From contig NZ_CP029617.1 in NCBI RefSeq assembly GCF_003945545.1, positions 2,119,001 through 2,183,000 of the forward strand: a stretch of 64,000 nucleotides of DNA. The letters run 5' to 3'. The stretch's first letter is position 1. Each line of letters begins with the position of its first letter. Positions 1 to 64,000 of the stretch are shown piece after piece. A program made the position numbers and the translations under genes. The notes beneath the pieces are model-generated. The model saw only the letters and a list, made by a program, of their open reading frames with translations, did no database searches and had not been told where the DNA came from. The stretch comes from Streptomyces sp. WAC 01529 (GTDB lineage Bacteria > Actinomycetota > Actinomycetes > Streptomycetales > Streptomycetaceae).

Positions 1-35
1 GGACTGCGCCTTGCGTCACACGGGTGGCCGGAGGG

Positions 36-1100
36 TCAGCGGTTGCTGGCCGCCACCCACCGCTCCAGGGCCTTCTTCGCGGCCCCGGAGTCGATCGCCC
101 GGGCCGCCTTCTCGATGCCGGCGCGGATCTGCTCCTCCAGGGAGGCGTCGGTCGGGTCGAGGGCGACGAGCGCCGCCGCGGAGTTCAGCAGCACCGCGTC
201 CCGCACCGGCCCGCTCTCGCCGTCGAGCAGCCGCAGGGCGACCTCCGCGTTGTACGAGGCGTCCGCGCCCCGCAGCGCCTCCACGGGCACCAGCTCGATG
301 CCGACGTCACGGGGGTCGAAGGCCTCCTCGCGCACCGTCCCGTCCCGCACGACCCACACCCGGGAGGTGGCCGTCGTCGTCAGCTCGTCGAGCCCGTCGT
401 CGCCGCGGAAGACCAGCGCCGAGGAGCCGCGCTCGGCGAGCACCCCGGCGACGATCGGCGCGACACGCGCGTCGGCCACGCCCGTGGCCTGGGCCCGCAC
501 CTTGGCGGGGTTGGTGAGCGGGCCGAGGAAGTTGAAGGTCGTCCGGATCCCCAGCTCCTTGCGGGCCGGGGCCACATGGCGCAGCGCCGGATGGAACTTC
601 ACCGCGAAGCAGAAGGTGATGCCCGCCTCCTCGGCCACCTCGACGACCCGCTGGGGCGTGAGGTCCAGATTGACGCCCAGCTTCTCCAGTACGTCGGAGG
701 CGCCGGACGCGCTGGAGGCGGCGCGGTTGCCGTGCTTGACGACCTTCGCGCCCGTGCCCGCGACGACGATCGCGGACATGGTCGAGATGTTGACGGTCTT
801 CGCGCCGTCGCCGCCGGTGCCGACGATGTCGACGCTGGGCCCCGGCACGTCGATGACCCGGGCGTGCGCGTACATGGCGCGTACCAGGCCGGAGATCTCC
901 TCGACGGTCTCCCCCTTGGCCCGCAGCGCGACCGCGAACCCCGCGATCTGCGCGTCGGTGGCCTCGCCGCGCATGATGCGGTCCATGGCCCAGGCCGTGT
1001 CGTCGGCGCTCTGGTCGCGCCCGTCGAGCAGGCCGTTCAGTACGTCGGGCCAGGAACGGCCCGCCGCGGTAGTGCCTCCTGCGGGGGTCACAGCGCTCAT
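36..1100 (-). CDS. trpD: Anthranilate phosphoribosyltransferase
   Basis: Transfers the phosphoribosyl group of PRPP to anthranilate, the second step of tryptophan synthesis, in the cytosol. The 354-residue product is family length. The PRPP loop [14 protein letters not shown] is near residue 95, KHGNRAASS near 118 and NFLGPLTNP near 190, all well conserved. The ATG at 1100 follows an AGGAG ribosome site 6 nt upstream. The gene stands alone behind the qcrB terminator, away from other trp genes. Its leader carries two tandem palindromes (1146-1175), so some control at or near its promoter is possible. Confidence 0.97.
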
Positions 1101-1145
1101 AGCCGCTCCTGGTCTTCGTCCGTATGGAAGGAAACCCCGGTCTGC

Positions 1146-1175
1146 CGGGGTGGGACCACCCGGGGTGGGACCACC
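1146..1175. repeat. Tandem 15-bp palindromic repeat in the trpD leader
   Basis: The 15-mer CGGGGTGGGACCACC occurs twice head to tail with no gap (1146-1160 and 1161-1175). Each copy holds GGTGG-GA-CCACC, a 5-2-5 inverted repeat. They lie 46-75 bp upstream of the trpD start. They could be an operator pair or RNA hairpins in a leader; the sequence alone does not decide. Confidence 0.6.
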
Positions 1176-1191
1176 CTATCCAGCCCCGGGG

Positions 1192-1235
1192 ACGGCAAAG
1201 AGCCCCGTCCAGGCAATGGACGGGGCTCTCGCCGT
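1192..1235 (-). terminator. Hairpin terminator after qcrB
   Basis: A 13-bp perfect stem (1199-1211 with 1217-1229, loop GGCAA) is extended by an outer ACGGC/GCCGT arm. It lies between the qcrB stop and the trpD leader and should end the ctaE-qcrCAB transcript. There is no T tract, as is usual in Streptomyces. Confidence 0.85.
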
Positions 1236-1274
1236 GGCGACCGTGTTGGTCAGGGCTCTAAGAGCCTCAGGTGA

Positions 1275-2894
1275 TCAGTGGTGGCCGTGGCCGCTGGTGA
1301 TCTCCTTGTACTCCTCGGCGGTGGGCTTGGGGATCTGGTTGTCCTCCCCGTAGTAGCCCTTGGAGAGCTTGGCCCGGAGCTTCTGCGAACCGGACACCTT
1401 GCGCTCGACACCGTTCTCGTCGACCGTCGGGCCGATCTCGACCGGCGCGTACTGCTCGTGCGCCGTGAGGGTGTGCAGCTGACCCTGGTCGAGCGGCTCG
1501 TGGACCTCGATGAACTCACCGTGCGGCAGGCGCTTGATGATGCCCGACTCGCGGCCGTGCAGCACCTTGTCCTTGTCGCGGCGCTGGAGACCCAGGCAGA
1601 TCCGCTTGGTGACGATGAAGGCGATGACCGGGGCGACGAAGAACCCGATCCGCACGAACCAGGTGATCGCGTTGATCGACAGGTGGAAGTGCGTGGCCCA
1701 GAGGTCGTTTCCACCACCGATCAGCAGGACCATGTACCAGGTGATCCAGGCGACACCGAACGCGGTCCGGGTCGGCACGTTGCGCGGCCGGTCCAGGACG
1801 TGGTGCTCGCGCTTGTCGCCGGTGACCCAGGACTCGATGAACGGGTAGACCGCGATGGTCACGAGGACCAGCGGGAAGATGACCAGCGGGATGAAGACGC
1901 CCAGGACGAGCGTGTGACCCCAGAGGTTGATCTCCCAGCCCGGCATGACACGGATCAGGCCTTCGGAGAAGCCCATGTACCAGTCGGGCTGGGCGCCGGT
2001 CGACACCTGGTCCGGACGGTAGGGGCCGAGCGCCCAGATCGGGTTGATCGAGGCGATCGCCGAGATGGCCGCGATGACACCGAAGACCAGGAAGAAGAAG
2101 CCTCCGGCCTTGGCCATGTACACGGGCAGCAGCGGCATGCCGACGACGTTCTTGTTGGTCTTTCCGGGGCCCGCGAACTGCGTGTGCTTGTGGTAGAAGA
2201 CCAGGATCAGGTGCGCCACCATCAGGCCGAGCATGATGCCGGGCAGCAGCAGGATGTGGACCGAGTAGAACCGGGCCACGAAGTCGCCGCCGGGGAACTC
2301 CCCGCCGAACAGGAACATCGACAGGTACGTGCCGACGACCGGGACGGACAGGATCGCGCCCTGCATGAAGCGGACACCGGTGCCGGAGAGCAGGTCGTCC
2401 GGGAGCGAGTAACCGGTGAAGCCGGTGAACATGCCGAGGACGAACAGCAGGAAGCCGAACAGCCAGTTGACCTCACGCGGCTTGCGGAAGGCGCCCGTGA
2501 AGAACACGCGCATCATGTGCACGAACATGCCGGCGAGGAAGATCAGCGCCGCCCAGTGGTGGATCTGCCGGATCAGCAGACCACCGCGCACATCGAAGGA
2601 GATGTGCATGGTCGAGTTGAACGCCTCGGACATCAGCTGTCCCTGGAGCGGGACGTAGCTGCCGTGGTACTCCACCTCGTTCATCGACGGGTGGAAGAAC
2701 AGCGTCAGGTACACACCCGTGAGGATGATGATGATGAAGCTGTACAGGCAGATCTCGCCGAGCATGAAGGACCAGTGGTCCGGGAAGATCTTGCGCATGT
2801 TGGCCTTGGCCAGGGAGTAGATCCCAAGACGGCCGTCGGCCCAGTCGGCCACCCGCTCGCCGGCGGGTGCCTTCTTCTTGTTGTCGCTGCTCAT
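1275..2894 (-). CDS. qcrB: Cytochrome bc1 complex cytochrome b subunit
   Basis: Diheme b subunit of the menaquinol:cytochrome c oxidoreductase in the cytoplasmic membrane. The 539-residue protein is the long actinobacterial form, with a hydrophilic C-terminal tail of about 100 residues. Helix B carries HHWAALIFLAGMFVHMMRVF, and helix D has a histidine in GLMVAHLILVFYHKH; these supply heme b ligands. Last gene of the ctaE-qcrC-qcrA-qcrB run, starting 4 nt after the qcrA stop, and ended by the hairpin at 1192-1235. In actinobacteria this complex forms a supercomplex with the aa3 oxidase encoded by the flanking cta genes. Confidence 0.97.
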   Translation of the reverse strand: MSSDNKKKAPAGERVADWADGRLGIYSLAKANMRKIFPDHWSFMLGEICLYSFIIIILTGVYLTLFFHPSMNEVEYHGSYVPLQGQLMSEAFNSTMHISFDVRGGLLIRQIHHWAALIFLAGMFVHMMRVFFTGAFRKPREVNWLFGFLLFVLGMFTGFTGYSLPDDLLSGTGVRFMQGAILSVPVVGTYLSMFLFGGEFPGGDFVARFYSVHILLLPGIMLGLMVAHLILVFYHKHTQFAGPGKTNKNVVGMPLLPVYMAKAGGFFFLVFGVIAAISAIASINPIWALGPYRPDQVSTGAQPDWYMGFSEGLIRVMPGWEINLWGHTLVLGVFIPLVIFPLVLVTIAVYPFIESWVTGDKREHHVLDRPRNVPTRTAFGVAWITWYMVLLIGGGNDLWATHFHLSINAITWFVRIGFFVAPVIAFIVTKRICLGLQRRDKDKVLHGRESGIIKRLPHGEFIEVHEPLDQGQLHTLTAHEQYAPVEIGPTVDENGVERKVSGSQKLRAKLSKGYYGEDNQIPKPTAEEYKEITSGHGHH

Positions 2895-2898
2895 CAGG

Positions 2899-3960
2899 TC
2901 AGCCCCTCTCGAAGAAGGCAGGACCGACGGGCTCTTCGAAGTCGCCGAGCGCCTCGAGGTAACCCTCCTCGTTCACGCCGATCCGCAGCTGCGGCAGGGC
3001 GTGACCAGCGGGGCCGAAGATCACTCGGGCGCCGTCGGAGAGGTCGAAGGTGGACTGGTGGCACGGGCAGAGGACGTGGTGCGTCTGCTGCTCGTACAGG
3101 GAGATCGGGCAACCCACGTGGGTGCAGATCTTGGAGTACGCGACGACGCCTTCGTGCGACCACTCGAGCTCGCGCTTGTCCTTGATGTTCTCCGGCTGAA
3201 TCCGGACGATCATCAGGGCGGCCTTGGCGATCTGGGTCTGGAAGTCGTGGTCGTGCTCCGACATGCCCTCGGGCATGGCGAACGTCAGCGATCCGACCTG
3301 GACGTCCGAGGGGCGCAGCGGCTCGTGCGTGTTCATGTTGACGAGCTTCTTACCCTTGGCCCACTTGGTGTGCCGGAGCTTGTCCTCCGGCAGCGGACCG
3401 AGGTCGCGCAGGAGGACGACGCCGGAGAGCGGGACCAGGGCGAGCGCGCCGAACATCGTGTTGCGGATCAGCTTGCGCCGGCCGAACTGCGACTCCTCGG
3501 CACCGGCCTTGAAGTCGGCCATGACCTTGGCCCTGACCTCGGGCTCCGCCTCGATCGGGTGACGCTCGTCAGCGACCTCCACGTCGGACATCAGGGTGCG
3601 GGCCCAGTGGACCGCGCCCGCGCCGATGCAGAAGAGCGCCAGACCGAGAGTCATGCCCAGGGCGAAGTTCAGACCGCTGATGTGACCGATCGGCCAGATG
3701 AAGACGCTCTTGTCCGCCGGGATGGTCACGAACGCCGCGATGAAGCCGACGGTCGCCAGCATGGAGAGCATGAACATGAAGGCGATCGCACGCTCGGAGC
3801 GCTTCGCGGCCCGCTCGTCGATGTCCTGGATGCGGTGCTGGTGGGGCGGAAGGCCCGGGTCGGCGAACGGGTTCTCGTCCGCGACCGCGACCGAACCGTG
3901 CTCGGGCTCGGTCACCTGCTTGCTGGGCAGGTTCTCTTCTGGAATCTCTTGGCTACTCAT
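2899..3960 (-). CDS. qcrA: Cytochrome bc1 complex Rieske iron-sulfur subunit
   Basis: Holds the 2Fe-2S cluster that passes electrons from menaquinol to cytochrome c. The Rieske motifs CTHVGC and CPCHQS are clear in the C-terminal third, and GPAGHALPQL is the downstream proline-loop region. The 353-residue protein has the extra N-terminal membrane helices of actinobacterial QcrA rather than a single anchor. I place the start at ATG 3960, which overlaps the qcrC stop by four bases (ATGA), so translation is probably coupled; an in-frame start at 3996 would lie inside qcrC. Confidence 0.96.
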   Translation of the reverse strand: MSSQEIPEENLPSKQVTEPEHGSVAVADENPFADPGLPPHQHRIQDIDERAAKRSERAIAFMFMLSMLATVGFIAAFVTIPADKSVFIWPIGHISGLNFALGMTLGLALFCIGAGAVHWARTLMSDVEVADERHPIEAEPEVRAKVMADFKAGAEESQFGRRKLIRNTMFGALALVPLSGVVLLRDLGPLPEDKLRHTKWAKGKKLVNMNTHEPLRPSDVQVGSLTFAMPEGMSEHDHDFQTQIAKAALMIVRIQPENIKDKRELEWSHEGVVAYSKICTHVGCPISLYEQQTHHVLCPCHQSTFDLSDGARVIFGPAGHALPQLRIGVNEEGYLEALGDFEEPVGPAFFERG

Positions 3961-4766
3961 GACTTCTTGGCCTTTGCGGTCCGAGCGGCGACCCACACGG
4001 CGACCGCGATCAGCGAGCCGAGACCGAAGATCCAGCCGAAGAGGCCTTCACTGACCGGACCCAGACCGCCCAGCTTGAGACCACCAGGGCTCTGGGTCTT
4101 CTCGCCGTTGACCGCGTCGAGGTACGCGATGATGTCCTTCTTCTCCTTCTCCGGCATCGTCGTGTCGGGGAAGGACGGCATGTTCTGCGGGCCGGTCTGC
4201 ATGGCCTCGTAGATGTGCTTCGGGGAGACACCTTCGAGCGACGGCGCGAACTTGCCGTGCGTCAGCGCGCCACCTTCACCGGTGAAGTTGTGGCACTGGG
4301 CGCAGTTGGTGCGGAACAGCTCGCCACCCTTGGCGATGTCCGCCCCGTCCGGGTTGTACTGCTTCTCGGTGGGGACCGAGGGACCGGCACCCAGCGACGA
4401 GATGTACGCCGCCAGCTGGTCGATCTGGGCCTGGTTGTAGATGACCTTCTTCTTGGGCGCCTGGGCGCCCTGCTGCTGGAGCGGCATGCGCCCGGTGCCG
4501 ACCTGGAAGTCGACCGCCGCGGCGCCCACGCCCACCAGGCTCGGACCGTCGGAGGAGCCCTGACCGCCGGTTCCGTGGCAGCTGGAGCAGCCCACGGCGT
4601 AGAGCTTCTTGCCCTCGTCGATGGCGAGGGACTGGGCGGTGTCATCGGCTTGCGCCTTGTCCGCCGGCGCGAACGCGGCGTACAGCCCCCCGGTGGCCGC
4701 CAGCGCGAGGAGTAGGACGACGACCGCCGCCAGCGGATGGCGTCGTCGTGCGGAGAGCTTTTTCAC
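3957..4766 (-). CDS. qcrC: Cytochrome bc1 complex diheme cytochrome c subunit
   Basis: Fused diheme cytochrome c that replaces separate c1 and soluble c in actinobacteria, feeding electrons straight to the aa3 oxidase. Two heme-binding motifs, CSSCH near residue 60 and CAQCH near 157, are visible. One N-terminal membrane segment (about residues 12-32) and one C-terminal helix followed by basic residues anchor it, with the heme domains outside. The start is GTG at 4766. It overlaps qcrA by 4 nt and lies 77 nt downstream of ctaE. Confidence 0.97.
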   Translation of the reverse strand: MKKLSARRRHPLAAVVVLLLALAATGGLYAAFAPADKAQADDTAQSLAIDEGKKLYAVGCSSCHGTGGQGSSDGPSLVGVGAAAVDFQVGTGRMPLQQQGAQAPKKKVIYNQAQIDQLAAYISSLGAGPSVPTEKQYNPDGADIAKGGELFRTNCAQCHNFTGEGGALTHGKFAPSLEGVSPKHIYEAMQTGPQNMPSFPDTTMPEKEKKDIIAYLDAVNGEKTQSPGGLKLGGLGPVSEGLFGWIFGLGSLIAVAVWVAARTAKAKKS

Positions 4767-4843
4767 GGATTACCCCGGTGTCAGGATCTTCTGCGTCGAT
4801 GCTTCTGGAATGTTTCGGTACGTCGCGTGAGCGACCCCGCCGA

Positions 4844-5464
4844 TTACTTGATCATGTAGATCGTGGCGAAGAGGCCGATCCAGACCACATCGACGAAGTG
4901 CCAGTAATAGGACACGACGATGGCTGCGGTCGCCTGTTCATGGGTGAACTTCCTGGCCGCGTAGGTCCGGCCGAGGACCAGCAGGAAGGCGATCAGGCCG
5001 CCTGTCACATGCAGTCCGTGGAAGCCGGTGGTCAGGTAGAACACCGAGCCGTACGGGTCGGAGGAGAGCGAGAGCCCGTCCTTCTTGACCAGCTCGGTGT
5101 ACTCGTACACCTGACCGCCGATGAAGACCGCACCCATGATGAAGGTGACGATGAACCACATCCGGAGCTTCTTCACGTCGCCACGCTCAGCGGCGAAGAC
5201 GCCGAGCTGACACGTGAGGGAGGAGAGCACCAGGATGGTGGTGTTCGTCGCCGAGAACGGGAAGTTAAGGGCCGAGGCCATTTCCTTCCAGTGATCAGGA
5301 CCTGTCACCGATCGCAGGGTGAAGTACATCGCGAAGAGGGCCGCGAAGAACATCAGCTCGGAACTCAGCCAGATGATGGTTCCGACGCTGGTGAGGTTCG
5401 GTCGATTGACCGGCGGGTGCGCGTGCCCGGTATCTACTGTCGTTGCTGTCGCCACGACCGACAT
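4844..5464 (-). CDS. ctaE: Cytochrome c oxidase subunit III
   Basis: Subunit III of the aa3-type oxidase, a 206-residue membrane protein. The hydrophobic segments and conserved [24 protein letters not shown] and [11 protein letters not shown] are typical. First gene of the operon with qcrCAB, placing oxidase and bc1 parts under one promoter. No Shine-Dalgarno sequence precedes ATG 5464. The start codon itself lies inside a 21-bp perfect palindrome (5455-5475), which could hide the start in mRNA or bind a regulator. Confidence 0.96.
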
Positions 5465-5475
5465 TATGTCGGTCG
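5455..5475. promoter_or_regulatory. 21-bp perfect palindrome on the ctaE start codon
   Basis: The arms CGACCGACAT and ATGTCGGTCG flank a single central T. The ctaE ATG is inside the palindrome. It could be a dimeric-regulator operator or an RNA hairpin over the start. I do not recognise a known regulator's consensus. Confidence 0.55.
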
Positions 5476-5643
5476 CTTATCCCGCCCTCACCCCGGGGGG
5501 TGCCGTTCGGAGTGTCTGCGGGGTGTGTCCTGCCCGTATGGCCCATCGCGGGGCCGTCCGAACCGCTGTTGACGGGGTGTCGGGAGGAGTAGCATCCGCG
5601 CATCGCTTCCCGATCCCACGCAGCTCGACGTATCGGAGGAACA

Positions 5644-6045
5644 ATGCAGCCGACCGCCACGGTGCTGGTCTACAGCGACAACGCGAGCACCCGCGAGCAA
5701 GTCCGGCTGGCCGCCGGGCGCAGGCCGGCGACGGACGTTCCCGAGGTCGAGTTCATCGAGTGCGCCACGCTGCCCGCGGTGCTCGAACACCTGGACCAGG
5801 GCGGTATCGACGTCTGCGTGCTCGACGGCGAGGCGAAGCCCGCCGGCGGCATGGGCGTGGGCCGCCAGATCAAGGACGAGATCTTCCAGGCGCCGCCCGT
5901 ACTGCTCCTCATGGGCCGCCCGCAGGACGCCTGGCTGGCCACCTGGAGCCGCGCGGAAGCGGCGGTGACCCTTCCGATCGAGCCGGTGGAGTTCGCGGAC
6001 GCGCTGGCCGCCCTGCTGCGCAGCAGGCGGGCCGTGCAGGCCTGA
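5644..6045 (+). CDS. Atypical receiver-domain protein
   Basis: A 133-residue protein with the fold pattern of a stand-alone response-regulator receiver: VLVYSDN at the first strand and VCVLDGEA with the candidate phosphoacceptor aspartate near residue 60. The usual threonine/serine after strand 4 is replaced in LLLMGRPQD, and the usual lysine near the C-terminus is absent (VTLPIEP where K-P is expected). It may therefore not be phosphorylated normally. It has no output domain. A GGAGGA ribosome site lies just before ATG 5644. It is divergent from ctaE, so a link with respiratory control is possible but unproven. Confidence 0.75.
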   Translation: MQPTATVLVYSDNASTREQVRLAAGRRPATDVPEVEFIECATLPAVLEHLDQGGIDVCVLDGEAKPAGGMGVGRQIKDEIFQAPPVLLLMGRPQDAWLATWSRAEAAVTLPIEPVEFADALAALLRSRRAVQA

Positions 6046-6138
6046 CGGATCCCAGCGGTCCCGGAACGGGTCCCAGCGGCCCCGGGGAGGGCCTCGCGCC
6101 ACGGCGTGGGGCCCTCTGTGCCGTCTCCTGCGGCACCG

Positions 6139-7386
6139 CTAGACGTGCGGCCGCAGTCGGGCCGCGTCGGCGGCCGAGGGGCCTTCCTTGGTGCCGGAGA
6201 GCAGCGCGCTGCCCTTGCGCCAGTTCTGCCAGCTCATGTTCCAGTCGCCGAGGCCGTTGCCGAACGTCGGCATGTCCTCGCCGTAGCTGTTGACGACCTT
6301 CACCAGGTCGCCCTGGCGCACGGTCTCGTAGAACCAGGCGGCGTTCCCGGTGCTCATGCCGGTGCAGCCGTGGCTGGTGTTGGCGTTGCCCTGGGAGCCG
6401 GTCGACCAGGGCGCGGCGTGCACGTACTCACCGGAGTCGGTGACGCGCGTCGCGTAGTAGACCTGCTTGTCGTAGAAGTCCGATGCCCCGATGCTGGCGC
6501 TGGTCATGCGTACGGAGTACTCCTTGCCGAGCACGACCTTGACGCCGTTGCGGGTGGAGTAGCCGGGCTTGCCCGTGGTCACCGGGATCGAGTTGATCTC
6601 CTGGCCGTTGCGGTAGACCGTCATCCAGTGGGAGGAGGCGTCCGTCACGGCCTCGATCCGGTCGCCGGTGGTGAACTTCAGCGGCTTGGTCTCGGTGCCC
6701 CACAGCTTGTCGCCGACCTTGATGCCGTCGAGGTTGCTGGAGACGTTGATGGTGGCGTGGGTGGGCCAGTACTCCTTGGGGCGGTAGTGCAGCGTCTCGC
6801 TGTCCACCCAGTGCCAGGCGCCCTCGGCCGCGGGCACCGATCTGACCTTCAGGGCGCGCTCGACGGCCGCCCTGGCCTCCTTGTCCTTGACCGGGGCGCT
6901 GAGCGTGGCCGTCACGGGCTGTCCCACGCCGTACTTGCCCGCCTCCGGGCCGAAGGTGACCTTCAGCCGCTTCTTCTCGGCGGGGGTCTGCGTGTCGAAG
7001 GCCAGCATCTTGCGGCCGGGTGAGCCCTCGTCGTCCTCGGTGCTCACCCGGACCGTGTAGTGGGCGCCGGCGGCCAGTGGCGTGGTGCTGTGCCAGCGGG
7101 TGCCGTCGGCGGAGAGTTCGCCCGCCACGTACCGCCCCATCGCGTCGGTGGCCGTCACGTCGGTGATGCGCCCGTCCTTGCCCTCGGCGGTCACTTCCAG
7201 GGGCTTGTCCGGGTCCGCCTTCTTGCTGCCCACCGGGCCGTTGAAGGCGATCTGGCCGGCCGCGTCGTACGGCTTCGCCGAGAGCGGGTGGCCGTCGGAG
7301 CTGCCGCACGCCGTGGCCCCCGCACCGAGGGCGGCCACCAGCGTCGTGCAGCTCAGTACCGTGCGGATTCGCGGTGAGTGACTCAT
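6139..7386 (-). CDS. Lipoprotein L,D-transpeptidase (YkuD family)
   Basis: Forms 3-3 cross-links in peptidoglycan. The 415-residue protein begins with a basic N-terminus, a hydrophobic stretch and the lipobox ATAC (cysteine near residue 27), so it is a lipoprotein on the outer face of the membrane. Ig-like domains occupy roughly residues 45-240, and the YkuD catalytic motif SHGCTGMS, with its nucleophile cysteine, is near residue 327. The start at ATG 7386 has no ribosome site, but TACCGT lies 6 nt upstream, suggesting a leaderless mRNA. It sits between the two cta operons on the same strand, separated from ctaF by a strong terminator. Confidence 0.93.
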   Translation of the reverse strand: MSHSPRIRTVLSCTTLVAALGAGATACGSSDGHPLSAKPYDAAGQIAFNGPVGSKKADPDKPLEVTAEGKDGRITDVTATDAMGRYVAGELSADGTRWHSTTPLAAGAHYTVRVSTEDDEGSPGRKMLAFDTQTPAEKKRLKVTFGPEAGKYGVGQPVTATLSAPVKDKEARAAVERALKVRSVPAAEGAWHWVDSETLHYRPKEYWPTHATINVSSNLDGIKVGDKLWGTETKPLKFTTGDRIEAVTDASSHWMTVYRNGQEINSIPVTTGKPGYSTRNGVKVVLGKEYSVRMTSASIGASDFYDKQVYYATRVTDSGEYVHAAPWSTGSQGNANTSHGCTGMSTGNAAWFYETVRQGDLVKVVNSYGEDMPTFGNGLGDWNMSWQNWRKGSALLSGTKEGPSAADAARLRPHV

Positions 7387-7456
7387 GAACCCACGGTATG
7401 GACGATCATTCCGTCCGGCGCGGTGAGTGACCCGTCCGGGGGTCAAGCACGACACG

Positions 7457-7500
7457 CCGAGAGGCCCGGACGCTCCGTCAGGAGCGTCCGGGCCTCTCGG
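7457..7500 (-). terminator. Hairpin terminator after ctaF
   Basis: A 20-bp perfect inverted repeat (7457-7476 with 7481-7500, loop GTCA) lies 22 bp downstream of the ctaF stop. It should end the ctaCDF transcript before the L,D-transpeptidase gene. Confidence 0.92.
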
Positions 7501-7521
7501 TGCGGATCGGGAACTACAGAC

Positions 7522-7920
7522 TCACTGGGTCTGGTTCTCGCCGCGGTAGTACTCGAAGACCCAGCCCCACAGGCCGATGAGCAGCAGGGGGGCCGAGAAG
7601 TACAGCAGCCACCAGCCGATGGCGATGCTCATGAAGGCGAGCGCGCCACCGACGGCGAGGGAGAGCGGCTGCCAGCTGTGCGGGCTGAAGAAGCCCACCT
7701 CGCCGGCCTCGTCCGCGACGTCGGCCTCCTTGTTGTCCTGTGCGGAGGCGTCGACCCGCCGGGCCGTGAAGGCCAGGTAGTAGCCGATCATGATGCACAG
7801 GCCGAAGGCCAGGAAGAGCGCCGTGGTGCCGGCGGGCTCCTTCGACCACACGCCATAGACGATCGCCATGGCGAGGACGAAGACGCTCAGCCAGATGAAC
7901 ATCTTGCCCTGGATCTTCAC
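7522..7920 (-). CDS. ctaF: Cytochrome c oxidase subunit IV
   Basis: Small actinobacterial subunit of the aa3 oxidase, 132 residues. It has an N-terminal hydrophobic helix pair and a second pair near the C-terminus ([20 protein letters not shown]), with a short charged loop between. The start is GTG 7920, overlapping the ctaD stop by four bases (GTGA). Last gene of ctaC-ctaD-ctaF. Confidence 0.94.
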
Positions 7921-9656
7921 TTCGCGGCCTCCTTGTCGCCACCGAACATCTTGGTGTCCTTCTGCCCGGCGTTCTCGAGCTGGCCGAGCGCGGCGATGTC
8001 CGGGTGGTGCAGGTCGAAGGCCGGCGATTCACTGCGAATGCGCGGCAGCGTGAGGAAGTTGTGCCGCGGCGGCGGGCAGGACGTCGCCCACTCCAGCGAA
8101 CGGCCGTAGCCCCACGGGTCGTCGACCTCGATCTTCTTGCCGTACTTGGCCGTCTTCCAGATGTTGTAGAAGAACGGCAGGATCGACAGACCGAGCAGGA
8201 ACGAGCAGATCGTCGAGATCGTGTTCAGCGCGGTGAAGCCGTCGGCGTGCAGGTAGTCCGCGTACCGGCGGGGCATGCCCTCGGCGCCCAGCCAGTGCTG
8301 GACCAGGAACGTGCCGTGGAAGCCCACGAAGAGCGTCCAGAAGGTGATCTTGCCGAGGCGCTCGTCCAGCATCTTGCCGGTGAACTTCGGCCACCAGAAG
8401 TGGAAGCCGGAGAACATCGCGAAGACCACGGTGCCGAAGACGACGTAGTGGAAGTGCGCCACCACGAAATACGAGTCCGAGACGTGGAAGTCCATCGGCG
8501 GCGAGGCCAGGATGACGCCCGTCAGACCACCGAAGGTGAAGGTGATCAGGAAGCCGACGGCCCAGAGCATCGGGGTCTCGAAACTCAGTGACCCCTTCCA
8601 CATCGTGCCGATCCAGTTGAAGAACTTCACGCCTGTTGGCACGGCGATGAGGAACGTCATGAAGGAGAAGAACGGCAGTAGTACGCCGCCTGTGACGTAC
8701 ATGTGGTGCGCCCACACCGTCACGGAGAGACCCGCGATGGCGATGGTCGCGCCGATCAGACCCATGTAGCCGAACATCGGCTTGCGGGAGAAGACCGGAA
8801 TGACCTCGGAAATGATTCCGAAGAATGGCAGCGCGATGATGTACACCTCTGGATGGCCGAAGAACCAGAAGAGGTGTTGCCACAGCAGTGCGCCGCCATT
8901 GGCCGCGTCGAAGATATGGGCACCGAATTTGCGGTCCGCCTCGAGGGCGAACAGCGCGGCGGCCAGAACCGGGAAGGCCAGCAGAACCAGCACGGCGGTC
9001 AGCAGCACGTTCCACACGAAGATCGGCATGCGGAACATGGTCATGCCGGGCGCGCGCATGCAGATGATCGTGGTGATGAAGTTGACCGAGCCGAGGATCG
9101 TGCCGAAGCCGGAGAAGGCCAGACCCATGATCCACATGTCGGCGCCGATGCCCGGGGAGCGGACGGCGTCCGAGAGCGGGCTGTAGGCGAACCAGCCGAA
9201 GTCGGCCGCGCCGTTCGGCGTGAGGAAACCGCCGACCGCGATGAGCGAGCCGAACAGGTAGAGCCAGTAGGCGAACATGTTCAGCCGCGGGAAGGCGACG
9301 TCGGGCGCGCCGATCTGCAGCGGCATGATCCAGTTGGCGAAACCGGCGAACAGCGGCGTCGCGAACATCAGCAGCATGATCGTGCCGTGCATCGTGAACG
9401 CCTGGTTGAACTGCTCGTTCGACATGATCTGCGTACCCGGGCGGGCGAGTTCGGCGCGCATGAAGAGCGCCATCACTCCGCCGATGCAGAAGAACGCGAA
9501 CGACGTGACCAGATAAAGCGTGCCGATCGTCTTGTGGTCAGTGGTGGTCAACCACTTGGTGACGACGTTTCCCGGCTGCTTGCGCCTGACGGGCAGCTCG
9601 TTCTCGTACGAGTCTTCTGCTGCCGCGGCACCCTGGGGTTCGTTGAGGATGCTCAC
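7917..9656 (-). CDS. ctaD: Cytochrome c oxidase subunit I
   Basis: Catalytic heme-copper subunit of the aa3 oxidase, reducing O2 to water and pumping protons. The 579-residue product is family length. Ligand regions are visible: the low-spin heme histidine in [16 protein letters not shown], the [13 protein letters not shown] segment with the CuB histidine and cross-linked tyrosine, and [10 protein letters not shown] with the other CuB histidines; the distal heme ligands lie in [11 protein letters not shown] choose GTG 9656, which overlaps the ctaC stop by 4 nt, rather than a more upstream start inside ctaC. Confidence 0.97.
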
Positions 9657-10615
9657 AGGTTGTTCGTCTCCCGGTTCTTCTCGTGGGGCGTCTGCTCGAT
9701 GCCGGCCGGGATGTAACCGGTCTGGTTCTTCTTCGCCAGGTCCTCGAGGTGCTGCTTGTAGCGCTCGGGAGAGACGACCTTGACGTTGAAGAGCATCCGC
9801 GAGTGGTCGACGCCGCACAGCTCGGCGCACTTGCCCATGAAGGTGCCCTCCTTGTTGGGAGTCACCTCGAAGGCGTTGGTGTGACCCGGGATGACGTCCT
9901 GCTTCATGAGGAACGGCACCACCCAGAAGGAGTGGATGACGTCACGCGAAGTCAGGACGAAGCGGACCTTCTCGCCCTTGGGGAGCCAGAGGGTCGGACC
10001 GGGGTTGCCGTTCTGGGGGTTCCGGTCGCCGGGGGTGCCGACTTCGTAGACGCCGTTGGCCTTGGCCGGGAAGTCCTCGCGGAACCTCTCCGGGATCGCC
10101 TCGAGGTCCTTGGACGTCTTGGCGTTCTCCTTGCCGGCGCCCGGCACGTTCTCGACGTAGTTGAAGCCCCAGCTCCACTGGTAGCCGACCACGTTGATGG
10201 TGTGGGCCGGCTTCTCCTCCAGCTTGAGGAGCTTCGACTCGTCACGTGCCGTGAAGTAGAAGAGCACGGAGACGATGATGAGGGGGACGACCGTGTACAG
10301 CGCCTCGATGGGCATGTTGTAACGGGTCTGAAGAGGTACTTCCACCTTGGTGCGGCTGCGCCGGTGGAAGATGACGCTCCACAGGATCAGACCCCAGACC
10401 AGCACGCCCGTGGCGAGCGCTGCCGCCCACGAGCCCTGCCAGAGGGAGAGAATCCGCGGAGCCTCTTCCGTTACCGGGGTGGGCATTCCAAGGCGGGGGA
10501 AATCCTTGTATGTGCAACCGGTGGCGGTCGCCAGGATCAGGCCCGCAGTCAGCACCTGCGGCAGCTTCCGCCGCATCGGGCGCCGCGACGAGCGGTCGGA
10601 GCCGTTGGGACTCAC
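9653..10615 (-). CDS. ctaC: Cytochrome c oxidase subunit II (CuA lipoprotein)
   Basis: Accepts electrons at the binuclear CuA site and passes them to subunit I. The 320-residue protein opens with a signal sequence ending in ATGC (lipobox, cysteine near residue 34), then two membrane helices and an external cupredoxin domain. CuA ligands are seen in IHSFWV and [14 protein letters not shown]. The start is GTG 10615. First gene of ctaCDF; its promoter must lie in the 347-bp gap before the divergent desulfurase gene. Confidence 0.96.
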
Positions 10616-10962
10616 GTAGCGCCTTCCCGAGAGTCTCGCCCGCGCGGTCGGCTGCGGCCTTCACGCTGGTCGGTCGCCGCCCTGCGACGGGCAGGGGTTT
10701 GGATGTTTATGCGGAGCAAACCCTACTGGACGCATTTTGGGGTCGCGCGGGGAGGGTGCCTAACGCGCCGCGGGTCACTCCGAAGGGTGGGGTCGGCCGG
10801 TGCCGGGGGGTTTCTGACGGGGGGTTGGGGGCCTCTCGGCTCGGCGGAATCTGTTCGTCCGTGGGTGCGGGCTCGGTGGGGGCTGGGCGCGCAGTTCCCC
10901 GCGCCCCTGGGGAGCGGCCCCTGCGGGGCGCTCCCTCGGGGCGCGGGGTCTAGCGTTGAGGC
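10616..10962. other. Intergenic region between ctaC and the desulfurase fusion
   Basis: This 347-bp divergent gap must hold the ctaC promoter. The ctaC-proximal part is relatively AT-rich (10700-10745). From about 10880 it holds CGCAGTTCCCCGCGCCCCT (10887-10905), which I recall as a widespread Streptomyces intergenic motif, followed by a GC-rich inverted repeat. TAGCGT (10951-10956) lies 6 nt before the next gene's GTG and looks like a -10 for a leaderless transcript. I see no gene here. Confidence 0.5.
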
Positions 10963-12342
10963 GTGGCCTACTTTGATGTTGCTTCGTCCGCTCCTCTTCA
11001 TCCCGTTGCCCGGCAGGCCCTGGTGGCCTCGCTCGATGAGGGGTGGGCCGATCCTGCTCGGCTCTATCGGGAGGGGCGGCGGGCCCGGCTGCTGCTCGAC
11101 GCGGCGCGGGAGGCGGCCGCGGAGGCCGTGGGGTGCCGGGGCGACGAGCTGGTCTTCACCTCCTCCGGCACCCGCGCCGTGCACTCCGGGATCGCGGGCG
11201 CGCTCGCGGGGCGCCGCCGCGCCGGAGGTCACCTGATCGTGTCGGCGGTCGAACACTCGTCGGTGCTCCATTCGGCGGCGGCACACGAGGCCGGGGGTGG
11301 GACGGTGACCGAGGTGCCGGTGGACCGGGGCGGGGCGGTCGATCCGGAGGCGTACGCCGCCGCGCTGCGCGAGGACACCGCGCTCGCCTGTCTGCAGTCC
11401 GCCAACCACGAGGTGGGGACCGAGCAGCCGGTGGCCGAGGTGGCGGCGGCCTGCCGGGCGGCCGGGGTGCCGCTCCTCGTGGACGCGGCGCAGTCGCTGC
11501 CCTGGGGGCCGGTCGACGGGGACTGGTCGCTGCTGACCGGCAGTGCCCACAAATGGGGCGGACCGGCAGGGGTCGGGCTTCTCGTCGTACGCAAGGGGGT
11601 GCGCTTCGCCGCCCAAGGCCCCGTCGACGAGCGGGAGTCGGGGCGCGCCGCCGGTTTCGAGAACATCCCGGCGATCGTCGCGGCGGCGGCCTCGCTGCGC
11701 GCGGTGCGGGCGGAGGCCGTGGCGGAGGGCGCGCGGCTGCGGGAGCTGACCGAGCGGATCAGGGCGCGGGTGCCGGGGAGCGTGCCGGACGTGGAGGTGG
11801 TGGGCGACCCGGTGCGGCGGCTTCCGCACCTCGTCACCTTCTCCTGTCTCTATGTCGACGGAGAGACCCTGCTGCACGAGCTGGACCGGGCGGGCTTCTC
11901 CGTGTCGTCGGGCTCGTCGTGCACCAGTTCGACGCTGACTCCGAGCCATGTGCTCAGGGCGATGGGCGTGCTGAGCGAGGGCAACGTCCGGGTCTCGCTG
12001 CCGGTCGGCACGGAGGCCGCCGAGGTGGAGCGGTTCCTCGACGTGCTGCCCGGCGCCGTCCGCGAGGTGCGGGAGAAGCTGGGCGCGCCGGGCGGGGCGC
12101 GGGCGCGCGAGGAAGGGGGGTCGCTCGTGGTCGACGCGGTCGGCAAGCGGTGCCCGATCCCCGTCATCGAGCTGGCCAAGGTCATCGGGGACGTCCCGGT
12201 GGGCGGGACGGTGACCGTGCTCGCCGACGACGAGGCGGCGCGGCTCGACATCCCGGCGTGGTGCGAGATGCGCGGGCAGGAGTACGTGGGTGAGCGGCCG
12301 GCGGACCGGGGCAGCGCGTACGTGGTCCGCCGGCGCTCGTGA
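10963..12342 (+). CDS. Cysteine desulfurase fused to a TusA-like sulfur carrier domain
   Basis: Residues 1-370 are a class V aminotransferase of the NifS/IscS type: SAHKWGGP holds the PLP lysine near residue 190, and SGSSCTSS holds the candidate catalytic cysteine near 310. Residues about 385-459 are a TusA/SirA-like domain with the sulfur-accepting motif RCPIPVIEL. The enzyme would take sulfur from cysteine and could pass the persulfide directly to its own tail, for tRNA thiolation or another cofactor. It starts at GTG 10963, probably leaderless. It abuts the convergent kinase gene with no gap. The final acceptor is unknown. Confidence 0.9.
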   Translation: MAYFDVASSAPLHPVARQALVASLDEGWADPARLYREGRRARLLLDAAREAAAEAVGCRGDELVFTSSGTRAVHSGIAGALAGRRRAGGHLIVSAVEHSSVLHSAAAHEAGGGTVTEVPVDRGGAVDPEAYAAALREDTALACLQSANHEVGTEQPVAEVAAACRAAGVPLLVDAAQSLPWGPVDGDWSLLTGSAHKWGGPAGVGLLVVRKGVRFAAQGPVDERESGRAAGFENIPAIVAAAASLRAVRAEAVAEGARLRELTERIRARVPGSVPDVEVVGDPVRRLPHLVTFSCLYVDGETLLHELDRAGFSVSSGSSCTSSTLTPSHVLRAMGVLSEGNVRVSLPVGTEAAEVERFLDVLPGAVREVREKLGAPGGARAREEGGSLVVDAVGKRCPIPVIELAKVIGDVPVGGTVTVLADDEAARLDIPAWCEMRGQEYVGERPADRGSAYVVRRRS

Positions 12343-13317
12343 TCAGACGAGGTGGGCGCTGACCTCGGCGGCGGCCTCGTGGCCGTACGCCTTGGTGAAG
12401 CGGTCCATGAAGTTGCTGCGCCGCAGCTCGTACTCCTGGGTGCCGACGGTCTCGATGACCAGGGTGGCGAGCATGCAGCCCACCTGCGCGGCGCGCTCGT
12501 GGGAGACGCCCCAGGCGAGGCCGGAGAGGAAGCCCGCGCGGAACGCGTCGCCGACGCCGGTCGGCTCGACCTTCGCCTCCTCCTCCGGGACGCCGACCTC
12601 GATCGGGTCCTGGCCGACGGACTCGATGCGCACGCCGTGGGCGCCGAGGGTGGTGACGCGGTGGCCGACGCGGGAGAGGATCTCGGCGTCGGTCCAGCCG
12701 GTCTTGGACTCGATGAGGCCCTTCTCGTACTCGTTGGAGAAGAGGTACGTGGCGCCGTCCAGGAGGGTGCGGATCTCGGCGCCGTCCATGCGGGCGATCT
12801 GCTGCGAGAAGTCAGCGGCGAAGGGGATCCCGCGGGTACGGCACTCCTCGGTGTGCCGGAGCATCGCCTCGGGGTCGTCGGCGCCGATCAGGACGAGGTC
12901 GAGCCCGCCCACGCGGTCGGCGACGGTCTTCAGTTCGATGAGGCGGGCCTCGCTCATCGCGCCGGTGTAGAAGGAGCCGATCTGGTTGTGGTCGGCGTCC
13001 GTGGTGCAGACGAAGCGCGCGGTGTGCAGTGTCTCGGAGATCCGCACCGAGGCGGTGTCCACGCCGTGCCGGTCGAGCCAGGCGCGGTACTCGTCGAAGT
13101 CGGAGCCGGCGGCGCCGACCAGGATCGGGTGGGTGCCGAGCTGGCCCATGCCGAAGGTGATGTTGGCGGCCACGCCTCCCCTGCGGACGTCGAGGGCGTC
13201 GACCAGGAAGGAGAGGGAGACCGTGTGCAGCTGATCGGCGACCAGCTGGTCGGCGAAGCGGCCGGGGAAGGTCATCAGGTGGTCGGTGGCGATGGAGCCG
13301 GTGACTGCGATACGCAC
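12343..13317 (-). CDS. PfkB-family carbohydrate (ribokinase-like) kinase
   Basis: A 324-residue ATP-dependent kinase of the ribokinase/adenosine kinase fold. The N-terminal GSIATDHLMTFPGRF and the C-terminal GVGDAFRAGFLSG near residue 255, with the catalytic aspartate and anion hole, are diagnostic. The substrate cannot be read from sequence; sugars or nucleosides are possible. The GTG 13317 start follows an AGGAG site. The gene is convergent with, and directly adjacent to, the desulfurase fusion. Confidence 0.88.
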   Translation of the reverse strand: MRIAVTGSIATDHLMTFPGRFADQLVADQLHTVSLSFLVDALDVRRGGVAANITFGMGQLGTHPILVGAAGSDFDEYRAWLDRHGVDTASVRISETLHTARFVCTTDADHNQIGSFYTGAMSEARLIELKTVADRVGGLDLVLIGADDPEAMLRHTEECRTRGIPFAADFSQQIARMDGAEIRTLLDGATYLFSNEYEKGLIESKTGWTDAEILSRVGHRVTTLGAHGVRIESVGQDPIEVGVPEEEAKVEPTGVGDAFRAGFLSGLAWGVSHERAAQVGCMLATLVIETVGTQEYELRRSNFMDRFTKAYGHEAAAEVSAHLV

Positions 13318-13417
13318 GGCTGGGTGCTCCTGTGGAGGAGAGGCGAGGGGTTGACAGTTCACGTTACCGGGTCGAACACCCGCACCTGAAGAGGCAAAAC
13401 TACCCGATAGTAGGGCT

Positions 13418-13446
13418 TTGTTCCTCGACGGTCACATGCCTACGGT
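13418..13446 (+). promoter_or_regulatory. Candidate promoter for the small gene at 13480
   Basis: TTGTTC (13418-13423) and TACGGT (13441-13446) are separated by exactly 17 bp, a good fit to a housekeeping-sigma promoter. Transcription would start near 13453, giving a leader of about 27 nt before ATG 13480. Confidence 0.5.
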
Positions 13447-13479
13447 GCCGTTATGACCCTTATCTCGAAGGATGTCGTC

Positions 13480-13689
13480 ATGAAGCGTCCCGCCGGGCTC
13501 TCCGCCGAGGGGCCGGAGTCCCCGGAGACCATGGCGACCCTGCGCGGCGACTGCGCCCGCATGGCTCCGCACTGGACGGCGCCCGCCAAGGCCGCCGCCA
13601 CCCCCGTGCCGCCGTCCCTGATCCACGGCGTCACCGTGCCGTCCTCCTCCGCCCGCCTCATCGACGGGATGTCCGAGTACGGGGACTGA
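13480..13689 (+). CDS. Small hypothetical protein
   Basis: A 69-residue protein of unknown function, rich in proline, alanine and serine, with no membrane segment or recognised domain. Codon third positions are almost all G or C, as in neighbouring genes. ATG 13480 is preferred over an in-frame ATG at 13453 because GAAGGA ends 7 nt before it and a promoter-like pair would start transcription at about 13453. It may be a regulatory or Streptomyces-specific small protein. Confidence 0.55.
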   Translation: MKRPAGLSAEGPESPETMATLRGDCARMAPHWTAPAKAAATPVPPSLIHGVTVPSSSARLIDGMSEYGD

Positions 13690-13858
13690 GGAGCCCGGCC
13701 CCGGGGCCGGGCGCGCGCCGAGGGAACCGTGCGCTCCCCCGCTGCGTCCCATCGCCGTCCCCCGTTGAGGGGAACTGGGATACGACGAAGCCCATTCTCG
13801 GGTTTCCAGGGATACCTGTGGGTGTCCAGGGACGGTAGTGCAGCGAAGGAGCGATGCG

Positions 13859-15385
13859 GTGAGCACCGAGCGATCCGATCATGAGGTGGCCGAGCGGCAG
13901 CGGCGGCGTGCGCGCCTCGCCGTCGCCTCGGTCGCGGCCACCGTGCTGCTGGTCGGCGGCGGTGGCGCGTACTTCGCCGCGACCGCGTCCGGCGGTGGCG
14001 GCCAGGGCGGCGACGGGGCCCCGGCGGGGGACGGCGGCGATCCGCCGCCGCTCGCGCTCGACGGCTATACGGGCGCTGACCGGCAGGGCGAGGGCGCCCA
14101 CAAGGGCACGGACGGCACGGGCGGGACCGCCGGCATCGCGCCGGGCGAGCCCGACCCGAGCGGCGCCAGGTACAAGGCGACCGGCAAGCTGCCCAAGGGC
14201 CCGGAGTCGGCCTCCGTCCACCACGCGCGCGGCGAGGTCACCCGCGCCGAGGTCACCGCGCTGGCGAAGGCGCTCGGCCTCTCCGGGACGCCGACGTCAC
14301 GCGACGGCGCCTGGCGGGTGGAGCAGGACAAGGACGGCTCGGGCCCCTCGCTCCAGGTGACCAAGCAGGCGCCCGGCACCTGGACATACTCCGGGCACGG
14401 CACGGGCGGCACGGACAACTGCCCGAAGGCCAAGCCCTGTTCGGCCACCTCCCCCCTCCCGAACGGCGACGCGGACGACGCCGTCGGCGAGAAGGCGGCC
14501 AAGAAGGCGGCGGCGCCGCTCCTCAAGGCGCTCGGCCAGGACGACGCGAAGCTGGACGCCCGCCAGCTCATGGGCGCCGTGCGCGTGGTGAACGCCGACC
14601 CGAAGGTGGACGGCCTGCCGACCTACGGCTGGTCGACCGGCGTCCAGGTCGGCCCGGACGGCCAAGTGGTGGGCGGCAGCGGCCAGTTGAAGGCGCCGGT
14701 GAAGGGTGCCGAGTATCCGGTGATCGGCGCCCGGGAGGCACTGGACCAGCTGAACTCGACCCGCGGTGACGGGCGCGTCGGCATCGGCGGCTGCGCGACT
14801 CCGGTGCCGCACGCCGACGACAGCACGAAGACGGAGGGCGGCTCCACCAAGGCGGAAGGCGGCGCGGAGCAGGCGCCCTGCGAGCCGTCCTCCACGCCCC
14901 CGAAGCCGCGTTCGATCGCCGTCAGCGGCGCCACGTTCGGGCTCGCGACGCACTTCGTGGGCGGCAAGCAGACCCTCGTACCGTCATGGCTGTTCGAGGT
15001 GAAGCCGCAGGGCGCGACGGACACCTTCACGGTGACGCACCCGGCGGTCGCCCCCAAGTACCTGACGTCGCCGAGCACTCCGGGCACTCCCACGCCCCCC
15101 GGGGAGCCGGAGAAGCCCCGCGCCAAGGGCTCGGTGCCCATCGAGTCCTACAGCGCCGACGGTAAGAAGCTGACGGTGCACTTCTGGGGCGGCGTGTGCA
15201 GCGAGTACTCCGCGTCCGCGCGCGAGGACGGCGACCGCGTGAGGGTGACCGTGAAGGAGACCAAGCAGGAGGACAAGGTCTGCGTCATGGTCGCCAAGAG
15301 GCTCTCGGAGACGGTCACCCTGGGCAAGCCGCTGGGTGAGCGCGAGGTCGTGGACGCCTCCGGCGAGACGGTGAAGCGGAAGTAG
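13859..15385 (+). CDS. Membrane-anchored secreted protein of unknown function
   Basis: A 508-residue protein with a short basic cytoplasmic N-terminus, one membrane helix (about residues 17-42) and a long external part. It starts at GTG 13859, where AAGGAG lies about 9 nt upstream. The outer part begins with a glycine/proline-rich linker and is rich in lysine, aspartate and threonine. It has scattered cysteines (for example DNCPKAKPC and IGGCATPV) that could form disulfides. I do not recognise a family. The last codons and stop are duplicated just downstream (15389-15403). Confidence 0.8.
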   Translation: MSTERSDHEVAERQRRRARLAVASVAATVLLVGGGGAYFAATASGGGGQGGDGAPAGDGGDPPPLALDGYTGADRQGEGAHKGTDGTGGTAGIAPGEPDPSGARYKATGKLPKGPESASVHHARGEVTRAEVTALAKALGLSGTPTSRDGAWRVEQDKDGSGPSLQVTKQAPGTWTYSGHGTGGTDNCPKAKPCSATSPLPNGDADDAVGEKAAKKAAAPLLKALGQDDAKLDARQLMGAVRVVNADPKVDGLPTYGWSTGVQVGPDGQVVGGSGQLKAPVKGAEYPVIGAREALDQLNSTRGDGRVGIGGCATPVPHADDSTKTEGGSTKAEGGAEQAPCEPSSTPPKPRSIAVSGATFGLATHFVGGKQTLVPSWLFEVKPQGATDTFTVTHPAVAPKYLTSPSTPGTPTPPGEPEKPRAKGSVPIESYSADGKKLTVHFWGGVCSEYSASAREDGDRVRVTVKETKQEDKVCVMVAKRLSETVTLGKPLGEREVVDASGETVKRK

Positions 15386-15403
15386 CGGGTGAAGCGGAAG
15401 TAA
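15371..15403 (+). repeat. Duplicated 3' end including the stop codon
   Basis: GTGAAGCGGAAGTAG at the end of the coding region recurs 3 bp later as GTGAAGCGGAAGTAA. This is a short tandem duplication of about 18 bp that gives a second in-frame stop context. Confidence 0.7.
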
Positions 15404-15414
15404 CGACCGGCGCA

Positions 15415-15462
15415 TACGACGGCGGCGGCTCCCTGGACTTCCAGGGAGCCGCCGCCGTCGTA
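15415..15462. terminator. Bidirectional terminator between the secreted-protein gene and erpA
   Basis: A 22-bp perfect stem (15415-15436 with 15441-15462, loop ACTT) stands between two convergent genes and can serve both. Confidence 0.92.
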
Positions 15463-15477
15463 CGTATGCCCGCAGAC

Positions 15478-15834
15478 TCAGCTGAAGGAGTCGCCGCAGG
15501 CGCAGGAGCCGGTGGCGTTCGGGTTGTCGATCGTGAAGCCCTGCTTCTCGATGGTGTCGACGAAGTCGATGGAGGCGCCGCCCAGGTAGGGAGCGCTCAT
15601 CCGGTCGGTGACGACCTTGACGCCGTCGAAGTCCTTGACGACGTCGCCGTCGAGCGTGCGCTCGTCGAAGAACAGCTGGTAGCGCAGGCCCGAGCAGCCG
15701 CCGGGCTGGACGGCCACGCGCAGCGCCAGGTCGTCCCGGCCTTCCTGCTCCAGCAGGCCCTTCACCTTGGCCGCGGCGGCGTCCGACAGGAGGATGCCGT
15801 CGCTCACGGTGGTGGTCTCGTCCGATACGGACAT
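15478..15834 (-). CDS. erpA: Iron-sulfur cluster insertion protein (HesB/IscA family)
   Basis: A-type carrier that holds and hands over Fe-S clusters to apoproteins. The 118-residue protein has the three conserved cysteines, one in QPGGCSGLRY near residue 57 and two in GSCACGDSF at the C-terminus. ATG 15834 follows a GGGAG ribosome site; an upstream in-frame start at 15969 would add an unconserved arginine-rich stretch. It is divergent from nadA, whose product is a 4Fe-4S enzyme, and is a plausible source of its cluster. Confidence 0.93.
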   Translation of the reverse strand: MSVSDETTTVSDGILLSDAAAAKVKGLLEQEGRDDLALRVAVQPGGCSGLRYQLFFDERTLDGDVVKDFDGVKVVTDRMSAPYLGGASIDFVDTIEKQGFTIDNPNATGSCACGDSFS

Positions 15835-15983
15835 CTGCTTCTCTCCCGGGTTGTACGGAGACTGCTTGCCGACGGTTGCAACCGGCGGGGCCGCGGATTC
15901 ATTCCGGGCCGAGCGCTTACGTCTTACCCCTTCATGCTCGCACATGGTTCTCCGTGGGGCGCCGGGCATGGGACCCGCGAATT

Positions 15984-16065
15984 CGTCACATCGACAATAT
16001 GGCCATCGTCAAACTGACGTGAAGCGGTTATGATAGATAACGTCAATTAGACGAAAAGGCTCGTC
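15984..16065. promoter_or_regulatory. Repeated 13-bp palindromes between erpA and nadA
   Basis: CGTCAAACTGACG (16007-16019) and CGTCAATTAGACG (16041-16053) share CGTCAA-n3-GACG and are inverted repeats. A weaker copy, CGTCACATCGACA, is at 15984-15996. GACG and CGTC at 16050-16053 and 16062-16065 add a further inverted pair. The spacing (23 and 34 bp) suggests about two and three helical turns. They sit in the AT-richer promoter region of nadA and look like operators for an unidentified regulator. Confidence 0.5.
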
Positions 16066-16089
16066 TGCTGAAGAGAAAGGGTGCGTGTC

Positions 16090-17307
16090 GTGACCACCGC
16101 CCAGTCCCCCGTGGACCTCGTGGACCTCGTGGACCTTGAGGTTCAGCCCACGCCGCTCGCGCTGCTGCTGCTCGGCCGCGAGGCCGACCCCAAGAGCGAG
16201 CGCGGCGTGGAGTGCCCCGGCGACCTGCCGTCCCCCTCCGACCCGGACCTGGTGGAGCGTGCCCGGGCCGCCAAGGAGAAGCTCGGGGACAAGGTCTTCG
16301 TGCTCGGCCACCACTACCAGCGCGACGAGGTCATCCAGTTCGCGGACGTGACCGGTGACTCCTTCAAGCTGGCACGCGACGCCGCCGCGCGGCCCGACGC
16401 CGAGTACATCGTCTTCTGCGGTGTGCACTTCATGGCCGAGTCCGCCGACATCCTGACCGGCGACGACCAGAAGGTCGTCCTGCCCGACCTGGCCGCCGGC
16501 TGCTCGATGGCCGACATGGCCACCGCCGAGCAGGTCGCCGAGTGCTGGGACGTGCTGACCGAGGCCGGCATCGCCGAGCAGGTCGTCCCCGTCTCGTACA
16601 TGAACTCCTCGGCCGACATCAAGGCCTTCACCGGCAAGCACGGCGGCACGATCTGTACGTCGTCGAACGCCAAGCGCGCCCTCGAGTGGGCCTACGCGCA
16701 GGGGGACCCCGCGTCGACCAAGGTGCTCTTCCTGCCCGACCAGCACCTCGGCCGCAACACCGCCGTGCGCGACATGGGCTTCTCGCTCGACGACTGCGTG
16801 GTCTACAACCCGCACAAGCCGAACGGCGGCCTCACCGTCGAGCAGCTGCGCGACGCGAAGATGATCCTGTGGCGCGGGCACTGCTCGGTGCACGGCCGCT
16901 TCTCGCTGGAGTCGGTCGAGGACGTGCGCGCGCGGATACCGGGCGTGAACGTCCTGGTGCACCCGGAGTGCAAGCACGAGGTCGTGGCCGCCGCCGACTA
17001 CGTGGGCTCCACGGAGCACATCATCAAGACCCTGGAGGCGGCGCCCGCCGGCTCGAAGTGGGCCATCGGCACGGAGCTGAACCTCGTACGCCGTCTGGCG
17101 AACCGTTTCGCCGCCGAGGGCAAGGAGATCGTCTTCCTCGACAAGACGGTCTGCTTCTGCTCGACCATGAACCGCATCGACCTGCCGCACCTGGTCTGGA
17201 CGCTGGAGTCGCTGGCCGAGGGCAACCTCGTCAACCAGATCCAGGTCGACCGCGAGACCGAGCAGTTCGCCAAGATGGCGCTGGAGCGGATGCTGGCGCT
17301 TCCGTAA
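16090..17307 (+). CDS. nadA: Quinolinate synthase A
   Basis: Condenses iminoaspartate with dihydroxyacetone phosphate to quinolinate in NAD synthesis, using a 4Fe-4S cluster. Conserved segments are visible: LGHHYQRDEVIQFAD, FCGVHFMAESADIL, CSMADMA, HPECKHEV and CFCSTMN, including the cluster cysteines. I take GTG 16090 (405 residues) because AAAGGG lies about 8 nt before it; GTG 16081, three codons earlier, is the alternative. nadB and nadC are not seen next to it. Confidence 0.95.
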   Translation: MTTAQSPVDLVDLVDLEVQPTPLALLLLGREADPKSERGVECPGDLPSPSDPDLVERARAAKEKLGDKVFVLGHHYQRDEVIQFADVTGDSFKLARDAAARPDAEYIVFCGVHFMAESADILTGDDQKVVLPDLAAGCSMADMATAEQVAECWDVLTEAGIAEQVVPVSYMNSSADIKAFTGKHGGTICTSSNAKRALEWAYAQGDPASTKVLFLPDQHLGRNTAVRDMGFSLDDCVVYNPHKPNGGLTVEQLRDAKMILWRGHCSVHGRFSLESVEDVRARIPGVNVLVHPECKHEVVAAADYVGSTEHIIKTLEAAPAGSKWAIGTELNLVRRLANRFAAEGKEIVFLDKTVCFCSTMNRIDLPHLVWTLESLAEGNLVNQIQVDRETEQFAKMALERMLALP

Positions 17308-17320
17308 CCGGTCTGCATGC

Positions 17321-17355
17321 GTAAGGGGCGCCCGCCATTGGCGGGCGCCCCTTAC
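17321..17355. terminator. Hairpin terminator between nadA and the RND gene
   Basis: A 16-bp perfect stem (17321-17336 with 17340-17355, loop ATT) lies between two convergent genes and probably ends both transcripts. Confidence 0.92.
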
Positions 17356-17383
17356 GGCGTTCTCCGGGCCAGTCAGCCGCGGG

Positions 17384-20300
17384 TCAGACCTTCGCCGGCT
17401 CCGGGTCGGTCGAGTCGGTGCTCTGCGGCGGGAGCCCCGCCTTCTTCGCCCGCCTCGCCTCGCGCTTGGCCCGCCTGCGCTCCTTGCGCAGCTCCACCAT
17501 CGCGTACAGCGTCGGGACGAGCAGGAGGGTGAGCAGCGTCGAGGTGACCAGACCGCCGATCACCACCACCGCGAGCGGCTGCGCGATGAAGCCGCCCTGG
17601 CCCGTGATGCCGAGGGCCATCGGGAGCAGCGCGAAGATCGTCGCCAGGGCCGTCATGAGGATCGGGCGCAGCCGGTGGCGGCCGCCCTCGATGACCGCGT
17701 CGACGATCCCGTAACCCTGCGCGCGGTACTGGTTGATGAGGTCGATCAGCACGATCGCGTTGGTGACGACGATGCCGATGAGCATCAGCATGCCGATCAT
17801 CGCGGGGACGCCCATCGGGGTGTCCGTGGCGACCAGCAGGCCGATCGCGCCCGTCGCCGCGAACGGGATGGAGACCAGCAGGATCAGCGGCTGGACCAGG
17901 GAGCGGAAGGTCGCGACCAGCAGCATGAAGACGATCGCGATCGCCGCCAGCATCGCGAGGCCGAGGGAGGCGAAGGCCTCGTCCTGGTCCTCGGAGACGC
18001 CGCCGATCGAGGCCGTGGCCCCGGCCGGGAGCTTGAGCGCGTCCAGCTTCTTGGTCAGCTCGGTGCTGATCGCGCCCGTGTTGTCGCCGGTCGGCTTCGC
18101 GGTGATCGTCGCGGCCCGCGCGCCGTCGATGCGGGTCATCGAGACCGGCCCCTCGGCCAGCTTGACGTCGGCGATCTCGCCGAGCTTCACGCCGGGGCCG
18201 AGCGGCAGCCTCTTCAGCTCGTCCAGCGTCTTCGCCGGCTTCGCCGACTTGATCACCACGTCGCGCTCGGTGTCGTCCAGAACGGCCTTGCCGCTGGTGG
18301 TGCCGCGCACCGCCTGGGCGACGGCCTGGCCGAGGGTGGTCTCGTCGAAGCCGGCCTCGGCCGCCTTGGCGTTCGCCTTCACCGAGATCCTCGGGACGCT
18401 CTGCGACAGGTCGCTCTGCACGTCGGTGACGTCGTCGAGCTTCGCGACCTCTTCGCGCACCTGCTCGGACGCCTTGCGCAGCACGTCGCCGTCGGCGGCC
18501 TTCACCACGACGCTCAGGTCCTGGTCGCCGAAGCCGTCACCGGCGGCGACGGTGGTCCTGCCGATGCCGGAGAGCTTGGCCAGCTCCTTCTCGACCAGGT
18601 CCTGCGTCTCCTCGTACGCCGCCTTGTCCTTGAGGGTGAGGGTGTACGAGGCCTGGTTGGTGTCCGTGCCGCCGCCGAAGGCGGCCATGAAGCCGGAGGA
18701 GCCGACCGTGACCTGGTAGTCCTTGATCTCGTCGAGGCCGGAGAGCATCTTCTCGATCTTCTTCGCCGAGGCGTCGGTCGCGGCGAGGCTGGTGCCGGGC
18801 TTCAACTCCTGCTTGACGGTGAGGACTTCCTGCTCGCCCTCGTCGAAGAAGTTGGTCTTCAGGAGCGGCGCCATGGCGAACGTGCCGACCAGGACGGCGA
18901 GCGCGATGGCGAGGCTGGTGAGGCGGCGGCGGGTCGCGAAGCGCAGGACCGGGACGTAGATCCGCTGGAGTCTGCTGCGGCTCTCCTTCTCCTCGGCCTT
19001 GCGGCGGGCCTCCTCCGGGTCGACGCCCCGGATCGCCTTGGGGGCGCGCAGGAACCAGTACGAGAGGACGGGTACGACGGTGAGCGAGACGAGCAGGGAG
19101 GCGAGGAGCGCCGCCGTGACCGTCAGCGAGAACGAGCCGAACAGCTCACCGACCATGCCGCCGACCAGACCGATCGGCAGGAAGACGGCGACCGTGGTGA
19201 GCGTCGAGGACGTCACCGCTCCGGCGACCTCGCGCACGGCCCTGAGGATCGCCTGCTCGCGCTCCTCGCCGTAGCCGAGGTGGCGCTTGATGTTCTCCAG
19301 GACCACGATCGAGTCGTCGACGACGCGGCCGATGGCGATGGTCAGGGCGCCCAGCGTGAGCATGTTGAGGGAGAGGTCGCGGGTCCACAGCACGATGAGG
19401 GCGAGGATCACGGACAGCGGGATGGAGACCGCCGTGACCAGCGTCGAGCGGATCGAGGCGAGGAAGACCAGGATGACGAGGACCGCGAAGAGCAGGCCGA
19501 GCGCGCCCTCGGTGGTGAGGCCCTCGATGGACTTGGAGACGGCCGGGCCCTGGTCGCTCGTGACGGTCAGCTCGGCGCCGGAGCCGAGGTCCTCGCGCAG
19601 GTCGGGCAGCTTGTCCTTGACCGCCTTCGAGATGGCGACGGCGCTGCCGTCGTGGTCCATGGTGACGGAGACGGCGAGGCTGGGCTCGCCGTTGGTGCGG
19701 GTGAGGGAGGCGGTGGTGGCCGGCTTCTGCTCGACCGTGGCGATGTCGCCGAGGCGCACCGGCTTGCCGGACCGCTCGCCGGGGGTGGCCTCGGGCGTGA
19801 CCCGCAGCTCCTCGATCTGCTTCAGCGAGGTGAAGCCGCCGCCGACCTGGACGGTGCGGTTCTTGCCGTCCTCGTCGAAGGAGCCGGCGGGGAGCGTGGC
19901 GCCGCCCGCCTGGAGGGCCTTGCCGAGCGCGGCCGGGGTCAGGCCCGCCTGGGCCAGCTTCTTGTCGTCGGGGGTGACGTCGACCTGGAGGTCGCGTACG
20001 CCGTCGACGGTGACCCGGCCGACGCCGTCGATGTCCTTCAGGGAGGGCACGACGGTGCGGTCGAGCTGGTCGGCGAGGGCCTGCTGGTCCTTGTCGGAGG
20101 TGACGGAGAGCACGACGGTCGGCATGTCGTCGGTGGAGCCCGCGACGACCTGCGGGTCGACGTCGTCGGGGAGTTCGGCGCGAGCGCGGTTCACGGCCTG
20201 CTGGACGTCGGAGACGAGCTGCTCGGAACCGTCGCCGTAGTCGAACTGGGCCATGATCACGGCGTTGCCCTCGCTCGCCGTGGAGGTGATGCCGGTGATG

Positions 20301-20530
20301 CCGTCGACCGTGTCGATATTGCGCTCGAGCGGCTCGACGACCTGCTTCTCGACCACATCGGGGGACGCGCCCTGGTAAGGGGCGATCACGGACACCATGG
20401 GGAGTTCTATGGAGGGCAGCAACTGCTGCTTGAGCTGCGGAATCGCGATCGCCCCGAAGGCGATCACGATGATCGACATCAGTCCGATCAGGGCCCGCTG
20501 GGCGAGGCTGAACCTGGACAGCCAGGACAT
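17384..20530 (-). CDS. RND-family efflux transporter permease (AcrB/HAE1-like)
   Basis: A 1048-residue proton-driven exporter in the cytoplasmic membrane. The architecture is typical: an N-terminal helix, a large external loop (about residues 35-340), a helix block, a second loop and a second helix block. LNMLTLGALTIAIGRVVDDSIVVLENI is the helix-4 region with the proton-relay aspartates. No membrane-fusion partner or outer channel is encoded nearby, as expected for a Gram-positive. The substrate is unknown. Start at ATG 20530 gives a typical RND beginning (MSWLSRFSLAQRALI). It lies 211 bp downstream of a two-component system on the same strand, which may regulate it. Confidence 0.92.
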   Translation of the reverse strand: MSWLSRFSLAQRALIGLMSIIVIAFGAIAIPQLKQQLLPSIELPMVSVIAPYQGASPDVVEKQVVEPLERNIDTVDGITGITSTASEGNAVIMAQFDYGDGSEQLVSDVQQAVNRARAELPDDVDPQVVAGSTDDMPTVVLSVTSDKDQQALADQLDRTVVPSLKDIDGVGRVTVDGVRDLQVDVTPDDKKLAQAGLTPAALGKALQAGGATLPAGSFDEDGKNRTVQVGGGFTSLKQIEELRVTPEATPGERSGKPVRLGDIATVEQKPATTASLTRTNGEPSLAVSVTMDHDGSAVAISKAVKDKLPDLREDLGSGAELTVTSDQGPAVSKSIEGLTTEGALGLLFAVLVILVFLASIRSTLVTAVSIPLSVILALIVLWTRDLSLNMLTLGALTIAIGRVVDDSIVVLENIKRHLGYGEEREQAILRAVREVAGAVTSSTLTTVAVFLPIGLVGGMVGELFGSFSLTVTAALLASLLVSLTVVPVLSYWFLRAPKAIRGVDPEEARRKAEEKESRSRLQRIYVPVLRFATRRRLTSLAIALAVLVGTFAMAPLLKTNFFDEGEQEVLTVKQELKPGTSLAATDASAKKIEKMLSGLDEIKDYQVTVGSSGFMAAFGGGTDTNQASYTLTLKDKAAYEETQDLVEKELAKLSGIGRTTVAAGDGFGDQDLSVVVKAADGDVLRKASEQVREEVAKLDDVTDVQSDLSQSVPRISVKANAKAAEAGFDETTLGQAVAQAVRGTTSGKAVLDDTERDVVIKSAKPAKTLDELKRLPLGPGVKLGEIADVKLAEGPVSMTRIDGARAATITAKPTGDNTGAISTELTKKLDALKLPAGATASIGGVSEDQDEAFASLGLAMLAAIAIVFMLLVATFRSLVQPLILLVSIPFAATGAIGLLVATDTPMGVPAMIGMLMLIGIVVTNAIVLIDLINQYRAQGYGIVDAVIEGGRHRLRPILMTALATIFALLPMALGITGQGGFIAQPLAVVVIGGLVTSTLLTLLLVPTLYAMVELRKERRRAKREARRAKKAGLPPQSTDSTDPEPAKV

Positions 20531-20741
20531 GGGGGGTCTCTCTCTGTGGCGTGAGCGGCGGGGGCGGGCGGTCCGGGCCCGGAGTGGGCCGACCGGACCG
20601 GCCGGGCCGGAGAGTTGGGGCCCTCCGGCCAGCGGTGGTACGCCCCTCTCACCCTGGGCCATCCGGGAGGCGCGAGCCCTCGCCCCCAGGACCATTTCCT
20701 TATGCCGCCCCTACTGCGGGTGCAGTACGCCGCCCCTGGCA

Positions 20742-21422
20742 TCACTCCACCCTTGGACGTACCAGCCCCGACTCGTAGGCGATGACGACCAGTTGTGCCC
20801 TGTCGCGGGCGCCGAGCTTGGCCATCGCGCGGTTCACATGGGTCTTCACGGTGAGCGGGCTGACCTCCAGGTGCTCGGCGATCTCGTCGTTCGAGTAGCC
20901 GCCCGCGACCTGGACGAGCACTTCGCGCTCCCGGCCGGTGAGCGCGCCCAGCCGCTCACCGCGCACCGACGCCTCCCCGTCCGAACCCTCGCCCTGCGCG
21001 AGGAACTTGGCGATCAGCCCCTTGGTCGCCACCGGCGAGAGCAGCGCCTCGCCCGCCGCCGCGATCCGGATGGCACCGAGCAGTTCATCGGGCTCCGCGC
21101 CCTTGCCGAGGAACCCGGAGGCCCCCGCGCGCAGCGACTGCACCACGTACTCGTCGACCTCGAAGGTCGTCAGCATCACCACGCGTACGTGCGTCAGGGC
21201 CGGGTCGGCGCTGATCATGCGGGTGGCGGCGAGGCCGTCCGTGCCGGGCATGCGGATGTCCATCAGGACCACGTCGGCCCGCTCGGAGGCGGCGAGCCGC
21301 ACCGCCTCCGCGCCGTCGGACGCCTCGCCGACCACCTCCATGTCGGGCTCGGAGTCGACGAGCACCTTGAACGCGCTGCGCAGCAACGCCTGGTCGTCGG
21401 CGAGCAGTACGCGGATCGTCAC
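20742..21422 (-). CDS. NarL/FixJ-type response regulator
   Basis: A 226-residue DNA-binding regulator. The receiver domain has the acidic pair in LLADDQ, the phosphoacceptor in VVLMDIRMPG near residue 54 and the lysine in FLGKGAEP. The C-terminal LuxR-type helix-turn-helix includes LTGREREVLVQVAGG and SPLTVKTHVNRAMAKL. Start GTG 21422 overlaps the stop of the kinase gene by 4 nt, so the two are translated together. Targets may include the RND transporter downstream or the psp genes upstream. Confidence 0.95.
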   Translation of the reverse strand: MTIRVLLADDQALLRSAFKVLVDSEPDMEVVGEASDGAEAVRLAASERADVVLMDIRMPGTDGLAATRMISADPALTHVRVVMLTTFEVDEYVVQSLRAGASGFLGKGAEPDELLGAIRIAAAGEALLSPVATKGLIAKFLAQGEGSDGEASVRGERLGALTGREREVLVQVAGGYSNDEIAEHLEVSPLTVKTHVNRAMAKLGARDRAQLVVIAYESGLVRPRVE

Positions 21423-22693
21423 GCCGTCTCTCCCTTTGCCGTGGTGACGGGGGCGACGGGCAGGATCGCATGGACGCGGAAGCCGCCGCCGTAGCGGGGA
21501 CCCGCCGTGCAGCTGCCGCCGAGCGCCGTGACGCGCTCGCGCATCCCGAGCAGGCCGTGGCCGCCGCCGTCGGTGTCGCCCTGCCCTTCGCCGTCGCCGC
21601 CCTTGCCCTGGCCCTGGCCCGGGCCGTCGTCGATGACGGTGACCTCCACGTTCGGGCCGACGCGCACGACGCTGACCTCGGCCTTGGCGTCCCGTCCCGC
21701 GTGCTTGCGCACGTTGGTGAGCGCTTCCTGGATGATCCGGAACGCGGCGAGGTCGACGGCCGCGGGCAGATCGAGGCCGACCTGGCCGAGTGCCACCTCC
21801 ACCGGCAGGCCCGCGTTGCGGAACGTGTCGACGAGTTCGTCGAGCCGGTGCAGGCCCGGGGCGGGCTCGGTGGGCGCCTCGGGGTCGCCGGTCTGCCGCA
21901 ACAGGCCGACGGTGGCGCGCAGTTCGTTGAGCGCGGAGCGGCTGGCGTCGCGTACGTGCGAGAGGGCTTCCTTCGCCTGGTCGGGCCGCTTGTCCATGAC
22001 GTGCGCGGCGACGCCCGCCTGCACGTTGACCAGGGCGATGTGGTGGGCGACCACGTCGTGCAGATCGCGGGCGATGCGCAGCCGCTCCTCGGCGACGCGG
22101 CGCCTTGCCTCTTCCTCGCGGGTCCGCTCGGCCCGTTCGGCGCGCTCCCTTATGGCGTCCACGAAGGCGCGGCGGCTGCGCACCGCGTCGCCCGCGGCGG
22201 CGGCCATGCCGGTCCAGGCGAAGATGCCGAGGTTCTCCTGGGCGTACCAGGGCAGCGGTCCGGAGAGCATCGCGACGCCGGTGAGGCCCGCCATGGTGAC
22301 CAGGCCGATCCGCCAGGTCGTGGAGCGGTCGGTGGTGGCGGCCACGGTGAAGAGCGCGATGACCGCGCACATCACGACGGGCGCGCGGGGGTCGCCGGTG
22401 AGCAGTTCCGTGATGGAGGCGGCGCAGGTCACGGCGAGTACGGACCAGGGGGCGCGGCGGCGGAAGAACAGGGCGAGGGCGCCGAGGGCCATCAGGAGCA
22501 GGCTCGGGGCGTCGGGGGTGCGGGTGCCCCAGGTGGGGCCGTGCTCTCCGTAGGGCTCGGCGAAGGAGCCGATGACCATGCAGACGAGGACGACGGTGGC
22601 CAGCGCCGCGTCCACCGCCAGCGGGTGTGTCCGGGCCCAGCAGCGGCCTTTGCCTAGCGTGGTCAACTTCCCGCTCTTCTGTTGATTCTGCAC
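21419..22693 (-). CDS. Sensor histidine kinase (HisKA_3 type)
   Basis: A 424-residue membrane kinase paired with the following response regulator. About four to six hydrophobic segments fill residues 22-165, with short loops, so it probably senses a membrane signal rather than a large external ligand. A coiled-coil linker leads to RIARDLHDVVAHH, with the phosphorylated histidine near residue 212, and to an HATPase_c domain with VIDDGPGQG and GHGLLGMRERV. It starts at GTG 22693, only 29 nt after the pspAA stop, with a small hairpin between. Confidence 0.94.
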   Translation of the reverse strand: MQNQQKSGKLTTLGKGRCWARTHPLAVDAALATVVLVCMVIGSFAEPYGEHGPTWGTRTPDAPSLLLMALGALALFFRRRAPWSVLAVTCAASITELLTGDPRAPVVMCAVIALFTVAATTDRSTTWRIGLVTMAGLTGVAMLSGPLPWYAQENLGIFAWTGMAAAAGDAVRSRRAFVDAIRERAERAERTREEEARRRVAEERLRIARDLHDVVAHHIALVNVQAGVAAHVMDKRPDQAKEALSHVRDASRSALNELRATVGLLRQTGDPEAPTEPAPGLHRLDELVDTFRNAGLPVEVALGQVGLDLPAAVDLAAFRIIQEALTNVRKHAGRDAKAEVSVVRVGPNVEVTVIDDGPGQGQGKGGDGEGQGDTDGGGHGLLGMRERVTALGGSCTAGPRYGGGFRVHAILPVAPVTTAKGETA

Positions 22694-22694
22694 A

Positions 22695-22715
22695 GCCCCG
22701 CGCCGCTCGCGGGGC
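22695..22715 (-). terminator. Short hairpin between pspAA and the histidine kinase gene
   Basis: GCCCCGCG and CGCGGGGC form an 8-bp stem around CCGCT. It fills most of the 29-nt gap and ends 2 nt before the kinase GTG. It could partly terminate pspA-pspAA mRNA or mask the kinase start. Confidence 0.55.
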
Positions 22716-22722
22716 GCTTCGG

Positions 22723-23001
22723 TCAGCCCGGGATCAAGCCGTCGTCGCTCAGCATCTCGCGGACCTCGTCGAGGGTCGCGTCCGGGGAGGGGAGAATCAG
22801 CTCGGACGGTTCGAGGGCGTCGTCCGGGAGGGGTTCGCCCAGCTCCCGGACCTTGTCCAGGAGCGCGTGGAGCGTGGAACGGAAGGCGACGGAATCGCCG
22901 CCCTCCATCTCCTGGAGCAGCTCGTCGTCCAGCTTGTTCAGCTCGGCGAAGTGGCTGTCGGCCAGCTTCACCTGGCCCTCCCCCATGATCCGTACGATCA
23001 T
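22723..23001 (-). CDS. pspAA: PspA-associated protein PspAA
   Basis: A 92-residue cytosolic partner of PspA in actinobacterial envelope-stress systems, matching the family by its opening MIVRIMGEGQ and acidic C-terminus. The protein has no membrane segment. It follows pspA by 58 nt on the same strand, the usual order. The gene after it encodes the sensor kinase. Confidence 0.88.
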   Translation of the reverse strand: MIVRIMGEGQVKLADSHFAELNKLDDELLQEMEGGDSVAFRSTLHALLDKVRELGEPLPDDALEPSELILPSPDATLDEVREMLSDDGLIPG

Positions 23002-23059
23002 GTCGTCCTCCTCGGACGTGAGCGGTACCCGTGCCGCATGGAACTACCGCTCGTCGAAG

Positions 23060-23854
23060 CTACTGCTTGTCGAAGCGCGGGGTGTCCTGCGGCTGCTGCG
23101 ACTGGGGCCGGCCCTGGCCGCCCTCGATCGCCTGCTGCCCACCGCTGGAGCCGCCCGCCAGCTCCGCCTTCATGCGCTGCAGTTCCAGCTCTACATCAGT
23201 ACCACCGGAGAGGCGATCCAGCTCGGTCTGGATGTCGTCCTTGGCGAGACCGGATGAGTCGTCGAGGGCACCGGAGGCGAGCAGTTCGTCGATCGCGCCG
23301 GCCCGCGCCTGGAGCTGCGCGGTCTTGTCCTCGGCGCGCTGGATCGCCATGCCGACGTCGCCCATCTCCTCGGAGATGCCGGAGAAGGCCTCACCGATAC
23401 GGGTCTGCGCCTGCGCGGCGGTGTAGGTGGCCTTGATCGTCTCCTTCTTCGTACGGAAGGCGTCGACCTTGGCCTGGAGGCGCTGTGCCGCGAGGGTGAG
23501 CTTCTCCTCCTCGCCCTGGAGCGTCTGGTGCTGCGTCTCCAGGTCGGTGACCTGCTGCTGGAGCGCGGCGCGGCGGGAGAGCGCTTCGCGGGCCAGGTCC
23601 TCGCGGCCGAGGGCGAGGGCCTTGCGGCCCTGGTCCTCCAGGGTGGAGGACTGCTTGTTGAGCTGGGCCAGCTGCAGTTCGAGGCGCTTGCGGGAGGTCG
23701 CCACGTCGGCGACGCCGCGGCGGACCTTCTGCAGCAGCTCCAGCTGCTTCTGGTACGAGTAATCGAGGGTTTCGCGCGGGTCCTCGGCCCGGTCAAGGGC
23801 CTTGTTCGCCTTCGCGCGGAAGATCATCCCCATACGCTTCATGACACCGCTCAT
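23060..23854 (-). CDS. pspA: PspA/IM30 family envelope-stress protein
   Basis: ESCRT-III-like protein that coats and stabilises stressed membranes. The 264-residue product has the family's N-terminal amphipathic start (MKRMGMIFRAKANKALD), followed by long coiled-coil helices (residues 25-200) with QKQLELLQKVRRGVADV. It ends in a flexible Gly/Gln-rich tail. ATG 23854 is chosen; ATG 23842, four codons later, would also fit. First gene of a probable pspA-pspAA-kinase-regulator run. Confidence 0.93.
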   Translation of the reverse strand: MSGVMKRMGMIFRAKANKALDRAEDPRETLDYSYQKQLELLQKVRRGVADVATSRKRLELQLAQLNKQSSTLEDQGRKALALGREDLAREALSRRAALQQQVTDLETQHQTLQGEEEKLTLAAQRLQAKVDAFRTKKETIKATYTAAQAQTRIGEAFSGISEEMGDVGMAIQRAEDKTAQLQARAGAIDELLASGALDDSSGLAKDDIQTELDRLSGGTDVELELQRMKAELAGGSSGGQQAIEGGQGRPQSQQPQDTPRFDKQ

Positions 23855-24097
23855 GGGCTTCGCGCGCCCCCTTCTGACGGACTTCCAGCTCCAGGTACTG
23901 CTCAGAACCCACAGTACGGGCCCTGCATCCATTACCGCACTGTTCGCGGGCGGATGCGCTCATCCCCAAGGACGACTGCGTACGGCCCCGCTCCGGCGTA
24001 AGGAGTAGGTGCACCCCTGTGAAGACGCCCGGTGTTGCCGGATCGTTCCCCGTGGGACGGGGGTCCATGCCCGCCGCACCACGTACCCTTGGGTTTT

Positions 24098-24694
24098 GTG
24101 TTCCGTAGCCGATCCAAGGAAGAGAAGGCCCCGGCCGCGCAGGCGCCGGTGACCGACTCCAAGCAGCCCCGTGACCCGCAGGCCCCCAAGGGCCGCCCCA
24201 CCCCCAAGCGCGCCATGGCACAGTCGCAGCGCCGCAGCGTGACCAATACGCCGACGTCGCGCAAGGAGGCGGCGAAGCGGCAGCGTGACGAGCGCCGTGC
24301 GCAGATGGCGAAGCAGCGCGAGGCGCTGGCCAGCGGTGACGAGCGGTTCCTGCCCGCCCGTGACAAGGGGCCCGTGCGCAAGTTCGCGCGCGACTTCGTC
24401 GACTCGCGCTTCTGTATCGCGGAGTTCTTCCTGCCGCTCGCGGTGATCATCCTCGTCCTGAGCATGGTCCGCGTGCCCCAGCTGCAGAACATCGCGCTGC
24501 TGCTCTGGCTCTTCGTGATCGTGCTGATCGTCGTGGACTCCGTCGCCACCGCGTTCCGCCTGAAGAAGCGCCTCGCCGAGCGCTTCCCGAGCGAGAACAA
24601 GAAGGGCGCCGTCGCCTACGCCCTGATGCGTACGCTCCAGATGCGCCGGCTGAGGCTGCCGAAGCCGCAGGTCAAGCGCGGAGAGCGGCCCTGA
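24098..24694 (+). CDS. DUF3043 membrane protein
   Basis: A 198-residue actinobacterial protein of unknown function. A long basic hydrophilic N-terminus (residues 1-105, rich in Lys, Arg and Gln) precedes two membrane helices (about 110-130 and 135-157) and a basic tail. That layout and the segment DFVDSRFCIAEFFLPL match DUF3043. It starts at GTG 24098; TACCCT ends 8 nt upstream and there is no ribosome site, so the mRNA may be leaderless. The next gene appears to overlap its stop. Confidence 0.88.
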   Translation: MFRSRSKEEKAPAAQAPVTDSKQPRDPQAPKGRPTPKRAMAQSQRRSVTNTPTSRKEAAKRQRDERRAQMAKQREALASGDERFLPARDKGPVRKFARDFVDSRFCIAEFFLPLAVIILVLSMVRVPQLQNIALLLWLFVIVLIVVDSVATAFRLKKRLAERFPSENKKGAVAYALMRTLQMRRLRLPKPQVKRGERP

Positions 24695-25476
24695 CCGGAT
24701 TCACCGGCGGGGCCACCGCCTGGCTGGCGAAGCTGGGCGGTCTGCGCAATGCCGTACGCCAGGAGCTGGTGGCCCGGCAGCTCGACGAGCAGATAGCCGC
24801 GCGCTTCCCCGTGGGGCAGCGGCTGCGGGTGCTCGACGTGGGCATGGGCCAGGGCACGCAGGCGCTGCGGCTGGCCCGCGCCGGGCACAAGGTGACGGGG
24901 GTCGAGCAGGACCCCGCGATGATCGCCGCCGCACGTGAGGCGCTCGCCGAGGAGCCCGAGGGCATCCAGGGCCGGGTGCGCATCGTCGAGGGCGACGGCC
25001 ACCAGACCGGTGTGCACTTCCTGCCGGGCAGCTTCGACGTCGTGCTCTGCCACGGCGTCCTGATGTACGCCGACGAGCCCGACGCCCTCCTTGCGGGGCT
25101 GGCCCGGATGCTGGCCCACGGCGGGCTGCTCTCGCTCGTCGTGCGCAACGCGGACGCGCTGGCCATGCGGCCGGGGCTCAGCGGCGACTGGAGCGGCGCG
25201 ATGGCCGCCTTCGACTCCGTCACGTACCGCAACCACCTCGGTCTCGACGTGCGGGCCGACCGGCTCGACGCCCTGTCGGCGACGCTGGCGGGCATCGCCG
25301 CGCCGCTCCAGGTCTGGTACGGCGTACGGGTCTTCACGGACACCGTCCCCGACGGGGCGCCGCTCCCCCCGGAATGGGAGCTGGAGGCGCTGCTGGCCGC
25401 CGAGGAGCGGGCCGGACGCACCGACCCCTATCGGCGGGTGGCCGCGCTGCTGCATCTGTGCGGGGTGCGGGACTAG
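24691..25476 (+). CDS. Class I SAM-dependent methyltransferase, probable CTG start
   Basis: A cytosolic methyltransferase of unknown substrate. The SAM-binding motif VLDVGMGQGTQALRLAR is followed by VTGVEQDPAM, and FDVVLCHGVLMY is motif post-I/II. The first canonical start, GTG 24769, would begin close to the fold. The 26 codons before it are in frame, have coding-like third positions and read as a helix (LAKLGGLRNAVRQELV). No ATG, GTG or TTG precedes them, but CTG 24691 overlaps the upstream stop as CTGA, and GGAGAG lies about 6 nt before it. I therefore annotate CTG as start, which gives 261 residues. Confidence 0.75.
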   Translation: MTGFTGGATAWLAKLGGLRNAVRQELVARQLDEQIAARFPVGQRLRVLDVGMGQGTQALRLARAGHKVTGVEQDPAMIAAAREALAEEPEGIQGRVRIVEGDGHQTGVHFLPGSFDVVLCHGVLMYADEPDALLAGLARMLAHGGLLSLVVRNADALAMRPGLSGDWSGAMAAFDSVTYRNHLGLDVRADRLDALSATLAGIAAPLQVWYGVRVFTDTVPDGAPLPPEWELEALLAAEERAGRTDPYRRVAALLHLCGVRD

Positions 25477-25496
25477 GACTGCGCGGGACCGTGCAT

Positions 25497-25538
25497 GACA
25501 GGAGGCGGCGACCGGGGTTCCGGTCGCCGCCTCCTGTC
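25497..25538. terminator. Bidirectional hairpin terminator
   Basis: A 19-bp perfect stem (25497-25515 with 25520-25538, loop GGTT) lies between the convergent methyltransferase and small-protein genes. Confidence 0.92.
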
Positions 25539-25557
25539 GTGCCGTGGGCCGCTGCGC

Positions 25558-25779
25558 CTACGCTTCCTGCGCGTCCTGCGCGTGCAGGCTCATCGGGCCG
25601 TAGATCTTGTTCTCGTCCTCGAAGAGGGACACCTGGTCGGCGCCGCCGTCGGCCAGCGACTTCCAGTACTCACCGACCCAGGACTCGGCGTCGCCCTGCG
25701 TGGTGAACTCCTCGGGCTCCACCGCGGGCTGGACCTCCGTCCCGTCCGCCTTCTCGAACCGCCACGTCCATGCCGCCAT
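25558..25779 (-). CDS. Small conserved acidic protein
   Basis: A 73-residue hypothetical protein, acidic and soluble, with MAAWTWRFEKADGTEV at the N-terminus and a conserved-looking ESWVGEYWKSLADGG core. No motif reveals a function. GGAGG lies 6 nt before ATG 25779. A strong terminator lies just beyond its stop, which supports a real monocistronic gene. Confidence 0.8.
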   Translation of the reverse strand: MAAWTWRFEKADGTEVQPAVEPEEFTTQGDAESWVGEYWKSLADGGADQVSLFEDENKIYGPMSLHAQDAQEA

Positions 25780-25881
25780 GTCAGCCTCCCGAAGGTCCGT
25801 GGCGGTCTCATGAGACCGCCTGAATCCGCTTGAAGCCTAGCCGGGCGCGCGGCCCGGGACCCGACGCGGGAGGATCTTCGT

Positions 25882-27135
25882 GTGGAACTGACTCTGCTCG
25901 GCACCGGCGCCCCCGAAGGGCTGCCCCTCCCCGGCTGCCCCTGCGCGGCCTGCGCGACCGCCCTCGGCGACGCGGCGCGCGCCGCCACCGCGCTCCTCGT
26001 GGACGGCGTCCTGCTGCTCGACCTCACCCCGGGCGCGGCCTTCGCGGCCGCGCGCGCGGGGCACTCGCTCGGCGGTGTGCGCCAGGTCCTGCTCTCCCAT
26101 CCGCACGACGGGCCCGCCGTGGAGGTCCCCGCCGGACTCCCTCAGCCCGTACGGGGAGCCGACGGACGGGAGTTGACGCTCCTGACCGGTCACCGGGTGC
26201 GCGCGGTGGCGCTGGACGCGCCCGGGTCCGGGTACGAGGTGACGGGACCGGACGGGGAGCGGCTGCTGTACCTGCCGCCCGGCGGGGCGGCAGCCGGTCT
26301 CTCGGGGCCCGCGGGGTCCCCCGGGTCCGCGGATGGCAACGGCTTCGGCGTGGCGAACGGCAGGCGTGCCGCGTACGAGATGGTCGTCGCCGACGTCCTC
26401 GGCCGCCCCGACGGGCTTGCCCGGCTGCGCGCGGCCGGGGCCGTCGGACCCACCACGGATGTGATCGCCGTCCACATCGGCCACGAGGTGCCGCAGGGCG
26501 CGGAGCTGACGCGCCGGCTCGCGGCGGCGGGCGCGCGGGCCGTGCCGGACGGCACGACGCTCGTCGTCGGCGCCTACGAGGAGGTACCGGACGTGCCGCG
26601 CCGCACCCTCGTCCTCGGCGGTGCCCGCTCGGGCAAGTCGGTGGAGGCCGAGCGGCGCCTGGAGGCCTTTCCCGAGGTGCTGTACGTGGCGACGGGCGGG
26701 ACCAGGAGCGGCGACACGGAGTGGGCGGACCGGGTGCACCTGCACCGCGAGCGGCGTCCCGGCTCGTGGCGGACGGCGGAGACCTGCGATCTGGTGCCGC
26801 TGCTCGCGCAGGACGGGCCGCCGCTGCTCATCGACTGCCTGTCGCTGTGGCTGACCCACGTCATGGACGAGGTGAACGCCTGGGACGACGCCGAGTGGGC
26901 GGGCGGCGGCGAGCGGGCGCTGCGGGGGCGGGTCGCGGGGCTCGCGGAGGCGGTGCGCGCGACCCGGCGCACGGTTGTCGCCGTGTCGAACGAGGTCGGC
27001 TCCGGCATCGTGCCCGCGACCGCGTCGGGCCGCCGCTACCGCGACGAACTGGGCCGTCTGAACGCGGCGTTCGCCGCCGAGTGCGAGCACGTCCTGCTGG
27101 TCGTGGCGGGCCAGGCGCTCGCGCTGCGCGGCTGA
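25882..27135 (+). CDS. cobU: MBL-fold domain fused to CobU (adenosylcobinamide kinase/guanylyltransferase)
   Basis: Residues about 235-417 are CobU, which phosphorylates adenosylcobinamide and then attaches GMP. The Walker A loop GARSGKS is near residue 248, HLHRERRPGSWRTAE holds the histidine that carries GMP, and SNEVGSGIVP follows. Residues 1-230 resemble a metallo-beta-lactamase fold (LTLLGTGAPEG at the start). The metal motif is broken: SHPHDGPA stands where HxHxDH is expected, so this half is probably not an active hydrolase. Start GTG 25882 follows GGAGG. cobT and cobS lie 1.2 and 6.3 kb further on. Confidence 0.93.
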   Translation: MELTLLGTGAPEGLPLPGCPCAACATALGDAARAATALLVDGVLLLDLTPGAAFAAARAGHSLGGVRQVLLSHPHDGPAVEVPAGLPQPVRGADGRELTLLTGHRVRAVALDAPGSGYEVTGPDGERLLYLPPGGAAAGLSGPAGSPGSADGNGFGVANGRRAAYEMVVADVLGRPDGLARLRAAGAVGPTTDVIAVHIGHEVPQGAELTRRLAAAGARAVPDGTTLVVGAYEEVPDVPRRTLVLGGARSGKSVEAERRLEAFPEVLYVATGGTRSGDTEWADRVHLHRERRPGSWRTAETCDLVPLLAQDGPPLLIDCLSLWLTHVMDEVNAWDDAEWAGGGERALRGRVAGLAEAVRATRRTVVAVSNEVGSGIVPATASGRRYRDELGRLNAAFAAECEHVLLVVAGQALALRG

Positions 27136-27142
27136 CTCGGCG

Positions 27143-28207
27143 TCAGTCGTCCTCGCCCCTGCGGGCGACGACCCGGTAGGTGTTGGCGAAGCCGGCGCGG
27201 GTGAGCAGCGGGGCCAGGAGCCTGTCGAGGGCGTGGGCGAGGGCCAGCGCGGGCACGCAGGCCCACCACGCGGCCCGGCGCAGCCGCAGCCGCAGCGGGG
27301 GCGCGGGGCGGGCGCGCCAGGGGACGTCGCCCTTGGGCAGGCAGCGGTTGAGGAGGAGGGCGAGCGCCCCGCTCAGGTCGGCCGGCACGTGCGCCGCGCG
27401 GCGCTCGACGCCGACGACCGTGAAGCCGAGCCGCTCCAGCTCCTCGCGGAGGTTGGCGAGCGGCACGAGGTGCAGATGCTGGGGCTGGGCGTACGAGGGC
27501 CACCACTTGCCGAGCACCCGGGCGTACCGGCAGTCGGGGTCGGTGGCCTCGATCATCAGGTGGCCGCCGGGGCGCAGCGCGGTCCTGGCCGCCCTGAGTT
27601 CCGCGCGCGGGTCAAGACTGCGCTCCAGCTGGTGGAAGAGGCTCAGGGCGTCGTAGCGGCCGGCGAGGGCGTCCGCGAGGCCGGCGAGGGTGCCGCGGTG
27701 GCCCTCCTCGACGCGGCCGCGGCGTACGGCGTCGACGACGCCCCGGCCCGGGTCGAGGCCGTCGAAGGACGTGTACGGGAGGACCTGCTTGGCCAGGGCC
27801 GGGAAGCGCGCCCGCCCGGTGCCGACGTCCAGCCAGCACTCGGGCTCGTCGAACTCGCGCAGGGCGCGGGCGCGGGCGAGGTGGCGGCCGTCGGTGGCGG
27901 GGGCGCCGAGGAGCGTGTCGGCGGCCTTGCCGCTGAGGGTCTCGCGGATGTCCCGCCGGTAGAAGTCCAGGCCTTCGGGGGTGAGGCGGGGGTTCTGGAA
28001 GGAGTGGGCGCAGTTGCCGCACCGGTCGAGGGTGAAGGTCCCCGGCTTGTGCTGGATCAGGTCGGCGGTGCGCAGCCGGATCCGCAGGCGCGGGGAGCCG
28101 CACCAGGGGCAGTCGGCGCGGCGGGGCTCGTGGAACCGCTCGGTTCCCCCGGCGAGGGCGGCGAGATAGGCGGGGCGTCGTTCGGCGACCCGCTGGGCGA
28201 CGTCCAA
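27143..28207 (-). CDS. Zinc-ribbon methyltransferase (class I)
   Basis: A 354-residue protein with an N-terminal zinc ribbon: CPWCGSP near residue 35 and CGNCAHSF near 62 supply two CxxC pairs. A SAM-dependent methyltransferase domain follows (CWLDVGTGRARFPALA near 128). The substrate is unknown. The C-terminal 70 residues have a hydrophobic stretch, perhaps a membrane contact. The start is TTG 28207, with AGGAG 7 nt upstream. It is convergent with cobU (7-bp gap) and divergent from cobT. Confidence 0.85.
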   Translation of the reverse strand: MDVAQRVAERRPAYLAALAGGTERFHEPRRADCPWCGSPRLRIRLRTADLIQHKPGTFTLDRCGNCAHSFQNPRLTPEGLDFYRRDIRETLSGKAADTLLGAPATDGRHLARARALREFDEPECWLDVGTGRARFPALAKQVLPYTSFDGLDPGRGVVDAVRRGRVEEGHRGTLAGLADALAGRYDALSLFHQLERSLDPRAELRAARTALRPGGHLMIEATDPDCRYARVLGKWWPSYAQPQHLHLVPLANLREELERLGFTVVGVERRAAHVPADLSGALALLLNRCLPKGDVPWRARPAPPLRLRLRRAAWWACVPALALAHALDRLLAPLLTRAGFANTYRVVARRGEDD

Positions 28208-28380
28208 GCTCGTACTCCTGAAGTCGGTTTTGACGCGTTGGGTCCGGCAATGACGTTATGTGCCCATTGCCACACATGTCGTAACCGCTCTTCGGGCCGG
28301 TCCGCCGGACGCCCGCTTGACGTGCGCGCGGCCGGAGCCGTTCGAACACCGGCGCCGCCGCTGCCGGTACTGTTCGGCGA

Positions 28381-29520
28381 ATGAGCTCGCTGAATCTCGA
28401 CGACTTCACCGACCTGATCGAGCGGCCCGACGGCGGGGTGCGCCGCGACGCCGAGGAGCGCAGGGAGCGGCTGACCGTGCCGCCCGGCGCCCTCGGCCGC
28501 CTCGACGAACTGGGCGAGTGGCTGTCGGCGGCCCAGTCCTCGGTGCCGGTCCGGCCGGTGGAGCGGCCGCGCGTGGTGCTCTTCGCGGGCGACCACGGGG
28601 TCGCCCGGCTCGGGGTCTCGGCGCGGCCCGCGGGCGGCGCCGCCGAGCTTGTGCGTGCCGTGCTGGCCGGTGAGAGCCCGGTGGCCGTCCTCGCGCGCCG
28701 CCTCGACGTGCCGGTGCGGGTCATCGACATGGCGCTGGACTGCGACCCCGCCGAGCTGCCCGCGGAGGTCGCGGGACACCGGGTGCGGCGCGGGTCGGGA
28801 CGTATCGACATCGAGGACGCGCTGAGCGCCGAGGAGGCCGAGCGCGCGGTGCGGGCGGGCATGGCCGTCGCCGACGAGGAGGCGGACTCCGGCACCGATC
28901 TGGTCGTGCTCGGCGATGTGAGCGTCGGCGGCACGACGCCCGCCGCGACGCTGATCGCCGCGCTCTGCGGCACCGACGCGTCCGTGGTGACCGGGCGGGG
29001 CGGCGAGGCCATCGACGACCTGGCGTGGATGCGCAAGTGCGCGGCGGTGCGGGACGCGCTGCGGCGGGCCCGGCCGGTACTCGGCGACCAGCTGGAGCTG
29101 CTGGCGACGGTCGGCGGCGCCGATCTGGCCGCGATGACGGGGTTCCTGTTGCAGTGCGCGGTGCGGCGTACGCCGGTGATCCTGGATGGCGTCGTGGCCT
29201 CGGCGGCGGCGCTGGTCGCCCAGCGAGCGGCCTTCCGGGCGCCGGACTGGTGGCTCGCGGGGCACGACAGCGGGGAACCGGCGCAGGCCAAGGCGCTGGA
29301 CCGGATGGCCCTGGAGCCGCTCCTGACCCATGGGGTCAAGGTCGGCGAGGGGGCGGGGGCGCTGCTCGCGCTACCGCTGGTGCGGGCCGCGGCGGCACTC
29401 TCGGCGGAGCTGCCGGAGCGGGCCGCTGACGCGGGGTCTGGGGCGGAGTCCGGGGCGGAGTCCGGGGCGGAGTCCGGGGCGGAGGCCGGGGCGGCGACCG
29501 GAGCGGCGGCCGCCGGGTAG
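28381..29520 (+). CDS. cobT: Nicotinate-nucleotide:dimethylbenzimidazole phosphoribosyltransferase
   Basis: Makes alpha-ribazole phosphate, the lower ligand precursor of cobalamin. Conserved segments include FAGDHGVARLGVSA, GDVSVGGTTPAATL and, near residue 321, VKVGEGAGALL with the likely catalytic glutamate. The 379-residue length exceeds the family by an acidic, low-complexity tail of GAES-type four-residue repeats from 12-bp tandem DNA units (about 29436-29517). TACTGT ends 7 nt before ATG 28381 with no ribosome site, so the mRNA is probably leaderless. Confidence 0.95.
   Translation: MSSLNLDDFTDLIERPDGGVRRDAEERRERLTVPPGALGRLDELGEWLSAAQSSVPVRPVERPRVVLFAGDHGVARLGVSARPAGGAAELVRAVLAGESPVAVLARRLDVPVRVIDMALDCDPAELPAEVAGHRVRRGSGRIDIEDALSAEEAERAVRAGMAVADEEADSGTDLVVLGDVSVGGTTPAATLIAALCGTDASVVTGRGGEAIDDLAWMRKCAAVRDALRRARPVLGDQLELLATVGGADLAAMTGFLLQCAVRRTPVILDGVVASAAALVAQRAAFRAPDWWLAGHDSGEPAQAKALDRMALEPLLTHGVKVGEGAGALLALPLVRAAAALSAELPERAADAGSGAESGAESGAESGAEAGAATGAAAAG
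29436..29517 (+). repeat. 12-bp tandem repeat in the cobT tail
   Basis: GGGGCGGAGTCC-like units recur head to tail and encode Gly-Ala-Glu-Ser, decaying towards Gly-Ala-Ala-Thr near the stop. It leads straight into the 15-bp repeat tract downstream. Confidence 0.8.
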
Positions 29521-30110
29521 GTGCCCGGCGGGTTGGCGGCTGGCGGGTTGGCGCCCGGCGGGTTGGCGGCTGGCGGGTTGATGGCCGCCGGGTAGACGCT
29601 GGCCGGGTAGGGCGCCCGGCAGGTAGACGGCCCGGCAGGCAGGTGTCCGGCAGGGAGCCGCCCGGCAGGCAGACGCCCGGCAGGTAGACGGCCAGCAGGT
29701 AGACGCCGCCCACCCCGTTGACGGCCGCCGGGTTGACGGGCGGCAGGCAGCCCCCGGCGGGTTGACGGCCGCCGGGCAGACGCCCGACAGGGATCCGGCC
29801 GGCAGGCAGACGCCCGACAGGTTGGCGGCCAGCAGGGAGCCGCCCGGCACGGAGCCGCCCGGCAGGTTGACGGCCAGCAGGTAGACGCCGCCCACCCCGT
29901 TGACGGCCGCCGGGTAGACGGGCGGCAGGCAGCCCCCCGGCGGGTTGACGGCCGCCGGGTAGACGCTGGCCGGGTAGGCCCCCGGCAGGCAGACGGACCG
30001 GCACGGAGCCGCCCGGCAGGCAGACGCCCGGCAGGTTGGCACCGACAGGCAGGCGCCCGCCGCACAGGCACCCGCCGCGTAGGCGCCCGGCGGCGCGGAT
30101 CGGTCATGCC
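29521..30110. repeat. Minisatellite of about 15-bp period between cobT and the MprF-like gene
   Basis: Almost the whole 615-bp gap is made of degenerate 15-bp units, close to CGCCCGGCAGGCAGA (variants with GGTTGA, GGTAGA and GGGAGC), about 40 in all. Segments of roughly 95 bp are duplicated at 29678-29775 and 29860-29958 (offset 182 bp). In one antisense frame the units read as pentapeptides with Asn/Cys/Ser then Leu/Pro in fixed positions, like pentapeptide-repeat proteins. I see no ribosome site or start codon, so I annotate repeat rather than gene. Confidence 0.85.
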
Positions 30111-30121
30111 GGGCTTGCCCA

Positions 30122-30127
30122 TATGAT
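30122..30127 (+). promoter_or_regulatory. -10 box for a probable leaderless mRNA
   Basis: TATGAT ends 8 nt before ATG 30136, and no ribosome site is present. Transcription would begin at or next to the start codon. A -35 is not obvious. Confidence 0.5.
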
Positions 30128-30135
30128 CCCTTTTC

Positions 30136-31902
30136 ATGGGAGATGAGCAGGTCGTCGCCGGGCGACAGAAACCACGCACCGTCACACAACGCCGCGCCGC
30201 GGGTTTCACCGTCTGGTACCTCCGCGCCGTCACGTTCATCAACTTCCTCAGCGCGGTCTGGGTCTCCCTCGGGCAGGATCTGCGGCAGCACAACACGGCG
30301 AACTACTTCACCCCGTACATGCTGACCGCGGGCTTCGCCTCCGGGGCGTTCACGATGTTCCTGGCGATCACCATGCGGCGCCGCAAACGCGCCGCGTGGA
30401 TCCTCAACCTCGTGCTCAGCGGGCTCTTCCTGCTGCTCTTCGCCTTCACGATGGTCTTCCCGGAGATCCGCGCGCACGCGCAGAACTGGATCTCCCTCGC
30501 GCTGACCGCCGCCTTCGTCGCGGCGCTGGGCGTCGGGCGCCGCGAGTTCTACGCCAAGGGCGACCGCTCCAACCCGAAGCTGGCCTCGGCCGTCGCGGTC
30601 GGCGGGCTCCTGGTGACCTCGCTGATCGCGGCGCTGCTCGTCACCGCCACCAACCGCGCCCACGACGACCACCGTTCGACCTTCCTGGACCGCTGGCGCT
30701 ACGGCACCATGCGCCTGGTCTCGCTCGCCGCCGACGACCGGCGCTTCGCGGGGATCACCACGCCCGGCTGGGTCAACGTCACCATCAACGTCCTGAGCGC
30801 CCTGCTGCTCTGCGCCGTCCTGTACGCCGCGTTCCGCTCGCGCAGGGCCGTCGACCCGCTCACCGAGGAGGACGAGGAGCGGCTGCGTGCGCTCCTCGAC
30901 CGGCACGGCGAGCGCGACTCGCTCGGCTACTTCTCGCTGCGCCGCGAGAAGAGCGTCGTCTGGTCCCCGACCGGCAAGGCGGCGGTCGCCTACCGCGTCG
31001 TCAGCGGCGTCTCGCTGGCGTCCGGCGACCCGATCGGCGACCCGGAGGCCTGGCCCGGGGCGATCGAGCCGTGGCTCGCCGAGGCCCGCGAGCACGGCTG
31101 GCTCCCCGCCGTGATGGGCGCGAGCGAGGAGGCGGGCACGATCTACGCCCGGCACGGCCTGGACGCCCTGGAGCTGGGCGACGAAGCCATCGTGGAGATC
31201 GACGAGTTCACCTTGGAGGGGCGGGCCATGCGCACCGTCCGCCAGGCGTACAACCGCGTCAAGCGCGCCGGGTACACGGTCCGCGTCCGCCGTCACGAGG
31301 AGATCCCGGCCGAGGAGATGGCGGAGCTGCTGCGCCGCGCCGACGACTGGCGCGACGGCGCCACCGAGCGGGGGTTCTCGATGGCGCTCGGGCGGCTCGG
31401 CGACCCGGCGGACGGGCGGTGCGTGATGCTGGAGTGCACCGACGGCGAGGGCCGGCTGCGGGCGCTGCTCTCCTTCGTGCCGTGGGGGCCGCGCGGGCTC
31501 TCCCTGGACCTGATGCGGCGCGACCGCGACTCCGAGAACGGCCTGATGGAGTTCATGGTCATCGAACTCCTGCAACGCGCCCCCGAGATCAAGATCACTC
31601 AGGTCTCGCTCAACTTCGCCGTGTTCAGGTCGGTCTTCGAACGTGGCTCACGGCTCGGCGCGGGCCCGGTCCTGCGCCTGTGGCGTTCGCTGCTCGGCTT
31701 CTTCTCCCGGTGGTGGCAGATCGAGTCCCTGTACCGGGCCAACGCCAAGTACCGGCCGATCTGGGAACCCCGCTTCCTGCTCTTCGAGAAGAGCGGCGAC
31801 CTGCCGCGCATCGCCGTCGCCGCGGCCCGCGCGGAGGGCTTCCTGGAGGCGCCGGGCCTGCCGAAGTGGCTGCACCGCAAGCACCTGGAGTCGAGACGAT
31901 GA
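30136..31902 (+). CDS. MprF-like phosphatidylglycerol lysyltransferase-domain protein (DUF2156)
   Basis: A 588-residue membrane protein. Residues 25-235 hold about five or six helices. The C-terminal half is the GNAT-like DUF2156 domain, seen in GYFSLRREKSVVWSPTGKAAVAYRVV, FVPWGPRGLSLDLMRR and SLNFAVFRSVFERG. Relatives transfer an aminoacyl group from tRNA to membrane lipid and raise resistance to cationic peptides. There is no lysyl-tRNA synthetase domain, so activity here is inferred. Its stop overlaps the next membrane-protein gene (ATGA), suggesting the two work together. Confidence 0.85.
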   Translation: MGDEQVVAGRQKPRTVTQRRAAGFTVWYLRAVTFINFLSAVWVSLGQDLRQHNTANYFTPYMLTAGFASGAFTMFLAITMRRRKRAAWILNLVLSGLFLLLFAFTMVFPEIRAHAQNWISLALTAAFVAALGVGRREFYAKGDRSNPKLASAVAVGGLLVTSLIAALLVTATNRAHDDHRSTFLDRWRYGTMRLVSLAADDRRFAGITTPGWVNVTINVLSALLLCAVLYAAFRSRRAVDPLTEEDEERLRALLDRHGERDSLGYFSLRREKSVVWSPTGKAAVAYRVVSGVSLASGDPIGDPEAWPGAIEPWLAEAREHGWLPAVMGASEEAGTIYARHGLDALELGDEAIVEIDEFTLEGRAMRTVRQAYNRVKRAGYTVRVRRHEEIPAEEMAELLRRADDWRDGATERGFSMALGRLGDPADGRCVMLECTDGEGRLRALLSFVPWGPRGLSLDLMRRDRDSENGLMEFMVIELLQRAPEIKITQVSLNFAVFRSVFERGSRLGAGPVLRLWRSLLGFFSRWWQIESLYRANAKYRPIWEPRFLLFEKSGDLPRIAVAAARAEGFLEAPGLPKWLHRKHLESRR

Positions 31903-32621
31903 GCACCCTGGCCCGCCGCGCCCGCGCCGAGTGGGGACCGCTGTCCTTCGCCGTGCGGGACGGGCTGCGCACCCGGCGCCTGCGGGCCGCGCCCATGACA
32001 CTGGCGGCGGTCGGGCTCACCGCGCTCTTCCAGTACGTCCAGAACCAGCCCTGGGGCTATCAGTTCGTCCAGAACATCGGCTCCGTGCGCGCCGAGGACC
32101 CCCTCTGGCTCGCGCTGCTGCGCACCCCGCTCTCCCTCTTCGTGCCCGCCCTCGACCTGCCGGTGTGGGGCGCGCTCGCGCAGATCCTGCTCGTCTTCGG
32201 GATCGCCGAGATCTGCCTCGGCTGGTGGCGCACGCTCGCCGTCGGATACGCGGCCACGCTCGCCGGCACGCTCTACGCGCGCGTGGGCGTCGCCTTGGGC
32301 CCCGGCCACCTCCTCGGGCTACCCGCCTCCGACGCGCGGGTCATCGACACGGGCCCGTCGGCCGCCGTGGTGGGCCTCGCGGTCTATGTGTGCTGGCGCT
32401 ACCGGGCGTACTTCACGGCGGCCCTGGTGACCGTCCTGATGGCCGTCGAGGTGCTCGTCAAGAACAACCTCGCGGGCAAGGAGCACCTGGCGGCCCTCGC
32501 GGCCGTGTTCGTGCTCTGCGTGTTCTCCGCCGTACGTCACCGGGGCGGCGGCACGCGCTCCGGGTCGTCCGGTTCCGGGAGCGGCTTCGGATCGGGCGAG
32601 AAGCCGCCGATCCAGTCCTGA
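31899..32621 (+). CDS. Integral membrane protein coupled to the MprF-like gene
   Basis: A 240-residue protein with about six hydrophobic helices between residues 30 and 215, and conserved-looking FQYVQNQPWGYQFVQNIGSV and LLVFGIAEICLGWWRTLAVGY. The layout recalls a rhomboid-like fold, but no catalytic serine motif (GxSG) is evident. It ends in a Gly/Ser-rich tail. ATG 31899 overlaps the previous stop by four bases. Its last 85 bp overlap the 3' end of the convergent gene on the other strand. Confidence 0.8.
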   Translation: MSTLARRARAEWGPLSFAVRDGLRTRRLRAAPMTLAAVGLTALFQYVQNQPWGYQFVQNIGSVRAEDPLWLALLRTPLSLFVPALDLPVWGALAQILLVFGIAEICLGWWRTLAVGYAATLAGTLYARVGVALGPGHLLGLPASDARVIDTGPSAAVVGLAVYVCWRYRAYFTAALVTVLMAVEVLVKNNLAGKEHLAALAAVFVLCVFSAVRHRGGGTRSGSSGSGSGFGSGEKPPIQS

Positions 32622-33325
32622 AGCTTGCGGCGTGGGCGCGCCCAGCGCCGGTCGTGGTGGAAGGCGCGCAGCCCGGCACGCGCGCGTGCCCGGTGCCGGT
32701 TGCGGTAGAACTTGCGCGCCCACGCCGATCCCGGCCGGGCCAGCCTGACCGCGCCGACCAGCGCGACCAGCGGGACCACCATGCCGATCAGGGCCGTGCG
32801 CAGCTTGCCCTTGAGGAGGGCGATCAGCGCGAAGGCGCAGTTGATGCCGACGTTCAGGGCGAACAGGGCACGGTTCTGGCGTTCGTCGGGCGTCAGTTCG
32901 TTGACCCCGAACGGCGTGAAGCCGGTGAGCACGAGCACCACCAGCGCGGCCGTGAGCATGACGACCTCCACGCTCTTGCGGCCCTGCTCGCTCCAGTAGA
33001 CGTCGTCGAGGTGGAGGATCAGCGCGAACTCGTCGAGCACGAGCCCGGCGCCGATCCCGAAGATGACCGCGGCGTACAGCGGCCCGGCGCCGTGCCGGCC
33101 CGCGGCCACCGCCCAGAAGCCGCCGACGAGCATCAGGAAGATCCCCGGTACGACGTGGTGGACATGCACCTCTCCCGAGCTGATGTTCCGGAAGGGGCCC
33201 TTGCCCGCCCGGATGAGCCGCGTGATCGTCCGGGTGACCAGGAACGACCCGACGAAGGAGAGCAGCGCGAGCAGCAGTGGCAGCTTCCCCGGCTCGACGA
33301 TGTTCCGGTACCACCAGTCGCTCAT
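32537..33325 (-). CDS. Integral membrane protein of unknown function
   Basis: A 262-residue protein with about five or six helices. It begins MSDWWYRNIVEPGKLPLLLALLS, has a histidine-rich loop (EVHVHHVVPG near residue 53) and a second charged loop (DEFALILHLDDVYW), and ends in a proline-rich tail. The histidines and acidic residues next to helices could bind metal, but I do not know the family. ATG 33325 has a GAGG site about 12 nt upstream. Its C-terminal 85 bp run antisense to the end of the preceding plus-strand gene. Confidence 0.78.
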   Translation of the reverse strand: MSDWWYRNIVEPGKLPLLLALLSFVGSFLVTRTITRLIRAGKGPFRNISSGEVHVHHVVPGIFLMLVGGFWAVAAGRHGAGPLYAAVIFGIGAGLVLDEFALILHLDDVYWSEQGRKSVEVVMLTAALVVLVLTGFTPFGVNELTPDERQNRALFALNVGINCAFALIALLKGKLRTALIGMVVPLVALVGAVRLARPGSAWARKFYRNRHRARARAGLRAFHHDRRWARPRRKLQDWIGGFSPDPKPLPEPDDPERVPPPR

Positions 33326-33415
33326 GCGGCCATCCTCGGTGGAGGAGGGAGCTGCCGCACCCGCTGTGGGCGGCCGTCCGCCGGGCGGGTGCATCACCCC
33401 AGGTAGCCTTCGCCG

Positions 33416-34198
33416 GTGCCAAGAACCTCCTCGACCGACGGCATACGTTTCGCCTTCGGCACCCTCACCGCGCTCCCCGTCAGGGTCACCCGCTGGGACC
33501 GCGACGCCGCGCGCGCCGGGATGCAGTGCGCGCCCCTCGCCGGCCTGGTGGTCGGCCTGAGCGCCGCGGGCGTCGGCGGCGTACTGACCCTGCTGGGCGC
33601 CGGTCCCCTCCTCGCCGCCACCGCGACCGTGGCGACCCCCGCCGCGCTCACCCGCGGCCTGCACCTCGACGGCCTCGCGGACACCGCCGACGGACTGGGC
33701 AGCGCCAGGCCCGCCGAGGACGCGCTGCGCGTCATGAAGCAGTCCGACATCGGCCCCTTCGGCGTCCTCACCCTGCTCTTCGTCCTGCTCGCCCAGGTCG
33801 CCGTGGTCGGCCAGCTCTACCAGCGCTCGTGGACGGAGGGCGCCGTTGCCGCCGTCGTCTCGGCCACCGCCGCCCGCCTCGCCCTCACCCTCGCCGCCCG
33901 CACCGGCGTGCCCCCCGCCCGCCCCGAGGGCCTCGGGGCCGCCGTCGCCGGGGTCGTCCCGCGCGGGCGGGCGCTGCTCGTCACGGCGCTCGTCGTGGGC
34001 GGGGCGGCAGCGGCGGGCGCGCTGCTCGGGGCGGACGGCGCGGTGCGGGCGGCGGTGGCCGTGGTTCTCGCGGCGGGCGCCGCCGAGGCGCTGCTCCGGC
34101 ACTGCGTACGGCGGTTCGGCGGGGTCACCGGAGACGTCTTCGGCGCTCTCGCGGAGACGGCCGCGACGGCCGCCCTGGTCGTGCTCGCGCTCGGCTGA
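33416..34198 (+). CDS. cobS: Adenosylcobinamide-GDP ribazoletransferase
   Basis: Joins adenosylcobinamide-GDP to alpha-ribazole, the last step of nucleotide-loop assembly, in the membrane. The 260-residue protein is hydrophobic throughout and has the signature RGLHLDGLADTADGLG near residue 82 and MKQSDIGPFG near 107. TAGCCT ends 6 nt before GTG 33416 with no ribosome site, so it is probably leaderless. Together with CobU and CobT it completes the lower-ligand branch in this window. Confidence 0.95.
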   Translation: MPRTSSTDGIRFAFGTLTALPVRVTRWDRDAARAGMQCAPLAGLVVGLSAAGVGGVLTLLGAGPLLAATATVATPAALTRGLHLDGLADTADGLGSARPAEDALRVMKQSDIGPFGVLTLLFVLLAQVAVVGQLYQRSWTEGAVAAVVSATAARLALTLAARTGVPPARPEGLGAAVAGVVPRGRALLVTALVVGGAAAAGALLGADGAVRAAVAVVLAAGAAEALLRHCVRRFGGVTGDVFGALAETAATAALVVLALG

Positions 34199-34343
34199 CC
34201 CCGGCTCCGCCGAAACCCCGGCGTCCACGACGCCCCGCCGAACACGCACAGTGAGGCGCACCGCAGCGCTCACGGGCGTAGGCTCGCGACGGGCTCACCC
34301 CCGCACAGCCCGCCGAAACTCACTGAAAGAGGACCTCACCACT

Positions 34344-35891
34344 GTGACTGCTCTGACTCTCAGCACCGCCGCCGCGCCCGGCCTGCGTGCCGACGCGATC
34401 GTCGTCGGTGTCGCGAAGGGCTCCGGCTCCAAGGGGGCTCTGGTCGTCGCCTCCGGCGCCGAGTCCGTGGACAAGGCGTACGACGGCAAGCTCGCGTCCG
34501 TCCTGGAGACCCTCGGCGCCTCGGGCGGCGAGGGCGAGGTGACGAAGCTGCCCGCTCCGTCCGGCTTCAAGGCGCCGGTCGTCGTCGCGGTCGGCCTCGG
34601 CGAGGTCCCGGAGAAGGACGAGACGTACGGCACGGACGCGCTGCGCCGCGCCGCGGGTGTCGCCGCGCGCGCCCTGTCCGGCACGAAGAAGGCCGCGTTC
34701 GCGCTGCCCGTGGAGGACGCGGACGACATCTGCGCCCTCGCCGAGGGCGCGCTGCTCGGCGCGTACTCCTTCGTCGCCTACAAGGACCAGGGCGACGCCA
34801 AGGGCGCGAAGAAGAACGGCAAGGACGCCAAGGCGCCGCTCGCCGAGATCGCCCTGCTCGGCGGCAAGCCGCGCGACAAGGCGTACAAGGCCGCTCTGGA
34901 GCGCGCCACCGCCGTCGCCGAGGAGCTGAACCGCGCCCGCGACCTCGTCAACACCCCGCCGAACGACCTCGACCCCGAGGCCTTCGCGGCGGTCGCCACC
35001 GCGGCCGCCAAGGAGCACGGCATCAAGATCCAGGTGCTCGACGAGAAGGCGCTCGTCAAGGGCGGCTTCGGCGGCATCCTCGGCGTCGGCGCGGGCTCCG
35101 ATGCCCCGCCGCGCCTGGTGAAGCTCTCGTACACGCACTCCAAGGCCAAGAAGCACCTCGCCTTCGTCGGCAAGGGCATCACCTACGACTCGGGCGGCAT
35201 CTCGCTGAAGCCGGCCGGCCACAACGAGACCATGAAGTGCGACATGGCCGGTGCCGCGGCCGTCTTCGCCGCCGTCGTCGCCGCCGCGCGCCTGGGCCTC
35301 GAAGTGAACGTCACCGGCTGGCTGGCGCTCGCCGAGAACATGCCCTCCGGCTCCGCCACCCGCCCCGGCGACGTCCTGCGCATGTACAGCGGCAAGACCG
35401 TCGAGGTCCTGAACACCGACGCCGAGGGCCGTCTGGTCCTGGCCGACGCGATCGCCAAGGCCTCCGAGGACAAGCCCGACGCGATCGTCGACGTGGCGAC
35501 CCTGACCGGCGCCATGATGGTGGCGCTCGGCAACCGCACCTTCGGCATCATGGCCAACGACGACGCGTTCCGTACGTCGGTCCACGAGATCGCGGAGGAG
35601 GTCGGCGAGCCGGCCTGGCCCATGCCGCTCCCCGGCGACCTGCGCAAGGGCATGGACTCCCCCACCGCCGACATCGCCAACATCGGCGACCGGATGGGCG
35701 GCGGCCTGGTGGCCGGACTCTTCCTGAAGGAGTTCGTCGGCGAGGGCATCATCTGGGCCCACCTGGACATCGCGGGCCCGGCGTACCACGAGGGCGCGCC
35801 GTTCGGCTACACCCCCAAGGGCGGCACCGGCACCGCCGTGCGCACCCTGGTCCGCCTGGCGGAGCGCACCGCCGCGGGCGACCTGGGCTGA
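34344..35891 (+). CDS. pepA: Leucyl aminopeptidase (M17 family)
   Basis: Cytosolic two-metal aminopeptidase that releases N-terminal residues from peptides. The 515-residue product has the C-terminal catalytic domain with FVGKGITYDSGGISLKPAG (metal-binding lysine and aspartate) and the signature NTDAEGRL near residue 358. The N-terminal macro-like domain spans about residues 1-175. GTG 34344 follows GAAAGAGG. A strong hairpin ends the gene at 35909-35942, so it is probably monocistronic. Confidence 0.96.
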   Translation: MTALTLSTAAAPGLRADAIVVGVAKGSGSKGALVVASGAESVDKAYDGKLASVLETLGASGGEGEVTKLPAPSGFKAPVVVAVGLGEVPEKDETYGTDALRRAAGVAARALSGTKKAAFALPVEDADDICALAEGALLGAYSFVAYKDQGDAKGAKKNGKDAKAPLAEIALLGGKPRDKAYKAALERATAVAEELNRARDLVNTPPNDLDPEAFAAVATAAAKEHGIKIQVLDEKALVKGGFGGILGVGAGSDAPPRLVKLSYTHSKAKKHLAFVGKGITYDSGGISLKPAGHNETMKCDMAGAAAVFAAVVAAARLGLEVNVTGWLALAENMPSGSATRPGDVLRMYSGKTVEVLNTDAEGRLVLADAIAKASEDKPDAIVDVATLTGAMMVALGNRTFGIMANDDAFRTSVHEIAEEVGEPAWPMPLPGDLRKGMDSPTADIANIGDRMGGGLVAGLFLKEFVGEGIIWAHLDIAGPAYHEGAPFGYTPKGGTGTAVRTLVRLAERTAAGDLG

Positions 35892-35908
35892 TCCGCGTAC
35901 ACCGTTTC

Positions 35909-35942
35909 GGGGCTCCGGACGTTCCCGCGTCCGGAGCCCCGG
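35909..35942 (+). terminator. Hairpin terminator after pepA
   Basis: A 14-bp perfect stem (35909-35922 with 35929-35942, loop TTCCCG) starts 18 bp after the stop. Confidence 0.9.
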
Positions 35943-36212
35943 ACGTTCCCGCGCACCGGCGCCTCGTTCGATTTCGCCCTCAACGAAATCCGTACGTTCC
36001 TACGCGCGAGAACCGCTGGAGACGGCTGATCAGACGTCTCACAGCCTGGCCCGGCGTCCCGTCTCCCGTCGACAAGTGCGAAGATGGGTTCTCGGCAGGA
36101 CAGGGCCCCCACCAAAGGGCCGAAACAAGAGCGGCCGAATACCAGCCGACCGACCGGTCGTCCCCCGCGCAACGGGGTCCGGCGTACGGCGCACATGCAT
36201 GGAGGACGTGAC
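35943..36212. other. Intergenic region and leader before lpd
   Basis: After the pepA terminator this stretch holds the lpd promoter and leader. Near 36013-36034 GAGACG and CGTCTC form a 6-bp inverted repeat with the 8-bp palindrome CTGATCAG between them, a possible operator. I see no convincing -35/-10 pair and no small gene. Confidence 0.4.
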
Positions 36213-37601
36213 GTGGCGAACGACGCCAGCACCGTTTTCGACCTAGTGATCCTCGGCGGCGGTAGCGGCGGTTACGCCGCGGCCCTGCGCGGAGCGCAGC
36301 TGGGCCTGGACGTCGCCCTGATCGAGAAGAACAAGCTCGGCGGCACCTGCCTGCACAACGGCTGCATCCCCACGAAGGCGCTGCTGCACGCCGGCGAGAT
36401 CGCCGACCAGGCGCGCGAGGCCGAGCAGTTCGGCGTGAAGGCCACCTTCGAGGGCATCGACATGGCGGCCGTCCACAAGTACAAGGACGACGTGATCTCC
36501 GGCCTCTACAAGGGCCTCCAGGGCCTTGTGGCCTCCCGCAAGGTGACGTACATCGAGGGTGAGGGCAAGCTCTCCTCGCCGACCTCGGTGGATGTGAACG
36601 GCAGGCGCGTCCAGGGCCGCCACGTGCTCCTCGCGACCGGCTCCGTGCCGAAGTCGCTGCCGGGCCTGGAGATCGACGGCAACCGCATCATCTCCTCGGA
36701 CCACGGCCTGACCCTGGACCGCGTGCCGAAGTCCGCGATCATCCTGGGCGGCGGCGTCATCGGCGTCGAGTTCGCCTCGGCGTGGAAGTCGTTCGGGGCC
36801 GACGTCACGGTCATCGAGGGCCTCAAGCACCTCGTGCCGGTCGAGGACGAGAACAGCTCCAAGCTTCTTGAGCGCGCGTTCCGCAAGCGCGGCATCAAGT
36901 TCAACCTCGGCACGTTCTTCGAGAAGGCCGAGTACACGCAGGACGGCGTCCGCGTGACCCTCGCCGACGGCAAGACCTTCGAGGCCGAGGTCCTCCTGGT
37001 CGCCATCGGCCGCGGCCCGGTCTCGCAGGGCCTCGGTTACGAGGAGCAGGGCGTCGCCATGGACCGCGGTTACGTCCTGGTCGACGAGTACATGCAGACC
37101 AACGTCCCGACCATCTCGGCCGTGGGCGACCTGGTGCCGACCCTCCAGCTCGCGCACGTCGGCTTCGCCGAGGGCATGCTGGTGGCGGAGCGCCTTGCCG
37201 GTCTCAAGCCCGTCCCGGTCGACTACGACGGCGTGCCCCGGGTGACGTACTGCCACCCCGAGGTCGCCTCCGTGGGCATCACCGAGGCCAAGGCCAAGGA
37301 GATCTACGGCGCGGACAAGGTCGTCGCCCTCAAGTACAACCTGGCGGGCAACGGCAAGAGCAAGATCCTCAAGACCGCGGGCGAGATCAAGCTCGTCCAG
37401 GTCAAGGACGGTGCCGTGGTCGGCGTCCACATGGTCGGCGACCGCATGGGCGAGCAGGTCGGCGAAGCCCAGCTGATCTACAACTGGGAGGCGCTGCCGG
37501 CCGAGGTGGCCCAGCTCATCCACGCCCACCCGACGCAGAACGAGGCGCTGGGCGAGGCCCACCTGGCCCTGGCGGGCAAGCCGCTGCACTCCCACGACTG
37601 A
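36213..37601 (+). CDS. lpdA: Dihydrolipoyl dehydrogenase (E3)
   Basis: Reoxidises the lipoyl groups of 2-oxoacid dehydrogenase complexes, passing electrons to NAD. The 462-residue protein has an FAD-binding GGGSGGYAAA, the redox disulfide in GGTCLHNGCIP, an NAD-binding GGGVIGVEFA and the active-site pair in IHAHPTQNE. GTG 36213 is chosen because GGAGG ends 7 nt before it; ATG 36195 or 36198 would add five or six residues. The E2 gene follows after 119 bp that include a 17-bp repeat tract. Confidence 0.96.
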   Translation: MANDASTVFDLVILGGGSGGYAAALRGAQLGLDVALIEKNKLGGTCLHNGCIPTKALLHAGEIADQAREAEQFGVKATFEGIDMAAVHKYKDDVISGLYKGLQGLVASRKVTYIEGEGKLSSPTSVDVNGRRVQGRHVLLATGSVPKSLPGLEIDGNRIISSDHGLTLDRVPKSAIILGGGVIGVEFASAWKSFGADVTVIEGLKHLVPVEDENSSKLLERAFRKRGIKFNLGTFFEKAEYTQDGVRVTLADGKTFEAEVLLVAIGRGPVSQGLGYEEQGVAMDRGYVLVDEYMQTNVPTISAVGDLVPTLQLAHVGFAEGMLVAERLAGLKPVPVDYDGVPRVTYCHPEVASVGITEAKAKEIYGADKVVALKYNLAGNGKSKILKTAGEIKLVQVKDGAVVGVHMVGDRMGEQVGEAQLIYNWEALPAEVAQLIHAHPTQNEALGEAHLALAGKPLHSHD

Positions 37602-37603
37602 CC

Positions 37604-37668
37604 TCGGTCTCCGGCTGACCCCAGTCGCCGGCTGATCTCGGTCTCCGGCTGACCCCAGTCTCCGGGCG
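37604..37668. repeat. 17-bp tandem repeat between lpdA and sucB
   Basis: Four units of about 17 bp alternate between CTCGGTCTCCGGCTGAC and CCCAGTCGCCGGCTGAT variants, giving two 34-bp dimers. It begins at the lpdA stop. No strong hairpin is seen, so lpdA and sucB may be cotranscribed. Confidence 0.8.
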
Positions 37669-37720
37669 CGACGAGACGACGACCAGACTTCCGCAATTTT
37701 TGTAAGGAGCAACTGAAACC

Positions 37721-39505
37721 ATGGCGGTTTCCGTATCCCTTCCGGCGCTCGGCGAGAGCGTCACCGAGGGCACTGTCACCCGTTGGCTGAAGGCCGAGGG
37801 CGAGCGTGTCGAGGCCGACGAGCCGCTGCTCGAGGTCTCGACCGACAAGGTCGACACCGAGATCCCCTCCCCGGCCGCCGGCATCCTGGCGTCCATCAAG
37901 GTCGCCGAGGACGAGACCGTCGAGGTCGGCGCCGAGCTGGCCGTCATCGACGACGGCTCGGGCGACGCGGGCGGCTCGGCCGCCCCGGCGCAGCAGCAGG
38001 AGGAGGCCCCCAAGCAGGAGGAGGCCCCGGCCGCCCCCGCGCAGCAGGAGGCCCCCCAGCAGGAGGCCCCGGCCCCGTCCGGCGGCTCCGCCGAGGGCAC
38101 CGAGGTCACCCTGCCCGCGCTCGGCGAGTCCGTCACCGAGGGCACCGTCACCCGTTGGCTGAAGGAGGTCGGCGAGGAGGTCGCGGCCGACGAGCCCCTT
38201 CTCGAGGTCTCGACGGACAAGGTCGACACCGAGATCCCCTCGCCCGTCGCGGGCGTTCTCCTGGAGATCGTCGTCGGCGAGGACGAGACCGCCGAGGTCG
38301 GCGCCAAGCTCGCCGTCGTCGGTGCGCCCGGTGCCGCTCCGGCCCCGGCCAAGGAGGAAGCCCCGGCCGCCCCCGCGCAGCAGGAGGCCCCGAAGCAGGA
38401 GGCTCCCAAGCAGGAGGCTCCGGCCAAGGCCGAGGCCCCCGCCGCTCCGGCGCAGCCCGCCGCCCAGGCTCCGGCCGCCCCGGCCGCGCCCGCCGCCCAG
38501 GCCCCGGCCCCGGCTCAGCCCGCGGCCCCGGCCCAGCCGGCTCCCGCCGCGCCCGCCGCCCCGGCGCAGTCCACCCCGGCCGACGACGGCGCCTACGTGA
38601 CCCCGCTGGTCCGTAAGCTCGCGTCCGAGAACGGCGTGAACCTCTCCGAGGTCAAGGGCACCGGCGTCGGCGGTCGTATCCGCAAGCAGGACGTCATCGC
38701 CGCCGCCGAGGCCAAGAAGTCGGCCCCGGCCCCGGCCGCCGCTTCGAGCGCTCCCAAGGCCCCGGCCCTGGAGACCTCTCCGCTGCGCGGCCAGACGGTC
38801 AAGATGACCCGCATGCGCAAGGTCATCGGCGACAACATGATGAAGGCCCTGCACTCGCAGGCCCAGCTGACCTCGGTCGTCGAGGTCGACATCACCAAGC
38901 TGATGAAGCTGCGCGCCAAGGCCAAGGACGCCTTCGCCGCCCGTGAGGGCGTCAAGCTCTCCCCGATGCCGTTCTTCGTCAAGGCCGCCGCCCAGGCGCT
39001 GAAGGCCCACCCGGTCATCAACGCCCGGATCAACGACGACGAAGGCACCATCACCTACTTCGACGCGGAGAACATCGGCATCGCCGTCGACGCGGAGAAG
39101 GGCCTGATGACCCCGGTCATCAAGGGCGCGGGCGACCTGAACATCGCCGGTATCTCCAAGAAGACCGCGGAGCTGGCCGGCAAGGCCCGTGGCGGTGGCC
39201 TCACCCCGGACGACATGTCCGGCGCCACCTTCACCATCTCCAACACCGGCTCGCGCGGCGCCCTGTTCGACACGGTCATCGTGCCGCCGAACCAGGCCGC
39301 CATCCTCGGCATCGGCGCCACCGTCAAGCGCCCGGTCGTCATCAACCACCCCGACCTCGGCGAGACCATCGCCGTGCGGGACATGACGTACCTGTCGCTC
39401 TCCTACGACCACCGTCTGGTGGACGGCGCCGACGCCGCCCGCTACCTGACCGCGGTCAAGGCCATCCTGGAGGCGGGCGAGTTCGAGGTCGAGCTCGGCC
39501 TGTAG
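37721..39505 (+). CDS. sucB: Dihydrolipoamide acyltransferase E2 with two lipoyl domains
   Basis: E2 core of a 2-oxoacid dehydrogenase complex, usually annotated as the succinyltransferase. The 594-residue protein has two lipoyl domains, each with [10 protein letters not shown] (lysines near residues 45 and 167). Long Ala/Pro/Gln linkers follow, then an E3-binding domain (about 290-325) and a catalytic domain with SYDHRLVDG near residue 563. ATG 37721 follows TAAGGAG. In actinobacteria one E2 can serve both pyruvate and 2-oxoglutarate complexes, so its partner may be AceE of this window. No sucA is nearby. Confidence 0.93.
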
Positions 39506-39548
39506 TTCCGGCGCGCGAGCGTCTGTAACACTCGTCTCATCAGCGCGT

Positions 39549-39582
39549 ACGCCCCCGTCCGGAGTCTTCCGGGCGGGGGCGT
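39549..39582 (+). terminator. Hairpin terminator after sucB
   Basis: A 15-bp stem with one G-U pair (39549-39563 with 39568-39582) lies 43 bp after the stop. Confidence 0.85.
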
Positions 39583-39643
39583 CGCCGTATTGTCTAGGGG
39601 TCACACGCCCTTGGGGCCCGCAGCCCCTGCCGGAGGAGCTCTC

Positions 39644-40267
39644 ATGACCGCGCCCGTCGTTCACTCGCTGCGCGAACAGATCCGCGAGCACATCGTGGAG
39701 GGGATCGTCAGCGGGCGCTGGAAGCCGGGCGAGCGCATCGTGGAGCGGCGGATCGCCGTGGAGCTGGAGGTCTCCCAGACGCCGGTGCGGGAGGCGCTGC
39801 GGGAGCTGGAGACGCTGCGGCTGATCGAGTCCGCGCCCAACAAGGGCGTACGCGTACGGAACTTGACGGCGGCGGACCTGGAGGAGAGCTACCCCGTGCG
39901 GGCGGGGCTCGAAGCGATCGCCGCGGAGCTGGCGGCGGAGCGGCTCGCCGAGGACTGCTCGGCGCTGGAGCCCCATGTCGCCGCCCTCTACGAGGCGGAC
40001 CGCGCCAGTGACGGCACCGGACAGGTGCGGCACACCGTCGCCTTCCACCGGGAGCTGGTGCGGGCCGCGGACAACTCCGTGCTCCTGCACACCTGGGAGG
40101 GCCTCGGCATCGAGGTCTTCACCGCGCTCTCCATCCGGTGGCTCGGCACGGTCCAGCAGTCGTACGCGGAGGAGCACGAGGCCCTCGTCTCGGCTTTCCG
40201 GCGCCGGGATCCCGCGATCGCGGAGCTGGTGAAGGGGCATGTGCTGGGGTGCGCGCCGCGCGCGTGA
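39644..40267 (+). CDS. GntR-family regulator, FCD subfamily
   Basis: A 207-residue DNA-binding repressor or activator. The N-terminal winged helix-turn-helix has GRWKPGERIVERRIAVELEVSQ and TPVREALRELE. The C-terminal all-helical FCD domain (about 80-200) usually binds a carboxylic acid through metal-binding histidines, seen here in HTVAFHRELV. GGAGGAG precedes ATG 39644. It lies between the E2 and E1 genes, and a 17-bp palindrome overlaps the candidate aceE promoter, so aceE is a likely target and a pathway acid a likely ligand. Confidence 0.92.
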   Translation: MTAPVVHSLREQIREHIVEGIVSGRWKPGERIVERRIAVELEVSQTPVREALRELETLRLIESAPNKGVRVRNLTAADLEESYPVRAGLEAIAAELAAERLAEDCSALEPHVAALYEADRASDGTGQVRHTVAFHRELVRAADNSVLLHTWEGLGIEVFTALSIRWLGTVQQSYAEEHEALVSAFRRRDPAIAELVKGHVLGCAPRA

Positions 40268-40442
40268 GGCCGCGCGCCGCGTGGGCCTGAGGCCGCGCTC
40301 ATCCGAGGCCCCCGGTCGGCAAACGTGCCCCGCAAAAGGGCTCCGACCTGCGCGGATCCTTCATTTCCAAGGCACCGCGTGCCCTTATTCCTGGCACCGG
40401 ATGCCGACTTTCTCGTTCTGGCGAAGTTTTTCGCTCAACGCT
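40268..40442. other. Region between the GntR gene and the aceE promoter
   Basis: The gap from the GntR stop to aceE (40268-40604) is lower in GC than its surroundings from about 40350. I see no small gene in it. Its main content is the promoter and palindrome listed next. Confidence 0.5.
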
Positions 40443-40471
40443 TTGATCGATCATCGATCACGGGCTTAAAG
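40443..40471 (+). promoter_or_regulatory. aceE promoter with overlapping 17-bp palindrome
   Basis: TTGATC (40443-40448) and TTAAAG (40466-40471) are 17 bp apart and form a candidate promoter. The perfect palindrome TGATCGATCATCGATCA (40444-40460, 8-1-8) covers the -35 and half the spacer, so a bound dimer would block RNA polymerase. The neighbouring GntR/FCD protein is the natural candidate. The leader to ATG 40605 is about 125 nt. Confidence 0.55.
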
Positions 40472-40604
40472 TCGTCGATGGCCCTGTGGCGGAGCCACAC
40501 CAACGATTCCGCACCAGAGCCGCACGCCCTGTCCTGCCAAAGACACCGGGCACCCCCACCCCTTACCGAACAGGGGACCCCCTCCGACTCAGGAAGGCGG
40601 CGCA

Positions 40605-43310
40605 ATGACCGACCCCTCCGCAATCCAGCCGAGCGAGCTCGACCAGCTCCCGGACCGCGACCCCGAGGAGACCGCCGAATGGCAGGCCTCCCTGGACGCC
40701 GTTACTCAGGCGGCCGGGCCGCACCGTGCCGCGTACCTGATGCGCCGCACGCTGGAGCGCGCCGAGGGCGCGGGCCTGGCGCTGCCCAAGCTCCTCGAAA
40801 CGGACTACGTCAACACCATCCCCACCTCCGCCGAGCCGTCCATCGACGGTGACGAGGAGATGGAGCGGAAGATCACCGCGTGGAACCGCTGGAACGCGGC
40901 CGCGATGGTCACCCGCGGCTCCAAGCACGGCGTCGGCGGCCACATAGCGACCTTCGCGTCGGCGGCCTGGCTGTACGAGACCGGCTTCAACCACTTCTTC
41001 AAGGGCAAGGAGTCCGGCGAGGCCGCCGGCTCCGGCGACCAGCTCTACATCCAGGGCCACGCCTCCCCCGGCATCTACGCCCGCGCCTTCCTCGACGGCC
41101 GCCTGAACGAGGCGCAGCTCGACAACTTCCGCCGCGAGGCGGGCGGCGACGGCCTGCCGTCCTACCCGCACCCGCGCCGCCTGCCCTGGCTGTGGGAGTT
41201 CCCGACGGTGTCGATGGGCCTTGGCCCGCTCTCCGCGATCTACCAGGCGCGCTTCAACCGCTACCTGACCAACCGCGGCATCAAGGACGTCTCCGCCTCG
41301 CACGTGTGGGCGTTCCTCGGTGACGGCGAGATGGACGAGCCCGAGTCGACGGCGGCCCTCGCACTCGCCGCGCGCGAAGGCCTGGACAACCTCACGTACG
41401 TCATCAACTGCAACCTCCAGCGCCTCGACGGCCCGGTCCGCGCCAACTTCCGTGTGGTGCAGGAGCTGGAGGCCCAGTTCCGCGGCGCCGGGTGGAACGT
41501 CATCAAGGTCCTGTGGGGCAACGCCTGGGACGAGCTGTTCCAGCTCGACACCACGGGCGCCCTCGTCCGCCGCCTGCGCGAGGTGCCGGACGCGCAGTTC
41601 CAGACGTACGCGACGCGCGACGCCGCCTACATCCGCGAGCACTTCTTCGGCGCCGAGCCCGCCCTCGTCGAGCTGGGCAAGCTGCTGAGCGACGACAAGA
41701 TCAGCGAGTGCTTCCACCTCTCGCGCGGCGGCCACGAGGCCCGCAAGGTGTACGCGGCCTACCGTGCGGCGCTCACCCACAAGGGCGCGCCGACCGTGAT
41801 CCTCGCGCAGACGGTCAAGGGCTTCACGCTCGGCAAGGGCTTCGAGTCCAAGAACGCCAACCACCAGATGAAGAAGCTGACGGTGGACGAGTTCAAGGAC
41901 ATGCGCGACCTGCTGGGTCTGCCGATCCCGGACAGCGCCTTCGTCGACGGCCAGGTGCCCTACGGCCACCCCGGCGCCGACTCCCCCGAGGTCCGCTACC
42001 TCCAGGAGCGCCGCGCGGCCCTCGGCGGCCCGGCCCCGGCCCGCCGCACCCAGCCGCTGGCTCCGCTGCCGGCCGCCGCGGACAAGACGTTCGCGTCCTT
42101 CGACAAGGGCTCCGGCTCGCAGAACGTGGCGACGACCATGGCGTTCGTACGCCTGGTCAAGGACCTCGTACGCGACAAGGAGACCGGCAAGCGCTGGGTG
42201 CCGATCGTCCCCGACGAGGCGCGCACCTTCGGCATGGAGAGCCTCTTCCCGTCGCTCGGCATCTACTCCCCCAAGGGCCAGACGTACGAGCCGGTCGACC
42301 GCGACCAGCTGATGTACTACAAGGAGGCCAAGGACGGCCAGATCCTCAACGAGGGGATCACCGAGGCCGGTTCCATGGCGGACTTCATCGCCGCGTCCAC
42401 GTCGTACGCGACGCACGGCGAAGCGATGATCCCCTTCTACATCTTCTACTCGATGTTCGGCTGGCAGCGCACCGCCGACCAGATGTGGCAGCTCGGCGAC
42501 CAGCTCGGCCGCGGCTTCCTCGTCGGCGCCACCGCCGGTCGTACGACGCTGACGGGTGAGGGCCTCCAGCACGCGGACGGCCACTCCCCGGTCATCGCGG
42601 CGACCAACCCGGCCGCGCTGACCTACGACCCGGCGTTCGCGTACGAGATCGCGGCGATCGTCAAGGACGGTCTGCGCCGCATGTACGGCGAGGCGGCCCC
42701 GGGTGAGGACCCGAACGTCTTCTACTACCTCACCGTCTACAACGAGCCGATGCCGCAGCCCGCGAAGCCCGCGGGTGTCGACGAGGGCATCGTGCGGGGC
42801 CTCTACCGCTTCAACACGGCGGAGTCTGCGGGCCTGGCGCCCGCGGCCAACGCCGCGCGCATCCAGCTGCTCGGCTCCGGTACGGCCATCCACTGGACGC
42901 TCGCCGCGCAGAAGATGCTCGCCGAGGAGTGGGGCGTGGCCGCGGACGTCTGGTCGGCCACGTCCTGGACGGAGCTGCGCCGGGACGCCCTGGAGGCGGA
43001 CGAGGCGCTGCTGCGCGGCGAGGAGCGCATCCCCTATGTGCGCAAGGCACTTGAGGGTGCGCAGGGCCCCGTGCTCGCCGTCTCCGACTACATGCGTCAG
43101 GTCCCCGACCAGATCGCCCAGTGGGTCGAGCAGGACTACTCCTCGCTCGGCGCGGACGGCTTCGGCCTCTCCGACACGCGAGACGCCGCCCGCCGCCACT
43201 TCGGCGTCGACGCGGAGTCGATCGTCGTCGCGGCGCTGGCGCAGCTGGCGCGGCGGGGCGAGGTGCGGGCTTCGGCGGTGAAGGAGGCTCGGGCCAAGTA
43301 CGGCCTGTAG
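40605..43310 (+). CDS. aceE: Pyruvate dehydrogenase E1, homodimeric type
   Basis: Thiamine-diphosphate enzyme that decarboxylates pyruvate and acetylates E2 lipoyl groups. The 901-residue protein is the single-chain type. [20 protein letters not shown] lies near residue 106, the ThDP motif [10 protein letters not shown] with NCNLQ near 239-270, and [11 protein letters not shown] near 650. ATG 40605 follows AGGAAGGCGG. Its complex should use the E2 and Lpd encoded just upstream, and LipA/LipB encoded 10 kb downstream. No hairpin terminator is seen at its end; a G-rich repeat tract follows. Confidence 0.97.
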
Positions 43311-43342
43311 CCCCGTACCGGGGCGTTCTCTCCCGGGGCGCC

Positions 43343-43552
43343 GGGGGCGGTGTCCTCGGGGCCCGGGGGGCTTGGTCCGGCCTTCCCTTCGGACGCGCGG
43401 GAGCGGTTGCCCCGGGGGCGGTGTCCTCGGGGGCGAGGGGGCGGTGTCCTCGGGGCGAGGGGGCGGTGTCCTCGGGGCGAGGGGGCGGTGTCCTCGGGGG
43501 CGAGGGGGCTTGGTCTGGCCTTCCCTTCGTACGCGCGGAAGCGGTTGCCCGG
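43343..43552. repeat. G-rich short tandem repeats after aceE
   Basis: GGGGGCGGTGTCCTCGGGG starts at 43343, 43414, 43437, 43459 and 43481; the last three are 22 bp apart. On either side a segment of about 43 bp beginning CTTGGTC is duplicated (43371 and 43509). Many runs of three or more G on the plus strand could form quadruplexes. No gene is supported here. Confidence 0.85.
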
Positions 43553-43650
43553 GGGGCGGCGAGGGCGGATGCCGACAGCGGCGTCCTCGGCGCAGGGGGC
43601 TCGGGCCCCGTACCGCCCCCGTAGCCCCGTCCCAGAGTCTCCCCTCTCGC

Positions 43651-43707
43651 CCCTGTCCCGCCGCTTCGCGGCGGGTGCCTCCCACCCACCCACCCGTTTA
43701 CCCCGCG
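43651..43707 (-). repeat. Inverted copy of the 62-bp repeat unit
   Basis: This 57-bp segment matches the reverse complement of the downstream array unit with about four mismatches. It contains the hairpin CCCGCCGCTTCGCGGCGGG and then the CCCACCC run. It faces the array, with a partial forward unit (43713-43730) between. Confidence 0.8.
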
Positions 43708-43768
43708 TTGAGCGGTGAACGGGTGGGTGGCGGCGTTTGGGGCCAATCCGGTGCGGCGTGACGACGCC

Positions 43769-44240
43769 GGGTGAACGGGGGGCGTCCGGTGTGGGGTTGG
43801 TGCCGGGTGAAGTGGTGGGTGGGTGGGGACATCCGTCGCGGACCGGCGGGATAGGGCATGGTGCCGGGTGAACGGGCGGGCGGGTGGGGAACATCCGGCG
43901 CGAAGCGGCGGGACAGGGCATAGCGCGGGGTGAACGGGTGAGTGGGTGGGAGACATCCGGCGCGAAGCGGCAGAACAGGACATCGCGCGGGGTGAACGGG
44001 CGGGCGGGTGGGAGACATCCGGCGCGAAGCGGCGGAACAGGACATCGCGCGGGGTGAACGGGCGGGCGGGTGGGAGACATCCGGCGCGAAGCGGCGGAAC
44101 AGGACATCGCGCGGGGTGAACGGGTGGGTGGGTGGGAGACATCCGGCGCGAAGCGGCGGGACAGGGCATCGCGCGGGGTGAACGGGTGGGTGGGTGGGAG
44201 ACATCCGGCGCGAAGCGGCGGGACAGGGCATGGCGCCGGG
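43769..44240 (+). repeat. 62-bp tandem repeat array
   Basis: Six full units start at 43866, 43928, 43990, 44052, 44114 and 44176, exactly 62 bp apart, with only a few differences. A diverged 61-bp unit starts at 43805 and a shortened one at 43769. Each unit runs from GGGTGAACGGG, through GGTGGG runs and CATCCGGCGCGAAGCGG, to CATCGCGCG. 62 is not a multiple of 3, so frames change at each unit and no protein is implied. There are no unique spacers, so this is not CRISPR. Confidence 0.93.
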
Positions 44241-44390
44241 TCGGCCGGAGGTGTCCGGGGCGGGGCGGCCAGGCCGGCTTGGCGCCGGGCGAGCGGGCGA
44301 GACGCGTCCCGCGCGAAGCGGAGGCGCCCCCGCCCGAGAGGGCCAGGACAGCCGGGGCGAGCCCGTTCAATAGCACTGCATGATGGACGT

Positions 44391-45410
44391 ATGCGCGCCG
44401 CCCGCCTCATCAAAATGGTCCTCCTGCTCCAGTCCCGCCCCTCCATGACCGCCGCGGAACTCGCCACCGAGCTGGAGGTGTCCGAGCGGACCATCACGAG
44501 GGACGCGCAGGCCCTGTCGGAGGCGGGCGTCCCCGTCTACGCCGACCGGGGCCGAACCGGCGGCTACCGCCTCATCGGCGGCTACCGCACCCGCCTGACG
44601 GGCCTGGGCCGCAGCGAGGCAGAGGCCCTGTTCCTGTCCGGAGTGCCGGGCGCCCTGCGCGAGATGGGCCTGGAGGACGCCGCGTCGGCCGCCCGCCTGA
44701 AGGTGTCCGCGGCGCTCATGCCCTCCCTCCAGGACGCCTCACAGAACGCCTCGCAACGGTTCCACCTGGACGCGCCCGGCTGGTTCAAGGAGACGCCCGC
44801 CCCCGAGCTGCTGCCGGCCGTCGCGGACGCGGTGTGGGACGACCGCCGGGTCACCGCCCGCTACCGCCGCCAGGAGGCGGAGGTGGAGCGGGAGTTGGAG
44901 CCGTACGGGCTCGTGCTGAAGGCGGGCGTCTGGTACTTGTGCGCGAGGGTGCCCGACTCCGGGGCGTACCGGGTCTACCGCATCGACCGGTTCACCGCGG
45001 TGGCCCCGGGCGAGGAACGCTTCGTACGCGATGACGAGTTCGACCTGCCGGGCTTCTGGGAGGAGCGGGCGGCACAGTTCGCGCGGGCGATCCTGCGCGC
45101 GGAGGTCGTGGTGCGGCTCACCCCCGCGGGCGTGCGGCAACTGCCGTACGCCACCGACCGCGCGGTGGCCCGCGAGGCGATGGAGTCGGCGGGCGAGCCC
45201 GACGCGACGGGCCGGGTGACGGTCACCCTGCCCGTCGAGAACGAGGACGTGGCGTACACGCAGCTGATGTCTCTCGGCCCCGAAGCGGAGGTGCTGGCGC
45301 CCACCGCCCTGCGCGAACGGTTCACGGACGCGGCGCGCCGCCTGTCCGGCCTCTACCGAGACCACCAAGACCACCAAGACGGCCCGGACCGCCAGGACCG
45401 TCACCGGTAA
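44391..45410 (+). CDS. WYL-domain transcriptional regulator (YafY type)
   Basis: A 339-residue regulator. The N-terminal HTH_11-type helix-turn-helix (residues 1-60) has RPSMTAAELATELEVSERTI, and the WYL domain (about 140-310) has YGLVLKAGVWYLCAR and YRVYRIDRF. Family members bind DNA and sense a ligand through the WYL fold. The start ATG 44391 has no ribosome site. Its last 10 bp overlap the end of a convergent SDR gene. The tail is rich in Asp, His and Gln. The 62-bp array ends 150 bp upstream. Confidence 0.9.
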   Translation: MRAARLIKMVLLLQSRPSMTAAELATELEVSERTITRDAQALSEAGVPVYADRGRTGGYRLIGGYRTRLTGLGRSEAEALFLSGVPGALREMGLEDAASAARLKVSAALMPSLQDASQNASQRFHLDAPGWFKETPAPELLPAVADAVWDDRRVTARYRRQEAEVERELEPYGLVLKAGVWYLCARVPDSGAYRVYRIDRFTAVAPGEERFVRDDEFDLPGFWEERAAQFARAILRAEVVVRLTPAGVRQLPYATDRAVAREAMESAGEPDATGRVTVTLPVENEDVAYTQLMSLGPEAEVLAPTALRERFTDAARRLSGLYRDHQDHQDGPDRQDRHR

Positions 45411-46372
45411 CCGGTGACGTCCGCGACCTCGCTCTCCTGGTCTACCTCCATCAGGTACCGCCAGGCGTCGGGCGCCGAACCGTCCACGTCCGTGAAGCCG
45501 TACTCCTTGGCGAGTCCCCCGCTGGAGAGCGACTTGCCGTTGTGGCGCGCCACTTCGGGGTCCGCGGCCAGCGCGACGAGCGCGCGCCCCACGAAGGCGG
45601 GGGTCTCGGAGATCGCGAAGTGCGGGTTCTGCTCGCAGCCCGCGAGCCAGTCGTCCTCGGTCACCTTGAAGTAGGTGTCGAGCATGGCCTCGGAGCGCAG
45701 CCAGCCGGGGGTGAGGCAGAGCGCCGTACAGCCGTACTCCTCGACCTCCTCGGCGAGGCCCCGGGCCATGCGCAGCGGGGCCGCCTTGGCGAGGTCGTAG
45801 TAGAAGGGCTTGCGGTAGTGGGGGCCGTTGTACTCGGCCGTGCCGTCGGTGACCTCGACGACCAGGCCGCCGGGGTTCTTGATGAGGAGCGGCAGCGCGT
45901 ACCGGCTGGTGACGATGTGGGTCTCGATGCCGAGCCGCAGGATGCGCAGGCCCTTGTCGAGGTCGTGCTCCCACATCTTCTTGTCCCACTGGACGTGGAG
46001 GTCGCCGCCCCAGATGTCGTTGACGAGGATGTCGAGGCGGCCCTGCTCGCGGTCGATCCGTGCGACGAGTGCCTCGACCTGGTCGGGCTCCAGGTGGTCG
46101 GTGGGTACGGCGACGCCCTTGCCGCCGGCCGCGTCGACGAGTTCGGCGGTCTCCTCGATGGTCTCGGTGGCCCTGCCGACCTCGCTGGTGTGCTCGCGGG
46201 TGGTCCGTCCCGTCACGTATACGGTGGCCCCGGCCCGGCCCAGCTCCACGGCCATGGCCCGGCCCGCGCCCCGGGTGGCGCCCGCGACGAGGGCGATCTT
46301 CCGCTTGAGGGGCTGTGCCGACTCGTCGAAGGGCTGTACGGAGGTGTTCGCGCGCTCTGTGTTGGTGGTCAT
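45401..46372 (-). CDS. Short-chain dehydrogenase/reductase
   Basis: A 323-residue NAD(P)-dependent oxidoreductase. The nucleotide-binding VAGATRGAGRAMAVELGRAGA starts near residue 29, LDILVNDIWGG is the NNAG-region equivalent, and YYDLAKAAPLRM has the Y-x3-K catalytic pair. The substrate is unknown. ATG 46372 is chosen over an upstream start that would add an unrelated arginine-rich stretch. It is convergent with the WYL regulator gene, overlapping it by 10 bp. Confidence 0.9.
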   Translation of the reverse strand: MTTNTERANTSVQPFDESAQPLKRKIALVAGATRGAGRAMAVELGRAGATVYVTGRTTREHTSEVGRATETIEETAELVDAAGGKGVAVPTDHLEPDQVEALVARIDREQGRLDILVNDIWGGDLHVQWDKKMWEHDLDKGLRILRLGIETHIVTSRYALPLLIKNPGGLVVEVTDGTAEYNGPHYRKPFYYDLAKAAPLRMARGLAEEVEEYGCTALCLTPGWLRSEAMLDTYFKVTEDDWLAGCEQNPHFAISETPAFVGRALVALAADPEVARHNGKSLSSGGLAKEYGFTDVDGSAPDAWRYLMEVDQESEVADVTGYR

Positions 46373-46512
46373 GCTCTGGAGGCTTCCACCAAAAGGCGAC
46401 AACCCCTGTCGGTCTTGTCGGTTCGTGTAGGCGTGTGCGACATAACGAGACAGCCGCATTCCGGCGTACTCCGCGTGCGCCCCCACTCCCCAGGACCGAT
46501 GCTGGACCCGTG

Positions 46513-47034
46513 ATGGACGAGACGGAGTTCTGGGAGATCGTGGACAGTACTCGCGAGGCCGCCGGCGGCGACCCCGAGGACCACGCCGAGCTGCTCGTCG
46601 AGCGACTGCTGCAGTCCGACCCGGACGCCGTCCTCGACTTCGCCCGCCATTTCGAGGCCCGCTACAACCGCGCCTACCGCTGGGACCTGTGGGGCGCGGC
46701 CTGGGTGCTGCTCGGCGGCGCGAGCGATGACGCCTTCGACTACTTCCGGTGCTGGCTGATCGGCCAGGGCCGGGAGATCTTCGAGGGCGCGGTGCACGAC
46801 CCCGACGCGCTCGCCGACCTCCTCGACGACTTCGACGAGGAACTCGACGGCGACGGCGAGGAGCTGGGTTACGCCGCCGACGAGGCGTACGAACAGCTCA
46901 CCGGCCTCGTCGCACCCGATCTCGGCATCCTGCCCGCCCCGCCGGAGCCGGAGGGCACACCGGTGGACTTCGAGGACGACGCGGTGATGGCGCAGCGCTA
47001 TCCGAAGCTGTGGAGCCGCTTCATGGCGGACTGA
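46513..47034 (+). CDS. DUF4240 domain protein
   Basis: A 173-residue acidic cytosolic protein of unknown function. The opening MDETEFWEIVDSTREAAGGDPEDHAELL and FDYFRCWLIGQGREIFEGAVHDPDAL match DUF4240, a family scattered through Streptomyces and other bacteria. Acidic residues cluster at about 100-125. ATG 46513 directly follows an in-frame GTG. It is convergent with the phosphatase gene downstream. Confidence 0.88.
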   Translation: MDETEFWEIVDSTREAAGGDPEDHAELLVERLLQSDPDAVLDFARHFEARYNRAYRWDLWGAAWVLLGGASDDAFDYFRCWLIGQGREIFEGAVHDPDALADLLDDFDEELDGDGEELGYAADEAYEQLTGLVAPDLGILPAPPEPEGTPVDFEDDAVMAQRYPKLWSRFMAD

Positions 47035-47077
47035 GGCCATCCCTCCCAGGCTCCGAACCGGTCCCGAGCAGGTCTGC

Positions 47078-48232
47078 CTACTCCGCCCCCGAGGGACCCC
47101 GCCCCTCCTGCTCCGCCTCACACGGTCCCGGCGCGAACACCATCATCGTCACGTCGTCCCGCACCGTCCCCGCATGGCGCACGACGTCGGCCCAGACCCG
47201 TTCCGTCAGGCCCGCCGGGTCGTCCAGGATGTCCGGGTCGGCCTTGACCATCTCGGTGAGCCGCTCGGCCAGGGGGTAGAACGTGCCGGACGCGTCCCGC
47301 GCCTCGCTCACCCCGTCGGTGAGGCCGAGCAGCCGGTCCCCGGCGAGCAGCGGCACCGTCAGCTGTTCCGGCCGGGCCAGGCCCGCGATGCCGAGGCCCA
47401 GCGGGGGGCCCGACGCCACCTCCAGCTCGGTGATCTCGGGGCCGCGCAGCAGCAGCGGCGGCGGGTGGCCGCAGGAGACGACGCGTACGACGCAGCAGTC
47501 GTCCGGGAACTCCAGGAGCACCGCCGTGGCGAACAGCTCCGCGTGCTCGTCGCCCTTGGAGTCCACGACGAGCCTGCGGTCGAGCCGGGCCGCGACGCCC
47601 TCCAGGTCGGGCTGGTCGATGACCGCCTCGCGGAAGGCGCCGAGCAGCGCCGCGACCGTGCCGACGGCCGCGAGCCCGTGCCCCTGCACATCGCCGATCA
47701 GGGCGCGCACGACACCCGGGCCCCTGCGTACGTCGAAGAAGTCGCCGCCGACCAGCGACTCGTGCTGCGCCGCCTGGTAGAGGCCCGCGCACCGCACTCG
47801 GCCGACCCGTTCCGGCAGCGGCGGCAGGACCGCGAACTGGGCCGCCTCGGCGACCGTGCGGACCGTGACCAGCTGCGCCTCGCGCCTGCTGCGCACCCAT
47901 GCGAAGACGACGCTGAGCAGCGCGATGAAGGTGATCGTCAGCTCGTCGCTGCTGCCGGAGTGGCCGAGGCCGAAGCCCGGCAGCGAGAGCAGCGCGACCA
48001 CGAGACCGCCGAGCAGGGCGGTGGCGGCGGGCCCGTACGAGAGCGCGGCCAGCGGCGGGACGGCCGCGACCAGGAAGCTCAGGTCCACCGTCTTGGGGGT
48101 GATCAGCTGGATGAAGATGATCGCGAGGAGCAGCAGCGGCGGGGGCCAGCGCACCCATGGCGGGGGCGGTGTGCCACGCAGCAACCAGTCGCGCTCTTCC
48201 GCGTCGCGCCGTCTGGCCGCAGCCCTGATCAT
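47078..48232 (-). CDS. Membrane-anchored PP2C/SpoIIE-type serine phosphatase
   Basis: A 384-residue protein. Three or four helices lie at residues 28-115, then a short coiled coil and the SpoIIE phosphatase domain, with metal-binding aspartates in LVGGDFFDVRR, ALIGDVQGHGLAA and LLGLTDGVSEARD and the C-terminal RDDVTMMVFA. Such proteins dephosphorylate anti-sigma-factor antagonists in partner-switching pathways. No anti-sigma or antagonist gene is next to it. ATG 48232 is taken as start. Confidence 0.92.
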   Translation of the reverse strand: MIRAAARRRDAEERDWLLRGTPPPPWVRWPPPLLLLAIIFIQLITPKTVDLSFLVAAVPPLAALSYGPAATALLGGLVVALLSLPGFGLGHSGSSDELTITFIALLSVVFAWVRSRREAQLVTVRTVAEAAQFAVLPPLPERVGRVRCAGLYQAAQHESLVGGDFFDVRRGPGVVRALIGDVQGHGLAAVGTVAALLGAFREAVIDQPDLEGVAARLDRRLVVDSKGDEHAELFATAVLLEFPDDCCVVRVVSCGHPPPLLLRGPEITELEVASGPPLGLGIAGLARPEQLTVPLLAGDRLLGLTDGVSEARDASGTFYPLAERLTEMVKADPDILDDPAGLTERVWADVVRHAGTVRDDVTMMVFAPGPCEAEQEGRGPSGAE

Positions 48233-48369
48233 CTCTTCACGCTCCTACGCGCGCGGGGACACCGCACGCCGGGCCGGTCCGTCGGGTGGGGGGCCTTGCG
48301 AACCGTGCGGGCCCCCGGGGGTGTCTGAGGGGGTGTCTGAGGGAGGCAGGCAGGTGAGGGAGGCGGGTG

Positions 48370-48858
48370 TCAGAGGAGGCGGCCCATGAGGACGTCGTCG
48401 ACGTACTCGCCGTCCAGCAGGAACTCGCCGGGCAGTACGCCCTCGATCACGAAGCCCTCCGCCTCGTAGAGCTTGCGGGCCGGTGTGTTGTGCGCGAGGA
48501 CCCGCAGGGTGATGCGGACCGCGCCCTGGCGGCGGGCCTCGTCCATGGCCGCCCTCATCAGCCGCCTGCCCACTCCCTGGCCGCGCGCCTCATCGGCGAC
48601 GACGAAGCCCTGGATCTGGCGTACGTGCGCGTTGACGAGGAGCGGGGTGGGGTAGCCGAGTTTCACATAGCCGACGATCCGCCCGGCCGACTCGGCGACG
48701 AGGTGGTCGCGGGGGCCGAAGCGGTCGTTGAAGAAGGGCTCGTAGGGGGGCTCGGGGCGGGGCTGGACCGCGTGCAGCGTGGACCACGTGGCGCGGTCGA
48801 GACGGGCGAGGGCGTCGTCGTCCTCGGGCAGCGCGGTGCGTATGTGCAGGTCCGTCAT
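48370..48858 (-). CDS. GNAT-family N-acetyltransferase
   Basis: A 162-residue acetyltransferase. Acetyl-CoA-binding motif A reads IQGFVVADEARGQGVGRRLMRAAMD, and the C-terminal part has LYEAEGFVIEG. The substrate is unknown. TACAGT ends 6 nt before ATG 48858, without a ribosome site, so the mRNA is probably leaderless. It is divergent from the epimerase gene, with about 100 bp between. Confidence 0.9.
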   Translation of the reverse strand: MTDLHIRTALPEDDDALARLDRATWSTLHAVQPRPEPPYEPFFNDRFGPRDHLVAESAGRIVGYVKLGYPTPLLVNAHVRQIQGFVVADEARGQGVGRRLMRAAMDEARRQGAVRITLRVLAHNTPARKLYEAEGFVIEGVLPGEFLLDGEYVDDVLMGRLL

Positions 48859-48962
48859 GGCGCCACTGTACGGCGGGCGCCTCACACCCCCGTGGCATTT
48901 CCGCCGGGCGCCTCCTCGCGGCGCGGCGGTGCCCGCGCGGTGTTCGGGGGCAGGATGGGTCC

Positions 48963-49889
48963 ATGGAACCCACGCAGCCGAAGCGTTCCCCGCAGCCGTC
49001 CCGGGTGGCCGTCGCCGGCGCCTCCGGGCTCATCGGGACGGCGCTCACGCGCTCCCTCACCGAGGACGGCCACGACGTCGTCCGGCTCGTGCGCAGGGCG
49101 CCCAGCGGTCCGGGGGAAGTGCGCTGGGACCCCAAGAGGGGATATGTCGACACGGCCGGGCTCGTGGGCTGCTCCGCGATCGTCAATCTCGCCGGGGCGG
49201 GCATCGGCGACCGCCGCTGGACGGACGCCTACAAGCGGGAGCTGCGCGACAGCCGCGTCCTCGGCACCACCGCGCTGGCCGCCGCGGCCGCCTCGCTCGA
49301 CGAACCGCCGCGTGTCTTCCTGAACGCCGGCGCGATCGGCTACTACGGAGACACCGGACAGCGGGCGGTGGACGAGAGCGCGCCCCCGGGCGAGGGTTTC
49401 CTGCCGTCCGTGTGCGTGGAGTGGGAGGCGGCAACGGCCGCCGCCGAGGAGGCGGGCATCCGCACGGTCATCGCCCGCAACGGCCTCGTGGTGGGCAGCC
49501 GGGGCGGCGCCTGGGGGCGTCTGTTCCCGCTCTTCAAGGCGGGGCTCGGCGGCCGCCTCGGCAACGGCAGGCAGTACTGGAGCTACATCTCCCTGCACGA
49601 CACGGTGGCCGCGCTGCGCCATCTCCTCGACACGGAGACGCTGTCGGGCCCGTTCAACCTCACCGCGCCCGACCCGCTCACCAACGGCGAGGTGACGGCC
49701 GCGATGGGACGGGTCCTGAAGCGGCCCACACTCCTGGCCGTCCCCGCGCCCGCGCTGCGGGTGGTGCTCGGCGAGATGGCGGGCGACGTCCTCGGCAGCC
49801 AGCGGGTGCTGCCGAGGCGCCTCCTGGAGTCCGGCTTCACCTTCACGTTCCCCGGGATCGAGGAGACGATCAGGGCAGCACTGAGGTAA
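48963..49889 (+). CDS. TIGR01777-family NAD(P)-binding epimerase-like protein
   Basis: A 308-residue Rossmann-fold protein of the SDR39U1/TIGR01777 family. VAVAGASGLIGTALTRSL binds the nucleotide, IVNLAGAGIGDRRW and SAIGYYG-like NAGAIGYYGDTG are family hallmarks, and the C-terminal DUF1731 part has GEMAGDVLGSQRVLPRRLLESGF. The substrate is unknown. CAGGAT lies 6 nt before ATG 48963, a leaderless-type arrangement. Confidence 0.92.
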   Translation: MEPTQPKRSPQPSRVAVAGASGLIGTALTRSLTEDGHDVVRLVRRAPSGPGEVRWDPKRGYVDTAGLVGCSAIVNLAGAGIGDRRWTDAYKRELRDSRVLGTTALAAAAASLDEPPRVFLNAGAIGYYGDTGQRAVDESAPPGEGFLPSVCVEWEAATAAAEEAGIRTVIARNGLVVGSRGGAWGRLFPLFKAGLGGRLGNGRQYWSYISLHDTVAALRHLLDTETLSGPFNLTAPDPLTNGEVTAAMGRVLKRPTLLAVPAPALRVVLGEMAGDVLGSQRVLPRRLLESGFTFTFPGIEETIRAALR

Positions 49890-50067
49890 GAGCCGAGGTA
49901 ACCGCTGATCGAATCTGTTCGCGTGCGACCGCTGTGCGACCGTGCCCGGTCCATGCGCGACTGCCTTTGACCGGAACCCCTCCTACCCTCGGCCGAAGTC
50001 GGGGATTCCGGAGCCCCGTCGGGGGCATCAGCCCCCCACCAGCCCGCACGACCTCTGGGAGGGGCAC

Positions 50068-51432
50068 GTGCTAGAGCCTGCGCACCATGCGGATGTCGTC
50101 ATCGTGGGGGCCGGGGCCGCGGGGCTCTCGGCCGCGCACCGGCTGACCAGCGCCGGTGTAACGACCGTTGTCCTGGAGGCCGCCCCTTACGCCGGCGGCC
50201 GGATGTCGACCGAGAAGGTCGACGGCTTCCGGCTCGACAGGATCGGCCAGCTGCTCACCACCTCATATCCGGAACTGCGCCGCACGCCGGGCCTCGACTC
50301 GCTCGTCCTGCGCCCCTTCGCGCCCGGCCTGCTGGTGCACAGCGACGGCCGCCACCATCGCGCGGCGGAGCCCGCGCTCGGCCGGAACGCAAGGAGCGCA
50401 AGGGGCGCACTCTCCGCAGCGCGCGCCCTCGCGAGCGCCCCTCGTGTGCCGCGGGCCGCGAAGGCCGCCCCCGGCCCGGCCTCCCGCCCCGCGCCCCTCG
50501 GCGGCCCGCTCGACCAGGCGAGGCTCGGCGCCGCGCTCGCCCGCCTCGCGGCGACACCGGTGAAGCGACTCCTTGCCCGCCCCGAACTGCCCGCCGCACG
50601 CGCCCTCTCCGCGCGCGGACTGCCCGCCCGCACCATCGACGGCTTTCTGCGCCCCCTGCTCTCCGCACTGCTCTGCGACCCCGGCCTGACCACCTCCAGC
50701 CGGTGCGCCGACCTCGCCCTGCACGCCTTCGCGCGCGGCCGGCTCTGCGTACCGGAGGGCGGGGCCGAGGTCCTGCCCGAACTGCTCGCCGCCGCGCTGC
50801 CGCCGGGCACGGTCCGCACAGGCGTCCGTGTCACGGCGGTCTCCACGACCTCCGTCACCACCGCCGAGCACGGCGAGATCGCCTGCCGCGCCGTGCTGCT
50901 CGCCACCGACGCCCGCGCCGCCGCCGAACTCCTCCCCGGGCTGCGCGTGCCGCCCTTCCACGAGCTGACGGTGGTCCACCACACCGCCCCCGAGCCGCCG
51001 CTGGAGGGCCCCGCGCTGCTCCTGGACGCCGACCGCGCGGGCCCGGTCGCCCATACGACCGTCATGAGCCGGGTCGACCCCTCGCGCGCGCCCGCCGACC
51101 GCGTCCTCGTCTCCTCGACCGTGCTGGGCCCGCCGCCGGACGAGCGGACCGTCCGCGCGCACCTCGCCACGCTGTACGGCACCCCGACCGACCGCTGGGA
51201 ACTCCTCGCCGTCCACCACACCCGCGAGGCCGTGCCCGCGATGCCGCCGCCGCACGACCCGCGCCGCCCGGTCCGCCTGCTCTCGGGCCTCTACGTCTGC
51301 GGGGACCACCGGGACACCAGCACCGTGCAGGGCGCGCTGCACTCGGGGCGGCGGGCGGCGCGCGCCGTGCTCACGGACCTCGGCGTCGCCGCCCCCGGTC
51401 GCGCCGAGGAGTCACTGCCGACCGCGGCCTGA
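50068..51432 (+). CDS. FAD-dependent oxidoreductase (amine oxidase/phytoene desaturase type)
   Basis: A 454-residue flavoprotein. The FAD-binding VVIVGAGAAGLSAAHRL is near residue 9, followed by YAGGRMSTEKVDGFRLDRIGQ, and a C-terminal GLYVCGDHRDTSTVQGALHSG motif closes the FAD site. The middle is Ala/Pro/Arg-rich and variable (about residues 105-160). The substrate is unknown; carotenoid-like or amine oxidation is possible. GTG 50068 follows GGGAGGGG. It is not in an obvious operon. Confidence 0.88.
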   Translation: MLEPAHHADVVIVGAGAAGLSAAHRLTSAGVTTVVLEAAPYAGGRMSTEKVDGFRLDRIGQLLTTSYPELRRTPGLDSLVLRPFAPGLLVHSDGRHHRAAEPALGRNARSARGALSAARALASAPRVPRAAKAAPGPASRPAPLGGPLDQARLGAALARLAATPVKRLLARPELPAARALSARGLPARTIDGFLRPLLSALLCDPGLTTSSRCADLALHAFARGRLCVPEGGAEVLPELLAAALPPGTVRTGVRVTAVSTTSVTTAEHGEIACRAVLLATDARAAAELLPGLRVPPFHELTVVHHTAPEPPLEGPALLLDADRAGPVAHTTVMSRVDPSRAPADRVLVSSTVLGPPPDERTVRAHLATLYGTPTDRWELLAVHHTREAVPAMPPPHDPRRPVRLLSGLYVCGDHRDTSTVQGALHSGRRAARAVLTDLGVAAPGRAEESLPTAA

Positions 51433-51549
51433 CCCACCGGCTCACCCCGCCGGGACAGCGCCACCCGCGCCGACCTTCCTGGCCGGCTCCCCCGGAAGCC
51501 CCCGCGCCCCCCACGCGGGGGCTTCTCCCCTGCCCCACGCCCTGGCCGC

Positions 51550-52995
51550 TCACCCCAGCGCCGCGACCCTGTCGCGATACCCCCGCACCGGCGCCGCGTC
51601 CCGGTACGGCTCAAGGCGGCGCTCGAATTCACGGACGTACTCATGGGCCCGGGCCGAGCGCATCTCGCCCGCCGCCTGGGCCGCCTCGGCGCCCAGCTGG
51701 CAGGCCTGTTCCAGCTCGCCGAGGCCGAGCCGCGCCGTGGCGAGGACCACCCGGCAGAACAGGCGGCTGCGCGCGAAGCCGGGGGCGCGCAGCTGGAGGG
51801 AGCGCTCGGCGTGCTGGGCGGCGACGCGGTACTGCTGGAGGTCGCGGTAGCTGTGCCCGAACTCGTCGGCCAGCTGCGCCTCGTCGAAGAACCGCGCCCA
51901 GTACGGCACCTCGTCCCCCGGCCGCGCCGCTTCGAGGGCCCGTTCGGCCCGCTGGAGCGTGGTCGTACAGGCCCGCGCCTCACCGAGCACCCCGTGCCCG
52001 CGCGCCTCGGCGGCGTACAGCAGGGACTGCACGACGGGCGGCGCCGAGGAGCCGACGCCCTGCTGGGCCACCCGCGCGAGCTGGACGGCCTCGCGCCCGT
52101 GCCCGAGATAGACGGCCTGGCGGCTCATGGTGACCAGGACGTAGGAGCCGTACGCGCGGTCGCCCGCCGCCTGCGAGAGGCGCAGCGCCTGCACGTAGTA
52201 CCGCTGGGCGAGCCCGTGGGCCGCGATGTCGTACGACGTCCAGCCCGCGAGCCGGGTCAGATCGGCGGCGGCCGCGAAGAGCCGCCGCCCGGCCTGCTCG
52301 CCGTAGGTGCCGCGCAGCATCGGCTCGGCCTCGTGCTCCAGATAGCGGACGAGGGCCTGGCGGGCGTGCCCGCCCCCGTAGGCGTTGTCGAGCGCGCGGA
52401 ACAGCTCGCCCACCGAGCGCAGGGCGGCGATGTCGCCGTTGGTGACGCGCTGCCCGGGGCCCCGGTCGGACTCTCTGCGCTGGCGGGGCACGGCGGAGCG
52501 GCCCTGGGCGGGTACGCGCAGGTGCCCGGGGTCGACCTCGCCGCGCCCGACGCGCTCGTCGGGCCGGCCGATCAGCCAGTCCCTGCTGGGCACGACGAGC
52601 CCGGCCGGGGTGAACGCGATCTTCCGTAGCTCCGCGTGGCTGCCGGAGTCCTTGCGCCACAGGCCGCCGACGATGTCGACGGCTTCCTCGGGTGTGGCCG
52701 CGAACTCGAGCCCGGCGTACACCGGCGCGCACGCGTCGAGCCCGAGGTCCTGGGCGGACAGGCGCCGTCCCAGCCTTCTGGTGAAGACCTCGGCGATCAG
52801 CGCGGGTGTGGTGCCTCTGGGCTGCTGGCCACGCAGCCACCGGGTCACGGATGTCTTGTCGTAGCGCAAATCGAGACCGTGCTCGAGCCCGAGCTGGTCG
52901 ACGCGGCGCGCGAGGCCCGCATTGGAGAACCCGGCTTCCGAGATGAGCGCGGCTAGCTGGCGGTTGGGAGTGCGCTGCGGGGGTCGTTCCGTCAT
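51550..52995 (-). CDS. HTH and TPR-like transcriptional regulator
   Basis: A 481-residue regulator. The N-terminal region (residues 1-75) has a helix-turn-helix pattern, FSNAGLARRVDQLG and DKTSVTRWLRGQQPRG. Residues about 200-450 are repeated helices of TPR type (AAGDRAYGSYVLVTMSRQAV, ARSRLFCRVVLATARLGLGE). This is the layout of Streptomyces regulators related to NsdA; no target is known from sequence. It is divergent from lipB, with 218 bp between. Confidence 0.82.
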   Translation of the reverse strand: MTERPPQRTPNRQLAALISEAGFSNAGLARRVDQLGLEHGLDLRYDKTSVTRWLRGQQPRGTTPALIAEVFTRRLGRRLSAQDLGLDACAPVYAGLEFAATPEEAVDIVGGLWRKDSGSHAELRKIAFTPAGLVVPSRDWLIGRPDERVGRGEVDPGHLRVPAQGRSAVPRQRRESDRGPGQRVTNGDIAALRSVGELFRALDNAYGGGHARQALVRYLEHEAEPMLRGTYGEQAGRRLFAAAADLTRLAGWTSYDIAAHGLAQRYYVQALRLSQAAGDRAYGSYVLVTMSRQAVYLGHGREAVQLARVAQQGVGSSAPPVVQSLLYAAEARGHGVLGEARACTTTLQRAERALEAARPGDEVPYWARFFDEAQLADEFGHSYRDLQQYRVAAQHAERSLQLRAPGFARSRLFCRVVLATARLGLGELEQACQLGAEAAQAAGEMRSARAHEYVREFERRLEPYRDAAPVRGYRDRVAALG

Positions 52996-53213
52996 CGGCT
53001 GTGCGGTCTCCTGCCTTCCGGGCCTGCCTTTGAGCAGCCCTTATGGCCTCGTGAACGGCGCGAATGTAACGGCCATCACAGCCCCTGGATGCACCTTCAT
53101 CCGCTGTTCATCCGATCGTGTGAGGAACCCGGGCCGGGGTTGCCGGGCGAGGGGGCCCGTACAGTGGCAGGGGCGCGATATGTGCACGGTGAATGTTCAG
53201 GGAGGCACCTGCC

Positions 53214-54035
53214 GTGAGTGAGTTCCGGTTCGTCCGCATGGGCTTCGGTCCCGACGCCGTGGAGTACCAGGAGGCGTGGGACGAGCAGCGCCGGGTGCAC
53301 GCCGCCCGCTTCGCCGACGAGGTCCCGGACACCTGCCTGCTCGTCGAGCATCCGCCGGTGTACACCGCGGGCCGCAGGACCGCGGAGAGCGAGCGTCCGC
53401 TGGACGGCACGCCCGTCGTGGACGTGGACCGCGGCGGCAAGATCACCTGGCACGGGCCGGGCCAGCTGGTGGGCTATCCGATCCAGAAGCTGCCGCGGCC
53501 GGTGGACGTCGTAGCACATGTGCGGCGCCTGGAGGAGGCTCTTATCCGTACGTGTGCGGAGTTCGGCCTGGAGACCTCGCGCGTCGAGGGCCGCAGCGGC
53601 GTATGGGTCCTCGGCGACCCGGTGGAGGAGCGTCCGGCGCTCGGCGGCCTGTCCCTCGACTTCGACCCGCGCCTCCAGGACGACGAGTTCGACGCCCGGT
53701 TCAACGGCCCGGAGTACGCCCCGTCCAACGCGGGCCAGCGCCGTGAGGACCGCAAGATCGCCGCGATCGGCATCCGGGTCGCCAAGGGCGTGACGATGCA
53801 CGGCTTCGCGCTCAACGTGAACCCGGACAACACCTGGTTCGACCGGATCATCCCGTGCGGCATCCGGGACGCGGGCGTCACGTCCCTTGCGTACGAGCTG
53901 GGCCGCGAGGTCACCATCGCCGATGTGCTGCCCGTCGCGGAGCGGCACCTGCGGGACGTGCTGGAGAACGCGGAGCTGAAGCCGAGGATCGTGGAGCGGC
54001 AGACCGAGAAGCAGGCCGAGCCCGCGGGAGCCTGA
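53214..54035 (+). CDS. lipB: Lipoyl(octanoyl) transferase
   Basis: Moves octanoyl groups from acyl carrier protein to lipoyl-domain lysines, the first step of lipoate synthesis. The 273-residue protein has [13 protein letters not shown] near 45, [17 protein letters not shown] near 75 and, near 190, the [22 protein letters not shown] segment with the active-site lysine. The usual PCGI cysteine motif is also present (IIPCGIRD). GTG 53214 follows GGAGG with an 8-nt gap. lipA follows 149 bp later. Confidence 0.96.
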
Positions 54036-54184
54036 GGGAATGCCCTGAGGGAGTGTTCTGAGGGAATGCTCTGCTCTGGCCAGAGGTTGGCCGGAAGTAA
54101 GTACCGCGAAATAACGGGCGTACCCTGGTGTGCGCCGAAGAATCGAAGCTACGCCAGCTATACGCCAGCTAACAGGGAGCCGAT

Positions 54185-55150
54185 GTGTCCGCAGTCGCAC
54201 CCGACGGACGCAAGATGCTGCGCCTGGAGGTCCGGAACGCCCAGACCCCCATCGAGCGCAAGCCCGAGTGGATCAAGACCCGGGCGAAAATGGGCCCCGA
54301 GTACAACGCCCTGCAGAAGCTCGTGAAGAGCGAGGGTCTGCACACGGTCTGCCAGGAGGCGGGCTGTCCGAACATCTACGAGTGCTGGGAAGACCGCGAG
54401 GCGACGTTCCTCATCGGCGGCGACCAGTGCACGCGGCGCTGTGACTTCTGCCAGATCGACACCGGCAAGCCGCAGGCCCTCGACCGCGACGAGCCGCGCC
54501 GCGTCGGCGAGTCCGTCGTGACGATGGACCTGAACTACGCCACGATCACCGGCGTCGCCCGCGACGACCTGGACGACGGCGGCGCCTGGCTGTACGCGGA
54601 GACCGTGCGCCAGATCCACGCGATGACCGCGGACCGCGCCGAGGGCCAGACCAAGGTCGAGCTGCTGATCCCCGACTTCAACGCGGACCCCGACCAGCTG
54701 GCCGAGGTCTTCTCCTCGCGCCCCGAGGTCCTCGGGCACAACGTGGAGACCGTGCCGCGCATCTTCAAGCGCATCCGCCCCGGCTTCCGCTTCGAGCGCT
54801 CCCTTGAGGTCATCACCCGCGCGCGGGAGGCCGGCCTGGTCACCAAGTCGAACCTCATCCTGGGCATGGGCGAGGAGCGCGAGGAGATCAGCGAGGCGCT
54901 GCACGCGCTGCACGAGGCGGGCTGCGAGCTGATCACGATCACGCAGTACCTGCGCCCGACGCCGCGCCACCACCCCGTGGAGCGCTGGGCCAAGCCCGCG
55001 GAGTTCGTGGAGCTGAAGGAGGAGGCCGAGGAGATCGGTTTCTCCGGCGTCATGTCGGGCCCGCTGGTCCGCTCCTCCTACCGCGCCGGGCGCCTGTACC
55101 AGATGGCGATCGAGAAGCGTGGGGCGTACGTCGCCTCGCAGGCGGTGTGA
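54185..55150 (+). CDS. lipA: Lipoyl synthase
   Basis: Radical-SAM enzyme that inserts two sulfurs into octanoyl groups on E2 and GcvH. The 321-residue protein has the auxiliary-cluster motif [12 protein letters not shown] near residue 57, the radical-SAM motif CTRRCDFC near 81 and the conserved C-terminal [11 protein letters not shown] 54185 follows GGGAG. With LipB it should lipoylate the E2 encoded at 37.7 kb; a spare sulfur source could be ErpA-type carriers. Confidence 0.97.
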
Positions 55151-55310
55151 GTCCGGCACAGGCACGGCGGGGCCGCTGTGTGAATCCGCGCACAAGAAGC
55201 TACTGACTAGTAGAACCCGCAACGACGCGGTCCGCACGATCTCCGCAGGTGACGGGGGCGTATGGGCCGCGTCAGTGTTTTGGGGCGGGGCGTAAAGGTT
55301 TCATCGGCGT
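55151..55310. other. Intergenic region after lipA
   Basis: The whole gap to the next gene is 322 bp. This part holds the small inverted repeat CTACT-n4-AGTAG (55200-55213) and no strong terminator or gene that I can support. Confidence 0.4.
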
Positions 55311-55339
55311 TTGACCGGTCGGTCACGCCCTGGTAACAC
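55311..55339 (+). promoter_or_regulatory. Candidate promoter before the small gene at 55473
   Basis: TTGACC (55311-55316) and TAACAC (55334-55339) are 17 bp apart. The palindrome GACCGGTC (55313-55320) overlaps the -35. A transcript would have a leader of about 125 nt. Confidence 0.5.
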
Positions 55340-55472
55340 CAATCAGTGACCCTGGAATTACCGCACGTACAGCCTTACCCCCAGCTTTCTTCCCGGGTCT
55401 ACCCGCAAGTGCCACCGCCAGCCTCATCCACAGCCGCTCGTCCCCCGAGCCGCTCCCCAGGAGGGCCCCATC

Positions 55473-55676
55473 ATGCAGGCCGCGCCCGTACGCGCCACCG
55501 CCATCCCGTCCGTCACCGACGCCCTGCGCGCGGTCGAGTCGCTGTTGATGAGCGGCGGCCAGCGCACCGCACGCCGTAACGCCTGGACTTCCGTGCTCGA
55601 GGACCGGCGCCGCGCCAAGGACCGGGTCGAGGCGCTGCGGGTCTTCGAAGAGGGCATGGCGACCCGTACGTCGTAG
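55473..55676 (+). CDS. Small hypothetical protein
   Basis: A 67-residue basic protein of unknown function, with TDALRAVESLLMSGGQRTARRNAWTS and an arginine-rich helix DRRRAKDRVEALRVFEE. It has no membrane segment. AGGAGGG lies about 10 nt before ATG 55473, and a promoter-like pair is present upstream. It could bind nucleic acid, but that is only a guess from charge. Confidence 0.68.
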   Translation: MQAAPVRATAIPSVTDALRAVESLLMSGGQRTARRNAWTSVLEDRRRAKDRVEALRVFEEGMATRTS

Positions 55677-55706
55677 CCGCCTCCCGGGCCACGTAGACTT
55701 CACGAC

Positions 55707-56414
55707 ATGGCGAGGAAGGAATCCACCGCGGCGGATACGGCCGCGGAGCCAGGGCGACTCAAGCAGATCGCTCTGACCTACAAGATGACCCGACGGGCCG
55801 ACTCCAAAATCGGTCTCATCATCGCGGCTGTGGGAATCGTCACCTTTGGTGCGTTCCTCGCGATCGGCTTCTTGATCGGTCACCCGGTCTATCTGGGCAT
55901 TCTCGGCTTCCTGCTCGCCTTCCTCGCGATGGCGATCGTCTTCGGACGCAGGGCCGAGCGTGCCGCCTTCGGGCAGATGGAGGGCCAGCCCGGTGCGGCG
56001 GCCGCGGTGCTCGACAAGATCGGCCGCGGCTGGACGACGACCCCCGCGATCGCGATGAACCGCAGCCAGGACGTGGTGCACCGCACCGTCGGCAAGGCCG
56101 GCATCGTCCTGGTGGCCGAGGGCAACCCGAACCGCGTGAAGGGCCTGCTGGCCGCCGAGAAGAAGAAGATGGCGCGCATCGTCTCGGACGTGCCGGTGCA
56201 CGACATCATCGTCGGCACCACCGAGGGCACGGTCTCCCTGAAGAAGCTGCGCACCACGCTTCTGAAGCTGCCTCGTGTCCTCACCGGCCCGCAGGTCACG
56301 GCGACCAACGACCGGTTGCGGGCGATGGGTGACCTTATGTCCAATATGCCCCTGCCAAAGGGCCCCATGCCCAAGGGCATGCGGATGCCGCGCGGCGGTC
56401 CGAAGATGAGGTAG
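55707..56414 (+). CDS. DUF4191 membrane protein
   Basis: A 235-residue protein of unknown function with two adjacent membrane helices (about 37-58 and 62-83). A conserved cytosolic domain follows, with NRSQDVVHRTVGKAGIVLV and VPVHDIIVGTTEGTVSLKKL; the tail is rich in Pro, Gly and Met. This layout matches the actinobacterial DUF4191 family. TAGACT ends 7 nt before ATG 55707 with no ribosome site, so it is probably leaderless. Confidence 0.92.
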   Translation: MARKESTAADTAAEPGRLKQIALTYKMTRRADSKIGLIIAAVGIVTFGAFLAIGFLIGHPVYLGILGFLLAFLAMAIVFGRRAERAAFGQMEGQPGAAAAVLDKIGRGWTTTPAIAMNRSQDVVHRTVGKAGIVLVAEGNPNRVKGLLAAEKKKMARIVSDVPVHDIIVGTTEGTVSLKKLRTTLLKLPRVLTGPQVTATNDRLRAMGDLMSNMPLPKGPMPKGMRMPRGGPKMR

Positions 56415-56431
56415 TCCGCCCTGCTTCTCCC

Positions 56432-56484
56432 TACGACGGTGAAGGCCCCGGAACCGAGTCGGTTCCGGGGCCTTCACCGTCGTA
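56432..56484. terminator. Bidirectional terminator after the DUF4191 gene
   Basis: A 24-bp perfect stem (56432-56455 with 56461-56484, loop GAGTC), the longest hairpin in the window, stands between two convergent genes. Confidence 0.95.
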
Positions 56485-56517
56485 TGCGTATGCGCAGGGG
56501 CCGTGGGCGCCCGTCGG

Positions 56518-56985
56518 CTAGATCCGGATCTGCACGGCGCGGGCGAGGCGCTCGTGGAGGCCGCGGCCGTCGCGGTCCCAGATCAGGGCCGGGATGGCGA
56601 CGCAGAGCAGGACGGTACGGGTGAGGACCCGGCCGATGCCGAGCCGACCGCCGCCCTCGGCGACGACGCGCAGCCTGAAGAGGGCCTTGCCCGGCGTGCA
56701 GCCGACCGTGCCGACGGTGAGCACGCTCATGACGAAGAAGATGCCGAGGGCCCAGTTGCCCATCGCCTGCTGGTCACCGCGGGCGAACAGGCCGTATGCG
56801 ATCAGCATGCACAGGCCCCAGTCGACGGCGATGGCGCCGATGCGGCGGCCCGGGCGTGCGATCGACCCCGGCCCCTCCTCGGGCAGACCGAGCTGCTCGC
56901 CCCGGTACCCGAAGTCGACACCGGCGTCCTCCGCGGCCGCGCGCGGGCCGGACAGCCACGATCCGATTACTTGCCTGTTGTCCAC
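56518..56985 (-). CDS. RDD-family membrane protein
   Basis: A 155-residue membrane protein. The RDD domain begins at RPGRRIGAIAVDWG near residue 45, with helices at about 48-68, 75-97 and 115-135, and ends in IWDRDGRGLHERLARAV, the usual C-terminal signature. Function is unknown; some relatives are linked to transport or stress. The start GTG 56985 has TACCGT 6 nt upstream and no ribosome site. It is divergent from glnA. Confidence 0.9.
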   Translation of the reverse strand: MDNRQVIGSWLSGPRAAAEDAGVDFGYRGEQLGLPEEGPGSIARPGRRIGAIAVDWGLCMLIAYGLFARGDQQAMGNWALGIFFVMSVLTVGTVGCTPGKALFRLRVVAEGGGRLGIGRVLTRTVLLCVAIPALIWDRDGRGLHERLARAVQIRI

Positions 56986-57049
56986 CCGTCCACGGTACTG
57001 CGCCCGGTCCCTTACGGGGACGGCACCCCGTCCCGAGCCGCCGGGCCGG

Positions 57050-57087
57050 TTAACTTGGGCGAAACAAATGGGTCATGCTTGAGAAAT
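57050..57087. promoter_or_regulatory. GlnR binding site before glnA
   Basis: TTAAC-n6-GAAAC-n6-GTCAT-n6-GAAAT matches the actinobacterial GlnR consensus (gTnAC-n6-GaAAC, twice) in all four half sites and all three spacings. It ends 98 bp before the glnA start. GlnR activates glnA under nitrogen limitation. Confidence 0.85.
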
Positions 57088-57185
57088 CCCCCGTCCCTAT
57101 GGTCGGGTCCCAGCGTGTGCCACCGCACTGGCCGCACCACGAGCTGCAACCCCGTCCCGCCCCGGGCGGGAGTAGGAGGAGTTGG

Positions 57186-58598
57186 ATGTTGTTCCAGAAC
57201 GCCGACGACGCAAAGAAGTACATCGCGGACGAGGACGTCAAGTTCGTCGATGTCCGCTTCTGTGACCTGCCGGGTGTGATGCAGCACTTCACGATCCCGG
57301 CCGCGGCGTTCGACCCGGACGAGGAGCTGGCCTTCGACGGTTCGTCGATCCGCGGCTTCCAGGCCATCCACGAGTCCGACATGGCGCTGCGCGCGGACCT
57401 GTCGACCGCCCGGGTCGACCCGTTCCGCCGCGACAAGACCATCAACATCAACTTCTTCATCCACGACCCGATCACGGGCGAGCAGTACAGCCGTGACCCG
57501 CGCAACGTCGCGAAGAAGGCGGAGGCGTACCTGGCCTCCACCGGCATCGCGGACACGGCCTACTTCGGCCCCGAGGCGGAGTTCTACGTCTTCGACAACG
57601 TCCGCTTCCAGACGTCGGCGAACGAGAGCTTCTACCACATCGACTCCGAGGCGGGCGCCTGGAACACCGGTGCGGTCGAGAACAACCGCGGCTACAAGGT
57701 CCGCTACAAGGGCGGTTACTTCCCCGCCCCGCCGGTCGACCACTTCGCCGACCTGCGCGCCGAGATCTCCCTGGAGCTGGACAAGAACGGCCTCCAGGTC
57801 GAGCGCCAGCACCACGAGGTGGGCACGGCGGGCCAGGCCGAGATCAACTACAAGTTCAACACGCTGCTGGCCGCGGCCGACGACCTGATGCTCTTCAAGT
57901 ACATCGTGAAGAACGTCGCCTGGCGCAACGGCAAGACCGCGACCTTCATGCCCAAGCCGATCTTCGGCGACAACGGCTCGGGCATGCACGTCCACCAGTC
58001 GCTGTGGTCGGGCGGCAACCCGCTCTTCTACGACGAGCAGGGTTACGCGGGCCTGTCGGACACCGCGCGCTACTACATCGGCGGCATCCTCAAGCACGCG
58101 CCGTCGCTGCTGGCGTTCACCAACCCGACGGTGAACTCCTACCACCGCCTGGTCCCCGGCTTCGAGGCCCCGGTCAACCTGGTCTACTCGCAGCGCAACC
58201 GCTCCGCGGCGATGCGTATCCCGATCACGGGCTCGAACCCGAAGGCCAAGCGCGTCGAGTTCCGCGCGCCGGACCCGTCCTCCAACCCGTACCTGGCCTT
58301 CTCGGCGCTGCTCCTCGCGGGCCTCGACGGCGTCAAGAACAAGATCGAGCCGGCCGAGCCGATCGACAAGGACCTCTACGAGCTGGCCCCCGAGGAGCAC
58401 GCGGGCGTCCCCCAGGTCCCGACCTCCCTCCCCGCGGTCCTCGACGCCCTGGAGGCGGACAACGAGTACCTGCAGGCGGGCGGCGTCTTCACGTCGGACC
58501 TGATCGAGACGTGGATCGACTACAAGCGGACGAACGAGATCGCCCCGATCCAGCTGCGGCCGCACCCGCACGAGTTCGAGCTGTACTTCGACATCTAA
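57186..58598 (+). CDS. glnA: Glutamine synthetase type I
   Basis: Makes glutamine from glutamate, ammonia and ATP; the main ammonia-assimilating enzyme. The 470-residue protein is a dodecameric GSI-beta type: DGSSIRGF near 52, [11 protein letters not shown] near 128, [16 protein letters not shown] near 258 and NRSAAMRIP near 338. The adenylylation tyrosine is in [11 protein letters not shown] near residue 398. ATG 57186 follows AGGAGG. A GlnR site lies upstream and a hairpin terminator downstream. Confidence 0.97.
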
Positions 58599-58627
58599 GA
58601 AGCGCGGGCTTGGTCCCGTACGCATCA

Positions 58628-58664
58628 CGAGGGCTGTCTTCCAGGAACAGGAAGGCAGCCCTCG
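58628..58664 (+). terminator. Hairpin terminator after glnA
   Basis: CGAGGGCTG-T-CTTCC (58628-58642) pairs with GGAAG-G-CAGCCCTCG (58650-58664), a 15-bp stem with one G-U pair. Confidence 0.88.
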
Positions 58665-58869
58665 CGTGTGTTCGTGGAGCCGGTGGTCCCCTACGGGGCG
58701 CCGGGGATGTCCGTCTGGCCGCGCCGCCCTTGCGGACCGCGATGATCTCGTGGGTCGCCGACCATAAAGCCCCCGAGGACCGTGGCGGTGTGGTGAGGCC
58801 ATGGGTCTTGGTGACCGAGTTGAGCAGCGAGATGGCGCCCTTTGTGTCGGGACGGGGGGCAACAGGGGA

Positions 58870-59700
58870 TTAGGGGAGTGGTATCGGGCGGTAGTGCGTC
58901 GTCAGGCGGCCTGCTGGGTTCAGGACGTGGAAGGCGAGGGCCGGGGGGAGGTCCTGGTGGATGTGGTGGGTGGGGTGGGTCTGGTGTTCCCAGGGGAGGC
59001 GGAGCGTGGAGGTCACGCCCGGGGCCACCAGGAGGGGGCGGTCGGCGAAGGTGGTGGCCGCGGGGGTGTGGGCGTGGCCTGCCAGGAATGCCGTGATGTT
59101 CGGGTGGCGGGTGGTCAGTTCGGCGAGGCGGGACTCGTCGAACTGGCGGATCTCGTCGACGTACGGCGTGTGCAGGTCGACCGGCGGGTGGTGGAAGGCG
59201 ATCAGCGCGGGGCGTGTGGGCGGGGCCGCCGCCAGGGTGTCCGACAGCCACGTCAGCGTCTCGTCCGTCAGTGTGCCGTGGTGCTTGCCGGGGACCGAGG
59301 TGTCGCAGAGGGCGAGTGTGAAGCGGTCAGTTGAGTACGACTGGTTGATCGGGGACGTTGTCGGGGCCTCGCCCAGCAGGTGCTCCCGGAACGCGCCGCG
59401 CTCGTCGTGGTTGCCGGGGCAGGTCAGCAGGGGGTGGCGGGAGACGAGGAGTTTGCGGGCCTCCTCGTACTCCGCGGGAGTCCCGTGGTCCGCGATGTCG
59501 CCCGTGACGATGATGGCGTCCAGGTCGTACGGGAGGTCGTTCAGGTACTCCATGACCGCGCGGGTGCGGGCGATGCTGCGGCCGTCGTCCTCGTCGCGCG
59601 CGACTATGTGGATGTCGCTCACGTGGGCGATCACGGCGGGGGCGGGGGTGGCTTGCGCCGTCGTCGGGATCAGGTTCGGCGTCGGGGTCGGGGTCGGCAT
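58870..59700 (-). CDS. Metallophosphoesterase, cyclic-nucleotide phosphodiesterase type
   Basis: A 276-residue calcineurin-like phosphoesterase. All metal-binding motifs are present: HVSDIHIV near residue 29, TGDIADHG near 66, CPGNHDER near 95, FHHPP near 168 and LAGHAHTPA near 207. The order and length match class III cyclic-AMP phosphodiesterases (CpdA-like), though other phosphoesters are possible. No signal peptide is clear; the N-terminus is a Pro/Thr-rich stretch of repeated TP. ATG 59700 has GGGAG upstream. The substrate is inferred only. Confidence 0.85.
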   Translation of the reverse strand: MPTPTPTPNLIPTTAQATPAPAVIAHVSDIHIVARDEDDGRSIARTRAVMEYLNDLPYDLDAIIVTGDIADHGTPAEYEEARKLLVSRHPLLTCPGNHDERGAFREHLLGEAPTTSPINQSYSTDRFTLALCDTSVPGKHHGTLTDETLTWLSDTLAAAPPTRPALIAFHHPPVDLHTPYVDEIRQFDESRLAELTTRHPNITAFLAGHAHTPAATTFADRPLLVAPGVTSTLRLPWEHQTHPTHHIHQDLPPALAFHVLNPAGRLTTHYRPIPLP

Positions 59701-59821
59701 CTTCGCGGGCTCCCTTTCAGCGGTTCCTTGCGGCTGTCCAGTGGATCTTCCGTGAACCTAGGGACCCGCAGGCGTACGCGTGAAGAGCCAGTGCGTTCCC
59801 TCTGGCCTGCTCCTCGCCCCG

Positions 59822-60670
59822 TCAGCTCCGCAGGAAGCGCACCGACGGGGTCGGCGGGCGGCCGTCGGGGGTCGGCTCGCCGGGGGTGACCCGCGCCCGT
59901 ACTCCGTATACCTCCGCGATCAGCTCCTCCGTGATCACCTCCGCCGGTGCGCCCGCCGCGTATGCCGTGCCCTCCTTCAGGATCAGCAGGTGGTCGCAGA
60001 ACATCGCCGCCAGATTGAGGTCGTGCAGTGCTACCACGCTGGTGACGGGGAGTTCGGCGATCAGGGTGAGCAGGTCCAGCTGGTGCTGGATGTCCAGGTG
60101 GTTGGTGGGCTCGTCCAGGAGGAGTTCGCGGGGTTCCTGCGCCAGGGCGCGGGCGATCTGGACGCGTTGGCGTTCGCCGCCGGAGAGCGTGTGCCAGGAC
60201 TGGGCGGCCCGTTCGGTGAGACCGGTGCGCTCCAACGCCTCCCGTACCGCCCGCTCGTCGTGGGACGTGGGGGCCGACCACGCGCGGCGGTGCGGGATGC
60301 GGCCCAGGCGTACGACATCTCGTACGGTCAACTCCACCTGGGTGGACGCGTGTTGCTCGACCACCGCGATACGGCGTGCCACAGTGCGGCGCGGCGTCTC
60401 GGGGAGGGGGTGGCCGTCCAGTGTGACCACCCCGGAGGCGGGCGCGAGGACACCCGCGAGGATGCGCAGGAGCGTGGACTTGCCGGAGCCGTTCGGGCCG
60501 AGGAGGCCCACGGTGGCGCCGGGCGGCGGGGCGAGGCTCACGCCGTCCACGATCAGGCGGCCACCGGCCTCGCGGGTGACCCGGTCGGCGCGCAGGCCGT
60601 TCTCGGAGGTGGGGGGCTCGGGCGCCGTCTGTCGGGGACGCGTGGGCTCGTGCGTCGTCTTTTGCCTCAC
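59822..60670 (-). CDS. ABC transporter ATP-binding protein, cobalamin/siderophore type
   Basis: BtuD/FecE-like ATPase of a metal-chelate importer, 282 residues. Walker A is GPNGSGKST near residue 58, the signature is LSGGERQRVQIARAL and Walker B is LLLDEPTNHLD, with the switch histidine in ALHDLNLA. About 30 N-terminal residues are an unconserved Thr/Pro-rich stretch. GTG 60670 overlaps the permease stop by 4 nt. The operon leader holds a cobalamin riboswitch, so the likely cargo is B12 or a related corrinoid. Confidence 0.93.
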   Translation of the reverse strand: MRQKTTHEPTRPRQTAPEPPTSENGLRADRVTREAGGRLIVDGVSLAPPPGATVGLLGPNGSGKSTLLRILAGVLAPASGVVTLDGHPLPETPRRTVARRIAVVEQHASTQVELTVRDVVRLGRIPHRRAWSAPTSHDERAVREALERTGLTERAAQSWHTLSGGERQRVQIARALAQEPRELLLDEPTNHLDIQHQLDLLTLIAELPVTSVVALHDLNLAAMFCDHLLILKEGTAYAAGAPAEVITEELIAEVYGVRARVTPGEPTPDGRPPTPSVRFLRS

Positions 60671-61695
60671 GTCGTCGCCCTTCGTGTCCGGTACAGCACC
60701 AGTACGAACGCCGGTACGCCGATGAGCGAGGTCACCACGCCCACCGGGACCTCCTGCGGGTCGAGTGCCGTACGGGCCAGCGTGTCCACCCAGACCAGGA
60801 AGACCGCCCCGGCCAGCGCCGTGACCGGCAGCAGCCGGGCGTGGCCGGAGCCGGCGAACGCGCGGGCCGCGTGCGGCAGGACCAGGCCCACGAAGCCGAT
60901 GGCGCCCGCCGAGCTGACCAGGGCCGCCGTCAGCAGCGCCGTCACGCAGAGCAGGACGAGCCGGGTGCGTGCCACCCGTACGCCCAGCGTCGCCGCCGCC
61001 TCCTGGCCGAAGGCGAAGGCGTCGAGCGTGCGGGCGTGGCCGAGGCAGACGGCCAGCGTCACGGCGAGGACCGCCGCGCACAGCCATACGTCGGTCCAGC
61101 CCGCCCCGCTGAGCGAGCCGAGCAGCCAGAACAGCACGCCGCGGGTGGTCTCCGCGTCGCCCGCCGTGAGGATCACGAAGGACGTCAGCGCGGAGAAGAG
61201 CTGCATCGCGGCCACGCCGGACAGGACCACCCGGTCCACCGTGTCGCCCAGCGAGTGGCTCAGGAGCAGGACCAGCGCGAAGGAGAAGAGCGCGCCGACG
61301 AACGCGCCCGCCGAGATCGACACCGCTCCCCCGCCGACGCCCAGGACGACGACCGCGACGGCTCCCGTGGACGCCCCGGACGACACCCCGAGCACGAAGG
61401 GGTCGGCGAGGGGGTTGCGCAGCAGGGACTGCATGACCGCGCCGCAGACCGCGAGGCCCGCGCCGCAGACCGCGGCGAGCAGGGTGCGGGGCATCCGCAG
61501 GTTCCAGACGATGCCGTCCCTGAGGGGGGTGAGCCGTGGCTCGCCCCAGCCGAGGTGCGCGGCGAGCGCCGACCAGACGTCGGGCACCGAGATGTCGGCG
61601 GGGCCGATGGTGACGGCGACCGCCACGGAGAGTGCGAGCGCGGCGCACGCCGCCAGCCACAGCAGCCCTTGCCGGGCAGGGGCGGCCAGCCTCAC
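60667..61695 (-). CDS. ABC transporter permease, FecCD/BtuC family
   Basis: Membrane channel of the importer, 342 residues with about ten helices. Family signatures are RMPRTLLAAVCGAGLAVCGAVMQ near residue 70, NPLADPFVLGVSSGA near 100 and GFVGLVLPHAAR near 270, next to the ATPase-coupling loop. GTG 61695 overlaps the stop of the binding-protein gene by 4 nt, and its own stop overlaps the ATPase start, so all three genes are translationally coupled. Confidence 0.94.
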   Translation of the reverse strand: MRLAAPARQGLLWLAACAALALSVAVAVTIGPADISVPDVWSALAAHLGWGEPRLTPLRDGIVWNLRMPRTLLAAVCGAGLAVCGAVMQSLLRNPLADPFVLGVSSGASTGAVAVVVLGVGGGAVSISAGAFVGALFSFALVLLLSHSLGDTVDRVVLSGVAAMQLFSALTSFVILTAGDAETTRGVLFWLLGSLSGAGWTDVWLCAAVLAVTLAVCLGHARTLDAFAFGQEAAATLGVRVARTRLVLLCVTALLTAALVSSAGAIGFVGLVLPHAARAFAGSGHARLLPVTALAGAVFLVWVDTLARTALDPQEVPVGVVTSLIGVPAFVLVLYRTRRATT

Positions 61696-62756
61696 TTCGC
61701 CAGTCCGAACTTCCGCAACCCGGCGGCCACTTGTTCGATGCCGTCGACCGTGCGGATCGTGGGGTTCATGGCCTGGCCGCTGAGCAGGACGTACCGCTTC
61801 TTCTTCACGGCGGTCAGGTTCCTGGTCGCCGGGTTGGACTCCAGGAACTTGATCTTCGCCGCCGCGCTCTCCGCGGACTGCGACTTGCGGGTGAGGTCGC
61901 CGATGACGAGGACGTCGGGGTCGCGGTCGGCGACGGTCTCCCAGTTGATCTGGGGCCACTCCTCGCGGGTGTCGTCGAAGACGTTCTTCACGCCCAGTTC
62001 GCGGGTGATGATGCCGGGGGCGCCGCAGCAGCCCGCCATGTAGGGGGCGTCGGAGTTGGCGAACCAGTACAACACGCTCGTGCCGGAGGCATCGGCGGCC
62101 TTGATGTCCTTCGTGGCCTTCGTCACGCGGCTCTTCAGCCGCGCGATCAGCTTCTCACCGCGCTCCTCGACGTCGAACACCTTCGCCAGGTCCCGCACTT
62201 CGCCGTAGACGGTGTCCATGGTGAGGGTCTTGACGCGCTTGCCGTCGCCGCCGCCGTCGTTGTCCTTGCCCGCGCAGTCGGTGGGCGAGACGTAGACGGG
62301 CACGCCGAGTTCGGTGAACTTCGTACGGTCAGCGACGCCGCCCTTGCCCACGGTGTAGAGGAAGGAGGCGCTGACGAAGTCCGGCTCCTTGGCGAGGACC
62401 TTCTCCAGGGAGGGGTAGCGGTCGGCGAGCCGCTCCACCTTCGCGTTCTGCTTCTCCAGGTTCTTCAGGACCGGGTCGGTCCAGGTGCCGGTGCCGGCCA
62501 TGCGGTCGGCGAGGCCGAGGGAGAGCAGGATCTCGGTGGAGCCCTGGTCGAGCGAGACGGCGCGTTGGGGCGGGGCGCCGACCTTCGCCTCCTTGCCGCA
62601 GGAGGCGACCGTGACGGGGTAGCCGTCGGCGCTCTTGCCCCCGGGCCCGTCGGCGGACTTCTGTGCGGAGCCGTCGCCGCACGCGGTTAGCGCGAGCGTG
62701 GCGGCCGCCAGCAGTCCGGCACAGCGCAGGGCGGTTCTACGGTCTTTCGAGGACAC
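61692..62756 (-). CDS. ABC transporter substrate-binding lipoprotein, corrinoid importer type
   Basis: BtuF-like binding protein, 354 residues, lipid-anchored outside the membrane (signal sequence ending in LTAC, cysteine near 26). The Fe3+/cobalamin-binding fold shows in PQRAVSLDQGSTEILLSLGL near 63 and WPQINWETVADRDPDVLVIGD near 268. MAGCCGAPGIITRELGVKNVF adds two adjacent cysteines of unknown role. It starts at GTG 62756 with AAGGGA about 7 nt upstream. First gene of the importer operon, directly behind a cobalamin riboswitch. Confidence 0.92.
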   Translation of the reverse strand: MSSKDRRTALRCAGLLAAATLALTACGDGSAQKSADGPGGKSADGYPVTVASCGKEAKVGAPPQRAVSLDQGSTEILLSLGLADRMAGTGTWTDPVLKNLEKQNAKVERLADRYPSLEKVLAKEPDFVSASFLYTVGKGGVADRTKFTELGVPVYVSPTDCAGKDNDGGGDGKRVKTLTMDTVYGEVRDLAKVFDVEERGEKLIARLKSRVTKATKDIKAADASGTSVLYWFANSDAPYMAGCCGAPGIITRELGVKNVFDDTREEWPQINWETVADRDPDVLVIGDLTRKSQSAESAAAKIKFLESNPATRNLTAVKKKRYVLLSGQAMNPTIRTVDGIEQVAAGLRKFGLAK

Positions 62757-62807
62757 GCGATCCCTTGAGTCTCACGGCTCATACGCGGAGCCTGGTCTGC
62801 GTCACGA

Positions 62808-62833
62808 CCTCCGCCGCGGTGTGCGGGCGGAGG
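62808..62833 (-). promoter_or_regulatory. Hairpin in the riboswitch expression platform
   Basis: CCTCCGCC and GGCGGAGG form an 8-bp GC stem around a 10-nt loop, immediately 3' of the B12 box on the minus strand. It may be the switch's terminator or a structure controlling the ribosome site of the binding-protein gene. Confidence 0.55.
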
Positions 62834-62985
62834 CGCCAGCAGGTCTTCGGACTCGGGATCGACCGGACGGGACGCCTTCCCGGGCGTCGTGAGACGCCCA
62901 GTGGCCGTGGCCCCGCCCGTCCCCCTCACCGCTGCGCGTCAGTTCCGGATTTCCACCGGATTCCCTGGCCCAGGTACGGGTTTGA
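62830..62985 (-). ncRNA. Cobalamin riboswitch
   Basis: On the minus strand the order is GGAATCCGGTGGAAATCCGG, then ACTG, CAGCGGTGAG, GGCCACTGGGCG and the B12 box GAGTCCGAAGACCTGCTGG (62835-62853). These are the conserved blocks of the AdoCbl riboswitch aptamer. It lies in the leader of the ABC importer operon and should lower its expression when cobalamin is present. The aptamer ends are approximate. Confidence 0.92.
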
Positions 62986-63012
62986 CTGGCTTGCGCAAGT
63001 TATCACGCGCTC

Positions 63013-63558
63013 TCACGGCGTCGGTCCGGGCCTGGGCTCGCCCCGGTAGGTGCCGAAGAACCAGCGGTTTCCCTCGGGGTCCGCGATGCCGAACTCGCGG
63101 CTGCCGTACGGCTTGTCCTCGATCTCACCGACGATCTTCACGCCGGCCTCGGTGAGGCGGGCGTACAGGGCGTCCACCTCGTCGGTGACGACATAGGCGC
63201 CGGAGGTGCCGGGCTTCCCGCATGCCTCTCCGGGGGCGTCCGGGTCGTACGAGCCGAGCATGATGCCGCCGCCCTCGGGCCAGTCCAGCTGGGCGTGGGC
63301 GACGCGGGCGCCGTCCTCGTAGACGGCCGTCCGCCGGAAGCCGACGGTGTCGACGAGGAAGTCGATCAGGGCGGGGGCGTCCTGGGCCTGGAGGGTCGGC
63401 CAGACGGCGGGGTCCCGCTGGGGGGAGGGGGTGGTGGTGTCGAGGTGCGGCTTCGCTGTGGTGTCGGGTTCGGGTGAGGTGCGGTGCTGTTTCGCTGTGG
63501 TGTCGGGTTCGGGTGAGGAGGAGTGCTGCTTCGCTGTGGTGTCCGGTGTGGTGTTCAT
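63013..63558 (-). CDS. VOC-family (glyoxalase-like) protein
   Basis: A 181-residue protein whose C-terminal 130 residues are a vicinal-oxygen-chelate domain: ALIDFLVDTVGFRRTAVYED, AYVVTDEVDALYARLTEAGVKIV and FGIADPEGNRWFFGTY. The N-terminal 45 residues are three near-identical 13-residue repeats (PDTTAKQH...), not part of the fold. Activity is unknown. ATG 63558 lies 5 nt after the AraC-type gene's stop, so the two are an operon. Confidence 0.88.
   Translation of the reverse strand: MNTTPDTTAKQHSSSPEPDTTAKQHRTSPEPDTTAKPHLDTTTPSPQRDPAVWPTLQAQDAPALIDFLVDTVGFRRTAVYEDGARVAHAQLDWPEGGGIMLGSYDPDAPGEACGKPGTSGAYVVTDEVDALYARLTEAGVKIVGEIEDKPYGSREFGIADPEGNRWFFGTYRGEPRPGPTP
63440..63556 (-). repeat. 39-bp tandem repeat at the VOC gene 5' end
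   Basis: The segment TTCGCTGTGGTGTC recurs at 63452, 63491 and 63530, exactly 39 bp apart. It encodes three 13-residue units and keeps the reading frame. Confidence 0.88.
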
Positions 63559-63563
63559 GGCTT

Positions 63564-64000
63564 CTACTCTTCGCCTCCGCCGTGCGCCCCGGCTTGGATA
63601 TTCCGGCACTCTTCCGCCAGCCAGCGGGTGGGGCTCGCCTCCGTGTACTGGTGGAAGTCCCGTACGAGGTGGGAGTGGTCGTAGTAGCCCGTGTCGGCGG
63701 CGACCCGCGCCAGGTCCGGCGGGCCGCCCGCCGCCACGGCCCGCACCACGGCGGCCTTGGCGTGCTGGAAGCGCATGAGGCGGGCTGCCTGTTTGGGGCT
63801 CAGGCCGGTCTCGGCGCGGAAGAGGGCGGTCAGGCGGCGCTCGCTGAGCACCACGTGCCGGGACAGGCCGCCGAGGGTGCCCGCGCCTCGGTGCCGGGCC
63901 AGCCAGGCCCAGGCCTCGGTGACCTCAGGGCGTACGGATCCGGCGGCGCGGGCGTCCGCGGCGCGCTGTCTCAGGTAGCCGGTCAGGAGGGCGAAGCGGT
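63564..64000 (-). CDS. AraC-family transcriptional regulator, partial
   Basis: The 3' part of a regulator gene that runs off the window end; 145 codons are visible. Two helix-turn-helix units of AraC type are seen: LGGLSRHVVLSERRLTALFRAETG and DLARVAADTGYYDHSHLVRDFHQY, followed by PTRW. The N-terminal ligand domain lies outside. Its stop is 5 nt before the VOC start, so it probably regulates its own operon. Confidence 0.88.
   Translation of the reverse strand, partial: RFALLTGYLRQRAADARAAGSVRPEVTEAWAWLARHRGAGTLGGLSRHVVLSERRLTALFRAETGLSPKQAARLMRFQHAKAAVVRAVAAGGPPDLARVAADTGYYDHSHLVRDFHQYTEASPTRWLAEECRNIQAGAHGGGEE

Follow-up and report, generated by a model that had tools for sequence, protein, structure and literature searches.

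REP elements are short palindromic intergenic repeats present in many copies; they lie downstream of genes, between convergent genes or genes read in the same direction, and form opposite-orientation dimers able to co-fold (Di Nocera et al. 2013, PMC3733652). That survey treats the GTAG and CGTC superfamilies, the latter described in its accessible text as having no dedicated transposase, and the word Actinobacteria does not occur in its main text. In REPINs, as the accessible part of Bertels and Rainey (2011, PMC3116915) presents them, spaced inverted doublets fold into a long hairpin, tandem arrays are near-identical with their flanks included, and singlets are predicted to be decayed remnants. 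According to the accessible text of Rehm et al. (2015, PMC4692102), the G-quadruplex repeats of Xanthomonas and Nostoc are non-coding, are built on the heptamer GGGNATC, lie between aligned genes near stop codons and are rarer between divergent genes. Two further systems are known from Streptomyces itself, each cited here from the accessible part of its source: palindromes II and III of the telomeres, short hairpins with sheared G:A closure and GCA loops that serve as chromosome-end replication sites bound by Tap (PMC4513846), and the HS-U-lack TEPs of S. clavuligerus, transcript ends with a GC-rich hairpin and no U-tract, where 353 of 535 highly structured 3' ends lack the tract (PMC8269248).

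The repeat described here lies downstream of aceE in Streptomyces sp. WAC 01529 and at many other places in that genome. It resembles REPs in each of the respects given above, including the lack of a dedicated transposase seen in the CGTC group, and differs from them in carrying a G-quadruplex motif with each hairpin, in forming head-to-head pairs only and in having no GTAG tag at the 5' foot of its hairpin. It is REP-like but is filed here as neither REP nor REPIN. With REPINs it shares the folding inverted doublets and the near-identical arrays; unlike REPINs, it occurs as singles more often than in mixed-strand clusters (49 against 24), the singles are not decayed, the arrays repeat the single unit instead of the doublet, and no Y1 gene was found. 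Its arrays differ from BIMEs in lacking alternating orientations, each mixed cluster having one switch. Like the Xanthomonas and Nostoc repeats it is non-coding, favours aligned genes and the vicinity of stop codons and is rarer between divergent genes, but in place of a heptamer it has a 15-nt motif joined to a GNA hairpin in a unit of ~55-60 bp. It shares hairpin size, loop type and probably closure with the telomere palindromes, but is internal, intergenic and fused to a quadruplex motif, and it shares the U-less GC-rich hairpin with the S. clavuligerus ends, which are a mapped 3'-end class and not a repeat family, and for which the accessible text describes no G-quadruplex. While Y1 transposases commonly accompany repeats of the REP-like kind, the present family stands in a high-GC actinomycete genome in which none was found. 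Titles and abstract openings in the open-licence literature contained no recognisable report of this Streptomyces repeat family.

The aceE site and the anatomy of the repeat unit

The window, that is the whole stretch of 64,000 nucleotides analysed, holds the repeat in the interval between aceE and the gene for a WYL/WCX-domain regulator, as follows (positions are those of the window).

40605..43310, + strand: aceE, pyruvate dehydrogenase E1, the upstream gene (TIGR00759, 1270 bits against a cut-off of 860; PF17831)
43311..43650, no strand: spacer with its own 22-bp tandem repeats at 43414-43509 (TRF; own-genome search)
43651..43707, - strand: single inverted copy of the element, hairpin stem uninterrupted (profile match, E 2.6e-17)
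43681..43695, - strand: G-quadruplex motif GGGTGGGTGGGTGGG within the inverted copy (pattern search of the genome)
43714..43730, + strand: partial copy, in a tight dyad with 43686-43702 (repeat pair of 17 nt, 94%, 11 nt apart)
43798..43858, + strand: array unit 1, diverged (profile match, E 2.9e-7)
43858..43921, + strand: array unit 2 (profile match, E 1e-11)
43920..43985, + strand: array unit 3 (profile match, E 3.3e-13)
43982..44046, + strand: array unit 4 (profile match, E 1e-11)
44045..44108, + strand: array unit 5 (profile match, E 9.5e-12)
44106..44171, + strand: array unit 6, with an exact GGGTGGGTGGGTGGG at 44122-44136 (profile match, E 4.4e-15)
44169..44235, + strand: array unit 7, with an exact GGGTGGGTGGGTGGG at 44184-44198 (profile match, E 5.9e-15)
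44391..45410, + strand: WYL/WCX-domain transcriptional regulator, the downstream gene (PF13280, PF25583, PF08279)

A preliminary description of this stretch had reported a 62-bp tandem array faced by an inverted copy, and TRF, a repeat finder and the family profile all bear this out. TRF called an array at 43805-44241 with a period of 62, 7.1 copies, 91% matches and a score of 671. The family profile found one '-' copy and seven '+' copies, the latter at 43798-44235 with spacings of 61, 62, 62, 62, 62 and 62, and the repeat finder, which likewise gives a 62-nt spacing, pairs the inverted arm (43651-43707, 57 nt) at 93% complementarity with the units at 44110 and 44172. The preliminary description had also excluded selection on protein, 62 bp not being a codon multiple, and judged by the period this is reasonable. 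The '-' copy starts 341 bp and the '+' array 488 bp from the aceE stop codon, and the hairpin end of the '-' copy points toward that stop. Its nearer pairing partner is the partial '+' copy at 43714-43730, which the preliminary description had missed. The same description had proposed that the inverted pair could fold; consistent with this, the interval 43640-43740 has a predicted energy of -59.8 kcal/mol as RNA (z -5.75) and -33.4 as DNA (z -5.5), in each case beating 200 of 200 dinucleotide shuffles. An Rfam 15 covariance search of 43000-44700 gave no matches at E up to 1.

The spacer between aceE and the inverted copy (43311-43650) is a patchwork of local duplications, with 79-nt copies at 43343 and 43481. 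It is not dispersed: apart from the spacer itself, a search of the own genome returned two matches, both weak and short. Relatives have a plain hairpin at this place, but none was evident here by eye.

Read in order, the unit (~55-60 bp) consists of CGGGGYRAAC, the G-quadruplex motif GGGTGGGTGGGTGGG, 4-8 nt and a ~7-bp hairpin with a GNA loop; each full unit has both modules on one strand, and the consensus from 47 copies starts CGGCGCGGGGTnAACGGGTGGGTGGGTGGGAGAGATCCGCCGCGAAGCGGCGG. In 121 of 146 copies the G-run fits a strict putative quadruplex motif with single-nucleotide loops. The genome contains 89 exact GGGTGGGTGGGTGGG, and the fetched non-overlapping loci likewise contain 89, 84 of them within 30 bp of an element. 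A stem of at least 5 bp with a triloop was found in 90 of the 146 copies, and in 87 of these 90 the loop is GNA (GAA 53, GGA 20, GCA 14); the pattern used to fetch loci L142-L178 fixes the loop G and A of one copy per locus, so that loop counts from these loci are not independent. In the loop, G and A are conserved and the middle base varies, pointing to a loop of the sheared G:A type. Hairpins of the form d(GCGNAGC) are very stable. The gap between quadruplex motif and stem measures 4-8 nt in 72 of 78 measured copies and 6-7 nt in 52.

Upstream of the quadruplex motif, the head word CCTAC occurs in 32 of 117 copies against 4 expected, 31 of them 27-31 nt before the motif. GTAGG was found in the head stretch of 4 of the 117; the polarity of the head word is opposite to that of REPs, and by eye the 47-copy alignment has no conserved foot of the CGTC kind. 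At the tail no word rises above chance (20 of 107 copies against 13 expected, with shuffles reaching up to 24), and a terminal inverted repeat CCCTA/TAGGG was rejected, its head word being above chance and its tail word not. Stem covariation in the 47 aligned copies was indistinct (69 of 500 shuffles reach the score), the copies being too alike. A variant with a mismatched stem was found in 15 of 97 clustered copies, distributed over 7 clusters with 6 of the copies in the aceE array, and in none of the 49 singles (p 0.0026, not corrected for relatedness). As mismatched stems occur only in clusters, the amplified copies may be partly inert.

Spread of the family and its position relative to genes

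The preliminary description had centred on aceE. The unit instead belongs to a family dispersed at 75 places of the chromosome, and the head-to-head arrangement is family-wide. In the own genome, a single contig of 8.27 Mb, blastn matched the unit at many further places, and a covariance model built from 47 copies gave 158 matches at E up to 10. With copies defined by nhmmer at E < 0.01 in the fetched loci (776,168 bases including the window), we counted at least 146 copies in 75 clusters, of which 49 are single, 24 mixed-strand and 2 multi-copy on one strand; these copy numbers are lower bounds, the covariance search having scored 150 candidates where one genome was searched and 13 or 26 for each genome of the large searches. 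Only 3 of the 75 clusters overlap called genes. Streptomyces chromosomes are linear, and counted per Mb from end to end this one holds 0, 6, 13, 19, 14, 11, 8 and 4 clusters. No cluster was found in the first 1.5 Mb, and few lie near the other chromosome end.

Within the genus, 43 of 392 sampled genomes (own included) match at E up to 1e-3. The preliminary description had suggested that the unit be sought in other Streptomyces as well as in its own genome. Six or more matches were found in 12 of the 391 other genomes, with at most 13 scored each, and 30 more have one to four. An order-level sample gave matches in 14 of 197 genomes, all from this one genus of six, and a single weak blastn match fell in another family (G027, E 1.4e-4). 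Pattern-scan matches include S. aureoverticillatus, S. typhae, S. aurantiacus, S. alfalfae, S. aureocirculatus, S. alboflavus, S. longisporoflavus, S. flavofungini and S. hiroshimensis, and one lies in a record filed as Streptosporangium nondiastaticum. Plasmid and phage records gave no match to the unit.

With genes called by a codon-usage script, the 75 clusters fall between convergent genes in 21 cases, divergent genes in 10 and tandem genes in 44. Element-free spacers of the same DNA number 82, 105 and 263, respectively (Fisher test for convergent against divergent, p 0.019), or 20, 94 and 144 when only spacers of at least 100 bp are counted (p 2e-7). Clusters of other species show 10 convergent, 2 divergent and 18 tandem contexts against 25, 40 and 105 for element-free spacers (p 0.009), the context and orientation counts leaving out 11 of 41 clusters that lie at locus ends. 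Proximity points in the same direction: 35 of 86 flanking 3' ends lie within 50 bp of clusters, against 4 of 64 5' ends.

Orientation also follows the stop codon. Where a single of the own genome lies within 100 bp of the nearest stop codon, its hairpin points toward that stop in 25 of 34 cases (p 0.009), with 20 of 27 doing so within 50 bp and 26 of 38 within 200; toward 5' ends the singles show no bias (12:13). In other species the hairpin faces the stop in 10 of 11 singles, which brings the pooled count to 35 of 45 (p 2.5e-4); loci L142-L178 possibly come from the same species as some of the G-numbered genomes, and counts over both are not strictly independent.

Head-to-head pairs, array growth and comparison with relatives

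Wherever neighbouring copies lie on opposite strands, they stand head to head, '-' then '+', with their hairpins outward. This holds for 24 of 24 pairs in the own genome, 10 of 10 at other-species loci and every pair in G295 (11) and G262 (4), in total 49 of 49 with no tail-to-tail ('+-') neighbours, although the pairs are not all independent, some of those in G262 being orthologous to pairs in the own genome. Each of the 24 mixed clusters of the own genome switches strand exactly once, from - to +, and none contains a -+-+ repeat. The 49:0 rule constrains any theory of how the family spreads. Four of the 24 mixed clusters have a divergent-gene context and keep the outward rule there too. Because the rule holds in all gene contexts, divergent ones included, termination does not explain it, and its source more probably lies in the way new copies are made than in selection for termination. 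The singles show an asymmetry as well: an inverted remnant lies on the head side of 12 of 49 and on the tail side of 0 of 49, with the score threshold set after the fact (p 0.013 for the head side compared with shuffles).

Linkers between same-strand copies have a mean identity of 0.75 within a cluster (32 pairs) and 0.46 between clusters (634 pairs), the pattern expected from local tandem duplication. Only about half of the longer arrays keep a constant same-strand spacing. Eight between-cluster linker pairs nevertheless reach 0.75 or more, and two clusters of L023 share a linker. The 62-bp unit of the window recurs together with its 26-29-nt linker at L015 (11881-12152) and L026 (4815-5177), loci that blastn matches at 93% and 84%, respectively. 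The presence of this unit at two further loci means that exchange between sites, by conversion or movement, has occurred; the aceE array may have been seeded or converted from L015 or L026, or may be the source of those two. The preliminary description had taken the likeness of the units as a sign of recent amplification or active homogenisation. Homogenisation finds partial backing of another sort in the exchange between sites that took place at some time, and purely locus-specific array periods are rejected on the recurrence of unit and linker at L015 (11881) and L026.

The sister genome G262, which is 95% identical at the end of aceE, allowed 27 clusters to be compared, and the element stands at the same place in 21; the G262 stretches were partly picked where that genome had matches, and the share of 21 in 27 is accordingly not an unbiased one. 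The shared fraction is bounded by the totals, 47 matches in 41 clusters in G262 against 75 clusters here. The six clusters without an element in G262 are those at L014, L016, L030 and L096, one at L103 and the one in the window. Where a single corresponds to a single, place and strand agree in 12 of 12; strand agreement is quoted for these 12 sites only, multi-copy partners having been matched by strand. Six loci (L018, L022, L026, L029, L090 and L103) have one orientation in G262 and both here, which makes in-place amplification directly testable. Orthologous copies are only slightly more alike than non-orthologous ones (identity 0.90 against 0.864), in a comparison from which L021 and L103 dropped out.

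At the aceE site itself the gap to the WYL gene is 1080 bp in the window. Of 22 relatives, 17 are colinear there with gaps of 35-298 bp, one (G138) has the WYL gene inverted and 4 have one flank absent from the stretch, and this contrast in length agrees with the recent change that the preliminary description had read from the array. The near relatives G262, G178 and G295 have gaps of 81, 77 and 83 bp, and in G262 these about 80 bp contain no element copy. It follows that the array is either new in the own lineage or has been lost in sisters. A single '-' copy stands between aceE and the WYL gene in G138, G366 and G344, which implies either loss of the '-' copy from several relatives or repeated gain; the stretch upstream of the WYL gene in G228 has one clear element match. 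Among the relatives examined at this place, the '+' array was seen in the window only. Inversion of the WYL gene in G138 through element copies was considered but gained no support, only one copy having been found near the junction (L065, ~404-1510).

Explanations for origin and function

We lean, with only fair confidence, towards reading the aceE site as one locus of a dispersed, REP-like 3'-end element that is for the most part inherited and whose clusters expand chiefly at their own sites. Under this reading the single unit would be the working form at transcript 3' ends; fold-back (snap-back) copying at its head side would yield an inverted second copy, and tandem duplication would then produce an array. 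A tail-to-tail product would be a near-perfect palindrome with a 3-nt loop and is expected to be unstable, perfect palindromes being inviable. At aceE, both fold-back and tandem duplication would have taken place in the lineage of the own species, unless the products were lost in its sisters.

As to function, it is possible, if short of probable, that the element terminates the upstream transcript or shields its 3' end. For an element in the preferred orientation, RNA read from the stop codon would run CCGCCGC-UUC-GCGGCGG and then CCCACCCACCC, not U. The RNA carries the hairpin and then the C-rich CCCACCCACCC, which places the quadruplex motif in the template strand. A G-quadruplex in the template strand can stall RNA polymerase, and one just downstream of the hairpin could do so here, taking the part of the U-tract. 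In the stop-facing orientation a U-tract after the hairpin is absent, which is at odds with an intrinsic terminator. Neither the core-flank comparison nor RNA folding in two contexts shows selection at gene ends: over 9 orthologous pairs, core and intergenic flank are conserved at 0.82 and 0.70 (p 0.36, not significant), and the 3'-end contexts at L025 and L083 fold no better than shuffles (z -0.35 and -0.05). We regard as unlikely the more specific proposal that the unit combines a U-less bipartite terminator, made up of an RNA hairpin beside the stop codon and a template-strand quadruplex 4-8 nt beyond it that would stall the polymerase, with GNA hairpins and a head mini-hairpin that prime outward fold-back, one structure thus serving gene ends and amplifying itself in place. 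If a quadruplex does replace the U-tract, this would help to explain gene ends in GC-rich genomes with many U-less structured 3' ends.

A MITE-like history appears rather unlikely. Another transposase or recombinase would then have shifted the copies in trans, or recombination would have duplicated them from site to site, perhaps once an autonomous partner had been lost. The patchy multi-copy distribution and the same 62-bp unit at three loci would fit such movement, as would the CCTAC head in 32 of 117 copies and a nearly clean presence/absence difference of 43-48 bp, covering one element, between the own genome and G262 at L096 (5052-5102). The polarity of that difference was sought in seven genomes besides G262, none of which showed both flanks at a common site. 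Against movement, the tail has no motif above chance, long terminal repeats and target duplication were not seen, and the single-to-single sites are common to the sister genome.

Inert slippage, in which the array would be an ordinary minisatellite with no history beyond the aceE locus, seems improbable. The restriction of the mismatched-stem variant to multi-copy clusters, with 6 of the 15 copies coming from the aceE array, speaks for it, and the neighbouring 22-bp array looks like plain local duplication. The preliminary description had associated inert slippage with a single occurrence of the unit; the unit was found at 75 clusters of the own genome, in a family with fixed architecture, a bias of place and an orientation rule, and the 62-bp version recurs elsewhere. 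Inert slippage is refuted for the unit, and array growth itself may well be inert.

It is similarly hard to credit that the copies are a family of protein-binding sites of the nucleoid or gyrase type, as are the BIMEs of E. coli. The chromosomal range, 1.57 to 7.57 of 8.27 Mb among the matches listed, and the thinning of clusters toward the ends would suit such a role, but there is no strand bias between the chromosome halves, where singles divide 13:13 and 12:11.

A mobile REP/REPIN system, in which a REP-associated tyrosine (Y1) transposase would move the inverted pair as the replicating unit, as happens in Pseudomonas, is the least probable account and indeed very improbable: the copies are intergenic, palindromic, numerous, paired head to head and patchily distributed (six or more in 12 of 391 genomes), with inverted remnants on the head side of singles and never on the tail side, but PF01797, which we take to be the family of the RAYTs, has 0 matches in the whole own genome against control matches in 5 of 14 genomes, singles show no greater decay than copies in clusters (median -log10 E 12.3 and 9.4, respectively; p 0.10), and no cluster has a -+-+ repeat.

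Other repeats were noted in passing. In the window, 29505-30093 is a degenerate array in which periods of 15, 45 and 182 bp are nested and which is longer than the array at aceE, and 63444-63547 is a 39-bp tandem array of 2.7 copies (both TRF). L017 (~4850-5055) and L035 (~4900-5060) have repeats of the element's head part (CCCCTAC...CGGCGCGGGGCAAAC) that lack quadruplex motif and hairpin, and the head-part repeat at L035 is also present in G262.
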